Assembly (NCBI RefSeq): GCF_019798055.1
Contig: NZ_JAHOPH010000026.1
Span: 1-55,488, forward strand
Source of the DNA: Salsipaludibacter albus
GTDB taxonomy: Bacteria; Actinomycetota; Nitriliruptoria; Nitriliruptorales; Nitriliruptoraceae
Direction of reading: 5' to 3'
Length of the DNA: 55,488 nt
Positions 1 through 55,488 of this stretch are shown here, piece after piece. A program made the translations under genes and the position numbers. A model generated the notes under the pieces. It saw nothing but the letters and a program-made list of their open reading frames with translations, ran no database searches and was not told where the DNA came from. The stretch's first letter is position 1. Every line of letters begins with the position of its first letter.

Positions 1-97
1 GGCGTCGGGGGCGGCGGGCGGGTCGCGCGGGCGTTCCTGAGGAGCCGCGGGATCCGCCGTCAGGGGCCGTCGCGGACCACGCGCGGCGACGTGGCCG

Positions 98-126
98 TTG
101 ACAATGGGAAGATATCTTCCTATTCT
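98..126 (+). promoter_or_regulatory. Promoter with palindromic operator, PadR unit
   Basis: A consensus -35 box TTGACA (98-103) is followed after exactly 17 nt by a -10-like TATTCT (121-126). The spacer contains a perfect 14-bp palindrome, GGAAGATATCTTCC (107-120). Transcription should begin near 132-133, which is the A of the PadR start codon, so the messenger is probably leaderless. A palindrome between -35 and -10 is where an autorepressor would act; that PadR itself binds it is inference. Confidence 0.75.
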
Positions 127-132
127 CTCCCC

Positions 133-495
133 ATGGGACGACGCAAGAAGGGCAGCCTGCTCGCGATCGAGGTGGACATCCTCGACGCGGGCCTCGCCCT
201 GCGGGGGGCCGCCGACGAGTTCCACGGCTTCGAGCTCGCCAAGCAGATCGCGGGAGGATCCTCGGCGCGACGACTCACCTCCCACGGGACCCTCTACAAG
301 GCGCTGGGGCGCCTGGAGGACCGCGGGCTGCTGGCGTCGCGCTGGGAGGACGCCGCACGGGCGGCCGACGCGGGACGTCCCCGCCGCCGCCTCTACCACG
401 TCACCGGCGAGGGCGAACGCGTCCTGGCCGGTTGGCGCCGGACACAACGGGGCTCGACGGGGACCCTGCGCCCCGGGGTGCAGGGCCAGCCATGA
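133..495 (+). CDS. PadR-family transcriptional regulator
   Basis: A 120-residue winged-helix regulator of the PadR family. The N-terminal part carries the wing-helix signature (HGFELAKQI, then TLYKALGRLEDRGLL, then RRLYHVTGEGERVL), which in PadR proteins binds palindromic operators and usually represses its own unit. The ATG at 133 is preferred over an in-frame start 42 nt upstream, because the promoter's -10 box ends at 126 and the upstream start would lie in front of the promoter. The mRNA is therefore probably leaderless. The stop overlaps the start of the following membrane protein (ATGA, 492-495), so the two are translated together, as is common for PadR and its membrane partner. The effector is unknown. 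Confidence 0.85.
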   Translation: MGRRKKGSLLAIEVDILDAGLALRGAADEFHGFELAKQIAGGSSARRLTSHGTLYKALGRLEDRGLLASRWEDAARAADAGRPRRRLYHVTGEGERVLAGWRRTQRGSTGTLRPGVQGQP

Positions 496-1145
496 GTGCG
501 CGGGGGAGCGACGACGGCGGGTCCACCCGGGTCGAGTCGTTCGTCCTGGGCTGGGTTCGCCGCTACACGAACGGGCTCCCGCCGATCGCCGCGGAGCGGC
601 GGGTCGAGGAGTTGCGCTCGGACTGCCACGAGCACCGGTCCTGGGGGCGCGAGGTCGGCGCGCCCGCGTGGGCCGTGGCGGTGTCGATGGCCACACGAAC
701 GATCGCCGGCATGCCGGCAGACCTGCACTGGAGACACACCCAACTCGCGACAGTTCGGGATCGGTCGCTCCGACGGAGAGGACGACCGATGGGTCGCTGG
801 ACACGAGACAACTGGTGGTTGGTGCTGGCCGCGCTGGCCGGGACCGCCCTGCTCTTCATCGGCGTGGGGCTGCCCCTCGAGGACCGCACCCTGGGTGCGG
901 TCCTGGGTGGCATCGTCCATGCCGTCGCCGGCCTGGCGATGTTGGCCGGCATCGCCGTGCGTCGCCGTCCTGGGCGACGGGCCCTGGGCGACCTGATGAT
1001 CGGCGTCAGCGCGCTGCCACTGGCGGCCTGGTTCTGGACGATCGTGGCGCCGCTGCTGGCCCTGGCGGTGATGATCCCGGCGTTCCGGGACGCCGCGGAC
1101 GCCGGCACGACCAGCGAGACACCCGGTTCGGCCCGACCTGCCTGA
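492..1145 (+). CDS. PadR-associated membrane protein
   Basis: A 217-residue protein co-translated with PadR through an ATGA overlap. Residues 1-70 form a soluble, helical, charged domain (RRYTNGLPPIAAERRVEELR and onwards) resembling the helical segments often encoded next to PadR genes (DUF1700/HAAS-like). Three or four hydrophobic segments follow at about 108-129, 134-156 and 164-198, so the C-terminal half sits in the membrane. There is no catalytic motif. From context its level is probably set by PadR, and it may sense or respond to envelope or drug stress; that role is inference. The family name is tentative. Confidence 0.6.
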   Translation: MSARGSDDGGSTRVESFVLGWVRRYTNGLPPIAAERRVEELRSDCHEHRSWGREVGAPAWAVAVSMATRTIAGMPADLHWRHTQLATVRDRSLRRRGRPMGRWTRDNWWLVLAALAGTALLFIGVGLPLEDRTLGAVLGGIVHAVAGLAMLAGIAVRRRPGRRALGDLMIGVSALPLAAWFWTIVAPLLALAVMIPAFRDAADAGTTSETPGSARPA

Positions 1146-1283
1146 CCGGGGGCCGTGGCGGACGGTGGGGTGTCCGGGTCCGCCCGGGCACGATCCCGCC
1201 ACCGTCCGCCACGTCGCGGCCACGTGCCGGGGTCTCGGCCACGGGACGGCGTCATCGGAGACGTCACCGGGAGAGGACGGACC

Positions 1284-2396
1284 ATGGGCCGCATCGATCG
1301 ACCGGCACTTCCGAGCCGCCCGCCACCACCCGCCGCGGTGCGTGCCGCGCAGGCCCTGCGTCGTGGGGTCGGTCGGGTGCACGACGGCATGACGCTCCCG
1401 GTGCTGCGGCTGCTCGAGCAGACGACGTCGCTGGTGGAGGTCCGTGCCACGGCCGCGTTCGCCCGGCTCGGCGTGGCCGACGTGCTCGGGGCCGACCGGC
1501 GCACGGCCATCGACCTCGCGACGGTGCTGGACGTCGACCCGGACGCCCTCGACCGGCTGCTGCGCTTCCTCGCGACCGTGGGGGTGGTGGACCGGGACGC
1601 CGACGCCTTCGCGTTGACGGCGATGGGCGACCTGCTGCGGCGGGACCATCCACAGTCGCTGCGGCCCTGGATCCTGTTCCAGGGATCGGCGTGGCAGTGG
1701 CACGCATGGGAGGAACTCGAGGCCGGGATCACGACACCCGACACGACCCCGTTCCACCGGGCGCACGGACGCGAGTTCTTCGACCACCTGGTGGCCGAAC
1801 CCGCGGCCGGCGCCACCTTCGACGCCGCGATGGAGGCGACCTCGGGGCTGCAGGCCGAACTGCTCGTCGCTGCGCTCGACCTGGACGGCATCGAGCACGT
1901 CTGCGACGTCGGGGGAGGGACCGGGACGATGCTCGCCCGCCTGCTGCAGGGCCGTCCCGGGATGCGCGGCACCCTGTTCGACCTGCCGGAGGTGGTGGCC
2001 CGCGCGGGCCCGGTGCTGGACGTGCACGGGGTGGCCGACCGGGTCGAGGTCGTGGGCGGCGACATGTTCACCGCGGTCCCGCCCGGGGCCGATCGGTACC
2101 TGCTGTCGGCGATCGTGCACGACTGGAACGACGACCGGGCCGTCGACCTGCTCCGGGCGGTGCGGGCGGCCCTCGGCAGCGACGGGCGGGCGTGGGTCGT
2201 CGAGTTGGAGCTGCCCGACCACGACGGCGCCCGGCTCGAGCGTGCCTACGACCTGCTGATGCTCGTCCTCGGAGGTGGTCGTGAGCGCACCCGGGACGAC
2301 TTCGCCTCGCTGTACGCGGCCGCGGACCTCGAGCACGTCGACGACACGGTTCTCGCCAACGGCTGGCACGTCCACGAGCTCGCCCGCACCCCCTGA
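1284..2396 (+). CDS. SAM-dependent O-methyltransferase (Methyltransf_2 type)
   Basis: About 370 residues with the two-domain layout of plant/actinomycete O-methyltransferases. A winged-helix dimerisation domain comes first (about 35-130, with the DVDPDALDRLLRFLATVGVV stretch). A Rossmann domain follows, with the AdoMet loop VCDVGGGTGTML, an acidic ligand further on, and the VHDWNDDRA motif whose histidine is the usual catalytic base. The enzyme should methylate a hydroxyl on a small phenolic or polyketide-like substrate. ATG 1284 was chosen because GGAGAGGA lies 6 nt upstream; upstream in-frame codons encode arginine-rich, low-quality sequence. It stands alone, 138 nt after the PadR unit, so its substrate cannot be deduced. 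The 3' end, including the stop, is duplicated in tandem. Confidence 0.85.
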   Translation: MGRIDRPALPSRPPPPAAVRAAQALRRGVGRVHDGMTLPVLRLLEQTTSLVEVRATAAFARLGVADVLGADRRTAIDLATVLDVDPDALDRLLRFLATVGVVDRDADAFALTAMGDLLRRDHPQSLRPWILFQGSAWQWHAWEELEAGITTPDTTPFHRAHGREFFDHLVAEPAAGATFDAAMEATSGLQAELLVAALDLDGIEHVCDVGGGTGTMLARLLQGRPGMRGTLFDLPEVVARAGPVLDVHGVADRVEVVGGDMFTAVPPGADRYLLSAIVHDWNDDRAVDLLRAVRAALGSDGRAWVVELELPDHDGARLERAYDLLMLVLGGGRERTRDDFASLYAAADLEHVDDTVLANGWHVHELARTP

Positions 2397-2428
2397 TCCT
2401 CCACGAGCTCGCCCGCACACCCTGATCC
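2371..2428 (+). repeat. 29-bp tandem duplication at methyltransferase 3' end
   Basis: Two adjacent 29-bp copies (2371-2399 and 2400-2428) differ at one base. The first copy contains the last codons and TGA stop of the methyltransferase. The second is therefore a recent slippage or unequal-crossover duplicate of a coding end and has no evident function. Confidence 0.85.
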
Positions 2429-2460
2429 TCCACGCCAGCGACCCACCTGACCAGTCCCGT

Positions 2461-2567
2461 GGCGTTCGCCCCGCGTGCCGTCCGGGTGGAACGCCAGCCA
2501 GACCGGACGATTGGCCGTGGGCCTCGCTGATGGGCGTTCGTCCCGCGTGCCGTCCGTATGGAACGCC
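2461..2567. repeat. Paired 35-bp elements with inverted ends (convergent gap)
   Basis: Two 35-bp copies (2461-2495 and 2533-2567, 32 of 35 identical, period 72) lie between the convergent methyltransferase and surE genes. Each begins GGCGTTC and ends GAACGCC, so each can fold into a hairpin with a 7-bp stem and a 21-nt loop. A role as bidirectional terminators is plausible but there is no U-tract. The same design recurs at other gaps in this window with unrelated sequence. Confidence 0.75.
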
Positions 2568-2582
2568 AAGGGGGAGGTTGGA

Positions 2583-3488
2583 TCAGGTCCAGGGCACCAC
2601 GGTGGCGGGGTCCACGGCAGGGAACTCAGCGGTCTCGACCGGCTCGAGCGGGGTCAGGGTGACCCAGCCGTCCAGGCACAGGGCGGTGTCGGATTCGGGC
2701 TCGCGTCCGCGCGAGCGATCGGTCACGTCCAGGTGCAGGCGCGATCCCGCCAAGTCGGCCGTGGCGACCCGGAAGTGTCCGAAGTGGTCGAGCCGCGCCC
2801 AGCGCGTCCCGCGGACCTGGTCCGGCGGGAGGGCCGGCACGTTGACGTTCAGGGCGGTGCGTGGCCGGTGGTCCAGCGCCCAGGCCACGACGCGCACGGC
2901 CACGGCCACCGCGGTGTCCCAGTGCCAGTCCTCCGCCTCGGGGTCGTCGTGTGGCCGGGTCGGATCGCGGGTCGGGGCCAGGCTGACCGCCACGCCGCCG
3001 CTGCCGAACGTGTGGGCCGTCAGCGCCGCCCCGACGGTGCCCGAGTGGATCACCGAGTGGCCGGTGTTCATCCCGGCGTTGATCCCCGACACGACCAGGT
3101 CGGGCCGGGCACCGAACGCGCCCAGCGCGGCCGACATCACGGCGAGACCGGGTGGTCCGGCCAGTGCCCAGCCCTCGACCGGGCCGACGTCGTGGCGTCG
3201 CAGGGCCACGTCCTCGTCGCCCTGGAGTCGTCCGATCCCGGTGCCGCTGCCACTGCGATTGTCCAGTGGCGCCGCCACCACGACGTCGTGGTCCTCCGCC
3301 AGGGCCACGGCGAGCCGTTGCAGTCCGGGCGAGTCGATCCCGTCGTCGTTGGTGACCAGCACCCGGGCGCGCCCATCGCCGGCGGCCGTCGGGCGGGTGT
3401 CGACGTCGATGTCCCGGCCGGTCCCGCCCCCACCGTTCGGGGTCGCCGTCACTCCCGGGTGCTCCGACCTGCCGGGGTCGCCGCTCAC
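2583..3488 (-). CDS. surE: SurE-type 5'/3'-nucleotidase
   Basis: A SurE-family acid phosphatase/nucleotidase. The metal-binding NDDGID motif opens the catalytic domain, followed by the NRSGSG loop and SGINAGMNTGHSVIHSGTVG, all standard for the family, which hydrolyses nucleoside monophosphates in the cytoplasm. The GTG start at 3488 overlaps the stop of the PfkB kinase gene (GTGA), so translation is coupled. This gives 301 residues with an unusual Gly/Pro-rich leader of about 40 residues before NDDG, which normally lies within the first ten. A shorter start is possible but no better ribosome site is visible. It ends in the convergent gap with the methyltransferase. Confidence 0.88.
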   Translation of the reverse strand: MSGDPGRSEHPGVTATPNGGGGTGRDIDVDTRPTAAGDGRARVLVTNDDGIDSPGLQRLAVALAEDHDVVVAAPLDNRSGSGTGIGRLQGDEDVALRRHDVGPVEGWALAGPPGLAVMSAALGAFGARPDLVVSGINAGMNTGHSVIHSGTVGAALTAHTFGSGGVAVSLAPTRDPTRPHDDPEAEDWHWDTAVAVAVRVVAWALDHRPRTALNVNVPALPPDQVRGTRWARLDHFGHFRVATADLAGSRLHLDVTDRSRGREPESDTALCLDGWVTLTPLEPVETAEFPAVDPATVVPWT

Positions 3489-4423
3489 GACAGGGTCGTC
3501 ACGGTGGCGCGGTCGGCGAGGGTGTCGACCAGGTCCGGGCTGGCACTGCCCAACCCGTGGCGCACGACGTTGGCCGCGCCGGCTGCCCATGCCAGCCGGA
3601 CGGCCCGCTCGGTGTCGCCACCCCGGCGCAGGACGACGGCCAGCGCCGCGGTCATCGAGTCGCCGGCACCCGTGTGGTCGACCACCTCCAGCGCCGGGCC
3701 CTCGACCCGCAGTCGCCGCTCGGGCGTGTGGACCACGGCCGGGTCGCTGGAGCGTGACACGACGACCCGCTCGGCTCCACGATCGGCCAGGTCCGCCGCG
3801 ACGGCCAGGATCTCCTCCTCGTCGGCGTCCTCCTCCAGGACCCCGTCGGCCACCAGGTCCTCGGCGCTGACCTTGAGCCAGTCGAGCCGACCGGCATCCA
3901 GCCACGCATCCAACTCGTCGCCGTGCAGGTCCCCGACCATGGCCACGTCCGACTCGGCGAGGTCGGACGCGAGCCGGGCGTAGAAGGCGGGTGGGACGTC
4001 GTCGGCGAGTCGGCCGGTGATGACGCACACCCCCGTGGCCAGCGCACGTTGCAGCATCCGGCCGTACAGCTCGTCGATGTCGTGACGGTCGAGCTCCGGC
4101 ACCGGCGAACGCGCGATCTCCTGGCGTTCCCCGCCGCGACGGTCGTGGACGTAGGCCGGCGACGGCCGGTCGACGCGCACGGCGTCCAGCTCGATCTGCC
4201 AGTCCCGGACCAGGCCCTCCATGGCCATCCCGGTCTCGCCGCCCAGGGGCGCGCACACGACCGGTCGCTCGCCGAGGTGGGAGACCATGCGGGCCACCCA
4301 GACGGCCTGGCCACCGGCATGCAGGTGGATCTCGTCGCGCTCCTCGTGTCCGGCGTCCTGCTCGATGGTGATGGTGACGAACAGGGACGGGGCGAGGATG
4401 GCGATCGTCGGGTCGTGGTCCAC
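3485..4423 (-). CDS. PfkB-family carbohydrate/nucleoside kinase
   Basis: A 312-residue PfkB-fold sugar kinase. Motif 1 is seen as LHAGGQAVWVARMVSHLGE near residues 36-54. Motif 2, DHTGAGDSMTAAL, near residue 255, holds the anion hole and catalytic Asp. The overall pattern is closest to the 1-phosphofructokinase/tagatose-6-phosphate kinase branch, but the substrate cannot be read from sequence; nucleosides are possible. The GTG start at 4423 has GGAGG 4 nt upstream, whereas the upstream extension is low-quality sequence. Its stop overlaps the SurE start, pairing a kinase with a nucleotidase on one transcript, which suggests balanced phosphorylation and dephosphorylation of one metabolite (inference). 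Confidence 0.82.
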   Translation of the reverse strand: MDHDPTIAILAPSLFVTITIEQDAGHEERDEIHLHAGGQAVWVARMVSHLGERPVVCAPLGGETGMAMEGLVRDWQIELDAVRVDRPSPAYVHDRRGGERQEIARSPVPELDRHDIDELYGRMLQRALATGVCVITGRLADDVPPAFYARLASDLAESDVAMVGDLHGDELDAWLDAGRLDWLKVSAEDLVADGVLEEDADEEEILAVAADLADRGAERVVVSRSSDPAVVHTPERRLRVEGPALEVVDHTGAGDSMTAALAVVLRRGGDTERAVRLAWAAGAANVVRHGLGSASPDLVDTLADRATVTTLS

Positions 4424-4647
4424 GGAACCTCCGTGCGGGGCCGTCGCGGCGTGGGCAGGCGGTGCCGTGCCGGTGCGAGGGGTACCCGCTCGCCGTGGCC
4501 GACACGGCGTCCGAACGGCCCGGTCGTCACCGATCCGAGTGCTGGTCCCGTCGAACCCCTCGAGACCGGCCACGCCCGTGGCAGACTCGTCGTGGTCCCC
4601 TGACCCGGGGAAGACGTGACACGTCGACGAACGAAGGAGCACGTCCG

Positions 4648-5172
4648 ATGAAGCCTCTGCAGACGATCGGACTCGCGAGCGTTGTGGTTGGGCTGGCACT
4701 CGGCGCCGGGTTCGTCTGGGCCTTCCGGACCCGGTACGCACCCGTCCAGGACCGGGTCCGGCGGTTCAACCGGGACGTGACGAACCAGCGGGTGCTCGAG
4801 CGCGCGGGGTCCGCCGGCGTGTCCGAGGCCGTCGTGCACCACCGGGGACGCACCACCGGGACGGCCTACCGGACCCCGGTCGTCCCGGTCCGGACCGACG
4901 CCGGGTTCGTCATCGGGCTGCCCTACGGCCCCGGCGCCGACTGGGTCCGCAACGTCCTGGACGCCGGGGGCGCGACCCTGGAGTTCGACGGCCGCCGTCA
5001 CGACGTCGTGGGCGAGCTCGTCCCGGTCGCGGAGGCAGCGCAGTGGTTCGACCCTGGTGAGCAGCGGGTCCAGCGACTGTTCGGGATCGACCAGGTCCTG
5101 GTGCTGCACGACCGCCACGCCGAGACGTCGACCGGCAGTGCTGGCGACGACCGGGTGGACGTGGTCGACTGA
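4648..5172 (+). CDS. Deazaflavin-dependent nitroreductase-family protein
   Basis: A 174-residue protein with one N-terminal membrane segment (about 7-27), followed by the split-barrel fold of the F420-dependent DDN/nitroreductase family. The signature is HHRGRTTGTAYRTPVVPV, then a glycine-rich loop and DWVRNVLDAGGATLEF. Such enzymes use or bind the actinobacterial deazaflavin F420 in quinone or nitro-compound reduction at the membrane. ATG 4648 follows AAGGAG by 9 nt. The divergent gap of about 225 nt shared with the PfkB kinase contains a short ACGTGACACGT palindrome (4614-4624) just before the start. Activity is not proven from sequence. Confidence 0.75.
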   Translation: MKPLQTIGLASVVVGLALGAGFVWAFRTRYAPVQDRVRRFNRDVTNQRVLERAGSAGVSEAVVHHRGRTTGTAYRTPVVPVRTDAGFVIGLPYGPGADWVRNVLDAGGATLEFDGRRHDVVGELVPVAEAAQWFDPGEQRVQRLFGIDQVLVLHDRHAETSTGSAGDDRVDVVD

Positions 5173-5198
5173 CCCACGGCCACGACGCAGGAGGCCCG

Positions 5199-5531
5199 AT
5201 GGCCATCGACGAGGACCTGGCGAACCGCGTGCGCGAGGTGCTCGGTCGGACCGAGCTGCCGGTCCGCGAGCAACGGATGTTCGGCGGGCTCGCCTTCATG
5301 GTCCGCGGGCACATGGCGTGTGGGATCCTGGGCGAGGACCTGATGGTGCGGGTGGGCAAGGACGGCTACGACGAGGCCCTCGACCAGCCCAATGCCCGGG
5401 TCATGGACTTCACCGGCCGTCCGTCGACGGGCATCGTGTTCGTCGACGCGGAGGGCACGACGGCCGACGACGACCTGGCCGCATGGGTCGGGCGTGGCCT
5501 CGACCACGTCGCCACCCTGCCTCCCCGCTGA
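5199..5531 (+). CDS. TfoX N-terminal-domain protein
   Basis: A complete 110-residue protein consisting only of a TfoX/Sxy N-terminal domain: RMFGGLAFMVRGHMACGI, then LMVRVG, and a C-terminal AAWVGRGLDHVATLP. In gammaproteobacteria TfoX controls competence, but stand-alone N-domain proteins in actinobacteria are of unknown role. It starts 26 nt after the nitroreductase-family gene with a GGAGG ribosome site (5190-5194) and so is probably its operon partner. It is convergent with the membrane protein at 5542-6213, with only 10 nt between the stops. Confidence 0.8.
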   Translation: MAIDEDLANRVREVLGRTELPVREQRMFGGLAFMVRGHMACGILGEDLMVRVGKDGYDEALDQPNARVMDFTGRPSTGIVFVDAEGTTADDDLAAWVGRGLDHVATLPPR

Positions 5532-5541
5532 CCTCGGCGCG

Positions 5542-6213
5542 TCAACGCGCCCCGGCGGGCCGAGGGTCCAGCGACGTCGGAGTGGACCCTCGCTCGCGGA
5601 GGCCGGTCGCACCGACCCCGATCGACCACGTCGCGAACAACATCCCTGCCGTGGCGAACACCGGGGTCAACTCCGCGTCCGGGAGGAGGACGGTCAGCGG
5701 GACCGAAACCGCGTGGAGGAGCCCCGCGACCACGGCGACGACCCCGAAGAGTCGGAACGTGTTCCCGTGTTCGCGGACCATGCGGGTGCCCATCCACGCG
5801 AACGCCAGGCCGCTGACGGGGTAGAGCACCAGCGCCAGTCCCACGTGGGTCCATGCCACCGGAGCGGGCGCCCCGGAGGCCAGGGCGGCGGAGTCGACGA
5901 CCGATGCGAGGTGGAACACCGTCTCCACGACGTAGGCGGACATCGCTGCTGCGGTGACTCCCAGCGAGCGTTGGATGGCTGCGGGCCAGGCGTGGTCGCG
6001 ATACGCGACCCACAGCCCGATGGTCAGCAGCGTCGTGCCGAGGACGATCAGGGTGTGCGACGGCACCCACGTGCTCGCCGCGGTCATCGTGGACAGTTCC
6101 TCGCGGAGGGTTCCGGAGGCATCGGCCCCCGGGTGCAGCAGCCCGCCTGCCAGGGTGGCGAGGCCGCCGACGACCAGGATGGTCCGCCAGCGGAGGAGTC
6201 GTGTGGTCGTCAT
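5542..6213 (-). CDS. Multi-pass membrane protein divergent from TetR
   Basis: A 223-residue protein with about six hydrophobic helices, distantly like DUF4386-type membrane proteins, and no catalytic motif. ATG 6213 is preferred because GGGAGG sits 6 nt upstream; an in-frame start at 6255 would lie inside the first operator. It is transcribed away from a TetR gene across a gap holding two matching palindromes (6241-6256 and 6281-6298), so it is very probably the TetR target. Function unknown; an efflux or stress-related membrane role is a guess. Confidence 0.65.
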   Translation of the reverse strand: MTTTRLLRWRTILVVGGLATLAGGLLHPGADASGTLREELSTMTAASTWVPSHTLIVLGTTLLTIGLWVAYRDHAWPAAIQRSLGVTAAAMSAYVVETVFHLASVVDSAALASGAPAPVAWTHVGLALVLYPVSGLAFAWMGTRMVREHGNTFRLFGVVAVVAGLLHAVSVPLTVLLPDAELTPVFATAGMLFATWSIGVGATGLRERGSTPTSLDPRPAGAR

Positions 6214-6240
6214 GGTGGACCTCCCGGGGCCAGAGAGCGG

Positions 6241-6298
6241 CTTGACACCTGTCAAGTCGAGAAGTGAGTGTGCCCCCTATACTTGACACATGTCAAGT
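6241..6298. promoter_or_regulatory. Twin TetR operators and leaderless tetR promoter
   Basis: Two copies of one palindrome lie in the divergent gap: CTTGACACCTGTCAAG (6241-6256) and ACTTGACACATGTCAAGT (6281-6298), each with TTGACA/TGTCAA arms around a 2-nt centre. The second overlaps the tetR start codon (6290). A -10 box, TATACT (6278-6283), places the start of transcription on the ATG itself, so tetR mRNA is probably leaderless. The arms also mimic -35 boxes on both strands. Confidence 0.8.
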
Positions 6299-6895
6299 GC
6301 CCAGCCCGGACCCGTGCACGATCGCCGCGAGGAGATCCTGCACGCCGCGCGACGTCTCACCGAGGTCGACGGCGTGCCCTCCATGTCGCACCTTGCTCGC
6401 GAGGTGGGGCTGAGCCGGCAGGGCCTGTACCTGCACTTCTCCAGCAGGACGGCGCTGCTCCTGGCGCTGGTGGACCACGTCGACCGCCAGGAGGACCTGG
6501 ACGCCGAGGTGGCGCGCCTGCAGGCCGCCCCCGACGGTGCCTCGGCGGTCCGCGCAGCGACGGAGATGCAGGCCCGGCGGAATCCGCGGATCGCGGCCTT
6601 CGCGCGGGTGCTCAACGCCGCACGGATCGAGGACGAGGAGGCTGCCGCCGCGTGGCGAGACCGCACGGCCGGACGTCGTCGTGGTGCCGAGCAGGTCGTC
6701 GATCGGCTGGTCGACGAGGGCGCCGTGCATGCCGACTGGGACCACGAGGACGCGGTCGTCCTGCTGTGGGAGCTGACGTCCTTCCCTGTCTGGGACGACC
6801 TCGTCAACGAGGCCGGCCTGGCCCCCGACCGCTACGTGCAACTCGTCACCGGGGTGGTCCTGGCCGGCCTGGCTGCCCCGCCCGGCGGAGGGTGA
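6290..6895 (+). CDS. TetR-family transcriptional regulator
   Basis: A 201-residue TetR regulator. The N-terminal helix-turn-helix is clear: REEILHAARRLTEVDG, MSHLAREVGLSRQGLYLHFSS, then RTALLLALVDHV. The C-terminal ligand domain is variable, as usual. The start at ATG 6290 overlaps one of two copies of a TTGACAnnTGTCAA operator, which argues for autoregulation and control of the divergent membrane protein. The TATACT -10 box ends 6 nt before the ATG, implying leaderless translation. The inducing ligand is not predictable. Confidence 0.88.
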   Translation: MSSAQPGPVHDRREEILHAARRLTEVDGVPSMSHLAREVGLSRQGLYLHFSSRTALLLALVDHVDRQEDLDAEVARLQAAPDGASAVRAATEMQARRNPRIAAFARVLNAARIEDEEAAAAWRDRTAGRRRGAEQVVDRLVDEGAVHADWDHEDAVVLLWELTSFPVWDDLVNEAGLAPDRYVQLVTGVVLAGLAAPPGGG

Positions 6896-6985
6896 CGAGC
6901 CACTCGACGCTCGTGCCCCCGAGGTCGTGCGGCGCGGGGCTCGTGCACCGCCGCAACGCTGTCCCTCGGAGCGTCATCCGTCGTC

Positions 6986-7699
6986 CTACCCGGCCTGGTG
7001 TCGCTGGGCGAGGTGGGACTCGACGTGGTCGAGACGGGCGCGGACGTAGGAGATCAGCAGCCCGACGAACACGAACATCGCCGGCTGGGCCACGGTCATG
7101 CGGCCCTGGACGAATCCGGCCCCGCCGACGCGGAGCAGGTGGTGTGCTTCCAGGACGATCGTGGCCAGCTCCGCCGTGGCCCAGGCAGCGGTCACGTGTG
7201 CGGCGACCCGCCGGTACCGGTGGTGCGTCGGCCCCAGGTGCCGGTACGGGGTGACCAGCGGGATCAGGTGGACCGCGGCAGGGACGGGCGTGAACGCCGT
7301 CGCACCCACGACCAGGGCGACGAGCGCACTCAGGGCGAGGCCACTGCCGAAGTACAGGAGGTCGGACCCCGTCACCACGCCGAGCAGGGTGCGCAGCGCG
7401 AGGTAGACGAGTTGGGCGGGGACGAGCACGCCCAGCCGTCGTCCGTTGCGCCGACCGACCAGGATGGCTGCCGCAGCCGCGACTGAGGCGGCGACCATCG
7501 CGACGGTCGCCCCGGCCGTGGCGTGGGCGACGAGATAGGCCAGGCTCGGCGCGAGGGCGAGGGCCACCGTGATGCGTGACGGGCGCTGCCCGGTCGAGAC
7601 CGGCGAGGTGGCGAGGATGCGGGTGGCGATGCTGGTCACGTGCGGCTCGATCCGGCGTGGGCTGGAGAAGTCCAGCCTGGCGTGGCCCGGGTCGGCCAC
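6986..7699 (-). CDS. Membrane protein, DUF3159/VC0807-like
   Basis: A 237-residue protein with about six membrane helices beginning near residue 45 (LALAPSLAYLVAHATAGATV) and ending with a short charged tail (RLDHVESHLAQRHQAG). The pattern GRRNGRR...YLALRTLLGVVTGSDLLYF resembles actinobacterial DUF3159/intracellular-septation-like proteins. The start is uncertain: GTG 7699 is the longest, GTG 7639 is also plausible, and neither has a clear ribosome site. It is convergent with tetR, across about 90 nt in which nothing is evident. Function unknown. Confidence 0.6.
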   Translation of the reverse strand: MADPGHARLDFSSPRRIEPHVTSIATRILATSPVSTGQRPSRITVALALAPSLAYLVAHATAGATVAMVAASVAAAAAILVGRRNGRRLGVLVPAQLVYLALRTLLGVVTGSDLLYFGSGLALSALVALVVGATAFTPVPAAVHLIPLVTPYRHLGPTHHRYRRVAAHVTAAWATAELATIVLEAHHLLRVGGAGFVQGRMTVAQPAMFVFVGLLISYVRARLDHVESHLAQRHQAG

Positions 7700-7821
7700 A
7701 CAGTGGGATCGGTCAGGGCCTCGACGTGACGAACGTCACACGTGGTGTCTAGGGTCATCCGCCCGAGTGGCGCGACGCCAGTGTCCGGAGCGTCGGAGAA
7801 CCAGGCGAGACCGAGGCGAGC

Positions 7822-8331
7822 ATGTCCCAGAGCATCGAGTCCTCCGCGGTGGGGCACGACCACGAGCGGGAGCTGTGGAAGGAAGCCGTGACGATGTCGC
7901 TGTACGTCGCGATCTGCGTGCTGGCTGCGCTGACCGCGGTCGGTGACGACACCGTCGACCATGGCGACGTGGTGGAGGTCGTCTGGGGAAGCACCCTCGG
8001 CCTGGCACTCGCCCACTGGTTCGCGTTCCAGATCTCGGCCAGGTTGGCCGGGTCCGGGTCGGTGGCGCGACACGACGCCCAGAGCGCGCTCGCGCAACTC
8101 GTTGGCGCGGGCGCGGTGGCGCTGCTCGTCACCGTCCCCGTGCTCGTGCTGCGGGGCCCGGCGGCGTTCGGGATCGCCCGCCTCGTGCTCGCCATGTTCA
8201 TCGGTGGAGTCGGCTACCTGGTGGCACGCAGCAGCGGTGGCAGCCGTCCCCGGGCCGTCCTGTACGGGGTGTCGGTCCTGGTGCTCGCACTCGTCGTGGC
8301 GCTCGTGAAGAACCTCCTCAGCGGCTACTGA
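7822..8331 (+). CDS. Small multi-pass membrane protein
   Basis: A 169-residue protein with five predicted hydrophobic segments (about 24-41, 54-75, 87-107, 112-131 and 142-162) and a charged, histidine-containing N-terminus (AVGHDHERELWKEA). Not recognised as a named family. It is transcribed from the gap shared with the divergent DUF3159-like gene and ends 83 nt before the LodA-like gene in the same orientation. It could be read into that operon, but no function ties it to the enzymes. Confidence 0.55.
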   Translation: MSQSIESSAVGHDHERELWKEAVTMSLYVAICVLAALTAVGDDTVDHGDVVEVVWGSTLGLALAHWFAFQISARLAGSGSVARHDAQSALAQLVGAGAVALLVTVPVLVLRGPAAFGIARLVLAMFIGGVGYLVARSSGGSRPRAVLYGVSVLVLALVVALVKNLLSGY

Positions 8332-8414
8332 GGCACACGGCGCCCTCGGTCCGCACATCGGACGCAGAGCCGTGTCTATGCTGCTGCCGAGGGGGGCCTA
8401 CTCGGAGACCAGTC

Positions 8415-10418
8415 ATGGCCACCCATCGGATCCATCCGTCCATCGGCGTCGCACGGCTCGGCAACAGTCCGGACGAGTTCTACCTCGCCCCCGAGGCCGT
8501 CGGCGGCCTCCCGATCGCGTGTGACGCCGCGGGCAACCCGGTCCTGGACGACGACGGCGAGGTCACCTTCGTCGAGCAGTTCAAGGACGGCGTCGGGCGG
8601 ATCAAGCGGCAGGCTGCCAGGTTCCGGGTGTTCGCCGACACCGACGACGGACCGCAGCCGGTGGAGCTGGGCGACGAGGTCGAACGAATCACCTGGACCG
8701 TCCACATCGCCAACAAGAAGCCGATCTGGTTCACCTTCTCCGAGCTGCAGGGCGACCTCGAGTTCGGCCCGGACAACAGCTATGCGAACCAGGACATCCC
8801 GGTCAACAACTCCGATGTCGCCGGCGATGCCCGCAAGGCACTGATGATCGACCCCGGCCCGCGGAGCATCGAACGTCCCGGCGACGTCGTCGAGATGTCG
8901 AGCTCGACGATCCCGTCCAGCTACCGGTTCGGCTCCTTCCCGCCACGCTCCTCGGGTGGCACCCCGATCACCACGCTGGGCGAGCTGCGCATGGACGAGG
9001 CCGGCAACCTCGTGGCCCTGGGCGGCTTCGGGAACGTCGCCGGATCGGGCGACATCACCTCCTTCCGCGGCGCCAGCGGCTACCACGACGACATCGCCGA
9101 CGGGGTCGTGCTGGCCACCATCCACCTCACCAGTGGCGAGACCATCGACGCCGAACCTGCCTGGCTGCTGGTCGGCAGCCCGAAGTACGCCCCGGAGCTG
9201 GTCAACATCACCACCCTGTGGGACACCGCCTACGACACCGCCGTCCGCTTCCTCGGCGCCGCACCCGACATCTACGACCCCCAGGCCGACACCGCCGCCG
9301 CGTTCGCCCCCGACGGTGGCTACACCCCCCTGGCCGGCTTCGACCCCGACCACGTCGTGGACTTCACCACCGACGTCGAGCCGATCCTCGAACGCATCGC
9401 GGACTACCGCTGGGTCGCCGACGTCCCCTACCTCAGCGACGTCGCCACCCCGGGGTTCGACGTCACCGACGCCTCCGATGCCAACCGCGCCAACCGCGAG
9501 CGGTTCTTCCGGCTGTTCCGGGTCCCGGTCCTGCCCGAGCACTACGACGACGTCGGCCCGTCGTTCCCCAACGGCCCCAACCAACTGTTCGCCGACTCGG
9601 GCATCCCGCTCCTGCCGCTCAACTCCGGCGACAACTCGGTCACCAACGACGGCCCGATCTACAAGTTCGAGACCCTCTCGGCCACCCAGTACTTCTTCCT
9701 CCACCAATGGGCGGTCGGGTCCTTCACCGTCGGGGAGGCAGACCGCGACGACGACCTGCCGACCCGGCTCGACCGGGCCGGCATCGGCAACTGCGTCGGC
9801 GCGCCGTTCTCGCCCGGCATCGAGACGACCTGGATCACCCGCAACGCCCCGATCTACGCCGCCCTGGCCCGCCTGAAGGTCGCGCACTTCGACGGCAGCA
9901 ACGCCGACCTCGCCACCTACTACGCCGACAACGGGCTCAGCACGACCGCCGACGAGGCCGAGGGGCTGGGCTGCGAGCCGGGCGACCTCACCAAGCGCAT
10001 GGCGATCCCGTGGCAGTCCGACTTCCAGGAGTGCACGGTCCAGACCCCCAACATCACCGACCCGCTCGTCAACCAGTTCGCCGACGGCACCGGGATCGAG
10101 GTCCCGCCTGCCTACTACGTCTACTGGTGGCCACCCCAGAGCCCGATGCACGTCGTGGCGGGCAGCCTCGAACCCGAGGACCAGGTCCTCGACGCGGTCG
10201 TGTCCCGCATCGACGGCCAACCGATCATCCCGGCCGGCCAGCGCGTCCCCTACCAGCGTGGCATCGCCTCGGTCCAGGACATGCTCGACAGCTGGAGCCG
10301 GCTGGGCTTCGTCGTCGACCGCGGCCCGGCCGACATGCCCTACTTCGTCGAGACCGAGCGCAACAGCCAGGCACTGGTCCAGATCCTGCTGAACGAGCAG
10401 GCCGCGGGCGGCTCGTGA
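8415..10418 (+). CDS. lodA-like: LodA/GoxA-family CTQ-dependent amino-acid oxidase
   Basis: A 667-residue protein of the LodA family, whose characterised members (L-lysine epsilon-oxidase LodA, glycine oxidase GoxA) oxidatively deaminate amines with a self-derived cysteine tryptophylquinone, releasing aldehyde, ammonia and peroxide. Family marks: RIHPSIGVARLGNSPDEFYLA at the N-terminus, a GYHDDIADG motif, the PKYAPELVNITTLWDTAYD block, GNCVGAPFSPGIE (Cys460) and LTKRMAIPWQSDF (Trp533). Cys460 and Trp533 are the likely CTQ pair; in LodA the pair is Cys516/Trp581. Its stop overlaps the LodB-like start (GTGA), matching the obligatory lodA-lodB arrangement. It leads a biosynthetic-looking operon. 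Substrate unknown. GGAG precedes the ATG by 6 nt. Confidence 0.88.
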   Translation: MATHRIHPSIGVARLGNSPDEFYLAPEAVGGLPIACDAAGNPVLDDDGEVTFVEQFKDGVGRIKRQAARFRVFADTDDGPQPVELGDEVERITWTVHIANKKPIWFTFSELQGDLEFGPDNSYANQDIPVNNSDVAGDARKALMIDPGPRSIERPGDVVEMSSSTIPSSYRFGSFPPRSSGGTPITTLGELRMDEAGNLVALGGFGNVAGSGDITSFRGASGYHDDIADGVVLATIHLTSGETIDAEPAWLLVGSPKYAPELVNITTLWDTAYDTAVRFLGAAPDIYDPQADTAAAFAPDGGYTPLAGFDPDHVVDFTTDVEPILERIADYRWVADVPYLSDVATPGFDVTDASDANRANRERFFRLFRVPVLPEHYDDVGPSFPNGPNQLFADSGIPLLPLNSGDNSVTNDGPIYKFETLSATQYFFLHQWAVGSFTVGEADRDDDLPTRLDRAGIGNCVGAPFSPGIETTWITRNAPIYAALARLKVAHFDGSNADLATYYADNGLSTTADEAEGLGCEPGDLTKRMAIPWQSDFQECTVQTPNITDPLVNQFADGTGIEVPPAYYVYWWPPQSPMHVVAGSLEPEDQVLDAVVSRIDGQPIIPAGQRVPYQRGIASVQDMLDSWSRLGFVVDRGPADMPYFVETERNSQALVQILLNEQAAGGS

Positions 10419-11818
10419 CCCGGTCGGCCGCGTCCGGTGCCCGTGCCGGACGACCCCTCGACGCCGACGTCGTGGTGCTCGGCGGTGGCCCCGGGGGCAG
10501 CGCCGCGGGCCTGACCCTGCTGAAGCGCGACGGCCTGGCGGTCACCATGGTCGAGGCGTCCGACTACGTCGCGCCGCGGATCGGCGAGTCGCTGACCCCG
10601 GGTGTGCGGCCCCTCCTGGAGTACCTCGACGTCTGGGACGCCTTCTCCGAGGAGCAGGCCCTGGACGCCTTCGGGTCCCGGGCGGCGTGGGGCTCGGCCA
10701 CTCCTCGCGCCCTGGACTACCTGTTCACCGTGCACGGCAGCGGCTGGACGCTCGACCGCGCCCGGCTCGACCGGTTGCTGGCCGAGACCTTCCGGGCCCG
10801 GGGCGGCCGCCTCCTCACCCGCACCCGCTTCCTGGGCTGCACCCGCACGAGCGACGGCTGGGAGGTGCGGGTCCGCGTCGACCGCGACGGCCTCGGCCGC
10901 GACAGCGGCGATCCCGACGACCGGGGCGAGGAGCGGGTGCTGCGCTGCCGCTTCCTCGTCGACGCGACCGGGCGGCCCGCCCGGCTCGCCCGCTGGCTGG
11001 GGGTGGCGCGCACCGTCCACGACCGGTTGGTGGGGGTGGCCCGGGTCGGCACGCTCCCGCCCGGCCGCGACCAGGAGGCGGTCGTGCAGGTCGAGGCCTG
11101 CGCGTACGGCTGGTGGTACACCGCACCGACCCCCGGCGGCCGGCTCGCGACCGTGCTGATGAGCGACGTCGATCTGGTCCGCCGCGCCGACGCCGCCGAC
11201 CCGGACCGATGGGAGGCACTGGCCGCCGACCTGCCGATGACCCGCGAGGGACTGGACGGGGTCCGGTTCGACGACGACCCGCGGGTGTTCCCGGCCGCCA
11301 CGGCCAGCCTGCGACGGGCCGGTGGGGACGGCTGGGTCGCGGTCGGGGACGCCGTCGCCAGCCACGACCCGCTGTCGTCGACCGGCATCGCCCACGCGCT
11401 GGGCACCGGGACCCAGGCCGCGCTGGTGGTCGCGAACGCCCTGTTCGGCGACGGCCGGGCCCTGGCCGCCTACCAGCAGGCCGTGCGCGCCGACTTCGCC
11501 CGCCACCTGCGGACCCACTGGCAGGTCCACCAGGCCGAGGCGCGCTGGCCCGACGCCCCGTTCTGGGCGCGTCGCCGCACCCCCGTGACCCTCGCCCCCG
11601 ACACGGTCGTGCCCGACGTGCTGCCGGTCGGTGACAGCACGTTCGACCACTCCGTGCACCTGGATCCTCGGCTGGCCCGCCGGCTGCACGCCGCCCTGCG
11701 TCCCGGCCGCACCGCCCACGAGGTCGTGGCGGCCTTCGCGGCCGACCATCCGGGGGTCCCGGACCAACGCATCATCCTGGGCGTGCAGGAACTGGTCGGC
11801 ACGGACGCCGCACCATGA
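10415..11818 (+). CDS. lodB-like: LodB-like FAD-dependent maturation flavoprotein
   Basis: 467 residues, GTG start overlapping the LodA-like stop. The FAD dinucleotide fold is at about 19-32 (VVVLGGGPGGSAAG), with a GESLTPGVRPLLEYLDVW segment and a second FAD motif, WVAVGDAVASHDPLSSTGIAHAL, near residue 310. This places it in the tryptophan-halogenase/geranylgeranyl-reductase superfamily to which LodB belongs. LodB is needed to form the quinone cofactor in LodA and is always encoded beside it. Here it should mature the upstream oxidase. Its own stop overlaps the aldehyde dehydrogenase start (ATGA). Halogenation is unlikely, because the neighbouring LodA explains its presence and no WxWxIP motif is seen. 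Confidence 0.87.
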   Translation: MTRSAASGARAGRPLDADVVVLGGGPGGSAAGLTLLKRDGLAVTMVEASDYVAPRIGESLTPGVRPLLEYLDVWDAFSEEQALDAFGSRAAWGSATPRALDYLFTVHGSGWTLDRARLDRLLAETFRARGGRLLTRTRFLGCTRTSDGWEVRVRVDRDGLGRDSGDPDDRGEERVLRCRFLVDATGRPARLARWLGVARTVHDRLVGVARVGTLPPGRDQEAVVQVEACAYGWWYTAPTPGGRLATVLMSDVDLVRRADAADPDRWEALAADLPMTREGLDGVRFDDDPRVFPAATASLRRAGGDGWVAVGDAVASHDPLSSTGIAHALGTGTQAALVVANALFGDGRALAAYQQAVRADFARHLRTHWQVHQAEARWPDAPFWARRRTPVTLAPDTVVPDVLPVGDSTFDHSVHLDPRLARRLHAALRPGRTAHEVVAAFAADHPGVPDQRIILGVQELVGTDAAP

Positions 11819-13335
11819 CGCCCCCACCACCGGCACCGGCCACGACCACCGCGACCGCCGCGGCCTGGCACGACCGGGCCGCGTCGCTGCGTCCCGAGAC
11901 CCGGCCCTTCGTGGGCGGCCGCCACGTCGCGCCGGCCACGACCGCGACGTTCGACGACCACGATCCCGCGACCGGCCGCCGCCTCGCCACCGTCCCGGCC
12001 TGCGGGGCCGAGGACGTCGACCGGGCCGTGCGGGTCGCCCGCGAGGCGTTCGCGCACGGTCCCTGGCCGCACACCCCGCCGGCCGAGCGCAAGCGGGTGC
12101 TGCTGCGCCTGGCCGCCCTGGTCGAGGAGCACCGCGAGGAGCTCGCACTGCTCGAGACGCTCGACGTCGGCAAGCCGATCCGCGACAGCCTCGGGGTGGA
12201 CGTGCCGGCCGCGGCGCGCTGCCTCGCCTGGTACGGCGAGGCGGTCGACAAGCGCTACGGCCGGGTCGCACCGGTCGGGCCCGACGCGATCGCGACGATC
12301 ACCCACGAGCCGATCGGCGTCGTCGGCGCGATCGTGCCGTGGAACTTCCCGCTGCTGATCACCTGCTGGAAGGTCGCGCCGGCGCTGGCCGCCGGCAACT
12401 GTGTCGTGGTCAAGCCGGCGGAGCAGTCCCCGCTGTCGGCCCTGCGGCTGGCCGCACTGGCGACCGAGGCCGGGCTGCCCGACGGTGTGCTCAACGTGGT
12501 GCCGGGCACCGGGGACGCCGGGAAGGCGCTGGGGCTGCACCCGGACGTCGACATGGTGGCGTTCACCGGCTCGACCGCGACCGGGCGTCGCCTGCTGACC
12601 TACGCCGCCCGGTCCAACCTCAAACGGGTCACCCTCGAGTGCGGCGGCAAGTCCCCGCAGGTCGTCCTGGCCGACTGTGGCGACCTCGACCGGGTCGCCG
12701 CCGCGGTGTCCCGCGGGATCTTCTTCAACCAGGGCCAGGTCTGCAACGCCGGCTCGCGCCTGGTTGTCGAGCCGTCGGTCAGGGACGAGCTGGTCGAACG
12801 GGTCGTGGCCCGTGCCCGCGAACTGGTCCCGGGGGACCCGCTCGACCCGGCCACCGAGCTGGGCGCGATCGTCGACCACGCCCAGCTCGACGGGATCCTC
12901 GACCACGTCGCCGGTGCCGAGGCGGCCGGCGCCCGCCTGCTGGTCGGCGGTGACCGGGCGCGCACCGACAGCGGGGGCAGCTTCGTCACCCCGGCGGTGC
13001 TGGACCGGGTGACGCCGGACATGGCGATCGCGCAGGAGGAGGTGTTCGGTCCCGTGCTGGTGGCGATCGACGCCGACGACACCGACGACGCCATCCGGAT
13101 CGCCAACGACAGCCGCTACGGGCTGGCCGCCGGGGTGTGGAGCCGCGACATCGGCCGGGCGAACCGCGTGGCCGCCCGCCTGCGGGCCGGGATCGTGTGG
13201 ATCAACGGCTTCGACAAGCACGACCTGTCGACCCCGTTCGGCGGCGTCGGCGAGACCGGCTCGTCCCGGGACAAGTCCTTGGCGGCGCTCGACGCCTACG
13301 GCGAGGTCAAGGTGACCTGGGCCGAGCTCACGTGA
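11815..13335 (+). CDS. NAD(P)-dependent aldehyde dehydrogenase
   Basis: A full-length 506-residue ALDH. The general base Glu275 lies in LECGGKSP and the nucleophile Cys310 in NQGQVCNAGSR; the IVPWNFPLL cofactor segment and FTGSTATGR loop are intact. The LECGGKSP form recalls the PuuC/betaine-aldehyde group acting on amino-aldehydes. Placed directly after a LodA-LodB pair and overlapping both neighbours by 4 nt, it most likely oxidises the aldehyde made by the LodA-like oxidase to an acid. That pairing is inference; the enzyme class is seen. Confidence 0.88.
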   Translation: MTPPPPAPATTTATAAAWHDRAASLRPETRPFVGGRHVAPATTATFDDHDPATGRRLATVPACGAEDVDRAVRVAREAFAHGPWPHTPPAERKRVLLRLAALVEEHREELALLETLDVGKPIRDSLGVDVPAAARCLAWYGEAVDKRYGRVAPVGPDAIATITHEPIGVVGAIVPWNFPLLITCWKVAPALAAGNCVVVKPAEQSPLSALRLAALATEAGLPDGVLNVVPGTGDAGKALGLHPDVDMVAFTGSTATGRRLLTYAARSNLKRVTLECGGKSPQVVLADCGDLDRVAAAVSRGIFFNQGQVCNAGSRLVVEPSVRDELVERVVARARELVPGDPLDPATELGAIVDHAQLDGILDHVAGAEAAGARLLVGGDRARTDSGGSFVTPAVLDRVTPDMAIAQEEVFGPVLVAIDADDTDDAIRIANDSRYGLAAGVWSRDIGRANRVAARLRAGIVWINGFDKHDLSTPFGGVGETGSSRDKSLAALDAYGEVKVTWAELT

Positions 13336-14636
13336 GCGCCCCGTCCGCCACGACCCTGACCGGGCCGGCGCTGGAGGCGGCCGCGGACCGGTTCGGCACG
13401 CCGCTGTACGCCTACGACCTGGACGGCGTGGCAAGGCGCCACCGGGAACTGGTGGCCGCGCTGCCCGACCGGGTCGACGTCCACTACGCGCTGAAGGCCA
13501 ACGGCAGCCTCGCGATCGCGGCCCGGCTGGCCGACGTGGGGTGCGGCGTGGACGTGTGCTCGCGTGGCGAGCTGGCGGTCGCCGCTGCGGCCGGGTTCCC
13601 GGGTGTCCGGACCCTGTTCACCGGGCCCGGCAAGTCCGACCACGACCTCCACGAGGCGGTCGCCCGTGGGCTCCGCTGGGTCGTGGTGGAGTCCGTGGGC
13701 GAAGCACGACGGCTCGCTGCCGTCGCCACCGCGGCCGGTCGGCGACAGCCGGTGCTGGTCCGGATCGCGCCCCGGACACTGCCGTCCGGTGACGGGCTGG
13801 TCGTGGCCGTGCCGGGTGGCAAGTTCGGGGTCGACGAGGAGGAGGCGGCCGAGGCGCTGGCGACCGTCGCCGCGCTGCCGGGCCTGCGGCTGGAGGGCAT
13901 CCACGTCTACGCCGAGTCGTGCGTGCTGGACGCCGGGCACATGCTCGCGATCAACACCCGGACGATCGCGCTGGCACGCGACCTGGCCGCCCACGACCTG
14001 CCGATCACCGTCGTCGACCTCGGTGGCGGGCTCGGCGTCCCGTACGGACCCGACGAACCGGCCTTCGACCTGGCGCGCTGGTCCGACGGGTTGCGCTCGC
14101 GGTGTCGCGACCTGCCGGCGGACTGGCGGCTGGTGGTCGAACCGGGTCGGTTCCTGGTCGCCGAGCACGGCACGTACGTCGTCACGGTGCTGGACGTCAA
14201 GACCGTCGCCGGCCGTCGGCACGTCATCGTCGACGGCGGGATCAACCAGCTGTACCGGCCGAACATGGCCCGGGCCAACCGCCAGGTCGAGGTGCTGGGC
14301 GCGTCGGGACAGGACGGGCCCACGGAGGTGGTGGCCATCGCCGGACCACTGCTGTCGGGCGAGGACGTGCTGGCCACCGACGTCGAACTGCCAAGGATCG
14401 ACCCGGGCCGACGCCTGGCCTTCCGATCCTGTGGTGCCTACGGCTACGGCCACGGCATCAGCGGGTTCTCGGCCCACCCGACGCCGGCCGAGGTGGCGAT
14501 CGAACCGGACGGCTCGGCGTGGGAGATGCGTCGTCGGGGTCGGCCGTCCGCCGCGCTGCGCGACCAGTCGGCCACACCGTCGGCCACGCCGGAGAGGACA
14601 CCTGCCATGGACCGGACCACGAGCCACGCGCCATGA
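13332..14636 (+). CDS. PLP-dependent decarboxylase, DAP/ornithine-decarboxylase fold
   Basis: 434 residues of the fold-type III (alanine-racemase-like) decarboxylase family that includes diaminopimelate decarboxylase. PLP lysine is Lys55 in YALKANGS; VDVCSRGELAVA, the glycine loop DLGGGLGVPYG, the EPGRFLVAE phosphate-binding block and CGAYGYG near the C-terminus are all present. A GTG start overlaps the ALDH stop. The specificity loop residues differ from lysine-pathway LysA as far as can be judged, and no lysine genes surround it. It probably removes the carboxylate from a modified amino acid made by the upstream enzymes. A Ser/Thr/Pro-rich tail of about 25 residues follows the catalytic domain. 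Confidence 0.85.
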   Translation: MSAPSATTLTGPALEAAADRFGTPLYAYDLDGVARRHRELVAALPDRVDVHYALKANGSLAIAARLADVGCGVDVCSRGELAVAAAAGFPGVRTLFTGPGKSDHDLHEAVARGLRWVVVESVGEARRLAAVATAAGRRQPVLVRIAPRTLPSGDGLVVAVPGGKFGVDEEEAAEALATVAALPGLRLEGIHVYAESCVLDAGHMLAINTRTIALARDLAAHDLPITVVDLGGGLGVPYGPDEPAFDLARWSDGLRSRCRDLPADWRLVVEPGRFLVAEHGTYVVTVLDVKTVAGRRHVIVDGGINQLYRPNMARANRQVEVLGASGQDGPTEVVAIAGPLLSGEDVLATDVELPRIDPGRRLAFRSCGAYGYGHGISGFSAHPTPAEVAIEPDGSAWEMRRRGRPSAALRDQSATPSATPERTPAMDRTTSHAP

Positions 14637-15571
14637 GGGTCGTCTTCCTGGGGTTCCAGACCTGGGGCCACGCGAGCCTGCAGGCGTTGCTCGGCGACCC
14701 CTGCCACACGGTGCCGTTGGTGGTCACCCATCCCCAGAGCAGCCACCCCTACGAGGCGATCTGGGCCGACTCGGTCGCCGACCTCGCCACCGCCGCCGGC
14801 ATCGAGGTCGTCACCGCCCGCTCCGCCAACCTCGACGGCGTGCCGGAACGCATCGCCGCGGCCGCGCCGGACGTGCTGGTGTGCTCCGACTGGCGGACGT
14901 GGGTGGCCCCGGAGGTGCTCCGACTCGCCCGTCACGGGGGGGTCAACATCCACGACGGCTTCCTCCCCGAGTACGGCGGCTTCGCACCGATCAACTGGGC
15001 GATCAGCCGTGGCGAGGAGCAGGTCGGCCTGACCGCGCACTGCATGGACGAGGAGTTCGACCTCGGCGACGTCGTCGTGCAGCGTTGCCTGCCGGTCGCC
15101 CCCACCGACACGGCCACCGACGTGGCGCGGCGGGTGTTCGCCCTGCTCCCCGCCGTGACCCTGGAGGCGCTCGACCGCGTCGCCGACCCCGGCTTCCGGC
15201 CCGTGCCCCAGGACCGCGGCCGGGCGACCTTCTTCCACAAGCGCAGTGACCGCGACGCCCGGATCGACTGGTCGCTGCCGGCCGTCGAGGTCCACGACCT
15301 CGTCCGGGCGCAGTCCGATCCCTACCCCAACGCCCACGCCCGCCACGCCGGCCGGCGCCTGCACGTCAAGCGGGCCTCGTTGCCCGACCAGGCCTGGTGC
15401 GGCACGCCGGGCCGGGTGTTCGCCCGCGTCGGCGACGGTGTCGTCGTGCTGTGTGGCCCCGGTCGTGACGACCCGGGACAGGGACTGGTGCTCGAGGTCG
15501 TGCAGCCCGAGGGCGGCGACGCCATGCCCGCGGCCGCCTGGTTCCGGACCATGGGTGACTACCTCGACTAG
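14633..15571 (+). CDS. Formyltransferase (Met-tRNA formyltransferase-like)
   Basis: 312 residues, ATGA overlap with the decarboxylase gene. The catalytic trio of 10-formyl-tetrahydrofolate formyltransferases is present at Asn105, His107 (NIHDG) and Asp143 (DEEFDLGDV), almost the numbering of E. coli Fmt (Asn106, His108, Asp144). A C-terminal domain of the Fmt_C type follows (WSLPAVEVHDLVRAQSDPYPN). The usual SLLPxxRG loop reads GFLPEYGG, a difference at the substrate side. It is therefore probably not the housekeeping Fmt but transfers or removes a formyl group on a small amine of this pathway, as related sugar and hydroxyornithine formyltransferases do. Substrate unknown. Confidence 0.82.
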   Translation: MRVVFLGFQTWGHASLQALLGDPCHTVPLVVTHPQSSHPYEAIWADSVADLATAAGIEVVTARSANLDGVPERIAAAAPDVLVCSDWRTWVAPEVLRLARHGGVNIHDGFLPEYGGFAPINWAISRGEEQVGLTAHCMDEEFDLGDVVVQRCLPVAPTDTATDVARRVFALLPAVTLEALDRVADPGFRPVPQDRGRATFFHKRSDRDARIDWSLPAVEVHDLVRAQSDPYPNAHARHAGRRLHVKRASLPDQAWCGTPGRVFARVGDGVVVLCGPGRDDPGQGLVLEVVQPEGGDAMPAAAWFRTMGDYLD

Positions 15572-15642
15572 GCCCCCCACGCCCGACTCGCCCCGACCCG
15601 CGCGACCCCGCGCGCACCACCCGCACCACCGAGGAGGAATCC

Positions 15643-16881
15643 GTGAAGATCGTGCTGGCCTACTCCGGCGGCCTCGACACGTCCGTCGCGCTGCCGTGGC
15701 TCCGCGAGCACCACGACGCCGAGGTGATCGCCTACTGCGCCGACCTGGGCCAGGCGGATGACCTCGCCACGGTCGAACGACGGGCGTGGCAGGCCGGCGC
15801 GGCCGACGTCGTCATCGAGGACCTGCGCGACACCTACCTCCGCGACCACGTGTTCCGGGCACTGCGGGCCGGTGCCGCCTACGAGGACCGCTACCTGATG
15901 GCGGCGCCGCTGGGTCGCCCGCTGATCGGCCGGCGGCTGGTCGAGATCGCCCACGAACGCGGCGCGACCGCCGTCGCCCACGGCTCCACCGGCAAGGGAA
16001 ACGACCAGGTGCGCTTCTACGCCGCCGCCGTCGCACACGACCCGGGCATCCGGGTCATCGGCCCGGCCATGGAGTGGGAGCTGGGCTCCCGGGCCGACGA
16101 ACTGGCCTACGCCCGCCGGCACGGGATCGAGGTCGATGCCACCGACGACAGCCCGTTCAGCATGGACGGCAGCCTGTGGGGCACCAGCACCGAACTCGGT
16201 CCGCTGGACGACCCGTCGTGGCCACCCGACGAGCGGGTCTTCCAGCTCACCACCAGCCCGCGCGAGGCCCCCGACACGCCGCACCGGCTCACGCTGGAGT
16301 TCGTCGCGGGCACGCCGGTGGCCCTGGACGGCGAACGCCTCGACCCCGTGCCACTGGTCGAGCGGCTCAACACGATCGCCGGGCGCCACGGCATCGGGCG
16401 GGTCGACATCGTCGAGAACAGCCTGCTGGGCATCAAGTCCCGGGCCATCTACGAGAGCCCGGCCGGCACGGTGCTGCACCTCGCGCACCGCGAGCTCGAG
16501 AGCCTGGTCATCGATCGCGACACCCTGCACCACAAGGGAGAGGTCGGCCGGAGATATGCCGAGCTCGTCTACTACGGACTGTGGTACTCCCCGTTGCGGG
16601 AGGCGCTGGATGCGTTCGTCGACGTGACCCAGGCGCGGGTCGACGGCACGGTCGACCTCGAGCTGTACAAGGGCACCGCGACCGTGCTGGGCCGGCGCTC
16701 CGACAACGCGCTGTACAGCCACTCGCTCAGCGCCCACGACGACCGCGACCAGTTCGCCCACCACCTCGGCGAGGGCTTCTCCTACGTCTGGTCGATGCCG
16801 TTGCGGCTGCGTGCGCTGACCGGCGACCCCCGCACGCCCGCGTCCGCCACGACCGGGTCGGTGCCCGGGATGCAGCCGTGA
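15643..16881 (+). CDS. argG-like: Argininosuccinate-synthase-like ligase
   Basis: 412 residues, GTG start 5 nt after GAGGAGG. The PP-loop AYSGGLDTS, GSTGKGNDQVRF, SPFSMDGSLWG, IYESPAGT and ESLVIDR blocks define the argininosuccinate synthase family, which adenylates a ureido group and couples it to aspartate. Aspartate-side residues (GNDQVRF) are kept. The region around the citrulline site differs from typical enzymes: MAAPLGRP where many have LGTSLARP, and SMDGSLWGTSTE where many have SMDENLxHISYE. No argH or other arginine gene is near. It closes the LodA operon, 71 nt after the formyltransferase, and likely builds a new C-N bond on a different substrate. Confidence 0.83.
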   Translation: MKIVLAYSGGLDTSVALPWLREHHDAEVIAYCADLGQADDLATVERRAWQAGAADVVIEDLRDTYLRDHVFRALRAGAAYEDRYLMAAPLGRPLIGRRLVEIAHERGATAVAHGSTGKGNDQVRFYAAAVAHDPGIRVIGPAMEWELGSRADELAYARRHGIEVDATDDSPFSMDGSLWGTSTELGPLDDPSWPPDERVFQLTTSPREAPDTPHRLTLEFVAGTPVALDGERLDPVPLVERLNTIAGRHGIGRVDIVENSLLGIKSRAIYESPAGTVLHLAHRELESLVIDRDTLHHKGEVGRRYAELVYYGLWYSPLREALDAFVDVTQARVDGTVDLELYKGTATVLGRRSDNALYSHSLSAHDDRDQFAHHLGEGFSYVWSMPLRLRALTGDPRTPASATTGSVPGMQP

Positions 16882-16957
16882 TCGACGCCCGCTGCCCGCG
16901 AGACCGACCAGATCCCCACCAACTAGCCTTGGCGCGGCGGCAGAGGACGAAGGAACG

Positions 16958-17578
16958 GTGGTGGACAGCCCGAACCCACAGCGGCGCGGCTTCACCACGG
17001 ACCGGCTCGAGGCGTTCAGCGACGGCGTGTTCGCCATCGCGATCACCCTCCTGGTGCTCGAACTGTCCCTGCCGGAGGGCTGGCTGGACGATCCCCTCAC
17101 GGCGTTCCTGGGTCTGTGGCCGAGCTATCTGGCCTACGTGGTCAGTTTCGCGACCATCGGGGCGGCCTGGCTGGCTCACACCGCAGTGACCAATCGGATC
17201 GCCCGGGGTGACACCACCTTTGCTCGGCTCAACCTGCTGTTGCTCCTGGTGGTGTCGTTCCTGACCTTCCCGACCTCGCTGGTCGGCGAAGCGGTCAGGG
17301 CGGAGGATGCCGAACGCGTCGCCACCACGATCTTCGGGCTCAACCTGTTCCTCGTCGCGGTGATCACCGCGCTGATGTGGCGTCATGCCCGACACCACGG
17401 GCTGGTTCGCGACGATGTCTCGGACGACGAGGCTGCGGTGCTGACCCAGCGGCTGACCCCCAGTCTCTGGGGCTACCTCGCGCTGATCGCGGTCGGGCTG
17501 TTCCTGCCGGTCGTGGCCGTCATTGGCTACCTGGCCATCGGGCTCGTCCTGCTCCTTCCGGTACGTCGCCACGACTGA
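16958..17578 (+). CDS. TMEM175-family potassium channel
   Basis: 206 residues with the defining TMEM175 (DUF1211) motif FSDGVFAIAITLLVLEL in the first helix and five further membrane segments, the standard bacterial size. Bacterial homologues form tetrameric, leak-like K+ channels in the cytoplasmic membrane. The GTG at 16958 follows GAAGGA; the adjacent GTG is equally possible. It starts 76 nt after the argG-like gene on the same strand but has no functional link to it, and ends in a 68-nt convergent gap with the VOC protein. Confidence 0.85.
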   Translation: MVDSPNPQRRGFTTDRLEAFSDGVFAIAITLLVLELSLPEGWLDDPLTAFLGLWPSYLAYVVSFATIGAAWLAHTAVTNRIARGDTTFARLNLLLLLVVSFLTFPTSLVGEAVRAEDAERVATTIFGLNLFLVAVITALMWRHARHHGLVRDDVSDDEAAVLTQRLTPSLWGYLALIAVGLFLPVVAVIGYLAIGLVLLLPVRRHD

Positions 17579-17646
17579 CCACGTCACACCGAACAGCGGG
17601 ATGTCGAGCCAGGGCTTGCCCCCCGAGATCGTGACGCCCGACGGGA

Positions 17647-18024
17647 TCAGTCGAACTCGACGACGGCGATCGAGTTTCCGGCGGGGTCTTCGAGCCATGC
17701 GATGGCGCGCCCGGGGCCGCGATGAATGCCGCGGTCGTCGGCATCGATGCCGTCGTAGCGTCGCATCCGAACACCCCGGTCGACCAAGTCGTCGACGGCC
17801 TGGGTGATGTCGTCGACCACGACATTCAGGACCGTGAAGGTTGCGGGTTCGTGATCCGGCTTGGCGTACACGAGGGTCTCGTGGCCGTCGGGGCCACCCA
17901 GCCACAGGGGTCCGTGGTCGCCCAGCGGTGTCACATGCATGCCCAGGACGGTCGTGTAGAAGTCGATCGCGGGGGCGACATCGTCCACCGAGAAGCTCCC
18001 GACCGTTCGTGTCATGCTGACCAT
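17647..18024 (-). CDS. VOC-superfamily (glyoxalase-fold) protein
   Basis: A 125-residue single-domain glyoxalase/bleomycin-resistance-fold protein with two beta-alpha-beta-beta-beta halves: TVGSFSVDDVAPAIDFYTTV in the first half and AWLEDPAGNSIAVVEF in the second. The usual His/Glu metal ligands are partly recognisable but not certain, so lyase, dioxygenase or drug-binding roles are all possible. A start at ATG 18015 is also acceptable. A promoter TTGACA-N17-TAGGAA (18092 to 18064 on this strand) overlaps a palindrome shared with the divergent MarR gene, which points to MarR control. Confidence 0.8.
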   Translation of the reverse strand: MVSMTRTVGSFSVDDVAPAIDFYTTVLGMHVTPLGDHGPLWLGGPDGHETLVYAKPDHEPATFTVLNVVVDDITQAVDDLVDRGVRMRRYDGIDADDRGIHRGPGRAIAWLEDPAGNSIAVVEFD

Positions 18025-18075
18025 GGCGTCCCCCGGGTGGCCAAGCTGTTCGATGATGACACCTTCCTACCATGA

Positions 18076-18091
18076 TGACAGTAAACTGTCA
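18076..18091. promoter_or_regulatory. MarR operator in VOC/marR divergent gap
   Basis: TGACAGTAAACTGTCA is a perfect palindrome with 7-bp arms and an AA centre, in the divergent gap. On the minus strand it overlaps the TTGACA -35 box of the VOC gene, so a bound regulator would block that promoter. Assignment to the adjacent MarR protein is inference from position. Confidence 0.75.
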
Positions 18092-18114
18092 ACAACCGGC
18101 GAAGTGAATGTGCC

Positions 18115-18639
18115 ATGGTCGTCCTCCCCGAACGCCCCGCTCGTGCCGACCACGGAGACGCGGGCCTCGGTGGGCCGACCGAGGAGCAGGTGCTCGTCAG
18201 CGCGATCGCCAAGACGGTGTTCCGGCTGAACGGTCAGCTCGTGGAGATGGCCGAGGTCTTGGCGGCACCGGCTGGACTGACGGCCTCGTGGTGGCGCGTG
18301 CTCGGCGCCGTCGCCTTCGAACCGGCGCCGGTGGTCGAGATCGCGCGTCGCTTCGGCATCACCCGCCAGAGTGTCCAGCGGGTGGCCGACCTCGTGGTGG
18401 CGGAAGGTCTGGCCGAGTATCGCCCGAATCCTGCCCACCAGCGCGCCAAACTCGTGTGCCTGACCGAAGCCGGACGCGCCAAGCTGCGCGAGATCGCTCC
18501 CGGACATCGGGCGCGTTCGGCCCAGCTCGTCCGCAACGTCGGCGACGATCCGCTTCGTGAGATCCTGGCCGGACTCACCGCCCTGTCACGAGGAATCGAC
18601 GAGGCGGCGGGCGACGCCGGACACCTCGACGCGCCATGA
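18115..18639 (+). CDS. MarR-family transcriptional regulator
   Basis: 174 residues with a central winged helix-turn-helix: TASWWRVLGAVAFEP, VVEIARRFGITRQSVQRVADLVVAEGL, then the wing EYRPNPAHQRAKLVCLTEAG. MarR proteins are dimers that respond to phenolic ligands or oxidants. It lies head-to-head with a VOC protein over a 16-bp perfect palindrome, a common arrangement for a regulator and its detoxification target. The 3' side opens onto a gene-poor stretch. Confidence 0.88.
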   Translation: MVVLPERPARADHGDAGLGGPTEEQVLVSAIAKTVFRLNGQLVEMAEVLAAPAGLTASWWRVLGAVAFEPAPVVEIARRFGITRQSVQRVADLVVAEGLAEYRPNPAHQRAKLVCLTEAGRAKLREIAPGHRARSAQLVRNVGDDPLREILAGLTALSRGIDEAAGDAGHLDAP

Positions 18640-19186
18640 CTGCCAGCCCGGATCGAGGCTTCCGAGGTCGGACCGGCGGAGGAACATGGCGCAGCAGCCG
18701 GTCGTCGACGCAGCGTCGAGACGACCCTCGTATGGACCCAGGGAAGGGCACGCAGGTCAGCCCTGGCCGTCGACGACGTACCGGGGCCGCTGCGTCACGC
18801 CAGCATCAGGCGATGCGACCATCCAAGGAACGTGTCACGCCAGCCATGGGAGATCCCGCGGATCTCGACAGTCTCGAGCACGCTGGTCAGCCGTAGGAGA
18901 TCGGCGGCCGTCAGATGGGTTGCCGCTTCTGACGGAAGCGCCGGGACAGGGTCGTGTGCTCTTCTCGTGCGCTCATGCATGGGACGAGCACACGACCGCG
19001 TGCACCGGCGACCGCCAAGTGGCGAGGTCGGGCGGCCACCATCCTTCGCGCCGCTCACCAGAGCGTCGAGATCGGTTGAATACGCAGTGGTTCTCCGATG
19101 CACGACGATGCGACGAAAGCGGCCCGTGGGTCAGCGAGACCTGGCGCTCGTCGAAGGGTGGCCGTTCCACGTCCCGGGCTTGGCGA
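18640..19186. other. Non-coding or decayed stretch, no supported gene
   Basis: About 550 nt without a credible gene. Open frames here lack the third-position G/C pattern of neighbouring genes and overlap each other on both strands. A 16-bp string CGCAGTGGTTCTCCGA (19083-19098) recurs at 20918-20933. This may be remnant DNA; nothing more can be supported. Confidence 0.6.
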
Positions 19187-19768
19187 TTACAACGGCGGTG
19201 GCTGCTGCCCATCGCAGGGTGCGCCAACGCCGACCTGGGAGGGCTGCTCGGCACTGGCGGTCGTCACGATCAGGTCGAGACAGCGAGGGTCGTCGACCCG
19301 GAAGCCACCGACAAACGCAAGCCAGCCGTCGCCGTCACATCCGCTGGTCGTGATGGCGGTCCCGAAGTAGTCGGGGTCGCCAGCGTGGCCCCAGCCCAGC
19401 ACGGCCTCCCGCTCTGGGGCGTCAATCTCCAAGCTCACGCCGCTGTCGGCGCGTACGAGCAACCCGATCTTGGACCAGAAGGGAGGAACCCCCTCCTGGT
19501 CGTCGCGAACGGCTTGGAGAGCCCGGTCGGACCCGGGAGCGAAGGGCAGGGCGACCGCATCAAGTACGGCCGAGTACCCCTCTGGCAGGTCGTCGCGCTG
19601 CTCGATGGAATCGTCGCACGGCAGCGTCCGTGCGCCATCAGGTGCTGGCGGGGCTGATGCTGACGGCGCCGTAGTCGGCGGGGTCGGATCGCTGGTCCCA
19701 CCGGTGCAGGCCCCCAGCATCGCGACGAGTACGGCCATTGCTGGCAGAACGCCCTTCGTGCGCGCCAT
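19187..19768 (-). CDS. Predicted secreted lipoprotein
   Basis: 193 residues with a lipoprotein signal peptide: positively charged start (MARTKG), hydrophobic core and lipobox LGAC at about residues 18-21, then a Thr/Pro/Ala-rich linker of about 25 residues. The mature domain contains paired cysteines (LPCDD, SGCDGDGW, GAPCDG) that could form disulfides outside the membrane. No family is recognised. ATG 19768 was chosen because the signal peptide begins exactly there, while the upstream in-frame extension is arginine-rich and not gene-like. It sits alone in a gene-poor region. Confidence 0.7.
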   Translation of the reverse strand: MARTKGVLPAMAVLVAMLGACTGGTSDPTPPTTAPSASAPPAPDGARTLPCDDSIEQRDDLPEGYSAVLDAVALPFAPGSDRALQAVRDDQEGVPPFWSKIGLLVRADSGVSLEIDAPEREAVLGWGHAGDPDYFGTAITTSGCDGDGWLAFVGGFRVDDPRCLDLIVTTASAEQPSQVGVGAPCDGQQPPPL

Positions 19769-20087
19769 GTCATCTCCAAACGACCGCGTTGACCTACGCC
19801 CGACCGTAGGGCTATGCCAGAGGGCGTGGAGTGGGTCTTGAGCGACAGAGATCGGACAGATCTCCGAGGTTCGATCGGGTGCTCGAGAGTGGCTTGGTCG
19901 GCTGGATCTCACCGGGGTTGTCCGGCTTGGCCGGGATCGTTCGTAGCCAAGGCGCACCACCAGAGGGTCGACGGTCCTCGAGGAGCAACGATTCTCGCCC
20001 CGTCCGAGTTCGAGCACTTCTGACGTTGACCGATGAGTCGCGTCCGCCGGCGCCGTCTGTCTCGTTGGCCATGATCATGGAGTGTCA
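19769..20087. other. Divergent intergenic region with small hairpin
   Basis: A 319-nt gap between the lipoprotein gene and the mycothiol-dependent-enzyme gene. It holds one tight inverted repeat, CCTACG (19793-19798) and CGTAGG (19805-19810) around a 6-nt loop, 25 nt upstream of the lipoprotein start, plausibly an operator or leader hairpin. No gene and no convincing promoter boxes were seen in the rest. Confidence 0.5.
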
Positions 20088-20732
20088 ATGACAACTGCCC
20101 TGGACCGAGCCTCGCTGTGGAGCCTGATCCACCACGAGCGAGCCTGCCTGGCCGCTGATCTCGACAGCGTGGATGCTGAGGACTGGCGCGAGTCGTCGCT
20201 GTGTCCGGGCTGGACGGTGGAGGACGTGGTCGCCCACCTGACGGCAGTGGCCACCTTGGGGCGGTGGCGGTGGTTGACGAGCATGGTTGGCGCAGGCTTC
20301 GACGCTGACGTGCACAACCGACGTCGCCTCCTCGAACAGCGGGGGCCAACTCCGGGCGACACACTGCGGAGGTTTCGGGCCGCCATCGACCTGGAGGTGG
20401 CGCCCTCGGGTCACACGGCGGCGTGGTTGGGAGAGGTCATCGTGCATGGTGCTGATGTGCGCCACCCATTGGGCATCCAGGACTCGACGTCCGTCCAGGC
20501 GGCGACCGAGGTGGCACGGTTCTTCGCGCAGCGCGACTTCACGGTCGATGGGCGGACCCGCTCACGCGACCTGCGGCTCGTGGCGACCGACGGACCGTTC
20601 GCAGTCGGCACGGGCCCGATCGTCGAAGGAACGACCATGGCCTTGGTGATGACCATGGCCGGGCGCGAGCCGTTCGTCGACCGTTTGTCCGGGCCGGGCG
20701 TGGACGTGATTCGCGAGCGCACAGCGGCCTGA
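20088..20732 (+). CDS. Maleylpyruvate isomerase-fold, mycothiol-dependent enzyme
   Basis: 214 residues of the DinB-like/MDMPI family. The hallmark LCPGWTVEDVVAHLTAVAT is near residue 41, followed by HTAAWLGEVIVHGADVRHPLGI, whose histidines form the metal site in family members, and a C-terminal sterol-carrier-like beta segment (LRLVATDGPFAVGTGPIVEG). Members use mycothiol, the actinobacterial thiol, in isomerase or S-transferase reactions. ATG 20088 has GGAG 5 nt upstream and is preferred to a GTG two codons earlier. It is isolated, so the substrate is unknown. Confidence 0.82.
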   Translation: MTTALDRASLWSLIHHERACLAADLDSVDAEDWRESSLCPGWTVEDVVAHLTAVATLGRWRWLTSMVGAGFDADVHNRRRLLEQRGPTPGDTLRRFRAAIDLEVAPSGHTAAWLGEVIVHGADVRHPLGIQDSTSVQAATEVARFFAQRDFTVDGRTRSRDLRLVATDGPFAVGTGPIVEGTTMALVMTMAGREPFVDRLSGPGVDVIRERTAA

Positions 20733-20766
20733 CCGCCACCGCAAGTGGTGATTGCGGTCGATCCCG

Positions 20767-20888
20767 GTCGATTGTCGCCTTTGGGGGCGTGGGCGGGTGC
20801 CCAGTCGACAATCGACTTTGTTCACGCGAAGCGGCTCGATCGATTGTCGACTGCACGCCCACCAGCAGGGGTCAAAGCGACAATCGAC
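20767..20888. repeat. Two 48-50-bp hairpin elements sharing 10-bp inverted ends
   Basis: Copy 1 spans 20767-20816 and copy 2 spans 20840-20887. Each begins TCGATTGTCG and ends CGACAATCGA, and each encloses exactly 28 nt. The two loops look like diverged inverted copies of one another (shared ACTG...CGCCCAC...AAAG pattern on opposite strands). They fill part of a 320-nt gap (20733-21052) between convergent genes that otherwise holds no gene. Possible roles are bidirectional terminators or a REPIN-like pair; neither is proven. Confidence 0.8.
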
Positions 20889-21052
20889 TTCTTGGCGACC
20901 TCGGATATCCGTTTGTGCGCAGTGGTTCTCCGAGGGTTGTCAGGCCGCCTCGCGAAGGTGTGTAGACCGGTGCTACCAGAGGGATGGGTCTGGGGCATCG
21001 AGATGACCAGGATGAACGGGTGGCTTGGCCGGCAAGCCCCGAGTTGGCACGG

Positions 21053-21423
21053 TCACCCGATGATCACGCCGTCCTCCACCGCGAAGGCGCGCACGTCCAA
21101 CGCCCTCACCAACGAGGTCGCGGCCTGCCGACACGCGTCGACGTCTCCTCGACAGTGCATCGCGAAGTGGTCAACCGGGTCACTCGACAGGTTGAGTTCG
21201 ATTCGAAGCCCGGCCCCTCCCAACGGACCCACGCGGGCTCGCTGTCGTTGATCGTCCCGATGTCGAGGGCCTGGGCGATGCGGACGACCGAGGCTCGATC
21301 GAGCTGCAGTGGCGCCGGTTGAAAGTCCTCCGGGATGTCGTGTGGACGGCTCGCGTTGTGGGGGATGTCCTGCACGAAGACGTCCCAGCTCACCTCAGCC
21401 CCAACCGCCCGGTCGTTGGCCAT
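21053..21423 (-). pseudogene. Small unknown gene interrupted by one frameshift
   Basis: Reading from ATG 21423, good coding sequence runs through PLQLDRASVVRIAQALDIG to EPAWVRWEG. It then loses sense, while the neighbouring frame continues smoothly as RIELNLSSDPVDHFAMHC to DVRAFAVEDGVIIG and a TGA at 21055-21053. The total length is one base short of 124 codons, so a single-base deletion near 21212-21222, in a C/G-rich run, explains it. Restored, it encodes about 123 residues of an unrecognised soluble protein. It may be a true pseudogene or a sequencing error in the homopolymer-like run. Confidence 0.65.
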
Positions 21424-21625
21424 GCTAGGCGGGAGGGGATTCCGCTCGTACCGGCGAAGTGGATGGAGCGGCGGCTCGCCCCCCTGTGGGTCGCGTGGCC
21501 CTCCCGAATGGGGAGGGGAAGACCCATCATGTGCCCCGCACCGCATCGGTGGAGACTCGTGATGTCCGCGGGGCCGGTGATGTCGTTGCTGTTGCTGCTC
21601 GCAGTCTCTCGACCCGCCAACCGGA

Positions 21626-24514
21626 TCATCCTCGGTGACGCAAGGCGTCTTGACGGAGGTCGTCGTTCAGGATGTCCCGCATGAAGGCCAGCGCGTCGAG
21701 GTGGTCCATCCCGGCGCCTCGCTCGATGCTCGCGGTGTGTTCTGGGTCGGTGGTGATCTTGCTGGCCGCGTCTGCGGCAACCGTGTCGATTGCGAGCGCG
21801 CCGAAGTCGCCCGTCTCGCGGAAGAAGCCCAGCACGACAGCCGCGGCGTCGAGGCGACCGACTGCAGCGTGCATGGTGATGAACTCGAGTGCGGCGAGGC
21901 GGCTGGCCACGAAGCTGAGATCGGTCTCGAGGAGCTCTGTGATGTGGTCGCGGAGCAGCCGCAGACCCTCTCGGTGATCGCCACTGCGGAAGGCAGCGCG
22001 GGCGGTCGCGGGGCCGTTGGCCGAGAATGTCCCGTCCGGGACCGGGATCGCAGCTGAGGCGTCGAAGAGTTGCTCCGCGGCGGGGTAGTCGCCGCGCAGG
22101 AGCGCTGAGTACGCACGCATGAACAGCGACCAGTGCAGGAACGTCGGCGGCCCGCCCTCCCGGTGGCGGTTGGTCAACTCCGCCACGTAGCGGTCGTGTT
22201 CGGCGAACGCCCCGGCGCGCAGGAGCCCTGCGGCGACGCCCACGAGCTGCATCCAGTCGGCGAGGTACTCCTCGCCGCGACCGCGGAGCCACGCGACGGC
22301 TTCGCGTGACGCATCCACCATCGTGGTGTCGCCCGGAGTGACCAGTGCACGGGCGTGGCGCACCACCGGGTGGTCACCGTGGCCGTGACGGGCGACGAGT
22401 CGATCCAGGCCGTCCGCGTCGCCGAGCTCGGCGAGCCGCTGCGTCGCCCAGAGCAGCCAGGTCAGTCGGCTGTCCTCGTCCTCGTCGTCGAGGAGCGGCA
22501 GGAGTTGCTCTGCCCATTCACCGACCTCCAGGCGTCCGCGCATGGCGAGTTCGCTCGCCAGTGGTCGGGCGACGGCAGCCGCCAGGTCAGCGTCGCCGGC
22601 TGCGACGGCGCGGTCGAAGGCTGCCCGGAGGTTGGGCCAGAGTTCGACAGCGCCCGCGGCGCCCTCGAGCTCGTCGGGTCCCTCGAGCAGCTGGCGCAGC
22701 CGTCGTGCCTCGGCGTGGCACCACAGGGCGTGGCGCTGCATGGTCGCTGTGGCTTCCTCGCCGTCGGCCAGGATCTCGGCGGAGAACTGCCGGACGGTCT
22801 CCAGCAGCCGGTAGCGCTTGCCGCGCGAGTCGAAGCGGACCATGAGCAGCGATCGGCGCGTGAGCTGTCCCAGCAGGTCGTCGACGGCCGCCACGTCGAG
22901 ATCAGGGGCCTCGTCCGGCCAGGCCACGTGCCGAGCAGCTGCGGCGTCGAACGGACCGGTGAAGGCCGAGAGGCGCGCGAGGACGTGCTGCTCACGATGG
23001 TCGAGGAGGTCGTAGGACCACTGCAAGGTCGCCCGGAGGGTCCGCTGCCGATGGTGGCGGTCGCGTCGATGGCCGGCGAGCAGCTCGAGGCGTCGGTCGA
23101 GACGGTCGACGATCTCGGTCGCTGTGAGGGTGCCGACTCGCCCAGCGGCAAGCTCGATCGCCAGTGGCAGGCCGTCGAGCCGGCGACAGATCTCCTCGAC
23201 CGCATGACGTTCTTCGTCGAGGTCGAAATCGGGACGCACGGCCATGGCCCGGTCGGCGAACAGCTCAGGACCGTGCGCGGGGTCGAGCGGTCCGAGCTGG
23301 ACGAGGTGCTCGCCGCCGATGGCGAGCGCCTCCCGTGACGTGGCCAGGACCTGGATCCCCTCGCAGGTGGAGGCCACTGCCAGTGCGATTGCGGCAGCAC
23401 CGTCCAGGACGTGCTCGCAGTTGTCGAGCAGCACGATCCCCCGGCGCTCCCGCAGACGCGCGAGCACCGCCGTCCGCACATCCCTGCCCGCGACCTCCCG
23501 CGCTCCCACCGCGCCGGCGACGGCACGATCGACGTCCTGCGCGGCACGGACCTCGTCCAGTGGCACGAACCACGCGCCAGTGTCCGGATCCGTGGTCCTG
23601 GTGCGTGCGACCTCGAGCGCGAGGCGCGTCTTGCCGACCCCCCCGGACCCCACGAGCGTCAGGACCGCCGCTCGGTCGAGTGCCATCCCGACCCGCCGGC
23701 GGTCGTCGTCGCGCCCGACCAGGCGCGTCAGCGGCCGTGGGAGGGCACCCGCCGCATCTTCGGGGATGGGCGGGGAGGGACCGGGTGCGCCATCCGGCGG
23801 CGCCCGGTCGCCGTCCAGCAGGATTGTCGACTGGCGGAGGATCGCCGCCTCCACTCGCTGGAGGCGCGGTCCTGGGTCCACACCGAGTTCGTCGACGAGG
23901 TGTCCGCGGGCCACCTGGAAGGCCGCCAGCGCGTCGGCCTGCCTGCCGGCGCGGTAGAGCGCCACCATGAGCAGCTCCCAGAGCCGCTCCCGGAAGGGAT
24001 GACGGCTCGTCAGCTCGGTCAGGTCTGCAAGGGCGCTCTCGGGATCATCCGCGACGCGCTGGTCGAGGTCGCGTTCCACGGCCCCGAGCCAGCTTTCGAC
24101 CAGTCCGTCCACGGCAGGCCGGAGTGCCGGGGACTCGAGGCCCGCCAGCGGCGTGCCGCCCCACTCGGCCAGGGCGGCAGTGACGTCCCCTGCCGCCAGG
24201 TGTCGCTGGAACCTCGTCACGTCGATGGCTGCGGGGTCCACGTCCAGCTGGTAGGCCGCGCCGACACGCACGATGGTCGTCGGCCCGACTGCCTTGCGGA
24301 GTCGCACCACGTAGGACTGGAGGGTCTTGTCGGCGGTGCGTGGCGGGTCGTCGTCCCAGACCGCACGGATCAGCTCGGCCACGGAGACCGCGGTGCGGGG
24401 TGACAGCGCCAGGGCGGCGAGCACGGCCTGGCACTTGGCCGGGCCGATGTCGAGCTCGCCATGGTCGTCCTGGACGCGGACTCCGCCCAGGAGCGCGATC
24501 TGCAGCGTCGGCAC
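21626..24514 (-). CDS. SARP/AfsR-type activator with NB-ARC-like ATPase
   Basis: A 962-residue regulator. An OmpR-type winged-helix DNA-binding domain comes first (about 1-90), then a bacterial transcriptional activator domain (BTAD, about 97-240, ending DELGVDPGPRLQRVEAAIL). A STAND/NB-ARC ATPase follows, with Walker A GSGGVGKTRLA, Walker B GIVLLDNCEHVL and ATSREALAI, and a long helical TPR-like C-terminus. This is the layout of large SARP regulators such as AfsR, which bind short direct repeats next to a -10 box and activate secondary-metabolism or export genes. Directly upstream, on the other strand, are three perfect-period 11-bp repeats before the operon at 24674. That operon is therefore the expected target. 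Confidence 0.88.
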   Translation of the reverse strand: MPTLQIALLGGVRVQDDHGELDIGPAKCQAVLAALALSPRTAVSVAELIRAVWDDDPPRTADKTLQSYVVRLRKAVGPTTIVRVGAAYQLDVDPAAIDVTRFQRHLAAGDVTAALAEWGGTPLAGLESPALRPAVDGLVESWLGAVERDLDQRVADDPESALADLTELTSRHPFRERLWELLMVALYRAGRQADALAAFQVARGHLVDELGVDPGPRLQRVEAAILRQSTILLDGDRAPPDGAPGPSPPIPEDAAGALPRPLTRLVGRDDDRRRVGMALDRAAVLTLVGSGGVGKTRLALEVARTRTTDPDTGAWFVPLDEVRAAQDVDRAVAGAVGAREVAGRDVRTAVLARLRERRGIVLLDNCEHVLDGAAAIALAVASTCEGIQVLATSREALAIGGEHLVQLGPLDPAHGPELFADRAMAVRPDFDLDEERHAVEEICRRLDGLPLAIELAAGRVGTLTATEIVDRLDRRLELLAGHRRDRHHRQRTLRATLQWSYDLLDHREQHVLARLSAFTGPFDAAAARHVAWPDEAPDLDVAAVDDLLGQLTRRSLLMVRFDSRGKRYRLLETVRQFSAEILADGEEATATMQRHALWCHAEARRLRQLLEGPDELEGAAGAVELWPNLRAAFDRAVAAGDADLAAAVARPLASELAMRGRLEVGEWAEQLLPLLDDEDEDSRLTWLLWATQRLAELGDADGLDRLVARHGHGDHPVVRHARALVTPGDTTMVDASREAVAWLRGRGEEYLADWMQLVGVAAGLLRAGAFAEHDRYVAELTNRHREGGPPTFLHWSLFMRAYSALLRGDYPAAEQLFDASAAIPVPDGTFSANGPATARAAFRSGDHREGLRLLRDHITELLETDLSFVASRLAALEFITMHAAVGRLDAAAVVLGFFRETGDFGALAIDTVAADAASKITTDPEHTASIERGAGMDHLDALAFMRDILNDDLRQDALRHRG

Positions 24515-24581
24515 GTCGTCCTGTCAGTAGGTCGCCGCAGCGTGCCAGATGTCGCCCGGCACGTCGTCCGGTTGCGCGAAC

Positions 24582-24628
24582 GGGCTCAACCGGGGCTCAA
24601 CCGAGGCTCGACCGTGATCGGGCATGGT
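24582..24628 (+). promoter_or_regulatory. SARP operator: three 11-bp direct repeats plus -10
   Basis: GGGCTCAACCG occurs at 24582-24592 and again at 24593-24603, followed by AGGCTCGACCG at 24604-24614. The repeats are strictly in 11-bp register, one helical turn. The last repeat ends 8 nt before a -10-like CATGGT (24623-24628). This is the known geometry of SARP targets, where repeats replace the -35 box. It drives the operon beginning at 24674. Confidence 0.8.
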
Positions 24629-24673
24629 GCCACCCGGCGACGGAGAACCGTGGCCTCGACGAACGGACGAACC

Positions 24674-25405
24674 GTGAACACCTCTCTTCGACAGGCGACC
24701 ACCGATGCGGTGGTCCCCGACAGCCGGCTGCCCGGCCAGCGTGCCGGCGGCTGGGCTGCGCTGCTCCAGGCAGCGACCTTCGTCTTCGGCTTCGCCGTGT
24801 ATGGCACCGTGATCGCAGGCGCTGAGTACGGGGCGCTGGCCATCGACCCCGCGACACACGTCGCGTTCCTGGTCGACAACCAGCTGATCCTGCACGCCTG
24901 GTACGCGGTCATCTACCTCGTCTTCGGCGGCGCGCTCGTCGTGCTCGCCCCGGCGATCTACGACCGCGTCCGTGGTGGTGCACCCACGATGGCCCGGGTC
25001 GGCACGATCTTCGGCCTGGTCTGGGCGACGCTGATGTTCGCTGTCGGCATGACCGCCATCGTCGGCGGCGACATCGTCGCCACGCTCGCCACGATCGACG
25101 GCGACAGGGCCGCAGCCGCGTGGAGCACCACTCGCCTGCTCATGGAGGGGATGGGTGGCGGCATCGAGATCGTTGGCGGCCTGTGGATCGGCCTGGTCAG
25201 CCTGGCCGCCCTGCGCAGCCGGACGCTGCCGGTCTGGCTCAACCGGATCGGCGTCCTGACCGGCGTCGCCGGCATCGCGACCACGTCGCTGTTCGCCGCG
25301 GAGGTCATCACGAGCATCTTCGGCCTCGGGAGCATCGTCTGGCTCACGTGGCTCGGGATCCACCTGGTCCGGGGTGCTCGCACCGAGACGTCGAGTGTCC
25401 GATGA
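24674..25405 (+). CDS. Multi-pass membrane protein, first gene of SARP-controlled operon
   Basis: 243 residues with about six membrane helices, resembling DUF4386-type proteins (LLQAATFVFGFAVYGTVIAG near the N-terminus and LNRIGVLTGVAGIATTSLF near the end). No catalytic motif. The GTG at 24674 lies about 40 nt downstream of the predicted transcription start set by the SARP repeats. Its stop overlaps the ABC ATPase start (ATGA, 25402-25405), so it is translated with the exporter and may be an accessory or stress-sensing component. Exact role unknown. Confidence 0.65.
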   Translation: MNTSLRQATTDAVVPDSRLPGQRAGGWAALLQAATFVFGFAVYGTVIAGAEYGALAIDPATHVAFLVDNQLILHAWYAVIYLVFGGALVVLAPAIYDRVRGGAPTMARVGTIFGLVWATLMFAVGMTAIVGGDIVATLATIDGDRAAAAWSTTRLLMEGMGGGIEIVGGLWIGLVSLAALRSRTLPVWLNRIGVLTGVAGIATTSLFAAEVITSIFGLGSIVWLTWLGIHLVRGARTETSSVR

Positions 25406-26298
25406 TCCGCGTCACCAACCTCACCAAGCGGTACGGCGCGCGCACCGCCGTCGACGACCTGAGCTTCGATGTCGCCGCCGGCCGGGTCACCGGCTTCGTC
25501 GGCCCGAACGGTGCCGGCAAGTCCACAACGATGCGCGCCATGGTCGGGCTCAACCGTCCCGACGCCGGCGAGGTCCGCTACGACGGCCACCGCTACATCG
25601 ACCTCGCCACACCGGCGAGCGTGGTCGGGTCCGTGCTCGATGCCCGCAGTGTCCATCCCGGCCGCAGCGCGCGGGACCACCTGCGCGCCACGGCGGCGCT
25701 CAGCGGCCTGCCCACCGAGCGTGTGAGCGAGGCCCTGGCCGCCGTGGGACTGACCTCCGTCGCACGACAGCGCGCCGGCGGCTTCTCGCTGGGCATGCGC
25801 CAACGTCTGGCCCTCGCGACGGCGCTGCTCGGTCGGCCGCGGGTCCTGCTCCTCGACGAGCCAGCGAACGGTCTCGACCCCGACGGCATCCGGTGGCTCC
25901 GTGACCACCTGCGCGACTTCGCGGACCGCGGGGGGACGGTGTTCGTGTCCAGCCACCTCATCGGCGAGCTGGCCATGTTCGTGGACGACCTCGTCGTGAT
26001 CGGGGGTGGTCGGCTCCTCGGTGCGGGCCCCTTGGACACGTTCACACCTGCCGGCGACACGGTGGTGCACGCCGAGACGTCGGACGCCACGGCGCTCACC
26101 GACCTCCTCCTGCAGGCAGACGTCGACGCCCGCTCGCAGGGTGCGCGGCTGACCGTGCGTGGCGCGAGCCGCGACATCGTCTCGCAGCTCGCGTTCGACC
26201 ACGGGATCCGACTCGTGGAGCTGACCGAGGTGACCACGTCCTTGGAGGACCACCTGCTCGACCTCACCAACAACGCCGCCGAGTTCAGCGCTGTCTGA
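25402..26298 (+). CDS. ABC transporter ATP-binding protein (ABC-2 exporter type)
   Basis: 298 residues. Walker A is GPNGAGKST, the signature region GGFSLGMRQRL deviates slightly from LSGGQ, Walker B is RVLLLDEPANGLDP, and the H-loop His is in VFVSSHL. The size and C-terminal domain are those of one-subunit ATPases working with ABC-2 permeases in export of drugs, lipids or bacitracin-like peptides. It overlaps the upstream membrane protein by 4 nt and is followed 27 nt later by its permease. It is presumed to be switched on by the divergent SARP regulator. Confidence 0.9.
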   Translation: MIRVTNLTKRYGARTAVDDLSFDVAAGRVTGFVGPNGAGKSTTMRAMVGLNRPDAGEVRYDGHRYIDLATPASVVGSVLDARSVHPGRSARDHLRATAALSGLPTERVSEALAAVGLTSVARQRAGGFSLGMRQRLALATALLGRPRVLLLDEPANGLDPDGIRWLRDHLRDFADRGGTVFVSSHLIGELAMFVDDLVVIGGGRLLGAGPLDTFTPAGDTVVHAETSDATALTDLLLQADVDARSQGARLTVRGASRDIVSQLAFDHGIRLVELTEVTTSLEDHLLDLTNNAAEFSAV

Positions 26299-26325
26299 CG
26301 GGCGCGACCGCAAGGAGCACCGACC

Positions 26326-27147
26326 ATGACCAGCACCACGACCATCTCCGCCACCGGCACCCCCGCGGCCTCTCCGCCGACGCTCGACCCGGTCGCGGTC
26401 TCCACCGTGCGCCGCCTCGGCCGTGCGCTCGTCAGCGAGTCCATCAAGCTCACGACGGTGCGTTCCTACCGGGCGATCGCCGCACTCACCGTCGCCGTCG
26501 GCACACTCGTGACCTGGGGCGTGGCCCGCTACGTCGACGACGAGCCGATGACGGTCGCGATGCTGTTCCTGTTCGCGTCCGTCTTCACGGCGGTCTTCGC
26601 TGCGGTCGCGGGCATCCTGCTGTTCAGCACCGAAGCGCAGCATGGCAGCCTCGGACCGACCCTGAGCGCACAGCCGCGCCGGTGGGTCGTGGCGGCGGCC
26701 AAGGCCACCACCACCGCCGTGTTCGGGGCAGCGCTCGGTCTCGCCGGCGTCGCTGCGGGCCTGCTCGGCGCCGTCCTCGGAGGCATCCCCGCAGGTCACA
26801 CCTCCACGATCCTCGAGAGCAGCCTGTGGGCCGTGGCCTTCGCCACGCTGTCAGCGCTGCTCGGCCTCGGGGTGGGCATGGCCGCACGCCACAGCACCGT
26901 CGCCATCTCCGGGCTGCTCGTGTGGTGGTTGGTCGTCGAGAACCTGCTGGCGGTCTTCCTCGACCCGCAGCTCTCCCGCTTCCTGCCCTTCGTGGCCGGC
27001 AACGGCCTGCTGCAGATCGTGGTCGACGACCCCGATGCCCTCGCCGTGGCCCTGTCCCTGCCACAGAACGCCGCGGTCTTCGGTGGCTACTCGCTCCTGG
27101 CGCTGGTCGTCGGCGCCGCGCTGCTCCACCGGCGCGACGCCCACTGA
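26326..27147 (+). CDS. ABC-2 type permease
   Basis: 273 residues with a cytoplasmic N-terminus (RALVSESIKLTTVRSYRAIA, the amphipathic entry typical of ABC-2 permeases) and six membrane helices, the canonical number. An AAGGAG ribosome site precedes the ATG by 9 nt. It follows the ATPase gene closely and completes a dimeric exporter. The cargo is unknown; the surrounding genes include no biosynthetic enzymes, so self-protection or envelope-stress export is as likely as product export. Confidence 0.85.
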   Translation: MTSTTTISATGTPAASPPTLDPVAVSTVRRLGRALVSESIKLTTVRSYRAIAALTVAVGTLVTWGVARYVDDEPMTVAMLFLFASVFTAVFAAVAGILLFSTEAQHGSLGPTLSAQPRRWVVAAAKATTTAVFGAALGLAGVAAGLLGAVLGGIPAGHTSTILESSLWAVAFATLSALLGLGVGMAARHSTVAISGLLVWWLVVENLLAVFLDPQLSRFLPFVAGNGLLQIVVDDPDALAVALSLPQNAAVFGGYSLLALVVGAALLHRRDAH

Positions 27148-27309
27148 CCTGCATGCGCCACCCGCCCAGACGCCCTGACGTTGCATGACCCGGGACGCTG
27201 GGGCAGTTCGTGCTGCACCGGAACGGGACACGGCTCGGGCGCCGGTCGCTGCGGACCATGCTGACCCGGTCGTTCGGGGCCCGATCCTTCGCGGGTTCTG
27301 GCGGCACGC

Positions 27310-27374
27310 TTGGCAGGGACGGGCAAGAGGTTGGCGGGAACGGGCAAGAGGCCACGAAACCGCGTCCATAGCGT
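27310..27374 (+). promoter_or_regulatory. Promoter with tandem 21-bp AraC-type repeats (site 1)
   Basis: Two abutting 21-bp direct repeats (27310-27330 and 27331-27351; 19 of 21 identical) end in CGGGCAAGAGG. Exactly 17 nt later comes the -10-like TAGCGT (27369-27374), and the ATG of the next gene is 60 nt after the repeats. The geometry fits an AraC-family activator occupying two helical turns each and covering the -35 position. Sites 2 and 3 in this window share it. Confidence 0.8.
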
Positions 27375-27411
27375 GATAGCCACCTCAGCTCAGCAGACCG
27401 GAGAAACCCCC

Positions 27412-27807
27412 ATGGAGAAGATCGCCGCCATCGGTGTCACGACCATCCTCGGTGGGGTCGCGGCCATGCAGCTCGCCCTCGTGCTCGGCGCCCCATGGGG
27501 TGCGCACGTGTACGGGGGGCGTGTCGCCGGTCCCGGCGAGGCACTGCCCGCCCCGTACCGGGTCGCGAGTGTCGTGGCGATCGGCCTCCTGGTCGGCGCG
27601 GGCTGGCTCGTGCTTGCTCGCGCCGGCGTCGTCGCCCCGGACCTCGCGGCATCGGCGCTCGTGCTCCGCGGCACGTGGGTCGTGGCCGTCTACCTCGTCC
27701 TCAACACCCTCGCGAACCTGGCCTCCACGAGCCTGGTCGAACGTTGGGCCCTCGGAGCGGCGACCGCCGCGGCCGCCGTCATGACGGTCCTGGTCGCCCG
27801 GTCCTGA
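27412..27807 (+). CDS. Small membrane protein of the AraC-box regulon
   Basis: 131 residues with four membrane segments and short loops (MQLALVLGAPWGAHVYGGRV after the first helix). This resembles small uncharacterised actinobacterial inner-membrane proteins; no known catalytic motif. ATG 27412 lies 60 nt downstream of paired 21-bp repeats shared with the genes at 31326 and 33519, so it belongs to the same regulon. It ends in a convergent gap of 71 nt that holds an 8-bp inverted repeat. Function unknown. Confidence 0.65.
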   Translation: MEKIAAIGVTTILGGVAAMQLALVLGAPWGAHVYGGRVAGPGEALPAPYRVASVVAIGLLVGAGWLVLARAGVVAPDLAASALVLRGTWVVAVYLVLNTLANLASTSLVERWALGAATAAAAVMTVLVARS

Positions 27808-27846
27808 CCTCGACCGGCCGCACTGCACGGCGTGGTCGCCAGCACT

Positions 27847-27883
27847 CCTGACCCGGGACGACCGGGCCGAGGCGTGGGTCAGG
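27847..27883. terminator. Hairpin between convergent genes
   Basis: CCTGACCC (27847-27854) and GGGTCAGG (27876-27883) form an 8-bp stem with a 21-nt loop between two convergent genes; the right arm overlaps the stop of the serine hydrolase. There is no U-tract. The likely role is bidirectional termination, by analogy with the paired hairpins in other convergent gaps here. Confidence 0.5.
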
Positions 27884-29327
27884 GGAGCGGAGGTCCCTTG
27901 GTGGAGGCGACGCCGAGCCTGAACACGGCCCACGTCACGCCGGCAATCGCGGATGCGATGAGCAGCATGCCGAGGTCGGGCTGGAACAGGGCCAGCGTGG
28001 TCAGTGGTGCGCCGACGAGGTTCGGAACCAGGTACAGCATGACCCACGCCGCGGCCAGGGTGGTCAGCAGCGGGAACCAGAGGCTGAACAGGCCGGCGGG
28101 TCCCGACTTGGCCCGAATCTCGACTCGGTGACGCCACGCCCAGACCATGCTCAGCAGGTAGACGACAGGAAGCAGCACCAGGCCGAGGAACAGCGCCTTC
28201 TGGGGCCATCGCGAGCCCTCGCCGTCGTCGTCGAGACCGAGGGCGCGGGCGGTGATGCCGTTGCGGAGCTGGGTCGTTTCCCCGAAGCCGATGCCACTGC
28301 CGCCGTTGACCAACACCACGACCCCGGTGCGCTCCGAGGGACGCATCGTCGCGAGCGTCTCGAACCCGGGAGTCGACCCGGAGTGCCACACCGTCCCGTT
28401 GTCGGTGTCGACGAACCAGCCGAAGCCGTAGAACGGCGAGGCCGAACTCGCTGGCCGCATCATCTGCGCCTTGCCAGCGGCACTGAGCACGTCGTCCTCG
28501 CCGTTGAGCATCATGGCCATGTACCGCGACAGGTCGTTGGCACTTGCGACGACTCCACCTTGCGGAGCCGTCGCGCGGTCGGTCGTGGTGTCCGGGAGCG
28601 GTCGCTTGGTGGTGAACCAGGGGCGGTGCCCGGTCGCCATGGCCTCGTGGGCCTCGCCGTCAGCGACGAAGCTGTTGTCCATGCCGACTGGCTCGAGGAT
28701 GTTGGAGGCCACGTACGACTGGTAGTCCTGACCGCTCACGACCTCGATCAGGCGACCCAGGAGCACGTAGTTGGCGTTGGAGTATTCGAACCGTTCGCCG
28801 GGCTGGCCTGCCGGGGCCGTCTTGGCCAGCGCGTCCACCCGGAGTGCCAGTTCGTCCCTGCCCGATGCCGCGTCGGTGTGCGAGGCGTTGCCCTGCAACG
28901 TGGAGAAGCCGCTGGTGTGGCTGAGGAGTTGGCGGATGGTCACGGCACCGGCGGGTCGTCCCGAGAAGCCGTCGAGGTACTGGGACAGCTCGGCATCCAG
29001 GTCGACCTCGCCGGCCTCGACCAGTTGCATGACGGCAAGGGCGGTGAAGCTCTTGGAGATCGAGCCGGTCAGGAAGGGCGTGTCCGGGGTGACCTCGCGG
29101 TCACTCCCGGCCCTGGCGACCCCGCGCGCGCCCGCCGTGGTCGTGGCGTCATCGTCCACCACGGCGTAGGCCAGGCCAGGCACGCCCGAGGCCGGCATCT
29201 GCGCATCGATGACGTCCTCGACCGATCCCTGTGGCATGGCCGCCTGCCCGGCGACACCGAGACCCATTACCAGGGCAGCCGCGAGGCCGACCCGTGCCTG
29301 GGCACGGCGGGTGGTCAGGGCGCTCAT
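27879..29327 (-). CDS. Beta-lactamase-fold serine hydrolase, membrane-anchored
   Basis: 482 residues. An N-terminal signal or anchor (about 12-30) is followed by a class C beta-lactamase/DD-peptidase-like domain: nucleophile Ser89 and Lys92 in SISK, the YSN motif in FEYSNANY, and HSGS as the third box. After about residue 370 there are three or four membrane helices. Such proteins act as esterases or peptidases on the outer face of the membrane; true penicillinase activity is unlikely. The start ATG overlaps the stop of a tiny upstream frame (ATGA). Confidence 0.82.
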   Translation of the reverse strand: MSALTTRRAQARVGLAAALVMGLGVAGQAAMPQGSVEDVIDAQMPASGVPGLAYAVVDDDATTTAGARGVARAGSDREVTPDTPFLTGSISKSFTALAVMQLVEAGEVDLDAELSQYLDGFSGRPAGAVTIRQLLSHTSGFSTLQGNASHTDAASGRDELALRVDALAKTAPAGQPGERFEYSNANYVLLGRLIEVVSGQDYQSYVASNILEPVGMDNSFVADGEAHEAMATGHRPWFTTKRPLPDTTTDRATAPQGGVVASANDLSRYMAMMLNGEDDVLSAAGKAQMMRPASSASPFYGFGWFVDTDNGTVWHSGSTPGFETLATMRPSERTGVVVLVNGGSGIGFGETTQLRNGITARALGLDDDGEGSRWPQKALFLGLVLLPVVYLLSMVWAWRHRVEIRAKSGPAGLFSLWFPLLTTLAAAWVMLYLVPNLVGAPLTTLALFQPDLGMLLIASAIAGVTWAVFRLGVASTKGPPLP

Positions 29328-29425
29328 CGCCGTACCTCCGGGGTGTCGTCGCCGAGCCTACGGCCCGCGCGGGCGACGAACGCGTCGTCGAGCGTGGGCT
29401 GGTCGACCATCAGTCGCCCGGGCAC
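29324..29425 (-). other. Short frame ending in ABC-ATPase-like tail (possible vestige)
   Basis: A 33-codon frame from GTG 29425 whose TGA overlaps the serine hydrolase start (ATGA). Its product includes QPTLDDAFVARAGR, reminiscent of the C-terminus of drug-export ABC ATPases (SLDDVFLxLTGR). It could be the vestige of a lost ABC gene that used to lie upstream, or a leader peptide that couples translation. There is no ribosome site. Weakly supported. Confidence 0.25.
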
Positions 29426-29482
29426 GACGTCGCAGTCCGGGCAGACGGTGTGGCCTCGCTGCCCGCCTGGACGGGCCGACGG

Positions 29483-29770
29483 TCATGCGAAGGAGATCGC
29501 CGTCACCCTCCGCACGTGGAGACCGATGCGGCCACGGATCTCGGTGAGCACGATCTCGGTGGCGCCGCACGCGGGGCAGCGCATGACCATCCCGGGACAG
29601 CGCAGGTAGACGTGGGTGGCGGCCACCCGGTGGCGGTCGTCGCAGTCGCCACACTGCACGGTTGCCGTGGTCATGTCGGTGCCGAAGGCCAATGCCAGCG
29701 CCCCGGCCAGGGCATTGCCGTCGACGTGGGCGGTCGACCGTTCCGCGGGGGTGGAGGTGTCCTGGGCCAT
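29483..29770 (-). CDS. DUF6510-type zinc-ribbon protein
   Basis: 95 residues with two CxxC pairs, VQCGDCDD and MRCPACGA, about 28 residues apart: a small zinc ribbon as in DUF6510 proteins, which in actinobacteria tend to accompany sulfite-oxidase-like molybdoenzymes. The rest is a helical N-terminus (NALAGALALAFGTD). It is the third gene of an operon with a molybdopterin oxidoreductase and a ferredoxin-reductase-like flavoprotein, 48 nt after the latter. It may be an assembly or electron-transfer accessory; this is inference. Confidence 0.75.
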   Translation of the reverse strand: MAQDTSTPAERSTAHVDGNALAGALALAFGTDMTTATVQCGDCDDRHRVAATHVYLRCPGMVMRCPACGATEIVLTEIRGRIGLHVRRVTAISFA

Positions 29771-29818
29771 CGGGGTCTGCCTTGCAACGGGGATGTCGAC
29801 GCGGGCGTTCGGGCCCGA

Positions 29819-30523
29819 TCACCCGAAGCGTTCGGTGCGGATCGTGGTGGGACCGTAGCCAAGCACCGCCAGGGACGCGGCTGCCGCCTCGACGAACGCG
29901 GTCGGTCCGCACACGTAGGTCAGCCCGCCACTGGGGGCCGGCAGGTGTCGTCGCAGTGTCTGGGCGTCGACGCGACCGGTCTCGCCGTCCCAGTCGGGGG
30001 GGATGTCGTCGCCGGTGAGCGTGATCACGACGTGTTCACCTTCCGTGGTGGCCGCCAACTCGTCGCGGTAGAGAATCCGGTCGGGGGTGCGGGCCGAGTA
30101 CACCAGGTGGAAGGGCGTGGGGTCGCCGAGGCGCCGACGGTGTCGCAGCATCGACGCGAGTGGCACGATCCCCGAGCCACCGGCCAGCAGCACGACCCGG
30201 TCGGTGGTGTTGGGTTCCCACACGAACCATCCACCCACCGGACCTCGCACCTCCACCGCCGTGCCCGGTCGCGCGACATCGGCCAGGAACGGTGACACCT
30301 CGCCGTCGTCCACCCGTTGCACCGTGATCGCCAGGGGTCGGGCGGGGGCGGATGCCACCGAGTAGCTGCGCGTGGCCTGGTAGCCGTCGGGGGCGGTGAG
30401 CCGCAGGTCGACGTGTTGGCCGGCTCGGTGGGTCGTCCAGCCCGGCACGTCCAGCACCAGGGTGGTCGCCGAATCCGTCTCGGCGATGCGTTGCGTGACC
30501 GTTGCCTGGCGCCAGCGCAGCAT
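29819..30523 (-). CDS. FAD/NAD(P)-binding oxidoreductase (ferredoxin-NADP reductase type)
   Basis: 234 residues. The FAD-binding box RSYSVAS, the NAD(P) loop LLAGGSGIVPLASML and the terminal YVCGPTAFVE region define the ferredoxin reductase/oxygenase-reductase family; no [2Fe-2S] domain is attached. ATG 30523 begins 2 nt after the stop of the molybdoenzyme gene and gives the family's usual start right before the FAD domain. It should pass electrons between NAD(P)H and the molybdoenzyme, so the pair probably works as a soluble reductase of an S- or N-oxide (inference). Confidence 0.85.
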   Translation of the reverse strand: MLRWRQATVTQRIAETDSATTLVLDVPGWTTHRAGQHVDLRLTAPDGYQATRSYSVASAPARPLAITVQRVDDGEVSPFLADVARPGTAVEVRGPVGGWFVWEPNTTDRVVLLAGGSGIVPLASMLRHRRRLGDPTPFHLVYSARTPDRILYRDELAATTEGEHVVITLTGDDIPPDWDGETGRVDAQTLRRHLPAPSGGLTYVCGPTAFVEAAAASLAVLGYGPTTIRTERFG

Positions 30524-30525
30524 CC

Positions 30526-38812: not shown

Positions 38813-40243
38813 ATGCCCGGATCGTTCGTCGACGGGGAGGTCCTGGACCTTCCTGGTGGACCCATCGAGGTGCACGATCCCGCGACCGGTGACCTGGTCG
38901 ACACCGTGGCCGACGTCGGTGCCGACGGCGTCGACCGCGCCGTGCAGGCAGCGTCCGACGCGTTCCCCGACTGGTGGGCGACCCCGGCCTCGACCCGTGG
39001 CCACCTGCTGCGTGACGGTGCCGCCGCGGTACGGGACGCGATCGACGAACTCGCCCCGATCCTCACCAGCGAGCAGGGCAAGCCATTGCGCGAGTCCCGC
39101 CTCGAACTCTCCCGGGCCGCCGAGACGCTCGAGCACTACGCCGGGCTGGCGCTGGCCATCCGTGGCGCCGCCGTGTCGGACCTCGACCGTGGCGCGCGTG
39201 CGATGGTGCTGACCCGCCCGCTGGGTGTCGTCGGCGCCATCGTCCCGTGGAACTTCCCCACCACGCTGCTGTCGAACAAGCTCGGGCCCGCCCTGGTCAC
39301 CGGCAACACCGTCGTGGCCAAGCCCGACGAGACCACACCGCTGACCACCCTGCGCTTCGCCCGCATCCTCCACGAGTCCGGCCTCCCCGCGGGGGTGTTC
39401 AACGTCGTCACGGGGCTGGGCGCGACCACCGGCCAGGCCATCCTCGACCATCCCGACATCCGCAAGGTCGCCTTCACCGGGTCCACGCCGGTCGGTCGCC
39501 ACGTGATGCGCACCGCCGCCGACACCCTCAAGCGGGTGACCCTCGAACTCGGCGGGTCCGACCCGTTGATCGTGCTGGACGACGCCGACGTCGACGCGGC
39601 CATCTCGGCGGCGTCGATGGGTCGGTTCTTCAACTGTGGCCAGGCCTGCCTCGCCATCAAGCGGGTCTACGCCAGCGAGTCGATCGCCGAGCGGGTCGCC
39701 GAGGGCATCGCGGCCAAGGCTCGCAAGCTCGTGCTGGGCCCGGGCGACCGGACGGGCACCCAGGTCGGTCCCATGCACAGTGCGGACGGCCGGGAGCTGA
39801 TCGAGGCCCAGGTCGCCGACGCCGTCGAGCGCGGCGGCGAGGTCCTGGCGGGCGGTGGCCGGCCCGAGGGTGACGAGTACGGCGCCGGCCACTTCCACCA
39901 GCCGACCGTCGTGTACGACCCCGCCCACGACGCGCGGGTGAGCGTGGAGGAGACCTTCGGCCCGGTGCTGCCAGTGTGGCCGGTCGCCGACCTCGACGAG
40001 GCGATCGCCCGGTCCAACGCCTCGCCGTTCGGCCTCGGCTCGTCGGTCTGGACCAGCGACCTCGCCGCCGCGATGCAGGCCGCCGAGCGGCTGGACGCCG
40101 GCTACACGTGGATCAATTCGCGCACCAAGGTCTACGACGAGCTGCCGTTCGGCGGGGTCAAGCAGTCCGGCTACGGCAAGGAGCACGGCGAGGAGGCGCT
40201 GTCGTTCTACACCGAGCAGAAGTCCGTCGTGATCCGGACCTGA
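38813..40243 (+). CDS. Aldehyde dehydrogenase, first gene of ligase/thiolase operon
   Basis: 476 residues. IVPWNFPTTLLSNKLGPALV, FTGSTPVGR, LELGGSDPLIVLDDADVD (catalytic Glu) and NCGQACLAIKR (catalytic Cys, in an unusual Cys-Gly-Gln-Ala-Cys context) are present. It is close to the minus-strand ALDH at 36622 and is probably an old duplicate, now facing the other way. ATG 38813 has GAGGAGG 6 nt upstream. A TetR operator lies in its promoter. It heads a co-directional series with a benzoate-CoA-ligase-type enzyme. Confidence 0.88.
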   Translation: MPGSFVDGEVLDLPGGPIEVHDPATGDLVDTVADVGADGVDRAVQAASDAFPDWWATPASTRGHLLRDGAAAVRDAIDELAPILTSEQGKPLRESRLELSRAAETLEHYAGLALAIRGAAVSDLDRGARAMVLTRPLGVVGAIVPWNFPTTLLSNKLGPALVTGNTVVAKPDETTPLTTLRFARILHESGLPAGVFNVVTGLGATTGQAILDHPDIRKVAFTGSTPVGRHVMRTAADTLKRVTLELGGSDPLIVLDDADVDAAISAASMGRFFNCGQACLAIKRVYASESIAERVAEGIAAKARKLVLGPGDRTGTQVGPMHSADGRELIEAQVADAVERGGEVLAGGGRPEGDEYGAGHFHQPTVVYDPAHDARVSVEETFGPVLPVWPVADLDEAIARSNASPFGLGSSVWTSDLAAAMQAAERLDAGYTWINSRTKVYDELPFGGVKQSGYGKEHGEEALSFYTEQKSVVIRT

Positions 40244-40294
40244 CGCCAGGACCGCCCTCCGCACCGAGCGCTTCGCACCCGACCGTCCCGACCG

Positions 40295-41836
40295 ATGGGC
40301 ACCGCCGTGAACACCGAGTCCCTGCGCCGCAACGTCAGCCTGCTCAGCGACCACAACCTCGAGGCCGGGCGCGGCGACAAGACCGCCCTGCTGGCCGACG
40401 ACTGGTCGTTGACCTTCGCCGAGGTGCACCGCCTGGTGTGCCGGACCGCGTCACGGCTGCGTGCCGACGGGGTGCGGCGCGGCGAGCGGATCGTCCTCGT
40501 GCTGGACGACTCCCCGGCCTTCCATGCGGCGTTCCTCGGTGCCATCCGGGCTGGTGCGGTGCCGGTCCCGGTCAACTTCCTCGCCCGGCCCGAGGACTTC
40601 GACCACTTCATGGGCGACTCCTACGCGGTGCGGGTCATCACCGATCCCGGCTTTCTGGACAAGGTCGGTCCCGCTGCCGAGCGCGCCGGCGTCGACGTGC
40701 ACGTCAACGACGGCGACACCGCACTGTCGCTGGACGGCTGGCTGGCCGAGGGCGACGACGAGGTCGACCCGCTCGACACCCACCCCGACGACCCGGCCTT
40801 CTGGCTCTACTCGTCGGGGTCGACGGGCAAGCCCAAGGGCGTCATCCACCACCAGCACGACGTCGTCTTCACCTGCGAGCAGTACGCCGTGGGGGTGCTG
40901 GGGCTGCGCACCGACGACGTGACGTTCTCGACGACGAAGCTGTTCCACGCCTACGGGCTGGGCAACGGGCTCACCTTCCCGATGTACACCGGGTCGACCG
41001 CCATCCAGATGCCCGGACGCCCCGCCGCGCCCACCGCCCTGGACGTCGTCGAGACCCACCGGCCCAGCGTGCTGTTCTCGGTCCCGACGCTGTACAACGC
41101 CATGCTCAACGACCCGACGATGCGCGACCGCGACCTGTCCAGCCTGCGGATCGGGGCGTCGGCGGCCGAGGCGCTCCCGCCCGAGGTGTGGCGCCGCTGG
41201 CACGACCGCACCGGCACCGAGATCCTCGACGGGATCGGCTCGACCGAGATGCTGCACATCTACTGCTCCAACCGCGAGGGTTCGGTCGCCCCCGGCACGT
41301 CGGGCACGGCGGTCCCGGGCTACGAGGTCGAGCTGCGCGACGAGTCCGGCACCCCCGTGCCCGACGACGGCGAGGAGCAGACAGGCGAGCTGTACGTCCG
41401 TGGCGACTCGCGCCTGATGACCTACTGGCACAACGCCGACACGTCGGCCCGGTCCATCTTCGGCGAGTGGTTCCGCACCGGCGACCGCTACCGCCGCACG
41501 CCCGAGGGCAACTACGCCTACGAGGGCCGTGCCGACGACATGATGAAGATGGGTGGCCTGTGGGTCAGCCCGATCGAGGTCGAGAACCGGCTGATGGAGC
41601 ACGAGGTCGTGTCCGAGGCGGCGGTCGTCGCGGTCGACGTCGACGGGCTGGCCACGATCAAGGCCTACGTCATCCTGCGCGACGGCCACGACGGGGACGA
41701 CGACCTGGTCCTCGCGCTCCAGGAGTTCTGCAAGGACGAGCTGCTGCGCTACCAGTTCCCCCGCCTGGTCGAGTTCGTCGACGACCTGCCCCGGACCGCG
41801 ACGGGCAAGATCCAGCGCTTCAAGCTGCGGGCGTGA
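40295..41836 (+). CDS. Benzoate-CoA-ligase-family acyl-CoA synthetase
   Basis: 513 residues of the AMP-forming ligase superfamily. The P-loop-like LYSSGSTGKPKGVIHHQHD, the FHAYGLGNGLTFPMYTGST block typical of benzoate-CoA ligases, IGSTEMLHIYCSN, the hinge GRADDMMKMGGLWVSP and the C-terminal Lys in TATGKIQRFKL are all present. It activates an aromatic (benzoate, hydroxy- or amino-benzoate) or cyclic carboxylate to its CoA ester. It lies 51 nt after the aldehyde dehydrogenase, which could supply the acid. Its stop overlaps the next start (GTGA). Confidence 0.88.
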   Translation: MGTAVNTESLRRNVSLLSDHNLEAGRGDKTALLADDWSLTFAEVHRLVCRTASRLRADGVRRGERIVLVLDDSPAFHAAFLGAIRAGAVPVPVNFLARPEDFDHFMGDSYAVRVITDPGFLDKVGPAAERAGVDVHVNDGDTALSLDGWLAEGDDEVDPLDTHPDDPAFWLYSSGSTGKPKGVIHHQHDVVFTCEQYAVGVLGLRTDDVTFSTTKLFHAYGLGNGLTFPMYTGSTAIQMPGRPAAPTALDVVETHRPSVLFSVPTLYNAMLNDPTMRDRDLSSLRIGASAAEALPPEVWRRWHDRTGTEILDGIGSTEMLHIYCSNREGSVAPGTSGTAVPGYEVELRDESGTPVPDDGEEQTGELYVRGDSRLMTYWHNADTSARSIFGEWFRTGDRYRRTPEGNYAYEGRADDMMKMGGLWVSPIEVENRLMEHEVVSEAAVVAVDVDGLATIKAYVILRDGHDGDDDLVLALQEFCKDELLRYQFPRLVEFVDDLPRTATGKIQRFKLRA

Positions 41837-42702
41837 CGACGATGACCAGTCCTGCGACGTCGCCGTCCGGCGACCAGGCCGCTGCCCGCGAGCGGGAGGT
41901 GCCGGAGCCGGTCGAGCCGCTCCGGGTCGGGCTGTCGCGCGGTCCGGTGGAGGTGCTGGACCTGCCCGCGGACCCGGAGAAGGTCGACACGGCGCCGCTG
42001 GTGTTCCTGCACGAGGGCCTGGGATCGCTGCGGCTGTGGCGGTCCTTCCCGGCCGACGTGCACGCTGCGACCGGTCGGCGCACGGTCGTGTGGTCGCGCC
42101 ACGGCCACGGGGACTCCGCGGTCGTCACCGCGCCGCGCGACGTGACCTACATGCACGAGGAGGCGGTGCTGGTCCTGCCCGAGCTGCTCGCCCGACTGGA
42201 CCTGGTCGCGCCGGTCCTGGTCGGCCACAGCGACGGCGCCTCGATCGCGCTGATCAACGCCGCGTCCAGCCGGGCCGGGCTGGACGTCGAGCCGCCGACC
42301 GCCGTGGTGGCCATGGCGCCACACGTCGTGGTCGAGGACGTGTCGATCGACGGCATCACCGCGGCACGCGAGGCCTGGGAGACCTCCGACCTCCCCGCGC
42401 GGATGGCCCGTCACCATCGCGACGCCTCCGCGACGTTCTGGGGCTGGAACCGGATCTGGCTGGACCCGGCCTTCCGCGACTGGGACATCACCCCGTACCT
42501 GCCCGGAATCGGTTGCCCGGTGCTGGGCGTGCAGGGTCGCGACGACCAGTACGGCACGATGCACCAGCTGGACCTGCTGCAGGCCGGCGTCGCCGGCCCG
42601 TTCACACGGGTCGAGTTGGACGACTGCCGCCACGCCCCCCACCTCGACCGCCCCGACGCCACCCGAGCCGCCGTGGTCGACTTCCTGGCCGGACTGCCGT
42701 GA
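41833..42702 (+). CDS. Alpha/beta-fold hydrolase
   Basis: 289 residues. LVFLHEGLGSLRLWRSFP supplies the oxyanion strand, GHSDGAS the nucleophile Ser, GVQGRDDQYG the acid and CRHAPHLDRP the His, so the triad is complete. The GHSDGA elbow is common in hydrolases of aromatic meta-cleavage and CoA pathways. The GTG start overlaps the ligase stop; ATG 41842 is an alternative. Together with the ligase it might hydrolyse a ring-opened or thioester intermediate; substrate not predictable. Confidence 0.83.
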   Translation: MTTMTSPATSPSGDQAAAREREVPEPVEPLRVGLSRGPVEVLDLPADPEKVDTAPLVFLHEGLGSLRLWRSFPADVHAATGRRTVVWSRHGHGDSAVVTAPRDVTYMHEEAVLVLPELLARLDLVAPVLVGHSDGASIALINAASSRAGLDVEPPTAVVAMAPHVVVEDVSIDGITAAREAWETSDLPARMARHHRDASATFWGWNRIWLDPAFRDWDITPYLPGIGCPVLGVQGRDDQYGTMHQLDLLQAGVAGPFTRVELDDCRHAPHLDRPDATRAAVVDFLAGLP

Positions 42703-42741
42703 GTTCGGTGCCCCCACGGCCCCTACCGTGGCCCACGAACT

Positions 42742-42791
42742 GTCGAGTGTGCGCATCGCTGCAGCGGGCTGGAGCGGACCGCACACTCGAC
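42742..42791 (+). promoter_or_regulatory. Long inverted repeat upstream of thiolase
   Basis: GTCGAGTGTGCG (42742-42753) and CGCACACTCGAC (42780-42791) are perfect 12-bp arms around 26 nt, and the loop itself holds a 10-bp palindrome, CGCTGCAGCG (42757-42766). It lies in the 119-nt gap before the thiolase. It could be an intra-operon hairpin that stops or stabilises RNA, or a regulator site. Confidence 0.65.
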
Positions 42792-42821
42792 GACCGACTC
42801 GAGGCCCCACTGACCGGGAGC

Positions 42822-44017
<1,196 letters not shown>

Positions 44018-44021
<4 letters not shown>

Positions 44022-44470
44022 GTGGGACTGCGGTGACGGTCTGGACGCGGGTGGACGCCGGCGTCGACGTGGACGCGGCGCTGGCCGCGGCCGACCTGTC
44101 GGCCGGTGACGAGGGGCCGCTGGTGGCGGTGCTCGACGGCGCCGTGGCGCCCGAGGAGGTGGCGGACGTGCTGGGGAGGTGGATCGCCACGCTGCGGGAC
44201 GCGATGGAGCGTGGGGTCGACGTCGTGACGGTCGTGCCCGACGACCACCTCGAGGGCGACGACGTCGGTCGACTGTCGGTCGGCCACGGCGTCGTGGCGG
44301 GCTCGCGTGCCTACGGGTTCGAGGGCCAGCGCGACGGGCTGGTCGCCAACGTCGTGGTCGGGCCGCTGGCGGACGCGTTGGACACCGCTCGGTGGGTGCT
44401 GAGGTCCGGGCGGCTCAGCGGGCAGGTCCTGCTCGTCGGCGACGCCCACCACGGAAGGCAGCGACCATGA
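44018..44470 (+). CDS. Small protein, possible degenerate SDR partner
   Basis: 150 residues, overlapping both the thiolase and the SDR gene by 4 nt. No family is recognised with certainty. The order of strands and the C-terminal part (ARWVLRSGRLSGQVLLVGD) look like the last third of a short-chain dehydrogenase, but the Gly-rich cofactor loop and the YxxxK motif are absent. This recalls pseudo-SDR subunits that pair with active SDRs, as BbsC does with BbsD in benzylsuccinate oxidation. It could equally be a small acyl-CoA-binding protein. Its tight coupling suggests a complex with the SDR. Confidence 0.55.
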
Positions 44471-45201
44471 CCGCGACCGAGTGGCACGAGGCCAGTGTCG
44501 ACCGTTGGGTCGTCGTGACCGGCGCGGCGGGTGGGATCGGCGCCGCCGTCGTGCAGCGCCTGCTCGACGACGGCCTCGAGGTCGTCGCGGTCGACCTCGC
44601 TGTCCCTGACGACGGCCCGGGCACGGGGCCCGACGACGACCGGATCGCCTGGGTGGCCGCCGACCTCACCACCGCGGACGGGCGGGCGGCCGTTGTCGCC
44701 GCGACCGAGGACCGTCGGCTGGTGGGCCTGGTCAACGTCGCCGGCATCACCCGTGACGCGCGGCTGGTCAAGATGGACGACGCTGCGGTCGCGGCCGTGC
44801 TCGCGGTCAACGCCCAGGCACCGCTGGACCTGTCACTGGCCCTGGCCGACCGACTGGTCGAAGGTGGCGCGATCGTCAACATCTCGTCGCGCTCCCACCT
44901 CGGCAACTTCGGACAGATGAACTACGCCACGTCGAAGGGCGCGATCATCGGGACCACGATCGCCCTGTCGCGGTCCCTTGCGCCCCGGGTCCGGGTCAAC
45001 GCGATCGCCCCCGGCTTGATCGCCACGCCGATGACCGACGCGATGCCCGATGACGTGCTGGCCAAGGTGACCGCCGAGGTGCCACTCGGACGTGCCGGCG
45101 AACCGACCGAGGTCGCCGCGGAGGTCGCCCACCTGCTGTCGCCCGACGCCGCCTACACCACCGGCCAGGTCGTCTACGTCTGCGGCGGCCGCTCCCGCTG
45201 A
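44467..45201 (+). CDS. Short-chain dehydrogenase/reductase (3-hydroxyacyl-CoA type)
   Basis: 244 residues of a classical SDR. TGAAGGIG binds NAD(P), NVAGITRD is the NAG-like motif, the catalytic Ser is in VNISSRSH and the YxxxK pair is in YATSKGA; the end (GQVVYVCGG) is standard. It closes the ligase operon and probably oxidises the 3-hydroxyacyl-CoA made by the hydratase to the ketoacyl-CoA cleaved by the thiolase. Overlap with the preceding small protein is ATGA. A 240-nt convergent gap follows. Confidence 0.88.
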   Translation: MTATEWHEASVDRWVVVTGAAGGIGAAVVQRLLDDGLEVVAVDLAVPDDGPGTGPDDDRIAWVAADLTTADGRAAVVAATEDRRLVGLVNVAGITRDARLVKMDDAAVAAVLAVNAQAPLDLSLALADRLVEGGAIVNISSRSHLGNFGQMNYATSKGAIIGTTIALSRSLAPRVRVNAIAPGLIATPMTDAMPDDVLAKVTAEVPLGRAGEPTEVAAEVAHLLSPDAAYTTGQVVYVCGGRSR

Positions 45202-45237
45202 CCCCGCCCCGGCACCGGCGGCACTCAGCGCTCGACT

Positions 45238-45383
45238 GTGATGAATTCGCGCGGACTGTTGCACGATCCCATCACGGCTGCGGTGGGGTGGCCGTGGCGA
45301 GGCTCGGTGACGGCTGCGGTGGGGTGGCCGTGGCGAGGCTCGGTTGTGATGGATCCGTGCGAACTGTTGCACGATCCGATCAC
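45238..45383. repeat. Paired 38-bp hairpin elements flanking a 36-bp tandem repeat
   Basis: Two 38-bp copies (45238-45275 and 45346-45383, 33 of 38 identical), each begin GTGAT and end ATCAC. Between them is a GC-rich 36-bp unit repeated in tandem (45276-45311 and from 45312, with 33 identical bases). All lie in the gap between the convergent SDR and cupin genes, which otherwise holds nothing. The hairpin design equals that of the pairs at 2461 and 51898. Bidirectional termination is one possibility. Confidence 0.8.
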
Positions 45384-45441
45384 GGCCGGCGGGATTCCTC
45401 CATGTCGACGCACGAAGCCGGGGCCGGCGCGAAAGCTCGAG

Positions 45442-45828
45442 TCAGGTGGTGGGGTCGGCGTGGACGGTCAGCAGGACGACGGCGTCGTCGCGGGCGGCCA
45501 GGTCGTGGAGCTCGCGGGGCAGGACCGCCCATTCGCCCGCGTCCAGCGACAGCGCGTCGTCGCCGACGTGCACCGTCACGGCGCCGCTGAGCACCTGCAG
45601 AGTCGCGGGGCCCGGTGAGGGGTGCTCGCCCAGGCGCTGCCCGGCGCACACGGCGAGCAGGGTCTGCTTCAGGTCTGCGCCCAGGTGGGGTGTCAGGGTC
45701 CGCGCCGCCCGCCCGGCGGCCAGGCCGTTGGCCTGCTCGAGCAGCTCGGCTCCCGCCGCGTGGAGGTCGAGTGCGCCCTCGGGTTGCTCGGGGTCACGGC
45801 GTTCGGCGTGGACGGCATCGTCGGTCAT
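45442..45828 (-). CDS. Cupin-domain protein
   Basis: 128 residues with a single small cupin barrel: GEHPSPGPATLQVLSGAVTVHVGDDALSL is the first cupin box region and AGEWAVLPRELHDLAARDDAVV the second, with His residues at the expected ends. The N-terminal acidic part (EQPEGALDLHAAGAELLEQA) is helical. ATG 45828 has GAGGAG 7 nt upstream; the longer frame is not needed. Such proteins are often metal-binding sensors or isomerases. It is 75 nt downstream of the dioxygenase gene on the same strand and may be co-transcribed with it. Confidence 0.78.
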   Translation of the reverse strand: MTDDAVHAERRDPEQPEGALDLHAAGAELLEQANGLAAGRAARTLTPHLGADLKQTLLAVCAGQRLGEHPSPGPATLQVLSGAVTVHVGDDALSLDAGEWAVLPRELHDLAARDDAVVLLTVHADPTT

Positions 45829-45903
45829 CGGTCGCTCCTCACGATCGCTCGTCGTCGACCGTAGGTCCGACGGCTCCACCTGTCAGGACGGTCGGGCACC
45901 CGG

Positions 45904-46788
45904 TCAGGCGACGACGAACGAGCGCTTGGCGAGGCCCATCCAGAAGCCGTCGATGGGCTGGTCCGGGGCCTGCTCGGGATCCCCGCCGGCACCCAGCGTC
46001 AGGAACATCGGGGCGAAGTGCTCGATCGTGGGATGGGCGAACGGCATGCCCGGGGCACGATCACGGAACGCCGCCAGGGACTCCACGTCGCCGGCGGCCA
46101 GGGTCTCGTGCGCCCAGGCGTCGAACTCTCGTGACCACCCGGGAGCGGCCGCCGACGGGTCCTGCCAGTGGCGGCGGTCGAGGAACGGCAGGCCATGGGT
46201 GGTGAAGCCGGACCCCAGCACCAGCACGCCCTGGTCACGCAGCGGCTGGAGGCGGCGGCCGATGTCGAGCAGGTCGTCGGGCTCGAGCGACGGCAGCGAC
46301 ACCTGCAGCACCGGGACGTCCGCATTGGGGTACATGACCGTCAGCGGGACGTAGGCGCCGTGGTCGAGTCCGCGGCCGGTCCGGGCGACGTGGCGGGTGT
46401 CGGGCATCATCCTCGCGACCTGGTCGGCGAGGTCGGGCGCTCCCGGTGCCGGGTAGGTGACCTCGGAGAAGCGCCGTGGGAAGCCGCCGAAGTCGTACAC
46501 CAATGGCACCGTCTCGGTGGCGCCGAGCATCATCGGCGCGGCCTCCCAGTGGGCCGACGCGACCAGGATCGCCTTCGGCCGGGGCAGCGACACGGCCAGG
46601 GCCTGCAGTTGCGCCACCCACGCCGTGTCGTCCACCAGGGGCGGCGCCCCGTGGCTGATGAACACCGCTGGCATGCGGCCGTGGTCGCCGCTGTCGTCGA
46701 GGCCGCCGGCCGCAGCCGGGATGGGCTCGGTCGGACGTGGCTGGTCGTCCGACCGGAGGGCCGTGGACGGGTCCTGCTGCATGGGCAT
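45904..46788 (-). CDS. DODA-type (LigB-like) extradiol dioxygenase family protein
   Basis: 294 residues of the class III extradiol/4,5-DOPA dioxygenase family (as in E. coli YgiD). FISHGAPPLVDD gives the first His ligand, LVASAHWEAAP the second, GLDHGAYVPLTVMYPNADVP the conserved Asp-His block and FTTHGLPF the third. These enzymes open catechol rings using non-heme iron or zinc. The mature domain begins near residue 38, after a variable N-terminus. A 20-bp near-palindrome (46843-46862) lies about 55 nt upstream, pointing to MarR-type control. The gene follows a pca-like operon on the same strand. Confidence 0.83.
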   Translation of the reverse strand: MPMQQDPSTALRSDDQPRPTEPIPAAAGGLDDSGDHGRMPAVFISHGAPPLVDDTAWVAQLQALAVSLPRPKAILVASAHWEAAPMMLGATETVPLVYDFGGFPRRFSEVTYPAPGAPDLADQVARMMPDTRHVARTGRGLDHGAYVPLTVMYPNADVPVLQVSLPSLEPDDLLDIGRRLQPLRDQGVLVLGSGFTTHGLPFLDRRHWQDPSAAAPGWSREFDAWAHETLAAGDVESLAAFRDRAPGMPFAHPTIEHFAPMFLTLGAGGDPEQAPDQPIDGFWMGLAKRSFVVA

Positions 46789-46842
46789 CTCGTTCGTGTC
46801 GTTCGCACCGCCAGGGGGACAGTGTGTCGTACGGGTGCAACG

Positions 46843-46862
46843 ATAGATGAACGTTCAACTAT
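46843..46862. promoter_or_regulatory. MarR-type palindrome upstream of dioxygenase
   Basis: ATAGATGAACGTTCAACTAT is a 20-bp palindrome with one mismatched pair, centred on GAACGTTC, between the dioxygenase start and the lyase stop. On the minus strand it overlaps a -10-like TATCGT. MarR proteins that respond to phenols use similar sites; the MarR at 48497 is a candidate binder (inference). Confidence 0.68.
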
Positions 46863-46890
46863 TCCTGCTGGGTCCCGCCCACGACCGGGT

Positions 46891-48030
46891 TCAGCCGACC
46901 TGCCAGGCACGGACGGCGCGGTCGACCAGCTCGCCGGCACGTCCCGGTTCGTCGTCGCCGGCGTGCGCTGCCATCGCGTCGGGCTGGACCTCGAGCTGCT
47001 CGAGGGCGCGCAGGCCGTGGTCCAGGGCGGCACCGGTCGCGACCACGAGGTCGGGGAGCAGGTCCCACTCGGCCTGCCACGCCCCGGCGGCACGTTCGAG
47101 CTCGACCTCGGTCCCGGACAGCAGTCCGCCGGCGGCCGACGACGCGACCCGTGCGGCCGCCGCCGACTGCACGGCCGCGGCCGAGTTCGCCTTGTCGGGC
47201 ATGGCCGACGACCCACCCGCCGCGGTGTCGAGCAACTCGCCGACCTCCGCCTGGGACAGCAGCACGAGATCGCGGGCACGAGAGGCGGCCTGTCCGGCGA
47301 CGGTCGCGAGCAGGCCCGCGAGCTCGTGGACCCGATCGCGGTTGCCGTGCCAGGGCAGTGGGGCGACCGGGAGGTCGAGCCGAGCCCCCCACGCCGTGAC
47401 CCGCTCCTCCGACTGGCCGGCGCCGGTGCCGACCGGGCCACCCCAGGCCAGCGCGACCAGCTCGCGGGCTCGCCGGAGCCGGTCACGGTCCCCGGTCAGC
47501 CCGTCGAGCCACGTGGCCGCGCGCAGCCCGAACGTCGTCGTGCGGGCCGGCTGGAGGAGCGTCCGCCCCCGCATGGCGGTGTCCCGGTGCGTCGTGGCCA
47601 GCGCCGCACAGCGCTCCCCGGACGAGACCACCAGGTCCGACAGGGTGGCGAGGTCGTCGGCCAGCCCCCGCATCGCGGCGCTGTCGACGACGTCCTGGCT
47701 GGTCAGCCCGTCGTGGAGGTGGGGCGCGGCCGCGTCGGGCAGGAGCGGACCCAGCTCGGCCAGCAGGGCGGGGACCGGCGTGGCGTCGGCTCGCAGGCCA
47801 GCCGCCACGGTCTCCAGGTCGATCGCCGCGGCCAGTCCGGTCACGTCGTCGAGGACCACCGGTCGTGGGTGGTCGGCGAGGTCGCCCGGGAGCGCCTCGG
47901 GCGGGACCGCACCCACGTCGACCCCGGCGGCGAGCCAGGCGACCTCGGCGGCGACCATGCGGGTGACCCGTGCGCGGGCGGTCCACGTCGCCGCGACGGC
48001 GGTGTCCCGGGTGATCGAGACGGCGGTCAC
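46891..48030 (-). CDS. pcaB: 3-Carboxy-cis,cis-muconate cycloisomerase-type lyase
   Basis: 379 residues of the fumarase/adenylosuccinate lyase superfamily. HDGLTSQDVVDSAAM and the signature GGSSAMPDKANSAAA are present; the TSQDVVDS form and the neighbouring carboxymuconolactone decarboxylase point to PcaB rather than purine PurB. It should convert beta-carboxymuconate to gamma-carboxymuconolactone in protocatechuate degradation. It is shorter than typical PcaB (about 450), and the segment after residue 330 is brief, so activity needs checking. Its start overlaps the decarboxylase stop (ATGA). No pcaGH ring-cleavage gene is in the window. Confidence 0.78.
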   Translation of the reverse strand: MTAVSITRDTAVAATWTARARVTRMVAAEVAWLAAGVDVGAVPPEALPGDLADHPRPVVLDDVTGLAAAIDLETVAAGLRADATPVPALLAELGPLLPDAAAPHLHDGLTSQDVVDSAAMRGLADDLATLSDLVVSSGERCAALATTHRDTAMRGRTLLQPARTTTFGLRAATWLDGLTGDRDRLRRARELVALAWGGPVGTGAGQSEERVTAWGARLDLPVAPLPWHGNRDRVHELAGLLATVAGQAASRARDLVLLSQAEVGELLDTAAGGSSAMPDKANSAAAVQSAAAARVASSAAGGLLSGTEVELERAAGAWQAEWDLLPDLVVATGAALDHGLRALEQLEVQPDAMAAHAGDDEPGRAGELVDRAVRAWQVG

Positions 48031-48500
48031 GACGAGGACCCGTCTCGCGTGTCGGTGTCGGCGACCACCTCGGCGAGGATCCGGAAGCCCTCGTTGGCGG
48101 CGGGGAGGCCGGCGTAGATCGCCGTGTGGAGCAGCACCTCGACGAGCTGCTCGGGGCGGACACCGGTCCGCTCCAGCGCCGACCGCAGGTGCATCCGCAG
48201 CTCGGCCTCGCGACCAAGCGCGGCGAGGATCCCGATCGTCACCAGGCTGCGCTGGTCACGGGGCAGGCCGTCCCGCGACCACAGCCCGCCCCAGGCGACG
48301 CGGGTCGCGAGCTCCTGGAACGGGGCGTTCAGCGTGGTCGTGGCGGCGACCGCCGCGTCGACGTGGTCGTCGCCCAGCACCGCACGCCGGACAGCCATGG
48401 CGTCGTCGTGGTCGGCCAGCGGGAAGCCGGCCGGGCCCGGCGGGTCGCCGGACGGATCGGGCGGGGCTTCGGACGAGTCGGGCGGGGTGTCGGCGGTCAT
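48027..48500 (-). CDS. pcaC: Carboxymuconolactone decarboxylase-family protein
   Basis: 157 residues; the CMD domain covers most of the protein. LPRDQRSLVTIGILAALGREAELRMHLRSAL is the core, followed by GVRPEQLVEVLLHTAIYAGLPAANEGF, typical of PcaC, which decarboxylates gamma-carboxymuconolactone to the beta-ketoadipate enol-lactone. The first 30 residues are a Pro/Asp/Gly-rich extension not usual in the family. ATGA overlaps occur on both sides, with MarR before and the lyase after, so the three are translationally chained. Confidence 0.83.
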   Translation of the reverse strand: MTADTPPDSSEAPPDPSGDPPGPAGFPLADHDDAMAVRRAVLGDDHVDAAVAATTTLNAPFQELATRVAWGGLWSRDGLPRDQRSLVTIGILAALGREAELRMHLRSALERTGVRPEQLVEVLLHTAIYAGLPAANEGFRILAEVVADTDTRDGSSS

Positions 48501-48964
48501 CGGTCGTCCTCGTCGTCGTCCAGCATCGCGCGCAGCAGGTCCAGGAGCGAGTCTGCCCGCGCGGGGGACAGGCCGGCGAGCAGTCGCCGGCTCGCCTCGG
48601 CGGCCAGTGGGGTCACGCCGGCCAGTCGGTCGCGTCCGGCGGAGGTCAGCGTGACGACCAGCCGTCGACGGTCGGCCTCGTCGGCGCGACGGTCGACCAA
48701 CCCGTCCCGGAGCAGGCGGTCGACCACTCGTCCGACCGTCGTGCGATCCAGCGCCGCCCGGGCCCCGAGTTCGGTCAGGTCGATGCCCGGCTGCTCGCCG
48801 ACCACGTGCAGGACGGCGTACTGCGGCGGGGTCGGCTCGTCGCCCACCACCTCCGACCACAGCCGGGCGTGGCGCTGGTGGACCCGCCGGACCAGGTGGG
48901 CCGGGACCGTCGCCAGGGACTGGTCGACGGGGGAGACCGCCTCAGAAGAGCTCGAAGTACTCAC
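48497..48964 (-). CDS. MarR-family regulator within the aromatic operon
   Basis: 155 residues: PPQYAVLHVVGEQ, DLTELGARAALDRTTVGRVVDRLLRDGLVDRR and a wing ADEADRRRLVVTLTSAGRD. It resembles phenolic-ligand MarR proteins such as PcaV. The GTG start (48964) lies 23 nt inside the end of the glutamine-synthetase-like gene and has GGGAG upstream; the stop overlaps pcaC. Being inside the operon, it is probably autoregulated. Candidate sites are the palindromes at 46843-46862 and 51825-51836. Confidence 0.85.
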   Translation of the reverse strand: MSTSSSSEAVSPVDQSLATVPAHLVRRVHQRHARLWSEVVGDEPTPPQYAVLHVVGEQPGIDLTELGARAALDRTTVGRVVDRLLRDGLVDRRADEADRRRLVVTLTSAGRDRLAGVTPLAAEASRRLLAGLSPARADSLLDLLRAMLDDDEDDR

Positions 48965-50459
48965 GCTGCTCCCAGTCGTTGACGTGGGCGTCGTGCCGGG
49001 CCACTTCGTGGCGCTTCAGGTCGAGGAACCACTGCCGCACGGTCGTGCCCAGTGCCGCCCCGAGCACCTCGTCGGCCTCCAACGCGTCCAGGGCGTCGCG
49101 CAGGGTCGCCGGCAACCGATCACCCGTGGCGTAGGGCGTGGTCGTGGGCGGTGGTGGCGTGAGCTCGCCGTCCAGCCCGGCCCGGCCGCAGGCCAGTTGC
49201 GCTGCCAGCAGGAGGTGCGGGTTGGCGGCGGCCTCGCCGGCCCGGTTCTCGATCCGGGTCGCCGGGCCGTGGCCGACCACCCGGAGCATCGCCCCCTTGT
49301 TGTCGATCCCCCAGCCGATCCGCTCCGGGGCCAGCGAGTGGGGGCGGTAGCGCTTGTAGCCGTTGATCGTCGGCGTGGTCAGGGCGGTCGCCCCCGGTGC
49401 GTGCGCGAGCAGGCCGGCCAGCCACGCCTGTCCGGTGGCCGACAGGACCTCGTCCGCCACGTCGTCCGTCGCCCCGTCCGACGCGTCCTCCGCCGTCCCG
49501 GTCCCGCGATCGGCCGTGTCGCTGGCGAACACGTTGGTGCCGTCGTCGTCGACCAGGGACAGGTGGACGTGCCAGCCGGCCGAGAACACGTTCGCCATGG
49601 CCGGACGCGTCATGAAGGTCACGTGGAGGCCGACCCGTCGCGCCGCCTGCCGGAGGGTCGAGCGCAGCAGGGCCACGCCGTCGGCGGCGGCCATCACGTC
49701 CATCGGCGCCAGCGTCACCTCCAGCTGGGACGGTCCCATCTCGGCCTCGACCGATCGCAGCGGGAGGTCCAGTGCACGGGCGCTGTCGCGGACCAGGTCG
49801 ACGACCGGGTGGAAGTCGTCGAGCACGACGTCGTTGAGGAGTTGGTAGCCGCCGCTGAGCAGCTCGACCGGGCGCGGGCTGCCCGGCATGCCGGCGTCGT
49901 CGGGGGCCAGGCCCTGCCGGAGGTCGCGGAAGACGTGGAACTCCAGCTCGACGCCGATCCGGGCGGCCAGGCCCCGATCGGCGAGTCGGTCGACCTCCCG
50001 GGCCAGGATCGCGCGGGGCGAGATCGCGACCGGCTCGCCGTCGGGGTAGTGGACGTCGGCCAGCACCACCCCGGTCCCCGGGGCGTGTGGCAGGACGTGG
50101 AAGGTGGCCGGGTCGGGCAGCATCACGAGGTCGCCGATGCCGCTGAGGCGGTGGTCGTCCAGCACCCGGTCGGTCTCGAACACCGGGTAGACGGTCCGGT
50201 TGGAAGTGTCCTTGAGCAGCACCGTGCCGGGCAGGGTGTGGCCGTGGCGCATCGCCACCTCGAGCGCCTCCGGGGTCAACGCCTTGCCCCGGAGCAGCCC
50301 GTGGGGGTCGACCAGCAGCACGCGGACCAGCTCGATGCCGTGCTGCTCGATCGTGCGACGCACCGCCTGCCAGTCGTCCCAGCGACGCTGGGTCCAGACC
50401 ATGTCGCCGAACCCGACCGGCGTGCCGACGGCGTCCGGGTTGCGCGGGTCGCCCGTCAC
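48942..50459 (-). CDS. Glutamine-synthetase-like gamma-glutamyl ligase
   Basis: 505 residues of the GS superfamily. GVELEFHVF gives the metal glutamates, GWHVHLSL the conserved His, INGYKRYRP and WGIDNKGAMLRV the glutamate/ATP site, and TRIENRAGEAAANPHLLLAAQLA the phosphate-binding Arg region. It is longer and more diverged than housekeeping GlnA and belongs with the gamma-glutamylamide-synthesising group (GlnA3/PuuA, aniline AtdA1). Coupled by GTGA to a Rieske oxygenase, it probably glutamylates an aromatic amine before ring oxidation, as in aniline degradation. The substrate is inference. Confidence 0.82.
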   Translation of the reverse strand: MTGDPRNPDAVGTPVGFGDMVWTQRRWDDWQAVRRTIEQHGIELVRVLLVDPHGLLRGKALTPEALEVAMRHGHTLPGTVLLKDTSNRTVYPVFETDRVLDDHRLSGIGDLVMLPDPATFHVLPHAPGTGVVLADVHYPDGEPVAISPRAILAREVDRLADRGLAARIGVELEFHVFRDLRQGLAPDDAGMPGSPRPVELLSGGYQLLNDVVLDDFHPVVDLVRDSARALDLPLRSVEAEMGPSQLEVTLAPMDVMAAADGVALLRSTLRQAARRVGLHVTFMTRPAMANVFSAGWHVHLSLVDDDGTNVFASDTADRGTGTAEDASDGATDDVADEVLSATGQAWLAGLLAHAPGATALTTPTINGYKRYRPHSLAPERIGWGIDNKGAMLRVVGHGPATRIENRAGEAAANPHLLLAAQLACGRAGLDGELTPPPPTTTPYATGDRLPATLRDALDALEADEVLGAALGTTVRQWFLDLKRHEVARHDAHVNDWEQREYFELF

Positions 50460-51793
50460 GCGTCCACCTCGTCGCGTGAATCGACCGGGTCGCGGGCCCA
50501 CGGGGAGCGGTGGCGTCGGCGGGCGGCGCGGTCGCGCCAGTGGCCCTCCCAGCCGTCCCGTGGCGTGATCATGTCGACGGCAACGGGGCCGAGGTCGTCC
50601 AGCGAGGTCCCGGGAGCGTGGCGGGCAGGGGTCGGACGACCAGCCGCGTGGTCGTCGATCGCGCGCAGGAGCTGGCGGCGGTAGGCGGTCACGGCGCGGT
50701 CCGACACGCCGAGGTGTTCGACCGTGCGGTCCTGGATCCGCCCGATCGACTCGACCGCCCACTGGTCGTGCACGTTGATGTCCATGCCCATCCCGGTGTA
50801 GGTGGTCGTGGCCTGCTCGGTCGGGTCGAAGCCCCAGTCGTCGTGGCGCCCGTGGATCGGCTCGTAGTCCGGCAGGGTGACTCCCTCCAGGCGCTGGGCC
50901 CGCAGGGTCTCGGTGTCCGTGGCCTCCTCGAGGTCGTACATGACCATGTACCAGTGGTGGTTGTGGTCGTCGATCGGCACGTGCCACTGCGCGATGGCCA
51001 TCCGGTTGCCGAACGGGATGACGAAGGCGTTGGGGAACAGCAGGTTGGTGATCCGGACGTGGCGCAGGTCGTCGGCGAGGTCACGCAGGGCGTACACCCG
51101 CAGTCCGTAGCCGGTCACCTCGACGTCGATGTCGGGTCGGAAGTTGTCCCCGACCAGCTTGGACAGCGGCACGTCGGTGCCGTCCACGTGCTCGCGGAAC
51201 TGCTGGCCGTAGGTGTCGCGCGGATCCTCGTCCAGGAAGCGGTGGAGGAAGGACACGTGGCTGGGGTCGATCCCGCCCTCCAGGCCCTGGAGCCAGTTGC
51301 ACTTCCACCAGCCCTTGAAGGCGAAGGTGTGGGACTCCGGTGCGTCGAAGGCGTCGAAGGCCGGTGGGTCCGGTGGCTCACCGCCGCCCATCCAGGCGAA
51401 GATGATGCCGTTGATCGCGCGCACCGGGTGGGCCGGGTGGGCGACCTTCTCGCGGAAGCGACTCTCGGGTGGCTCGGCGGGCTGTTCCAGGCAGGCGCCG
51501 GTGTGGTCGTAGAGCCAGCCGTGGTACAGGCACCGGATGCCACCGTCCTCGAGCCGTCCGAACGCCAGGTCCACGCCCCGGTGGGAACACGTGCGCCCGA
51601 CCAGTCCGTACCCGCCGTCGGCCCGGCGGTACAGCACGAGGTCCTCGCCCAGCAGCCGAACCGGCTTGGCCGGGCGTTCGTCGGGCAGCTCCTCCACCAG
51701 CGCCACCGGCTGCCAGTAGGCCCGCAGCAGGTCCCCGGCCGGCGTGCCGGGGCCGGTCCGCGTCAACCGTTCGTTGTCCTCTGCTGACAGCAT
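50456..51793 (-). CDS. Rieske non-heme iron ring-hydroxylating oxygenase, alpha subunit
   Basis: 445 residues. The Rieske cluster motif CSHRGVDLAFGRLEDGGIRC...H (first CxH, second CxxH in RCLYHGWLYD) is near residues 80-100. The mononuclear iron site is in GGIDPSHVSFLHRFL with a downstream Asp. It resembles phthalate 4,5-dioxygenase/O-demethylase type single-component oxygenases; no small beta subunit or reductase is nearby. ATG 51793 has GGGAGG 5 nt upstream and is preferred to ATG 51820. It is the first gene of the Rieske-GS-MarR-pcaC-pcaB operon, its stop overlapping the GS-like start. Confidence 0.88.
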   Translation of the reverse strand: MLSAEDNERLTRTGPGTPAGDLLRAYWQPVALVEELPDERPAKPVRLLGEDLVLYRRADGGYGLVGRTCSHRGVDLAFGRLEDGGIRCLYHGWLYDHTGACLEQPAEPPESRFREKVAHPAHPVRAINGIIFAWMGGGEPPDPPAFDAFDAPESHTFAFKGWWKCNWLQGLEGGIDPSHVSFLHRFLDEDPRDTYGQQFREHVDGTDVPLSKLVGDNFRPDIDVEVTGYGLRVYALRDLADDLRHVRITNLLFPNAFVIPFGNRMAIAQWHVPIDDHNHHWYMVMYDLEEATDTETLRAQRLEGVTLPDYEPIHGRHDDWGFDPTEQATTTYTGMGMDINVHDQWAVESIGRIQDRTVEHLGVSDRAVTAYRRQLLRAIDDHAAGRPTPARHAPGTSLDDLGPVAVDMITPRDGWEGHWRDRAARRRHRSPWARDPVDSRDEVDA

Positions 51794-51824
51794 CCGTGCC
51801 TCCCAGGTCCGTGACGCCATTCCC

Positions 51825-51836
51825 TCAGCATGCTGA
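51825..51836. promoter_or_regulatory. Perfect 12-bp palindrome at the Rieske operon promoter
   Basis: TCAGCATGCTGA lies just upstream of the Rieske gene. On the minus strand a TTGACA box (51858-51853) with 17-nt spacing puts the -10 region inside the palindrome, so it is a plausible repressor site for the operon-encoded MarR. Confidence 0.6.
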
Positions 51837-51897
51837 CCTTCGGGGGACTGAATGTCAAGGGTTGCGGATCGGGAAGACCACCCGCCCGTGCGGAAGC

Positions 51898-52008
51898 GGG
51901 TGCAGGGTGGTGCGGGTTCCGCTCGCTTCGGCACCCACTCGGCCATCGACGTGCCTGACACGGGCGACCGGGTGCGAGATGGTGCGGGTTCCGCTCGGTG
52001 TTGCACCC
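51898..52008. repeat. Paired 39-bp elements with inverted ends
   Basis: Two 39-bp copies (51898-51936 and 51970-52008, 32 of 39 identical, period 72), each begin GGGTGC and end GCACCC. They lie in the 260-nt gap between the Rieske promoter and the stop of the AidB-like gene, which holds no gene. The period of 72 equals that of the pair at 2461-2567. Confidence 0.78.
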
Positions 52009-52056
52009 ACTGGGAGGCCGGAGGGGACATGCGTGCCGGAGGACGGGCGTCGGGTC

Positions 52057-53721
52057 CTATCGCAGGACGGGGTGGGCGCGGGCGAGGATGGTGTCGAGGT
52101 CGGCGGCGGTGTCCAGCGTGCCGTAGGCGAGGTGGCGGTCGGCCAGTCGGCTGGCGCAGAAGGCGTCGGCGACGGCCGGGTCGCCGTTGCGCACCAGCAG
52201 CGCGGCCTGCAGGGTCACGGCGAGGTGCTCGACGACGCGCCGGGCCGAGCGCTCGTCGGGCGCGGCGACCAGCTCCCGGGCCGTCGCGATCGCGCGATCG
52301 ACGTGGGGATCGGCGCCGGCCGCGGCGTCCAGCTCGACGAACAGGGCGTCGACCGCACCGGGACTGCGCGCCATCGCCCGCAGCACGTCCAGGCACTGCA
52401 CGTTGCCCGACCCCTCCCAGATCCCGTTGAGAGGCGACTGCCGGAACAGCCGGGGCATCCCGGACTCCTCCACGAACCCGTTGCCGCCGAGGCACTCCAG
52501 CGCCTCGGCGACGTGGCCGGGCGCCCGCTTGCAGGTCCAGTACTTCGCGATCGGCGTCGCCAGCCGGCGCAGGGCGACCTCGTGCTCGTCGTCGGGATGG
52601 TCGAAGGTCGCCGCGACCCGCAGTCCCAGGGTCGTCGCGGCGGCGACCTCCAGCGCCAGGTCGGCCACGACGTTGCGCATCAGTGGCTGCTCGGCCAGCA
52701 GCGCACCGAAGGCCGACCGGTGGGCGACGTGCCAGGCGGCCTGGACCAGTCCGTGGCGCATCTGGCCGGTCGCGCCCATGATGCAGTCCAGCCGGGTGGC
52801 CGCGACCATCTCCATGATCACCGGGATGCCCCGGTGCGGCTGTCCGACGAGCCAGCCGAGGGTGTCGTCGAACTCCACCTCGCCAGAGGCGTTGGACCGG
52901 TCGCCGAGCTTGTCCTTGAGGCGCTGGATCGCGAACGGGTTGCGGGTGCCGTCGGGCAACCAGCGCGGGACCAGGAAGCACGATGGTGCGGCCTGCGGGT
53001 CGAGCGTGGCCAGGACGAGGAAGGCGTCGTTCATCGGTGCCGAGCAGAACCACTTGTGCCCGGTCAGGCGGTGCAGCGCGCCCGGACCGTCGTGGCCCGG
53101 CTCGGCCGGGACCGCGGCGGTGGTGTTGGCGCGGACGTCGCTGCCGCCCTGCTTCTCGGTCATCGCCATGCCGAACAGCGCACCCTGCTTGCCCCCCGAC
53201 CCGGTCCCGGGGCCGATCGCCGGGCCGACGGTGGGGTCGTAGACGTCGCTGGTGACGAGCGGCTCCCAGGCGGCGGCGAGCTCCGGTTGGTGGCGCAGGC
53301 TCGGGACGACCGCGTAGGTCATCGTCAGCGGGCACAGCGTCCCGGAGTCGACCTGTGGCCACAGGACGTAGCGCGCCGCTCGTGCGACGTGGGCGCCCGG
53401 CCGGTCGTCGGCCCACGGTGCCGCGTGCAGCCCGTGGGCCACGCCGGCCGCCATGAGCTCGTGGTAGGCAGGGTGGTACTCGACCAGGTCGATCCGGTGC
53501 CCGTACCGGTCGTGGGTCCGCAGGACGGGTGGGTGCTCGTTGGCCAGTCGCCCACGCTCGATCCACTCGGCGTCACCGACCAGCCGACCGGTGGCCTGCA
53601 GGTCGTCGGTCGCCCAGTCCGCACCGTGGCGGACCACCGCCTCCCGCAACGTCACGTCGTCGGCCCACGCGTCCTGGTCCTCGTAGGGCGGTGGCTGGTT
53701 GCGGACCGTGTGCGTGGCCAT
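52057..53721 (-). CDS. aidB: AidB-type acyl-CoA dehydrogenase
   Basis: 554 residues, the size of E. coli AidB (541) and longer than ordinary acyl-CoA dehydrogenases. TEKQGGSDVRANTT is the flavin loop with the AidB-type EKQGGSD variant, LTGHKWFCSAP the next strand and EALECLGGNGFVEE the catalytic/FAD region. AidB binds DNA and flavin and is part of the alkylation-damage response; the isovaleryl-CoA dehydrogenase-like activity is weak. The ATG at 53721 starts the known N-terminal region (VRNQPPPYEDQDAW). It is alone, without ada genes nearby. Confidence 0.87.
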   Translation of the reverse strand: MATHTVRNQPPPYEDQDAWADDVTLREAVVRHGADWATDDLQATGRLVGDAEWIERGRLANEHPPVLRTHDRYGHRIDLVEYHPAYHELMAAGVAHGLHAAPWADDRPGAHVARAARYVLWPQVDSGTLCPLTMTYAVVPSLRHQPELAAAWEPLVTSDVYDPTVGPAIGPGTGSGGKQGALFGMAMTEKQGGSDVRANTTAAVPAEPGHDGPGALHRLTGHKWFCSAPMNDAFLVLATLDPQAAPSCFLVPRWLPDGTRNPFAIQRLKDKLGDRSNASGEVEFDDTLGWLVGQPHRGIPVIMEMVAATRLDCIMGATGQMRHGLVQAAWHVAHRSAFGALLAEQPLMRNVVADLALEVAAATTLGLRVAATFDHPDDEHEVALRRLATPIAKYWTCKRAPGHVAEALECLGGNGFVEESGMPRLFRQSPLNGIWEGSGNVQCLDVLRAMARSPGAVDALFVELDAAAGADPHVDRAIATARELVAAPDERSARRVVEHLAVTLQAALLVRNGDPAVADAFCASRLADRHLAYGTLDTAADLDTILARAHPVLR

Positions 53722-53817
53722 CGCGTCGTGTCCGATCGCTCGACGTGCTCCGGGGCGTCCCGTCGACGCACAGGAGCGGGTGCGCCTGTTTCGTCAGGGG
53801 CCGTCCAGCAGGTCAGG

Positions 53818-55026
53818 CTACGTCGCATCCGGCCCACGGAGCCCGTGTCGGCGGGTGGTCACGGCCAGCACCCCGGCCGCCGCAGCCGCCAGCACGGCCG
53901 CGGTCAGCCAGGCCGACCGGTAGGACGTGGACTGCGCGATCAGGCCGAACCCGAGTGGTCCGACCGCATTGCCGATCGACAGACCCGCCAGCCCGATGCC
54001 CGTCGCGGCGCCCGGGGCGCCCGGACTGAGCCGCAGCAGGGTCAGGAACAGCAGGCCGGACCAGCCCCAGCCGGCGGCGAACGTGCCGATCGTGCCGATC
54101 ACCAGCGCGGGCGCCGATCCGAGCGAGCCGACCAGCATCGCGACCGCACCGGTCGCCAGCATCACGGTCATCAGGCCCAGCTGGGAGCCCGGTCGCCGAT
54201 CCGCCCGCATCCCGGCGGCGATCCGCGCCACGATGCCGGCGATGCTCCCGGTGGCCAGCAGCAGGCCGGCCGCCGACTCGCCGAACCCGTTCGCCGTCGC
54301 CGACTCGGTCAGGAAAACCCCGACCCCGCTGGCGGCCCCCGAGCCCAACGCCGCCGCGAGCGCGATCGACACCAGCAGGGCGCGCGGCGGTGGCGTCGAC
54401 GGCGTGGAGGGGTCACGCGCCACGTCGCGCGCCACCGGGCGCCGGGTCCGTTCGTCCCTGCGCGCGGTCCCCGCCAGCAGGGCGGCGAGCGCCATCGCGG
54501 GGACGATCGCCAGGGCGAAGGCCCAGCGCCAGCCGACGGTGACGGCGATCGACGGGATCGCGAGTCCCGCCACCAGCGCCGCGCCGGGCACGGCGGCCTC
54601 CTTGACCCCGAACGCCAGTCCCTGGCGAGCCGGTGGGACGGTCCGCGCGACCAGGATCGCCAGCCCGGGATCCATGAAGGCGAAGCCCAGTCCGGACAGG
54701 GCGAGGAACAGTCCCAGGGTGGCCCAGCCGTCGACGAGCAGGGCGATCCCGGCACACGACGCCAGGCTCCAGCCTGCACCGAGGAGGATCGCGCTGCGCG
54801 CCCCGAGCCGGTCGGTCAGCCGACCGGCGACCGGCCCGGCCACGGCACCGACCAGGAAGGCGGCGCTGACGACGGCGCCCAGCGTCGCGTCGGCGAACCC
54901 GAGGTCGCGGCGGATCTGCACGGCCAGGCCACCGACCAGGAAGACCGGCAACGCGGCCAGCACCAGCCCGGTGCCCACCGTCGCGACCGGGCGCACCGGG
55001 ATCCTGGGCGTGGTGCGGGTGGACAC
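53818..55026 (-). CDS. MFS transporter
   Basis: 402 residues with 12 predicted membrane helices and the inter-helix 2-3 motif GRLTDRLGARSAILLGAG of the major facilitator superfamily, repeated in weaker form in the second half (GMRADRRPGSQLGL). The branch looks like the cyanate/drug-efflux permeases. The GTG start 55026 has GGGAG 8 nt upstream. It lies 96 nt upstream of the AidB-like gene. The substrate is unknown; uptake of an aromatic acid for the adjacent catabolic operons is possible but not shown. Confidence 0.85.
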   Translation of the reverse strand: MSTRTTPRIPVRPVATVGTGLVLAALPVFLVGGLAVQIRRDLGFADATLGAVVSAAFLVGAVAGPVAGRLTDRLGARSAILLGAGWSLASCAGIALLVDGWATLGLFLALSGLGFAFMDPGLAILVARTVPPARQGLAFGVKEAAVPGAALVAGLAIPSIAVTVGWRWAFALAIVPAMALAALLAGTARRDERTRRPVARDVARDPSTPSTPPPRALLVSIALAAALGSGAASGVGVFLTESATANGFGESAAGLLLATGSIAGIVARIAAGMRADRRPGSQLGLMTVMLATGAVAMLVGSLGSAPALVIGTIGTFAAGWGWSGLLFLTLLRLSPGAPGAATGIGLAGLSIGNAVGPLGFGLIAQSTSYRSAWLTAAVLAAAAAGVLAVTTRRHGLRGPDAT

Positions 55027-55136
55027 GTGGCGTCTCCCAGGGCCGGGACCGGCGGCAGACGGTAGGGGCTGGTGGCACCGAGAGCCGTGCGAGTGACCGA
55101 CGCGCCGACGCCGCGACGTGACCCGGTCGGACGAGC

Positions 55137-55488
55137 TCAGGCGAGCGTCGCCTCGACCTCGTCGACCTCGGACAGCAACTGGTTGGCGATGCCCGGGTTG
55201 GCCTCGCCGTCGGCGACCTGCTGGTCGATCTCCTGGCGCACGGCGACCAGCTCGTCGCGGGCCTTCTGGACCCGGTCGTCGTCACCACTTGCCAGTCGCG
55301 TGTTCACGGCCGTGAGGCGCTCGCCGATCCTGGTGGCGGCCTCGTCGGTCAGCTGTCCACGGTCCAGCCCGTCGGTGAGCAGGTCCCGGACGTCGGCCAG
55401 CTCGGCGGCCGTGGGTGACACGGTCGCCGGCGCCGGCGCCGGGGCGGGTGTCGTCGGGGGTGCGGTCGTCGGCGGGGCGGTCGTCGGG
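55137..55488 (-). CDS. C-terminal part of a secreted or receptor-kinase-type protein (partial)
   Basis: The gene runs off the window end; only the last 117 or so codons are here. A Thr/Pro/Ala-rich linker (PTTAPPTTAPPTTPAPAPAPA) precedes a helical domain of about 95 residues, including DVRDLLTDGLDRGQLTDEAA and a KARDELVAVRQEIDQQVADG helix, ending at TGA 55139-55137. Such proline-rich linkers plus helical tails occur at the C-terminus of actinobacterial serine/threonine protein kinases and other envelope proteins. The catalytic or signal part is not in the window, so the assignment is tentative. Confidence 0.55.
   Translation of the reverse strand, partial: PTTAPPTTAPPTTPAPAPAPATVSPTAAELADVRDLLTDGLDRGQLTDEAATRIGERLTAVNTRLASGDDDRVQKARDELVAVRQEIDQQVADGEANPGIANQLLSEVDEVEATLA

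Follow-up and report, generated by a model that had tools for sequence, protein, structure and literature searches.

Why does a LodA-type amine oxidase share an operon with a formyltransferase and a ligase resembling argininosuccinate synthase, and what does this gene set make? The window, the whole 55,488-nucleotide stretch of Salsipaludibacter albus DNA analysed here, carries six co-directional ORFs at this locus (Table 1). Their frames were checked and all are real, as are the 71-nt gap after the Fmt gene and the four 4-nt overlaps, each a GTGA or ATGA start/stop overlap (GTGA at the LodA/LodB junction). GAGGAGG precedes the start of the ArgG-like gene. The first-pass annotation had called the genes fused; this is wrong, as the ORFs are separate, overlapping genes. 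Its family assignments for the six genes hold on curated NCBIfam and Pfam profile scores.

Table 1. Genes of the LodA-to-ArgG-like operon in the window.
Feature	Position	Strand	Profile evidence
LodA-type CTQ-dependent amine oxidase, 667 aa	8415..10418	+	NF038172, above cut-off
LodB-type FAD-dependent maturase, 467 aa	10415..11818	+	best NCBIfam model maturase_LodB, below cut-off
Aldehyde dehydrogenase (ALDH), 506 aa	11815..13335	+	PF00171, 560 bits
PLP fold-III decarboxylase-like enzyme (DC), 434 aa, core cassette gene 1	13332..14636	+	PF02784/PF00278
Formyltransferase (Fmt), 312 aa, core cassette gene 2	14633..15571	+	PF00551+PF02911
ArgG-like ligase, 412 aa, core cassette gene 3	15643..16881	+	TIGR00032, PRK00509

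The genes were also read as working together in a unit that ordinary primary metabolism does not explain, and this reading is supported, as five of the six families recur elsewhere and the housekeeping copies are separate. Genes for argG, lysA and fmt that exceed their cut-offs lie elsewhere in the genome (fmt with 243 bits against 201.5), so the window genes are not the only copies. An ORF that looks by eye like a carbamoyltransferase lies upstream of the housekeeping argG; no carbamoyltransferase gene belongs to the gene set, and no arginine genes are linked to the ArgG-like gene in the window. A RiPP or NRPS cluster was set aside, since no such genes were recognised by eye. The gene set probably makes a modified amino acid or amine, perhaps through a chemical step not yet described.

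Our comparisons take in eight cassettes, that of the window and seven others. Four genomes from the genus of Pseudomonas resinovorans and one Paraburkholderia carry LodA-LodB together with DC, Fmt and the ArgG-like ligase, without ALDH, and a bare DC-Fmt-ArgG operon is found in an Acidobacteria MAG and in Sorangium, both of which carry LodA elsewhere in the genome. In the window LodA is the upstream gene; it follows Fmt in Pseudomonas and ArgG in Paraburkholderia. The joint recurrence of five of the six families in other phyla, in differing gene orders, makes a chance grouping unlikely. The suggested check, co-occurrence of all six families in one order, succeeds for these five families and fails for ALDH and for the fixed order. 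Reading gene order as reaction order is likewise without basis, because the position of LodA differs among cassettes and LodA is unlinked in two genomes.

The three-gene cassette (DC, Fmt and ArgG-like ligase) is sporadic and probably horizontally spread. In a genome sample biased towards LodA carriers, it is missing from most LodA genomes tested (50 of 50 in one set, 19 of 24 in another), and 77 of 80 LodA loci have no linked cassette. The cassette count leaves out weaker tblastn matches (ALDH in loci L029, L053 and L074; DC at 25% in L092). An Fmt search of the 24 LodA genomes gave matches in 12 at E <= 1e-40 and in only 5 at E <= 1e-130; those weaker than the latter value were taken for other formyltransferases. 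Unlinked cassette Fmt is over-represented in LodA-chosen genomes (2/71 versus 0/1,093 sampled others; Fisher p 0.004), in a post hoc comparison between different clades. Within the window's class, the LodA family search matched 2 of 66 genomes at any score and exceeded the cut-off in the own genome only; beyond this genome, 396 genomes of the phylum gave no LodA at E <= 1e-30, and 61 relatives gave no Fmt at E <= 1e-40. The gene set thus looks foreign to its lineage. LodA matched 32 plasmid records, none at or above 60% identity; three of the 20 listed were inspected, and a Pseudoalteromonas LodA-LodB pair has no further gene of the set. No cassette was recognised in four records inspected among the 15 listed ArgG matches (35 in all), three inspected among the 30 listed Fmt matches (108 in all) hold Fmt alone of the set, and the best 15 of 116 DC matches are all below 40% identity.

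All eight cassette ArgGs group in a single clade (support 99/96, 18-row tree). In its sister group (89/97, not starred) is an ArgG of the Rhodococcus fascians plasmid pFiD188 that also adjoins a formyltransferase, in an argH-argG-formyltransferase operon that we take to be the att locus. This is an independent pairing of the two enzymes. It differs from the cassette in that its 191-aa formyltransferase shows only weak similarity to those of the cassettes, ArgH is present, and no DC or LodA is annotated within the 19-kb stretch.

The window ligase exceeds the curated argG cut-offs (TIGR00032, 449 versus 268 bits; PRK00509, 510 versus 334) and is 49% identical to the Thermus ArgG 1j1z, with the annotated aspartate and citrulline contact positions all kept except the citrulline contact Ser89. 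It could then be a genuine paralogue of argininosuccinate synthase, in a set that is a loose arginine or polyamine accessory with no new chemistry. We consider this unlikely, given the separate argG behind the putative carbamoyltransferase ORF and given that neither the window nor the cassette loci showed a relative of the R. fascians ArgH. Moreover, 8/8 cassette ArgGs replace N177 (by S/T) and R260 (by S), two residues that do not vary among ten other ArgGs, one of which is only about 30% identical. S177, S260 and A268 are cassette-only columns that set the window ligase apart from Thermus-type ArgG, as does the lack of linked arginine genes; P89 and Y126 are common to some other ArgGs. The residues kept in cassette ArgG are Y84, T116 (Ser in 1/8), N120, D121, R124, S173, S182, E258 and Y270, of which T116, N120 and D121 presumably form the aspartate site. 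Their retention argues against a further idea, that the ligase dehydrates a formamide to an isocyanide without aspartate, in the manner of the reported ArgG-like nitrile synthetase that makes nitriles. Nitrile synthetase chains of the ArgG fold (9lei and 9leh) do match the window ligase, but 9lei reaches 78 bits against 416 for a true ArgG, and we regard isocyanide formation as extremely improbable.

The window Fmt falls under the fmt equivalog cut-off (134 versus 201.5 bits), and N105, H107 and D143, which we take to be the catalytic Asn, His and Asp of formyltransferases, are invariant in 8/8 cassette Fmts. Its best relatives among the plasmid matches listed are three actinobacterial Fmts at 50-51% identity, one of which adjoins a SidA-type monooxygenase, argB and an NRPS in a locus annotated as siderophore-type; an ornithine-type side-chain amine is thus a likely acceptor. 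Siderophore-type formyltransferases formylate hydroxyornithine, and the likeness to the window Fmt (about 51% identity) spans the full length. The loci are unlike, as no monooxygenase or NRPS was recognised by eye at L031, part of L033, L035, L120 and L121. Since the Fmt tree does not separate cassette from plasmid Fmts (26/0), no cassette Fmt clade is claimed.

For DC, the proposed family fold was borne out; a typical diaminopimelate decarboxylase was not. The window protein scores below the lysA equivalog cut-off (273.5 versus 297.9 bits), and compared with the genome's own LysA, the Cys and Glu of the CESGD stretch are missing in 8/8 cassette DCs. The PLP lysine K55 is kept in all eight, and the usual Cys is absent in all eight, its place taken by L, P or A (L341 in the window). 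With this residue gone, DC may do something other than simple decarboxylation, and the loss of the CES of LysA GKHCESGD would fit a distal amine that is masked. Among solved structures DC matches best to BtrK, the L-glutamyl-ACP decarboxylase of butirosin biosynthesis, which has the Cys in GPLCTPED where the window reads GPLLSGED; no ACP gene was recognised by eye. The DC tree, with its single outgroup row, does not bear on whether the cassette DCs are a clade.

The window LodA passes the NCBIfam LodA lysine-6-oxidase equivalog NF038172 (621 versus 600 bits), and in an alignment to 3weu/2ymw its C540 and W572 match C516 and W581 of LodA, which presumably form the CTQ cofactor. LodB reaches 270 bits with its best model against a cut-off of 400. 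The ALDH fits PuuC best, with 598 bits, below the cut-off of 850; PuuC oxidises N-acylated aminobutyraldehyde. LodA equivalog score, aligned CTQ residues and a LodB-type maturase immediately downstream are shared with the Marinomonas mediterranea LodA/LodB operon, to which the window adds four further overlapping or adjacent genes.

These features leave room for a lysine-first route close to that of the first-pass annotation. LodA would convert lysine to allysine, ALDH would give 2-aminoadipate, DC 5-aminovalerate, Fmt would formylate this amine and the ArgG-like ligase would join aspartate. The LodA score, the overlap of the ALDH gene with both neighbours and the glutamyl-ACP decarboxylase as best solved match of DC are consistent with it. 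Against it, ALDH belongs to the window's version only, with no match beside the other seven cassettes, and the core stands without LodA or ALDH at two loci. Bare cores and ALDH-less cassettes mean that oxidation and a linked ALDH are not obligatory early steps generally, an unlinked ALDH being possible. An essential ALDH is thus unsupported, and we find the lysine-first route quite improbable.

Several unrelated LodAs are linked to the cassette: a single clade of them is rejected (p-AU 0.0002), and the label "linked to cassette" needs three changes on the 82-row LodA tree, in which all rows are labelled and L017 and L064 (long branches) and L016 (a near-copy) are omitted. Either the association therefore arose repeatedly or its LodA was exchanged repeatedly. 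This bears on another explanation, in which LodA/LodB is a hydrogen-peroxide generator and the cassette either just lies next to it or supplies the amine that it oxidises. According to excerpts of PMC3948610 and PMC4417212, Marinomonas LodA is a lysine-epsilon oxidase, and peroxide makes such oxidases antimicrobial; the rarity of linked cassettes among LodA loci fits as well. However, LodAs of different clades adjoin the cassette in three arrangements, and in the window the genes overlap; we hold a peroxide generator to be hardly probable. A word search through the main text of PMC4417212, a study of LodA distribution, found none of the words argininosuccinate, formyl and decarboxylase.

We tentatively favour the possibility, drawn from sequence comparison, that this locus encodes a small accessory unit for biosynthesis in which the core cassette, LodA/LodB and a local ALDH carry out formamide-aspartate chemistry. 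We infer its substrates, step order and product as follows. Fmt would formylate ornithine or lysine at the side-chain amine, giving a formamide that may act as a citrulline isostere, with citrulline's shape minus the terminal NH2. The ArgG-like enzyme would adenylate this formamide and couple aspartate, yielding a formamidine analogue of argininosuccinate. DC would then remove the alpha-carboxylate, LodA would turn the resulting primary amine into an aldehyde and, in the window, ALDH would oxidise this to the acid. The central proposal, that the cassette ArgG clade takes an N-formyl amine in place of the ureido group and condenses it with aspartate, an ATP-dependent formamidine route recruited from arginine biosynthesis and tied to CTQ amine oxidation, is itself somewhat unlikely. 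Several observations speak against the formamide model: curated models rate the window ligase a full argininosuccinate synthase, the characterised LodA works on lysine itself, the usual Cys of DC is missing, cassette and plasmid Fmts do not separate in the tree, most LodA genomes tested have no cassette, and neither the window nor the cassette loci hold a relative of the R. fascians ArgH to process the aspartate adduct. A formimidoyl group is also added by Orf1 of BD-12, as in the proposed formamidine; in the excerpts of PMC10156733, that N-formimidoylation is FAD-dependent and its group glycine-derived, not made from formamide and ATP.

In the literature searched, no use of formamide and aspartate by the argininosuccinate synthase fold was found. 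If the model is true, the formamide-plus-aspartate step would be a use of this fold absent from that literature, and LodA-type quinoproteins would gain a biosynthetic role besides peroxide release. Such a pathway would be hidden in genome annotation, because its core enzymes are easily mistaken for housekeeping ones: the ligase exceeds the argG cut-offs, and relatives of Fmt carry the annotation methionyl-tRNA formyltransferase. Since a bare operon of the three genes exists, three purified proteins would be enough to test the model.

The six genes of the window set lie where the first-pass annotation had placed them, as an ORF check confirmed, and Pfam and NCBIfam models back the families it had assigned (table). 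It had also described the set as fused; however, the genes are separate. At four junctions start and stop overlap by 4 nt; the ArgG-like gene, preceded by GAGGAGG, begins 71 nt beyond the stop of the formyltransferase (Fmt). C540 and W572 of the window LodA align with C516 and W581 of LodA. Seven neighbouring ORFs were scanned: upstream, a TetR-type regulator and three ORFs that Pfam did not match; downstream, one protein with a TMEM175 domain, one with a glyoxalase domain and a MarR-type regulator. None of the seven appears to belong to the set. The window LodB, at 467 aa, is longer than the counterpart ORFs in the five remaining linked cassettes (365-411 aa).

Positions of the window genes, with their Pfam/NCBIfam model results, and of features in other stretches
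Feature	Stretch	Positions	Strand	Observation
LodA	window	8415-10418	+	621 bits, above equivalog cut-off
LodB-type	window	10415-11818	+	below cut-off
Aldehyde dehydrogenase (ALDH)	window	11815-13335	+	top model PuuC, below cut-off
Fold-III PLP decarboxylase-like (DC)	window	13332-14636	+	lysA model below cut-off
Fmt	window	14633-15571	+	fmt model below cut-off
ArgG-like	window	15643-16881	+	ArgG model above cut-off
LodA locus with ALDH match, Colwellia	L074	413-5501		ALDH match ~0.5 kb downstream of LodB; rest of set absent
LodA locus with ALDH match, Colwellia	L053	6485-11812	ALDH match opposite to LodA	ALDH match 2.1 kb upstream of LodA; rest of set absent
argH, accessory argG, 191-aa formyltransferase	L128, Rhodococcus fascians pFiD188	7487-10760		in succession
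argG	L126, Streptomyces plasmid	9001-10173		92% identical to L127 argG
argG	L127, Streptomyces plasmid	9001-10161		92% identical to L126 argG
LodA-profile pieces	own genome, C20, outside window	40740-41960		well below cut-off; open frame 946 aa

The set is a real, recurring and sporadically distributed group of enzymes, and the proposal of a candidate new pathway holds. A LodA alignment run against the genome_contigs collection gave 460 confirmed loci, of which the best 80, plus three plasmid loci, were searched by tblastn with the window proteins. DC, Fmt and ArgG (the cassette) adjoin LodA-LodB in 3 of these 80: Pseudomonas resinovorans (L031), P. boanensis (L033) and Paraburkholderia sp. 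NMBU_R16 (L035). When 24 of the 80 genomes with LodA were searched for Fmt, all three reappeared, together with two high-scoring copies that do not adjoin LodA: one of 467.8 bits in an Acidobacteria MAG and one of 438.1 bits in Sorangium cellulosum. There DC, Fmt and ArgG are again grouped; the surrounding 19 kb or so gave no LodA, LodB or ALDH match, and no further biosynthetic genes were recognised by eye. Within the P. resinovorans genus, 4 of 18 genomes carry the cassette Fmt, all linked, G459 and G461 being the additional ones. This gives eight cassettes with the window's, six linked and two unlinked. ALDH accompanies one of the eight, the window's, and the role first given to it is not upheld. 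The two Colwellia ALDH matches are at 37% (L074) and 41% (L053).

Gene order varies among the cassettes, and the sequence of steps first proposed does not hold. The window has LodA-LodB-ALDH-DC-Fmt-ArgG; Pseudomonas has a divergent ArgG, then DC-Fmt-LodA-LodB; Paraburkholderia has DC-Fmt divergent from ArgG-LodA-LodB; Acidobacteria and Sorangium have DC-Fmt-ArgG. The eight cassette ArgGs form one clade (99/96, 18-row tree), in which the window's pairs with that of Acidobacteria (93/95). The linked LodAs are not monophyletic: forcing them into one clade costs 497 log-likelihood units (p-AU 0.0002), and on the LodA tree with all 82 rows labelled the linked label requires three changes (quick method), still three if starred branches alone are counted. 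Thus, LodA and the cassette may have been joined more than once, or LodA may have been exchanged beside a standing cassette; we rank neither. The window LodA groups with that of a Xanthomonadaceae MAG (about 75%, 99*), where the search of 24 genomes found no cassette Fmt.

Outside linked loci, the cassette Fmt occurs in 2 of 71 LodA-bearing genomes (2/21 in the first search; 0/50 in the second, which covered 50 of the remaining 56 loci without an internal positive control). Among sampled background genomes it was found in 0/310 of the Sorangium phylum and 0/326 of the Acidobacteria phylum (both at 1e-90), 0/397 of the Paraburkholderia family (1e-80) and 0/60 relatives of the window genome (1e-40); these counts omit the index genomes, and the 18 P. 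resinovorans-genus genomes were also left out. The unlinked Fmt is thus commoner in LodA-bearing genomes (Fisher one-sided p = 0.004, a post hoc comparison of taxonomically different groups with background LodA status unscored). This co-occurrence supports, short of proof, dependence of the cassette on LodA.

The ArgG-like, Fmt and DC genes are not their genome's sole housekeeping copies, which by the first-pass annotation would have refuted the pathway. Elsewhere in this genome of 4.25 Mb and 79 contigs, C22 holds a second ArgG (455 bits), downstream of an ORF recognised by eye as a carbamoyltransferase, and an above-cut-off fmt; C24 holds an above-cut-off lysA. Fmt N105, H107 and D143 are unchanged in all eight cassettes. 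The ArgG contact positions, which we take from UniProt-style annotation to be Y84, Ser89, T116, N120, D121, R124, S173, S182, E258 and Y270, are retained in the cassette ArgGs except that Ser89 is Pro and, in Sorangium, T116 is Ser. In the cassette ArgGs alone, two residues that do not vary among ten other ArgGs are replaced, N177 by Ser or Thr and R260 by Ser; the change of G268 to Ala comes close to this pattern, one of the ten having Glu. The P89 and Y/F126 of the cassette recur in the plasmid ArgGs from R. fascians and two Streptomyces, but these retain N177 and R260. Pro and Tyr likewise occupy positions 89 and 126 in the distant second ArgG of the window's own genome. DC retains the PLP lysine K55, and BtrK is its closest solved structure match. 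The LysA stretch GKHCESGD reads GPLLSGED, GCLPTPQD, GCLATPAD, GPLPSPQD or GALPLPYD in the cassettes; the usual Cys is absent in 8/8, and five have Cys two positions earlier.

Three formyltransferases from actinobacterial plasmids share 50-51% identity with the window Fmt, and one of them adjoins argB, iron-uptake genes, an NRPS and a SidA-type monooxygenase. Siderophore formyltransferases formylate hydroxyornithine, and N5-formylornithine is citrulline minus its terminal NH2. Considering this siderophore-type locus, the nearest known chemistry is formylation of an ornithine-type side-chain amine, which we propose for Fmt. Since N5-formylornithine resembles citrulline and the set contains no carbamoyltransferase, the ArgG-like enzyme may activate the formamide and add aspartate. 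Decarboxylation and LodA oxidation would follow, in an agmatine-type logic, and in the window only, the PuuC-type ALDH may act alongside them. We infer this whole scheme, at every step.

In the literature searched, mostly outside subscription journals, we found, judging by listings, no description of a LodA, ArgG and formyltransferase set, and no paper joining argininosuccinate synthase with formamidine or formylornithine with argininosuccinate. Judged from their listings, none of the papers on ArgG-like proteins, formimidoyl clusters (15 of 83 matches listed) or lyase with formyltransferase describes the set. PMC4417212 reports lodA-like genes in 140/14,983 bacterial genomes.

The R. fascians ArgG falls in the sister group of the cassette ArgGs (89/97, not starred), together with the L126 and L127 ArgGs. 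On pFiD188 the argH-argG-formyltransferase run sits upstream of asparagine-synthase-domain and TauD/TfdA genes; this ArgG-formyltransferase pairing is independent of the cassette's and follows the logic proposed for it. In L126, argG is followed by an ORF with a weak match to protein kinases, and the stretch has no further annotated arginine gene. The C20 ORF of the window's own genome is possibly a second CTQ-type oxidase, and a similar ORF occurs in another genome (G058, contig C159).
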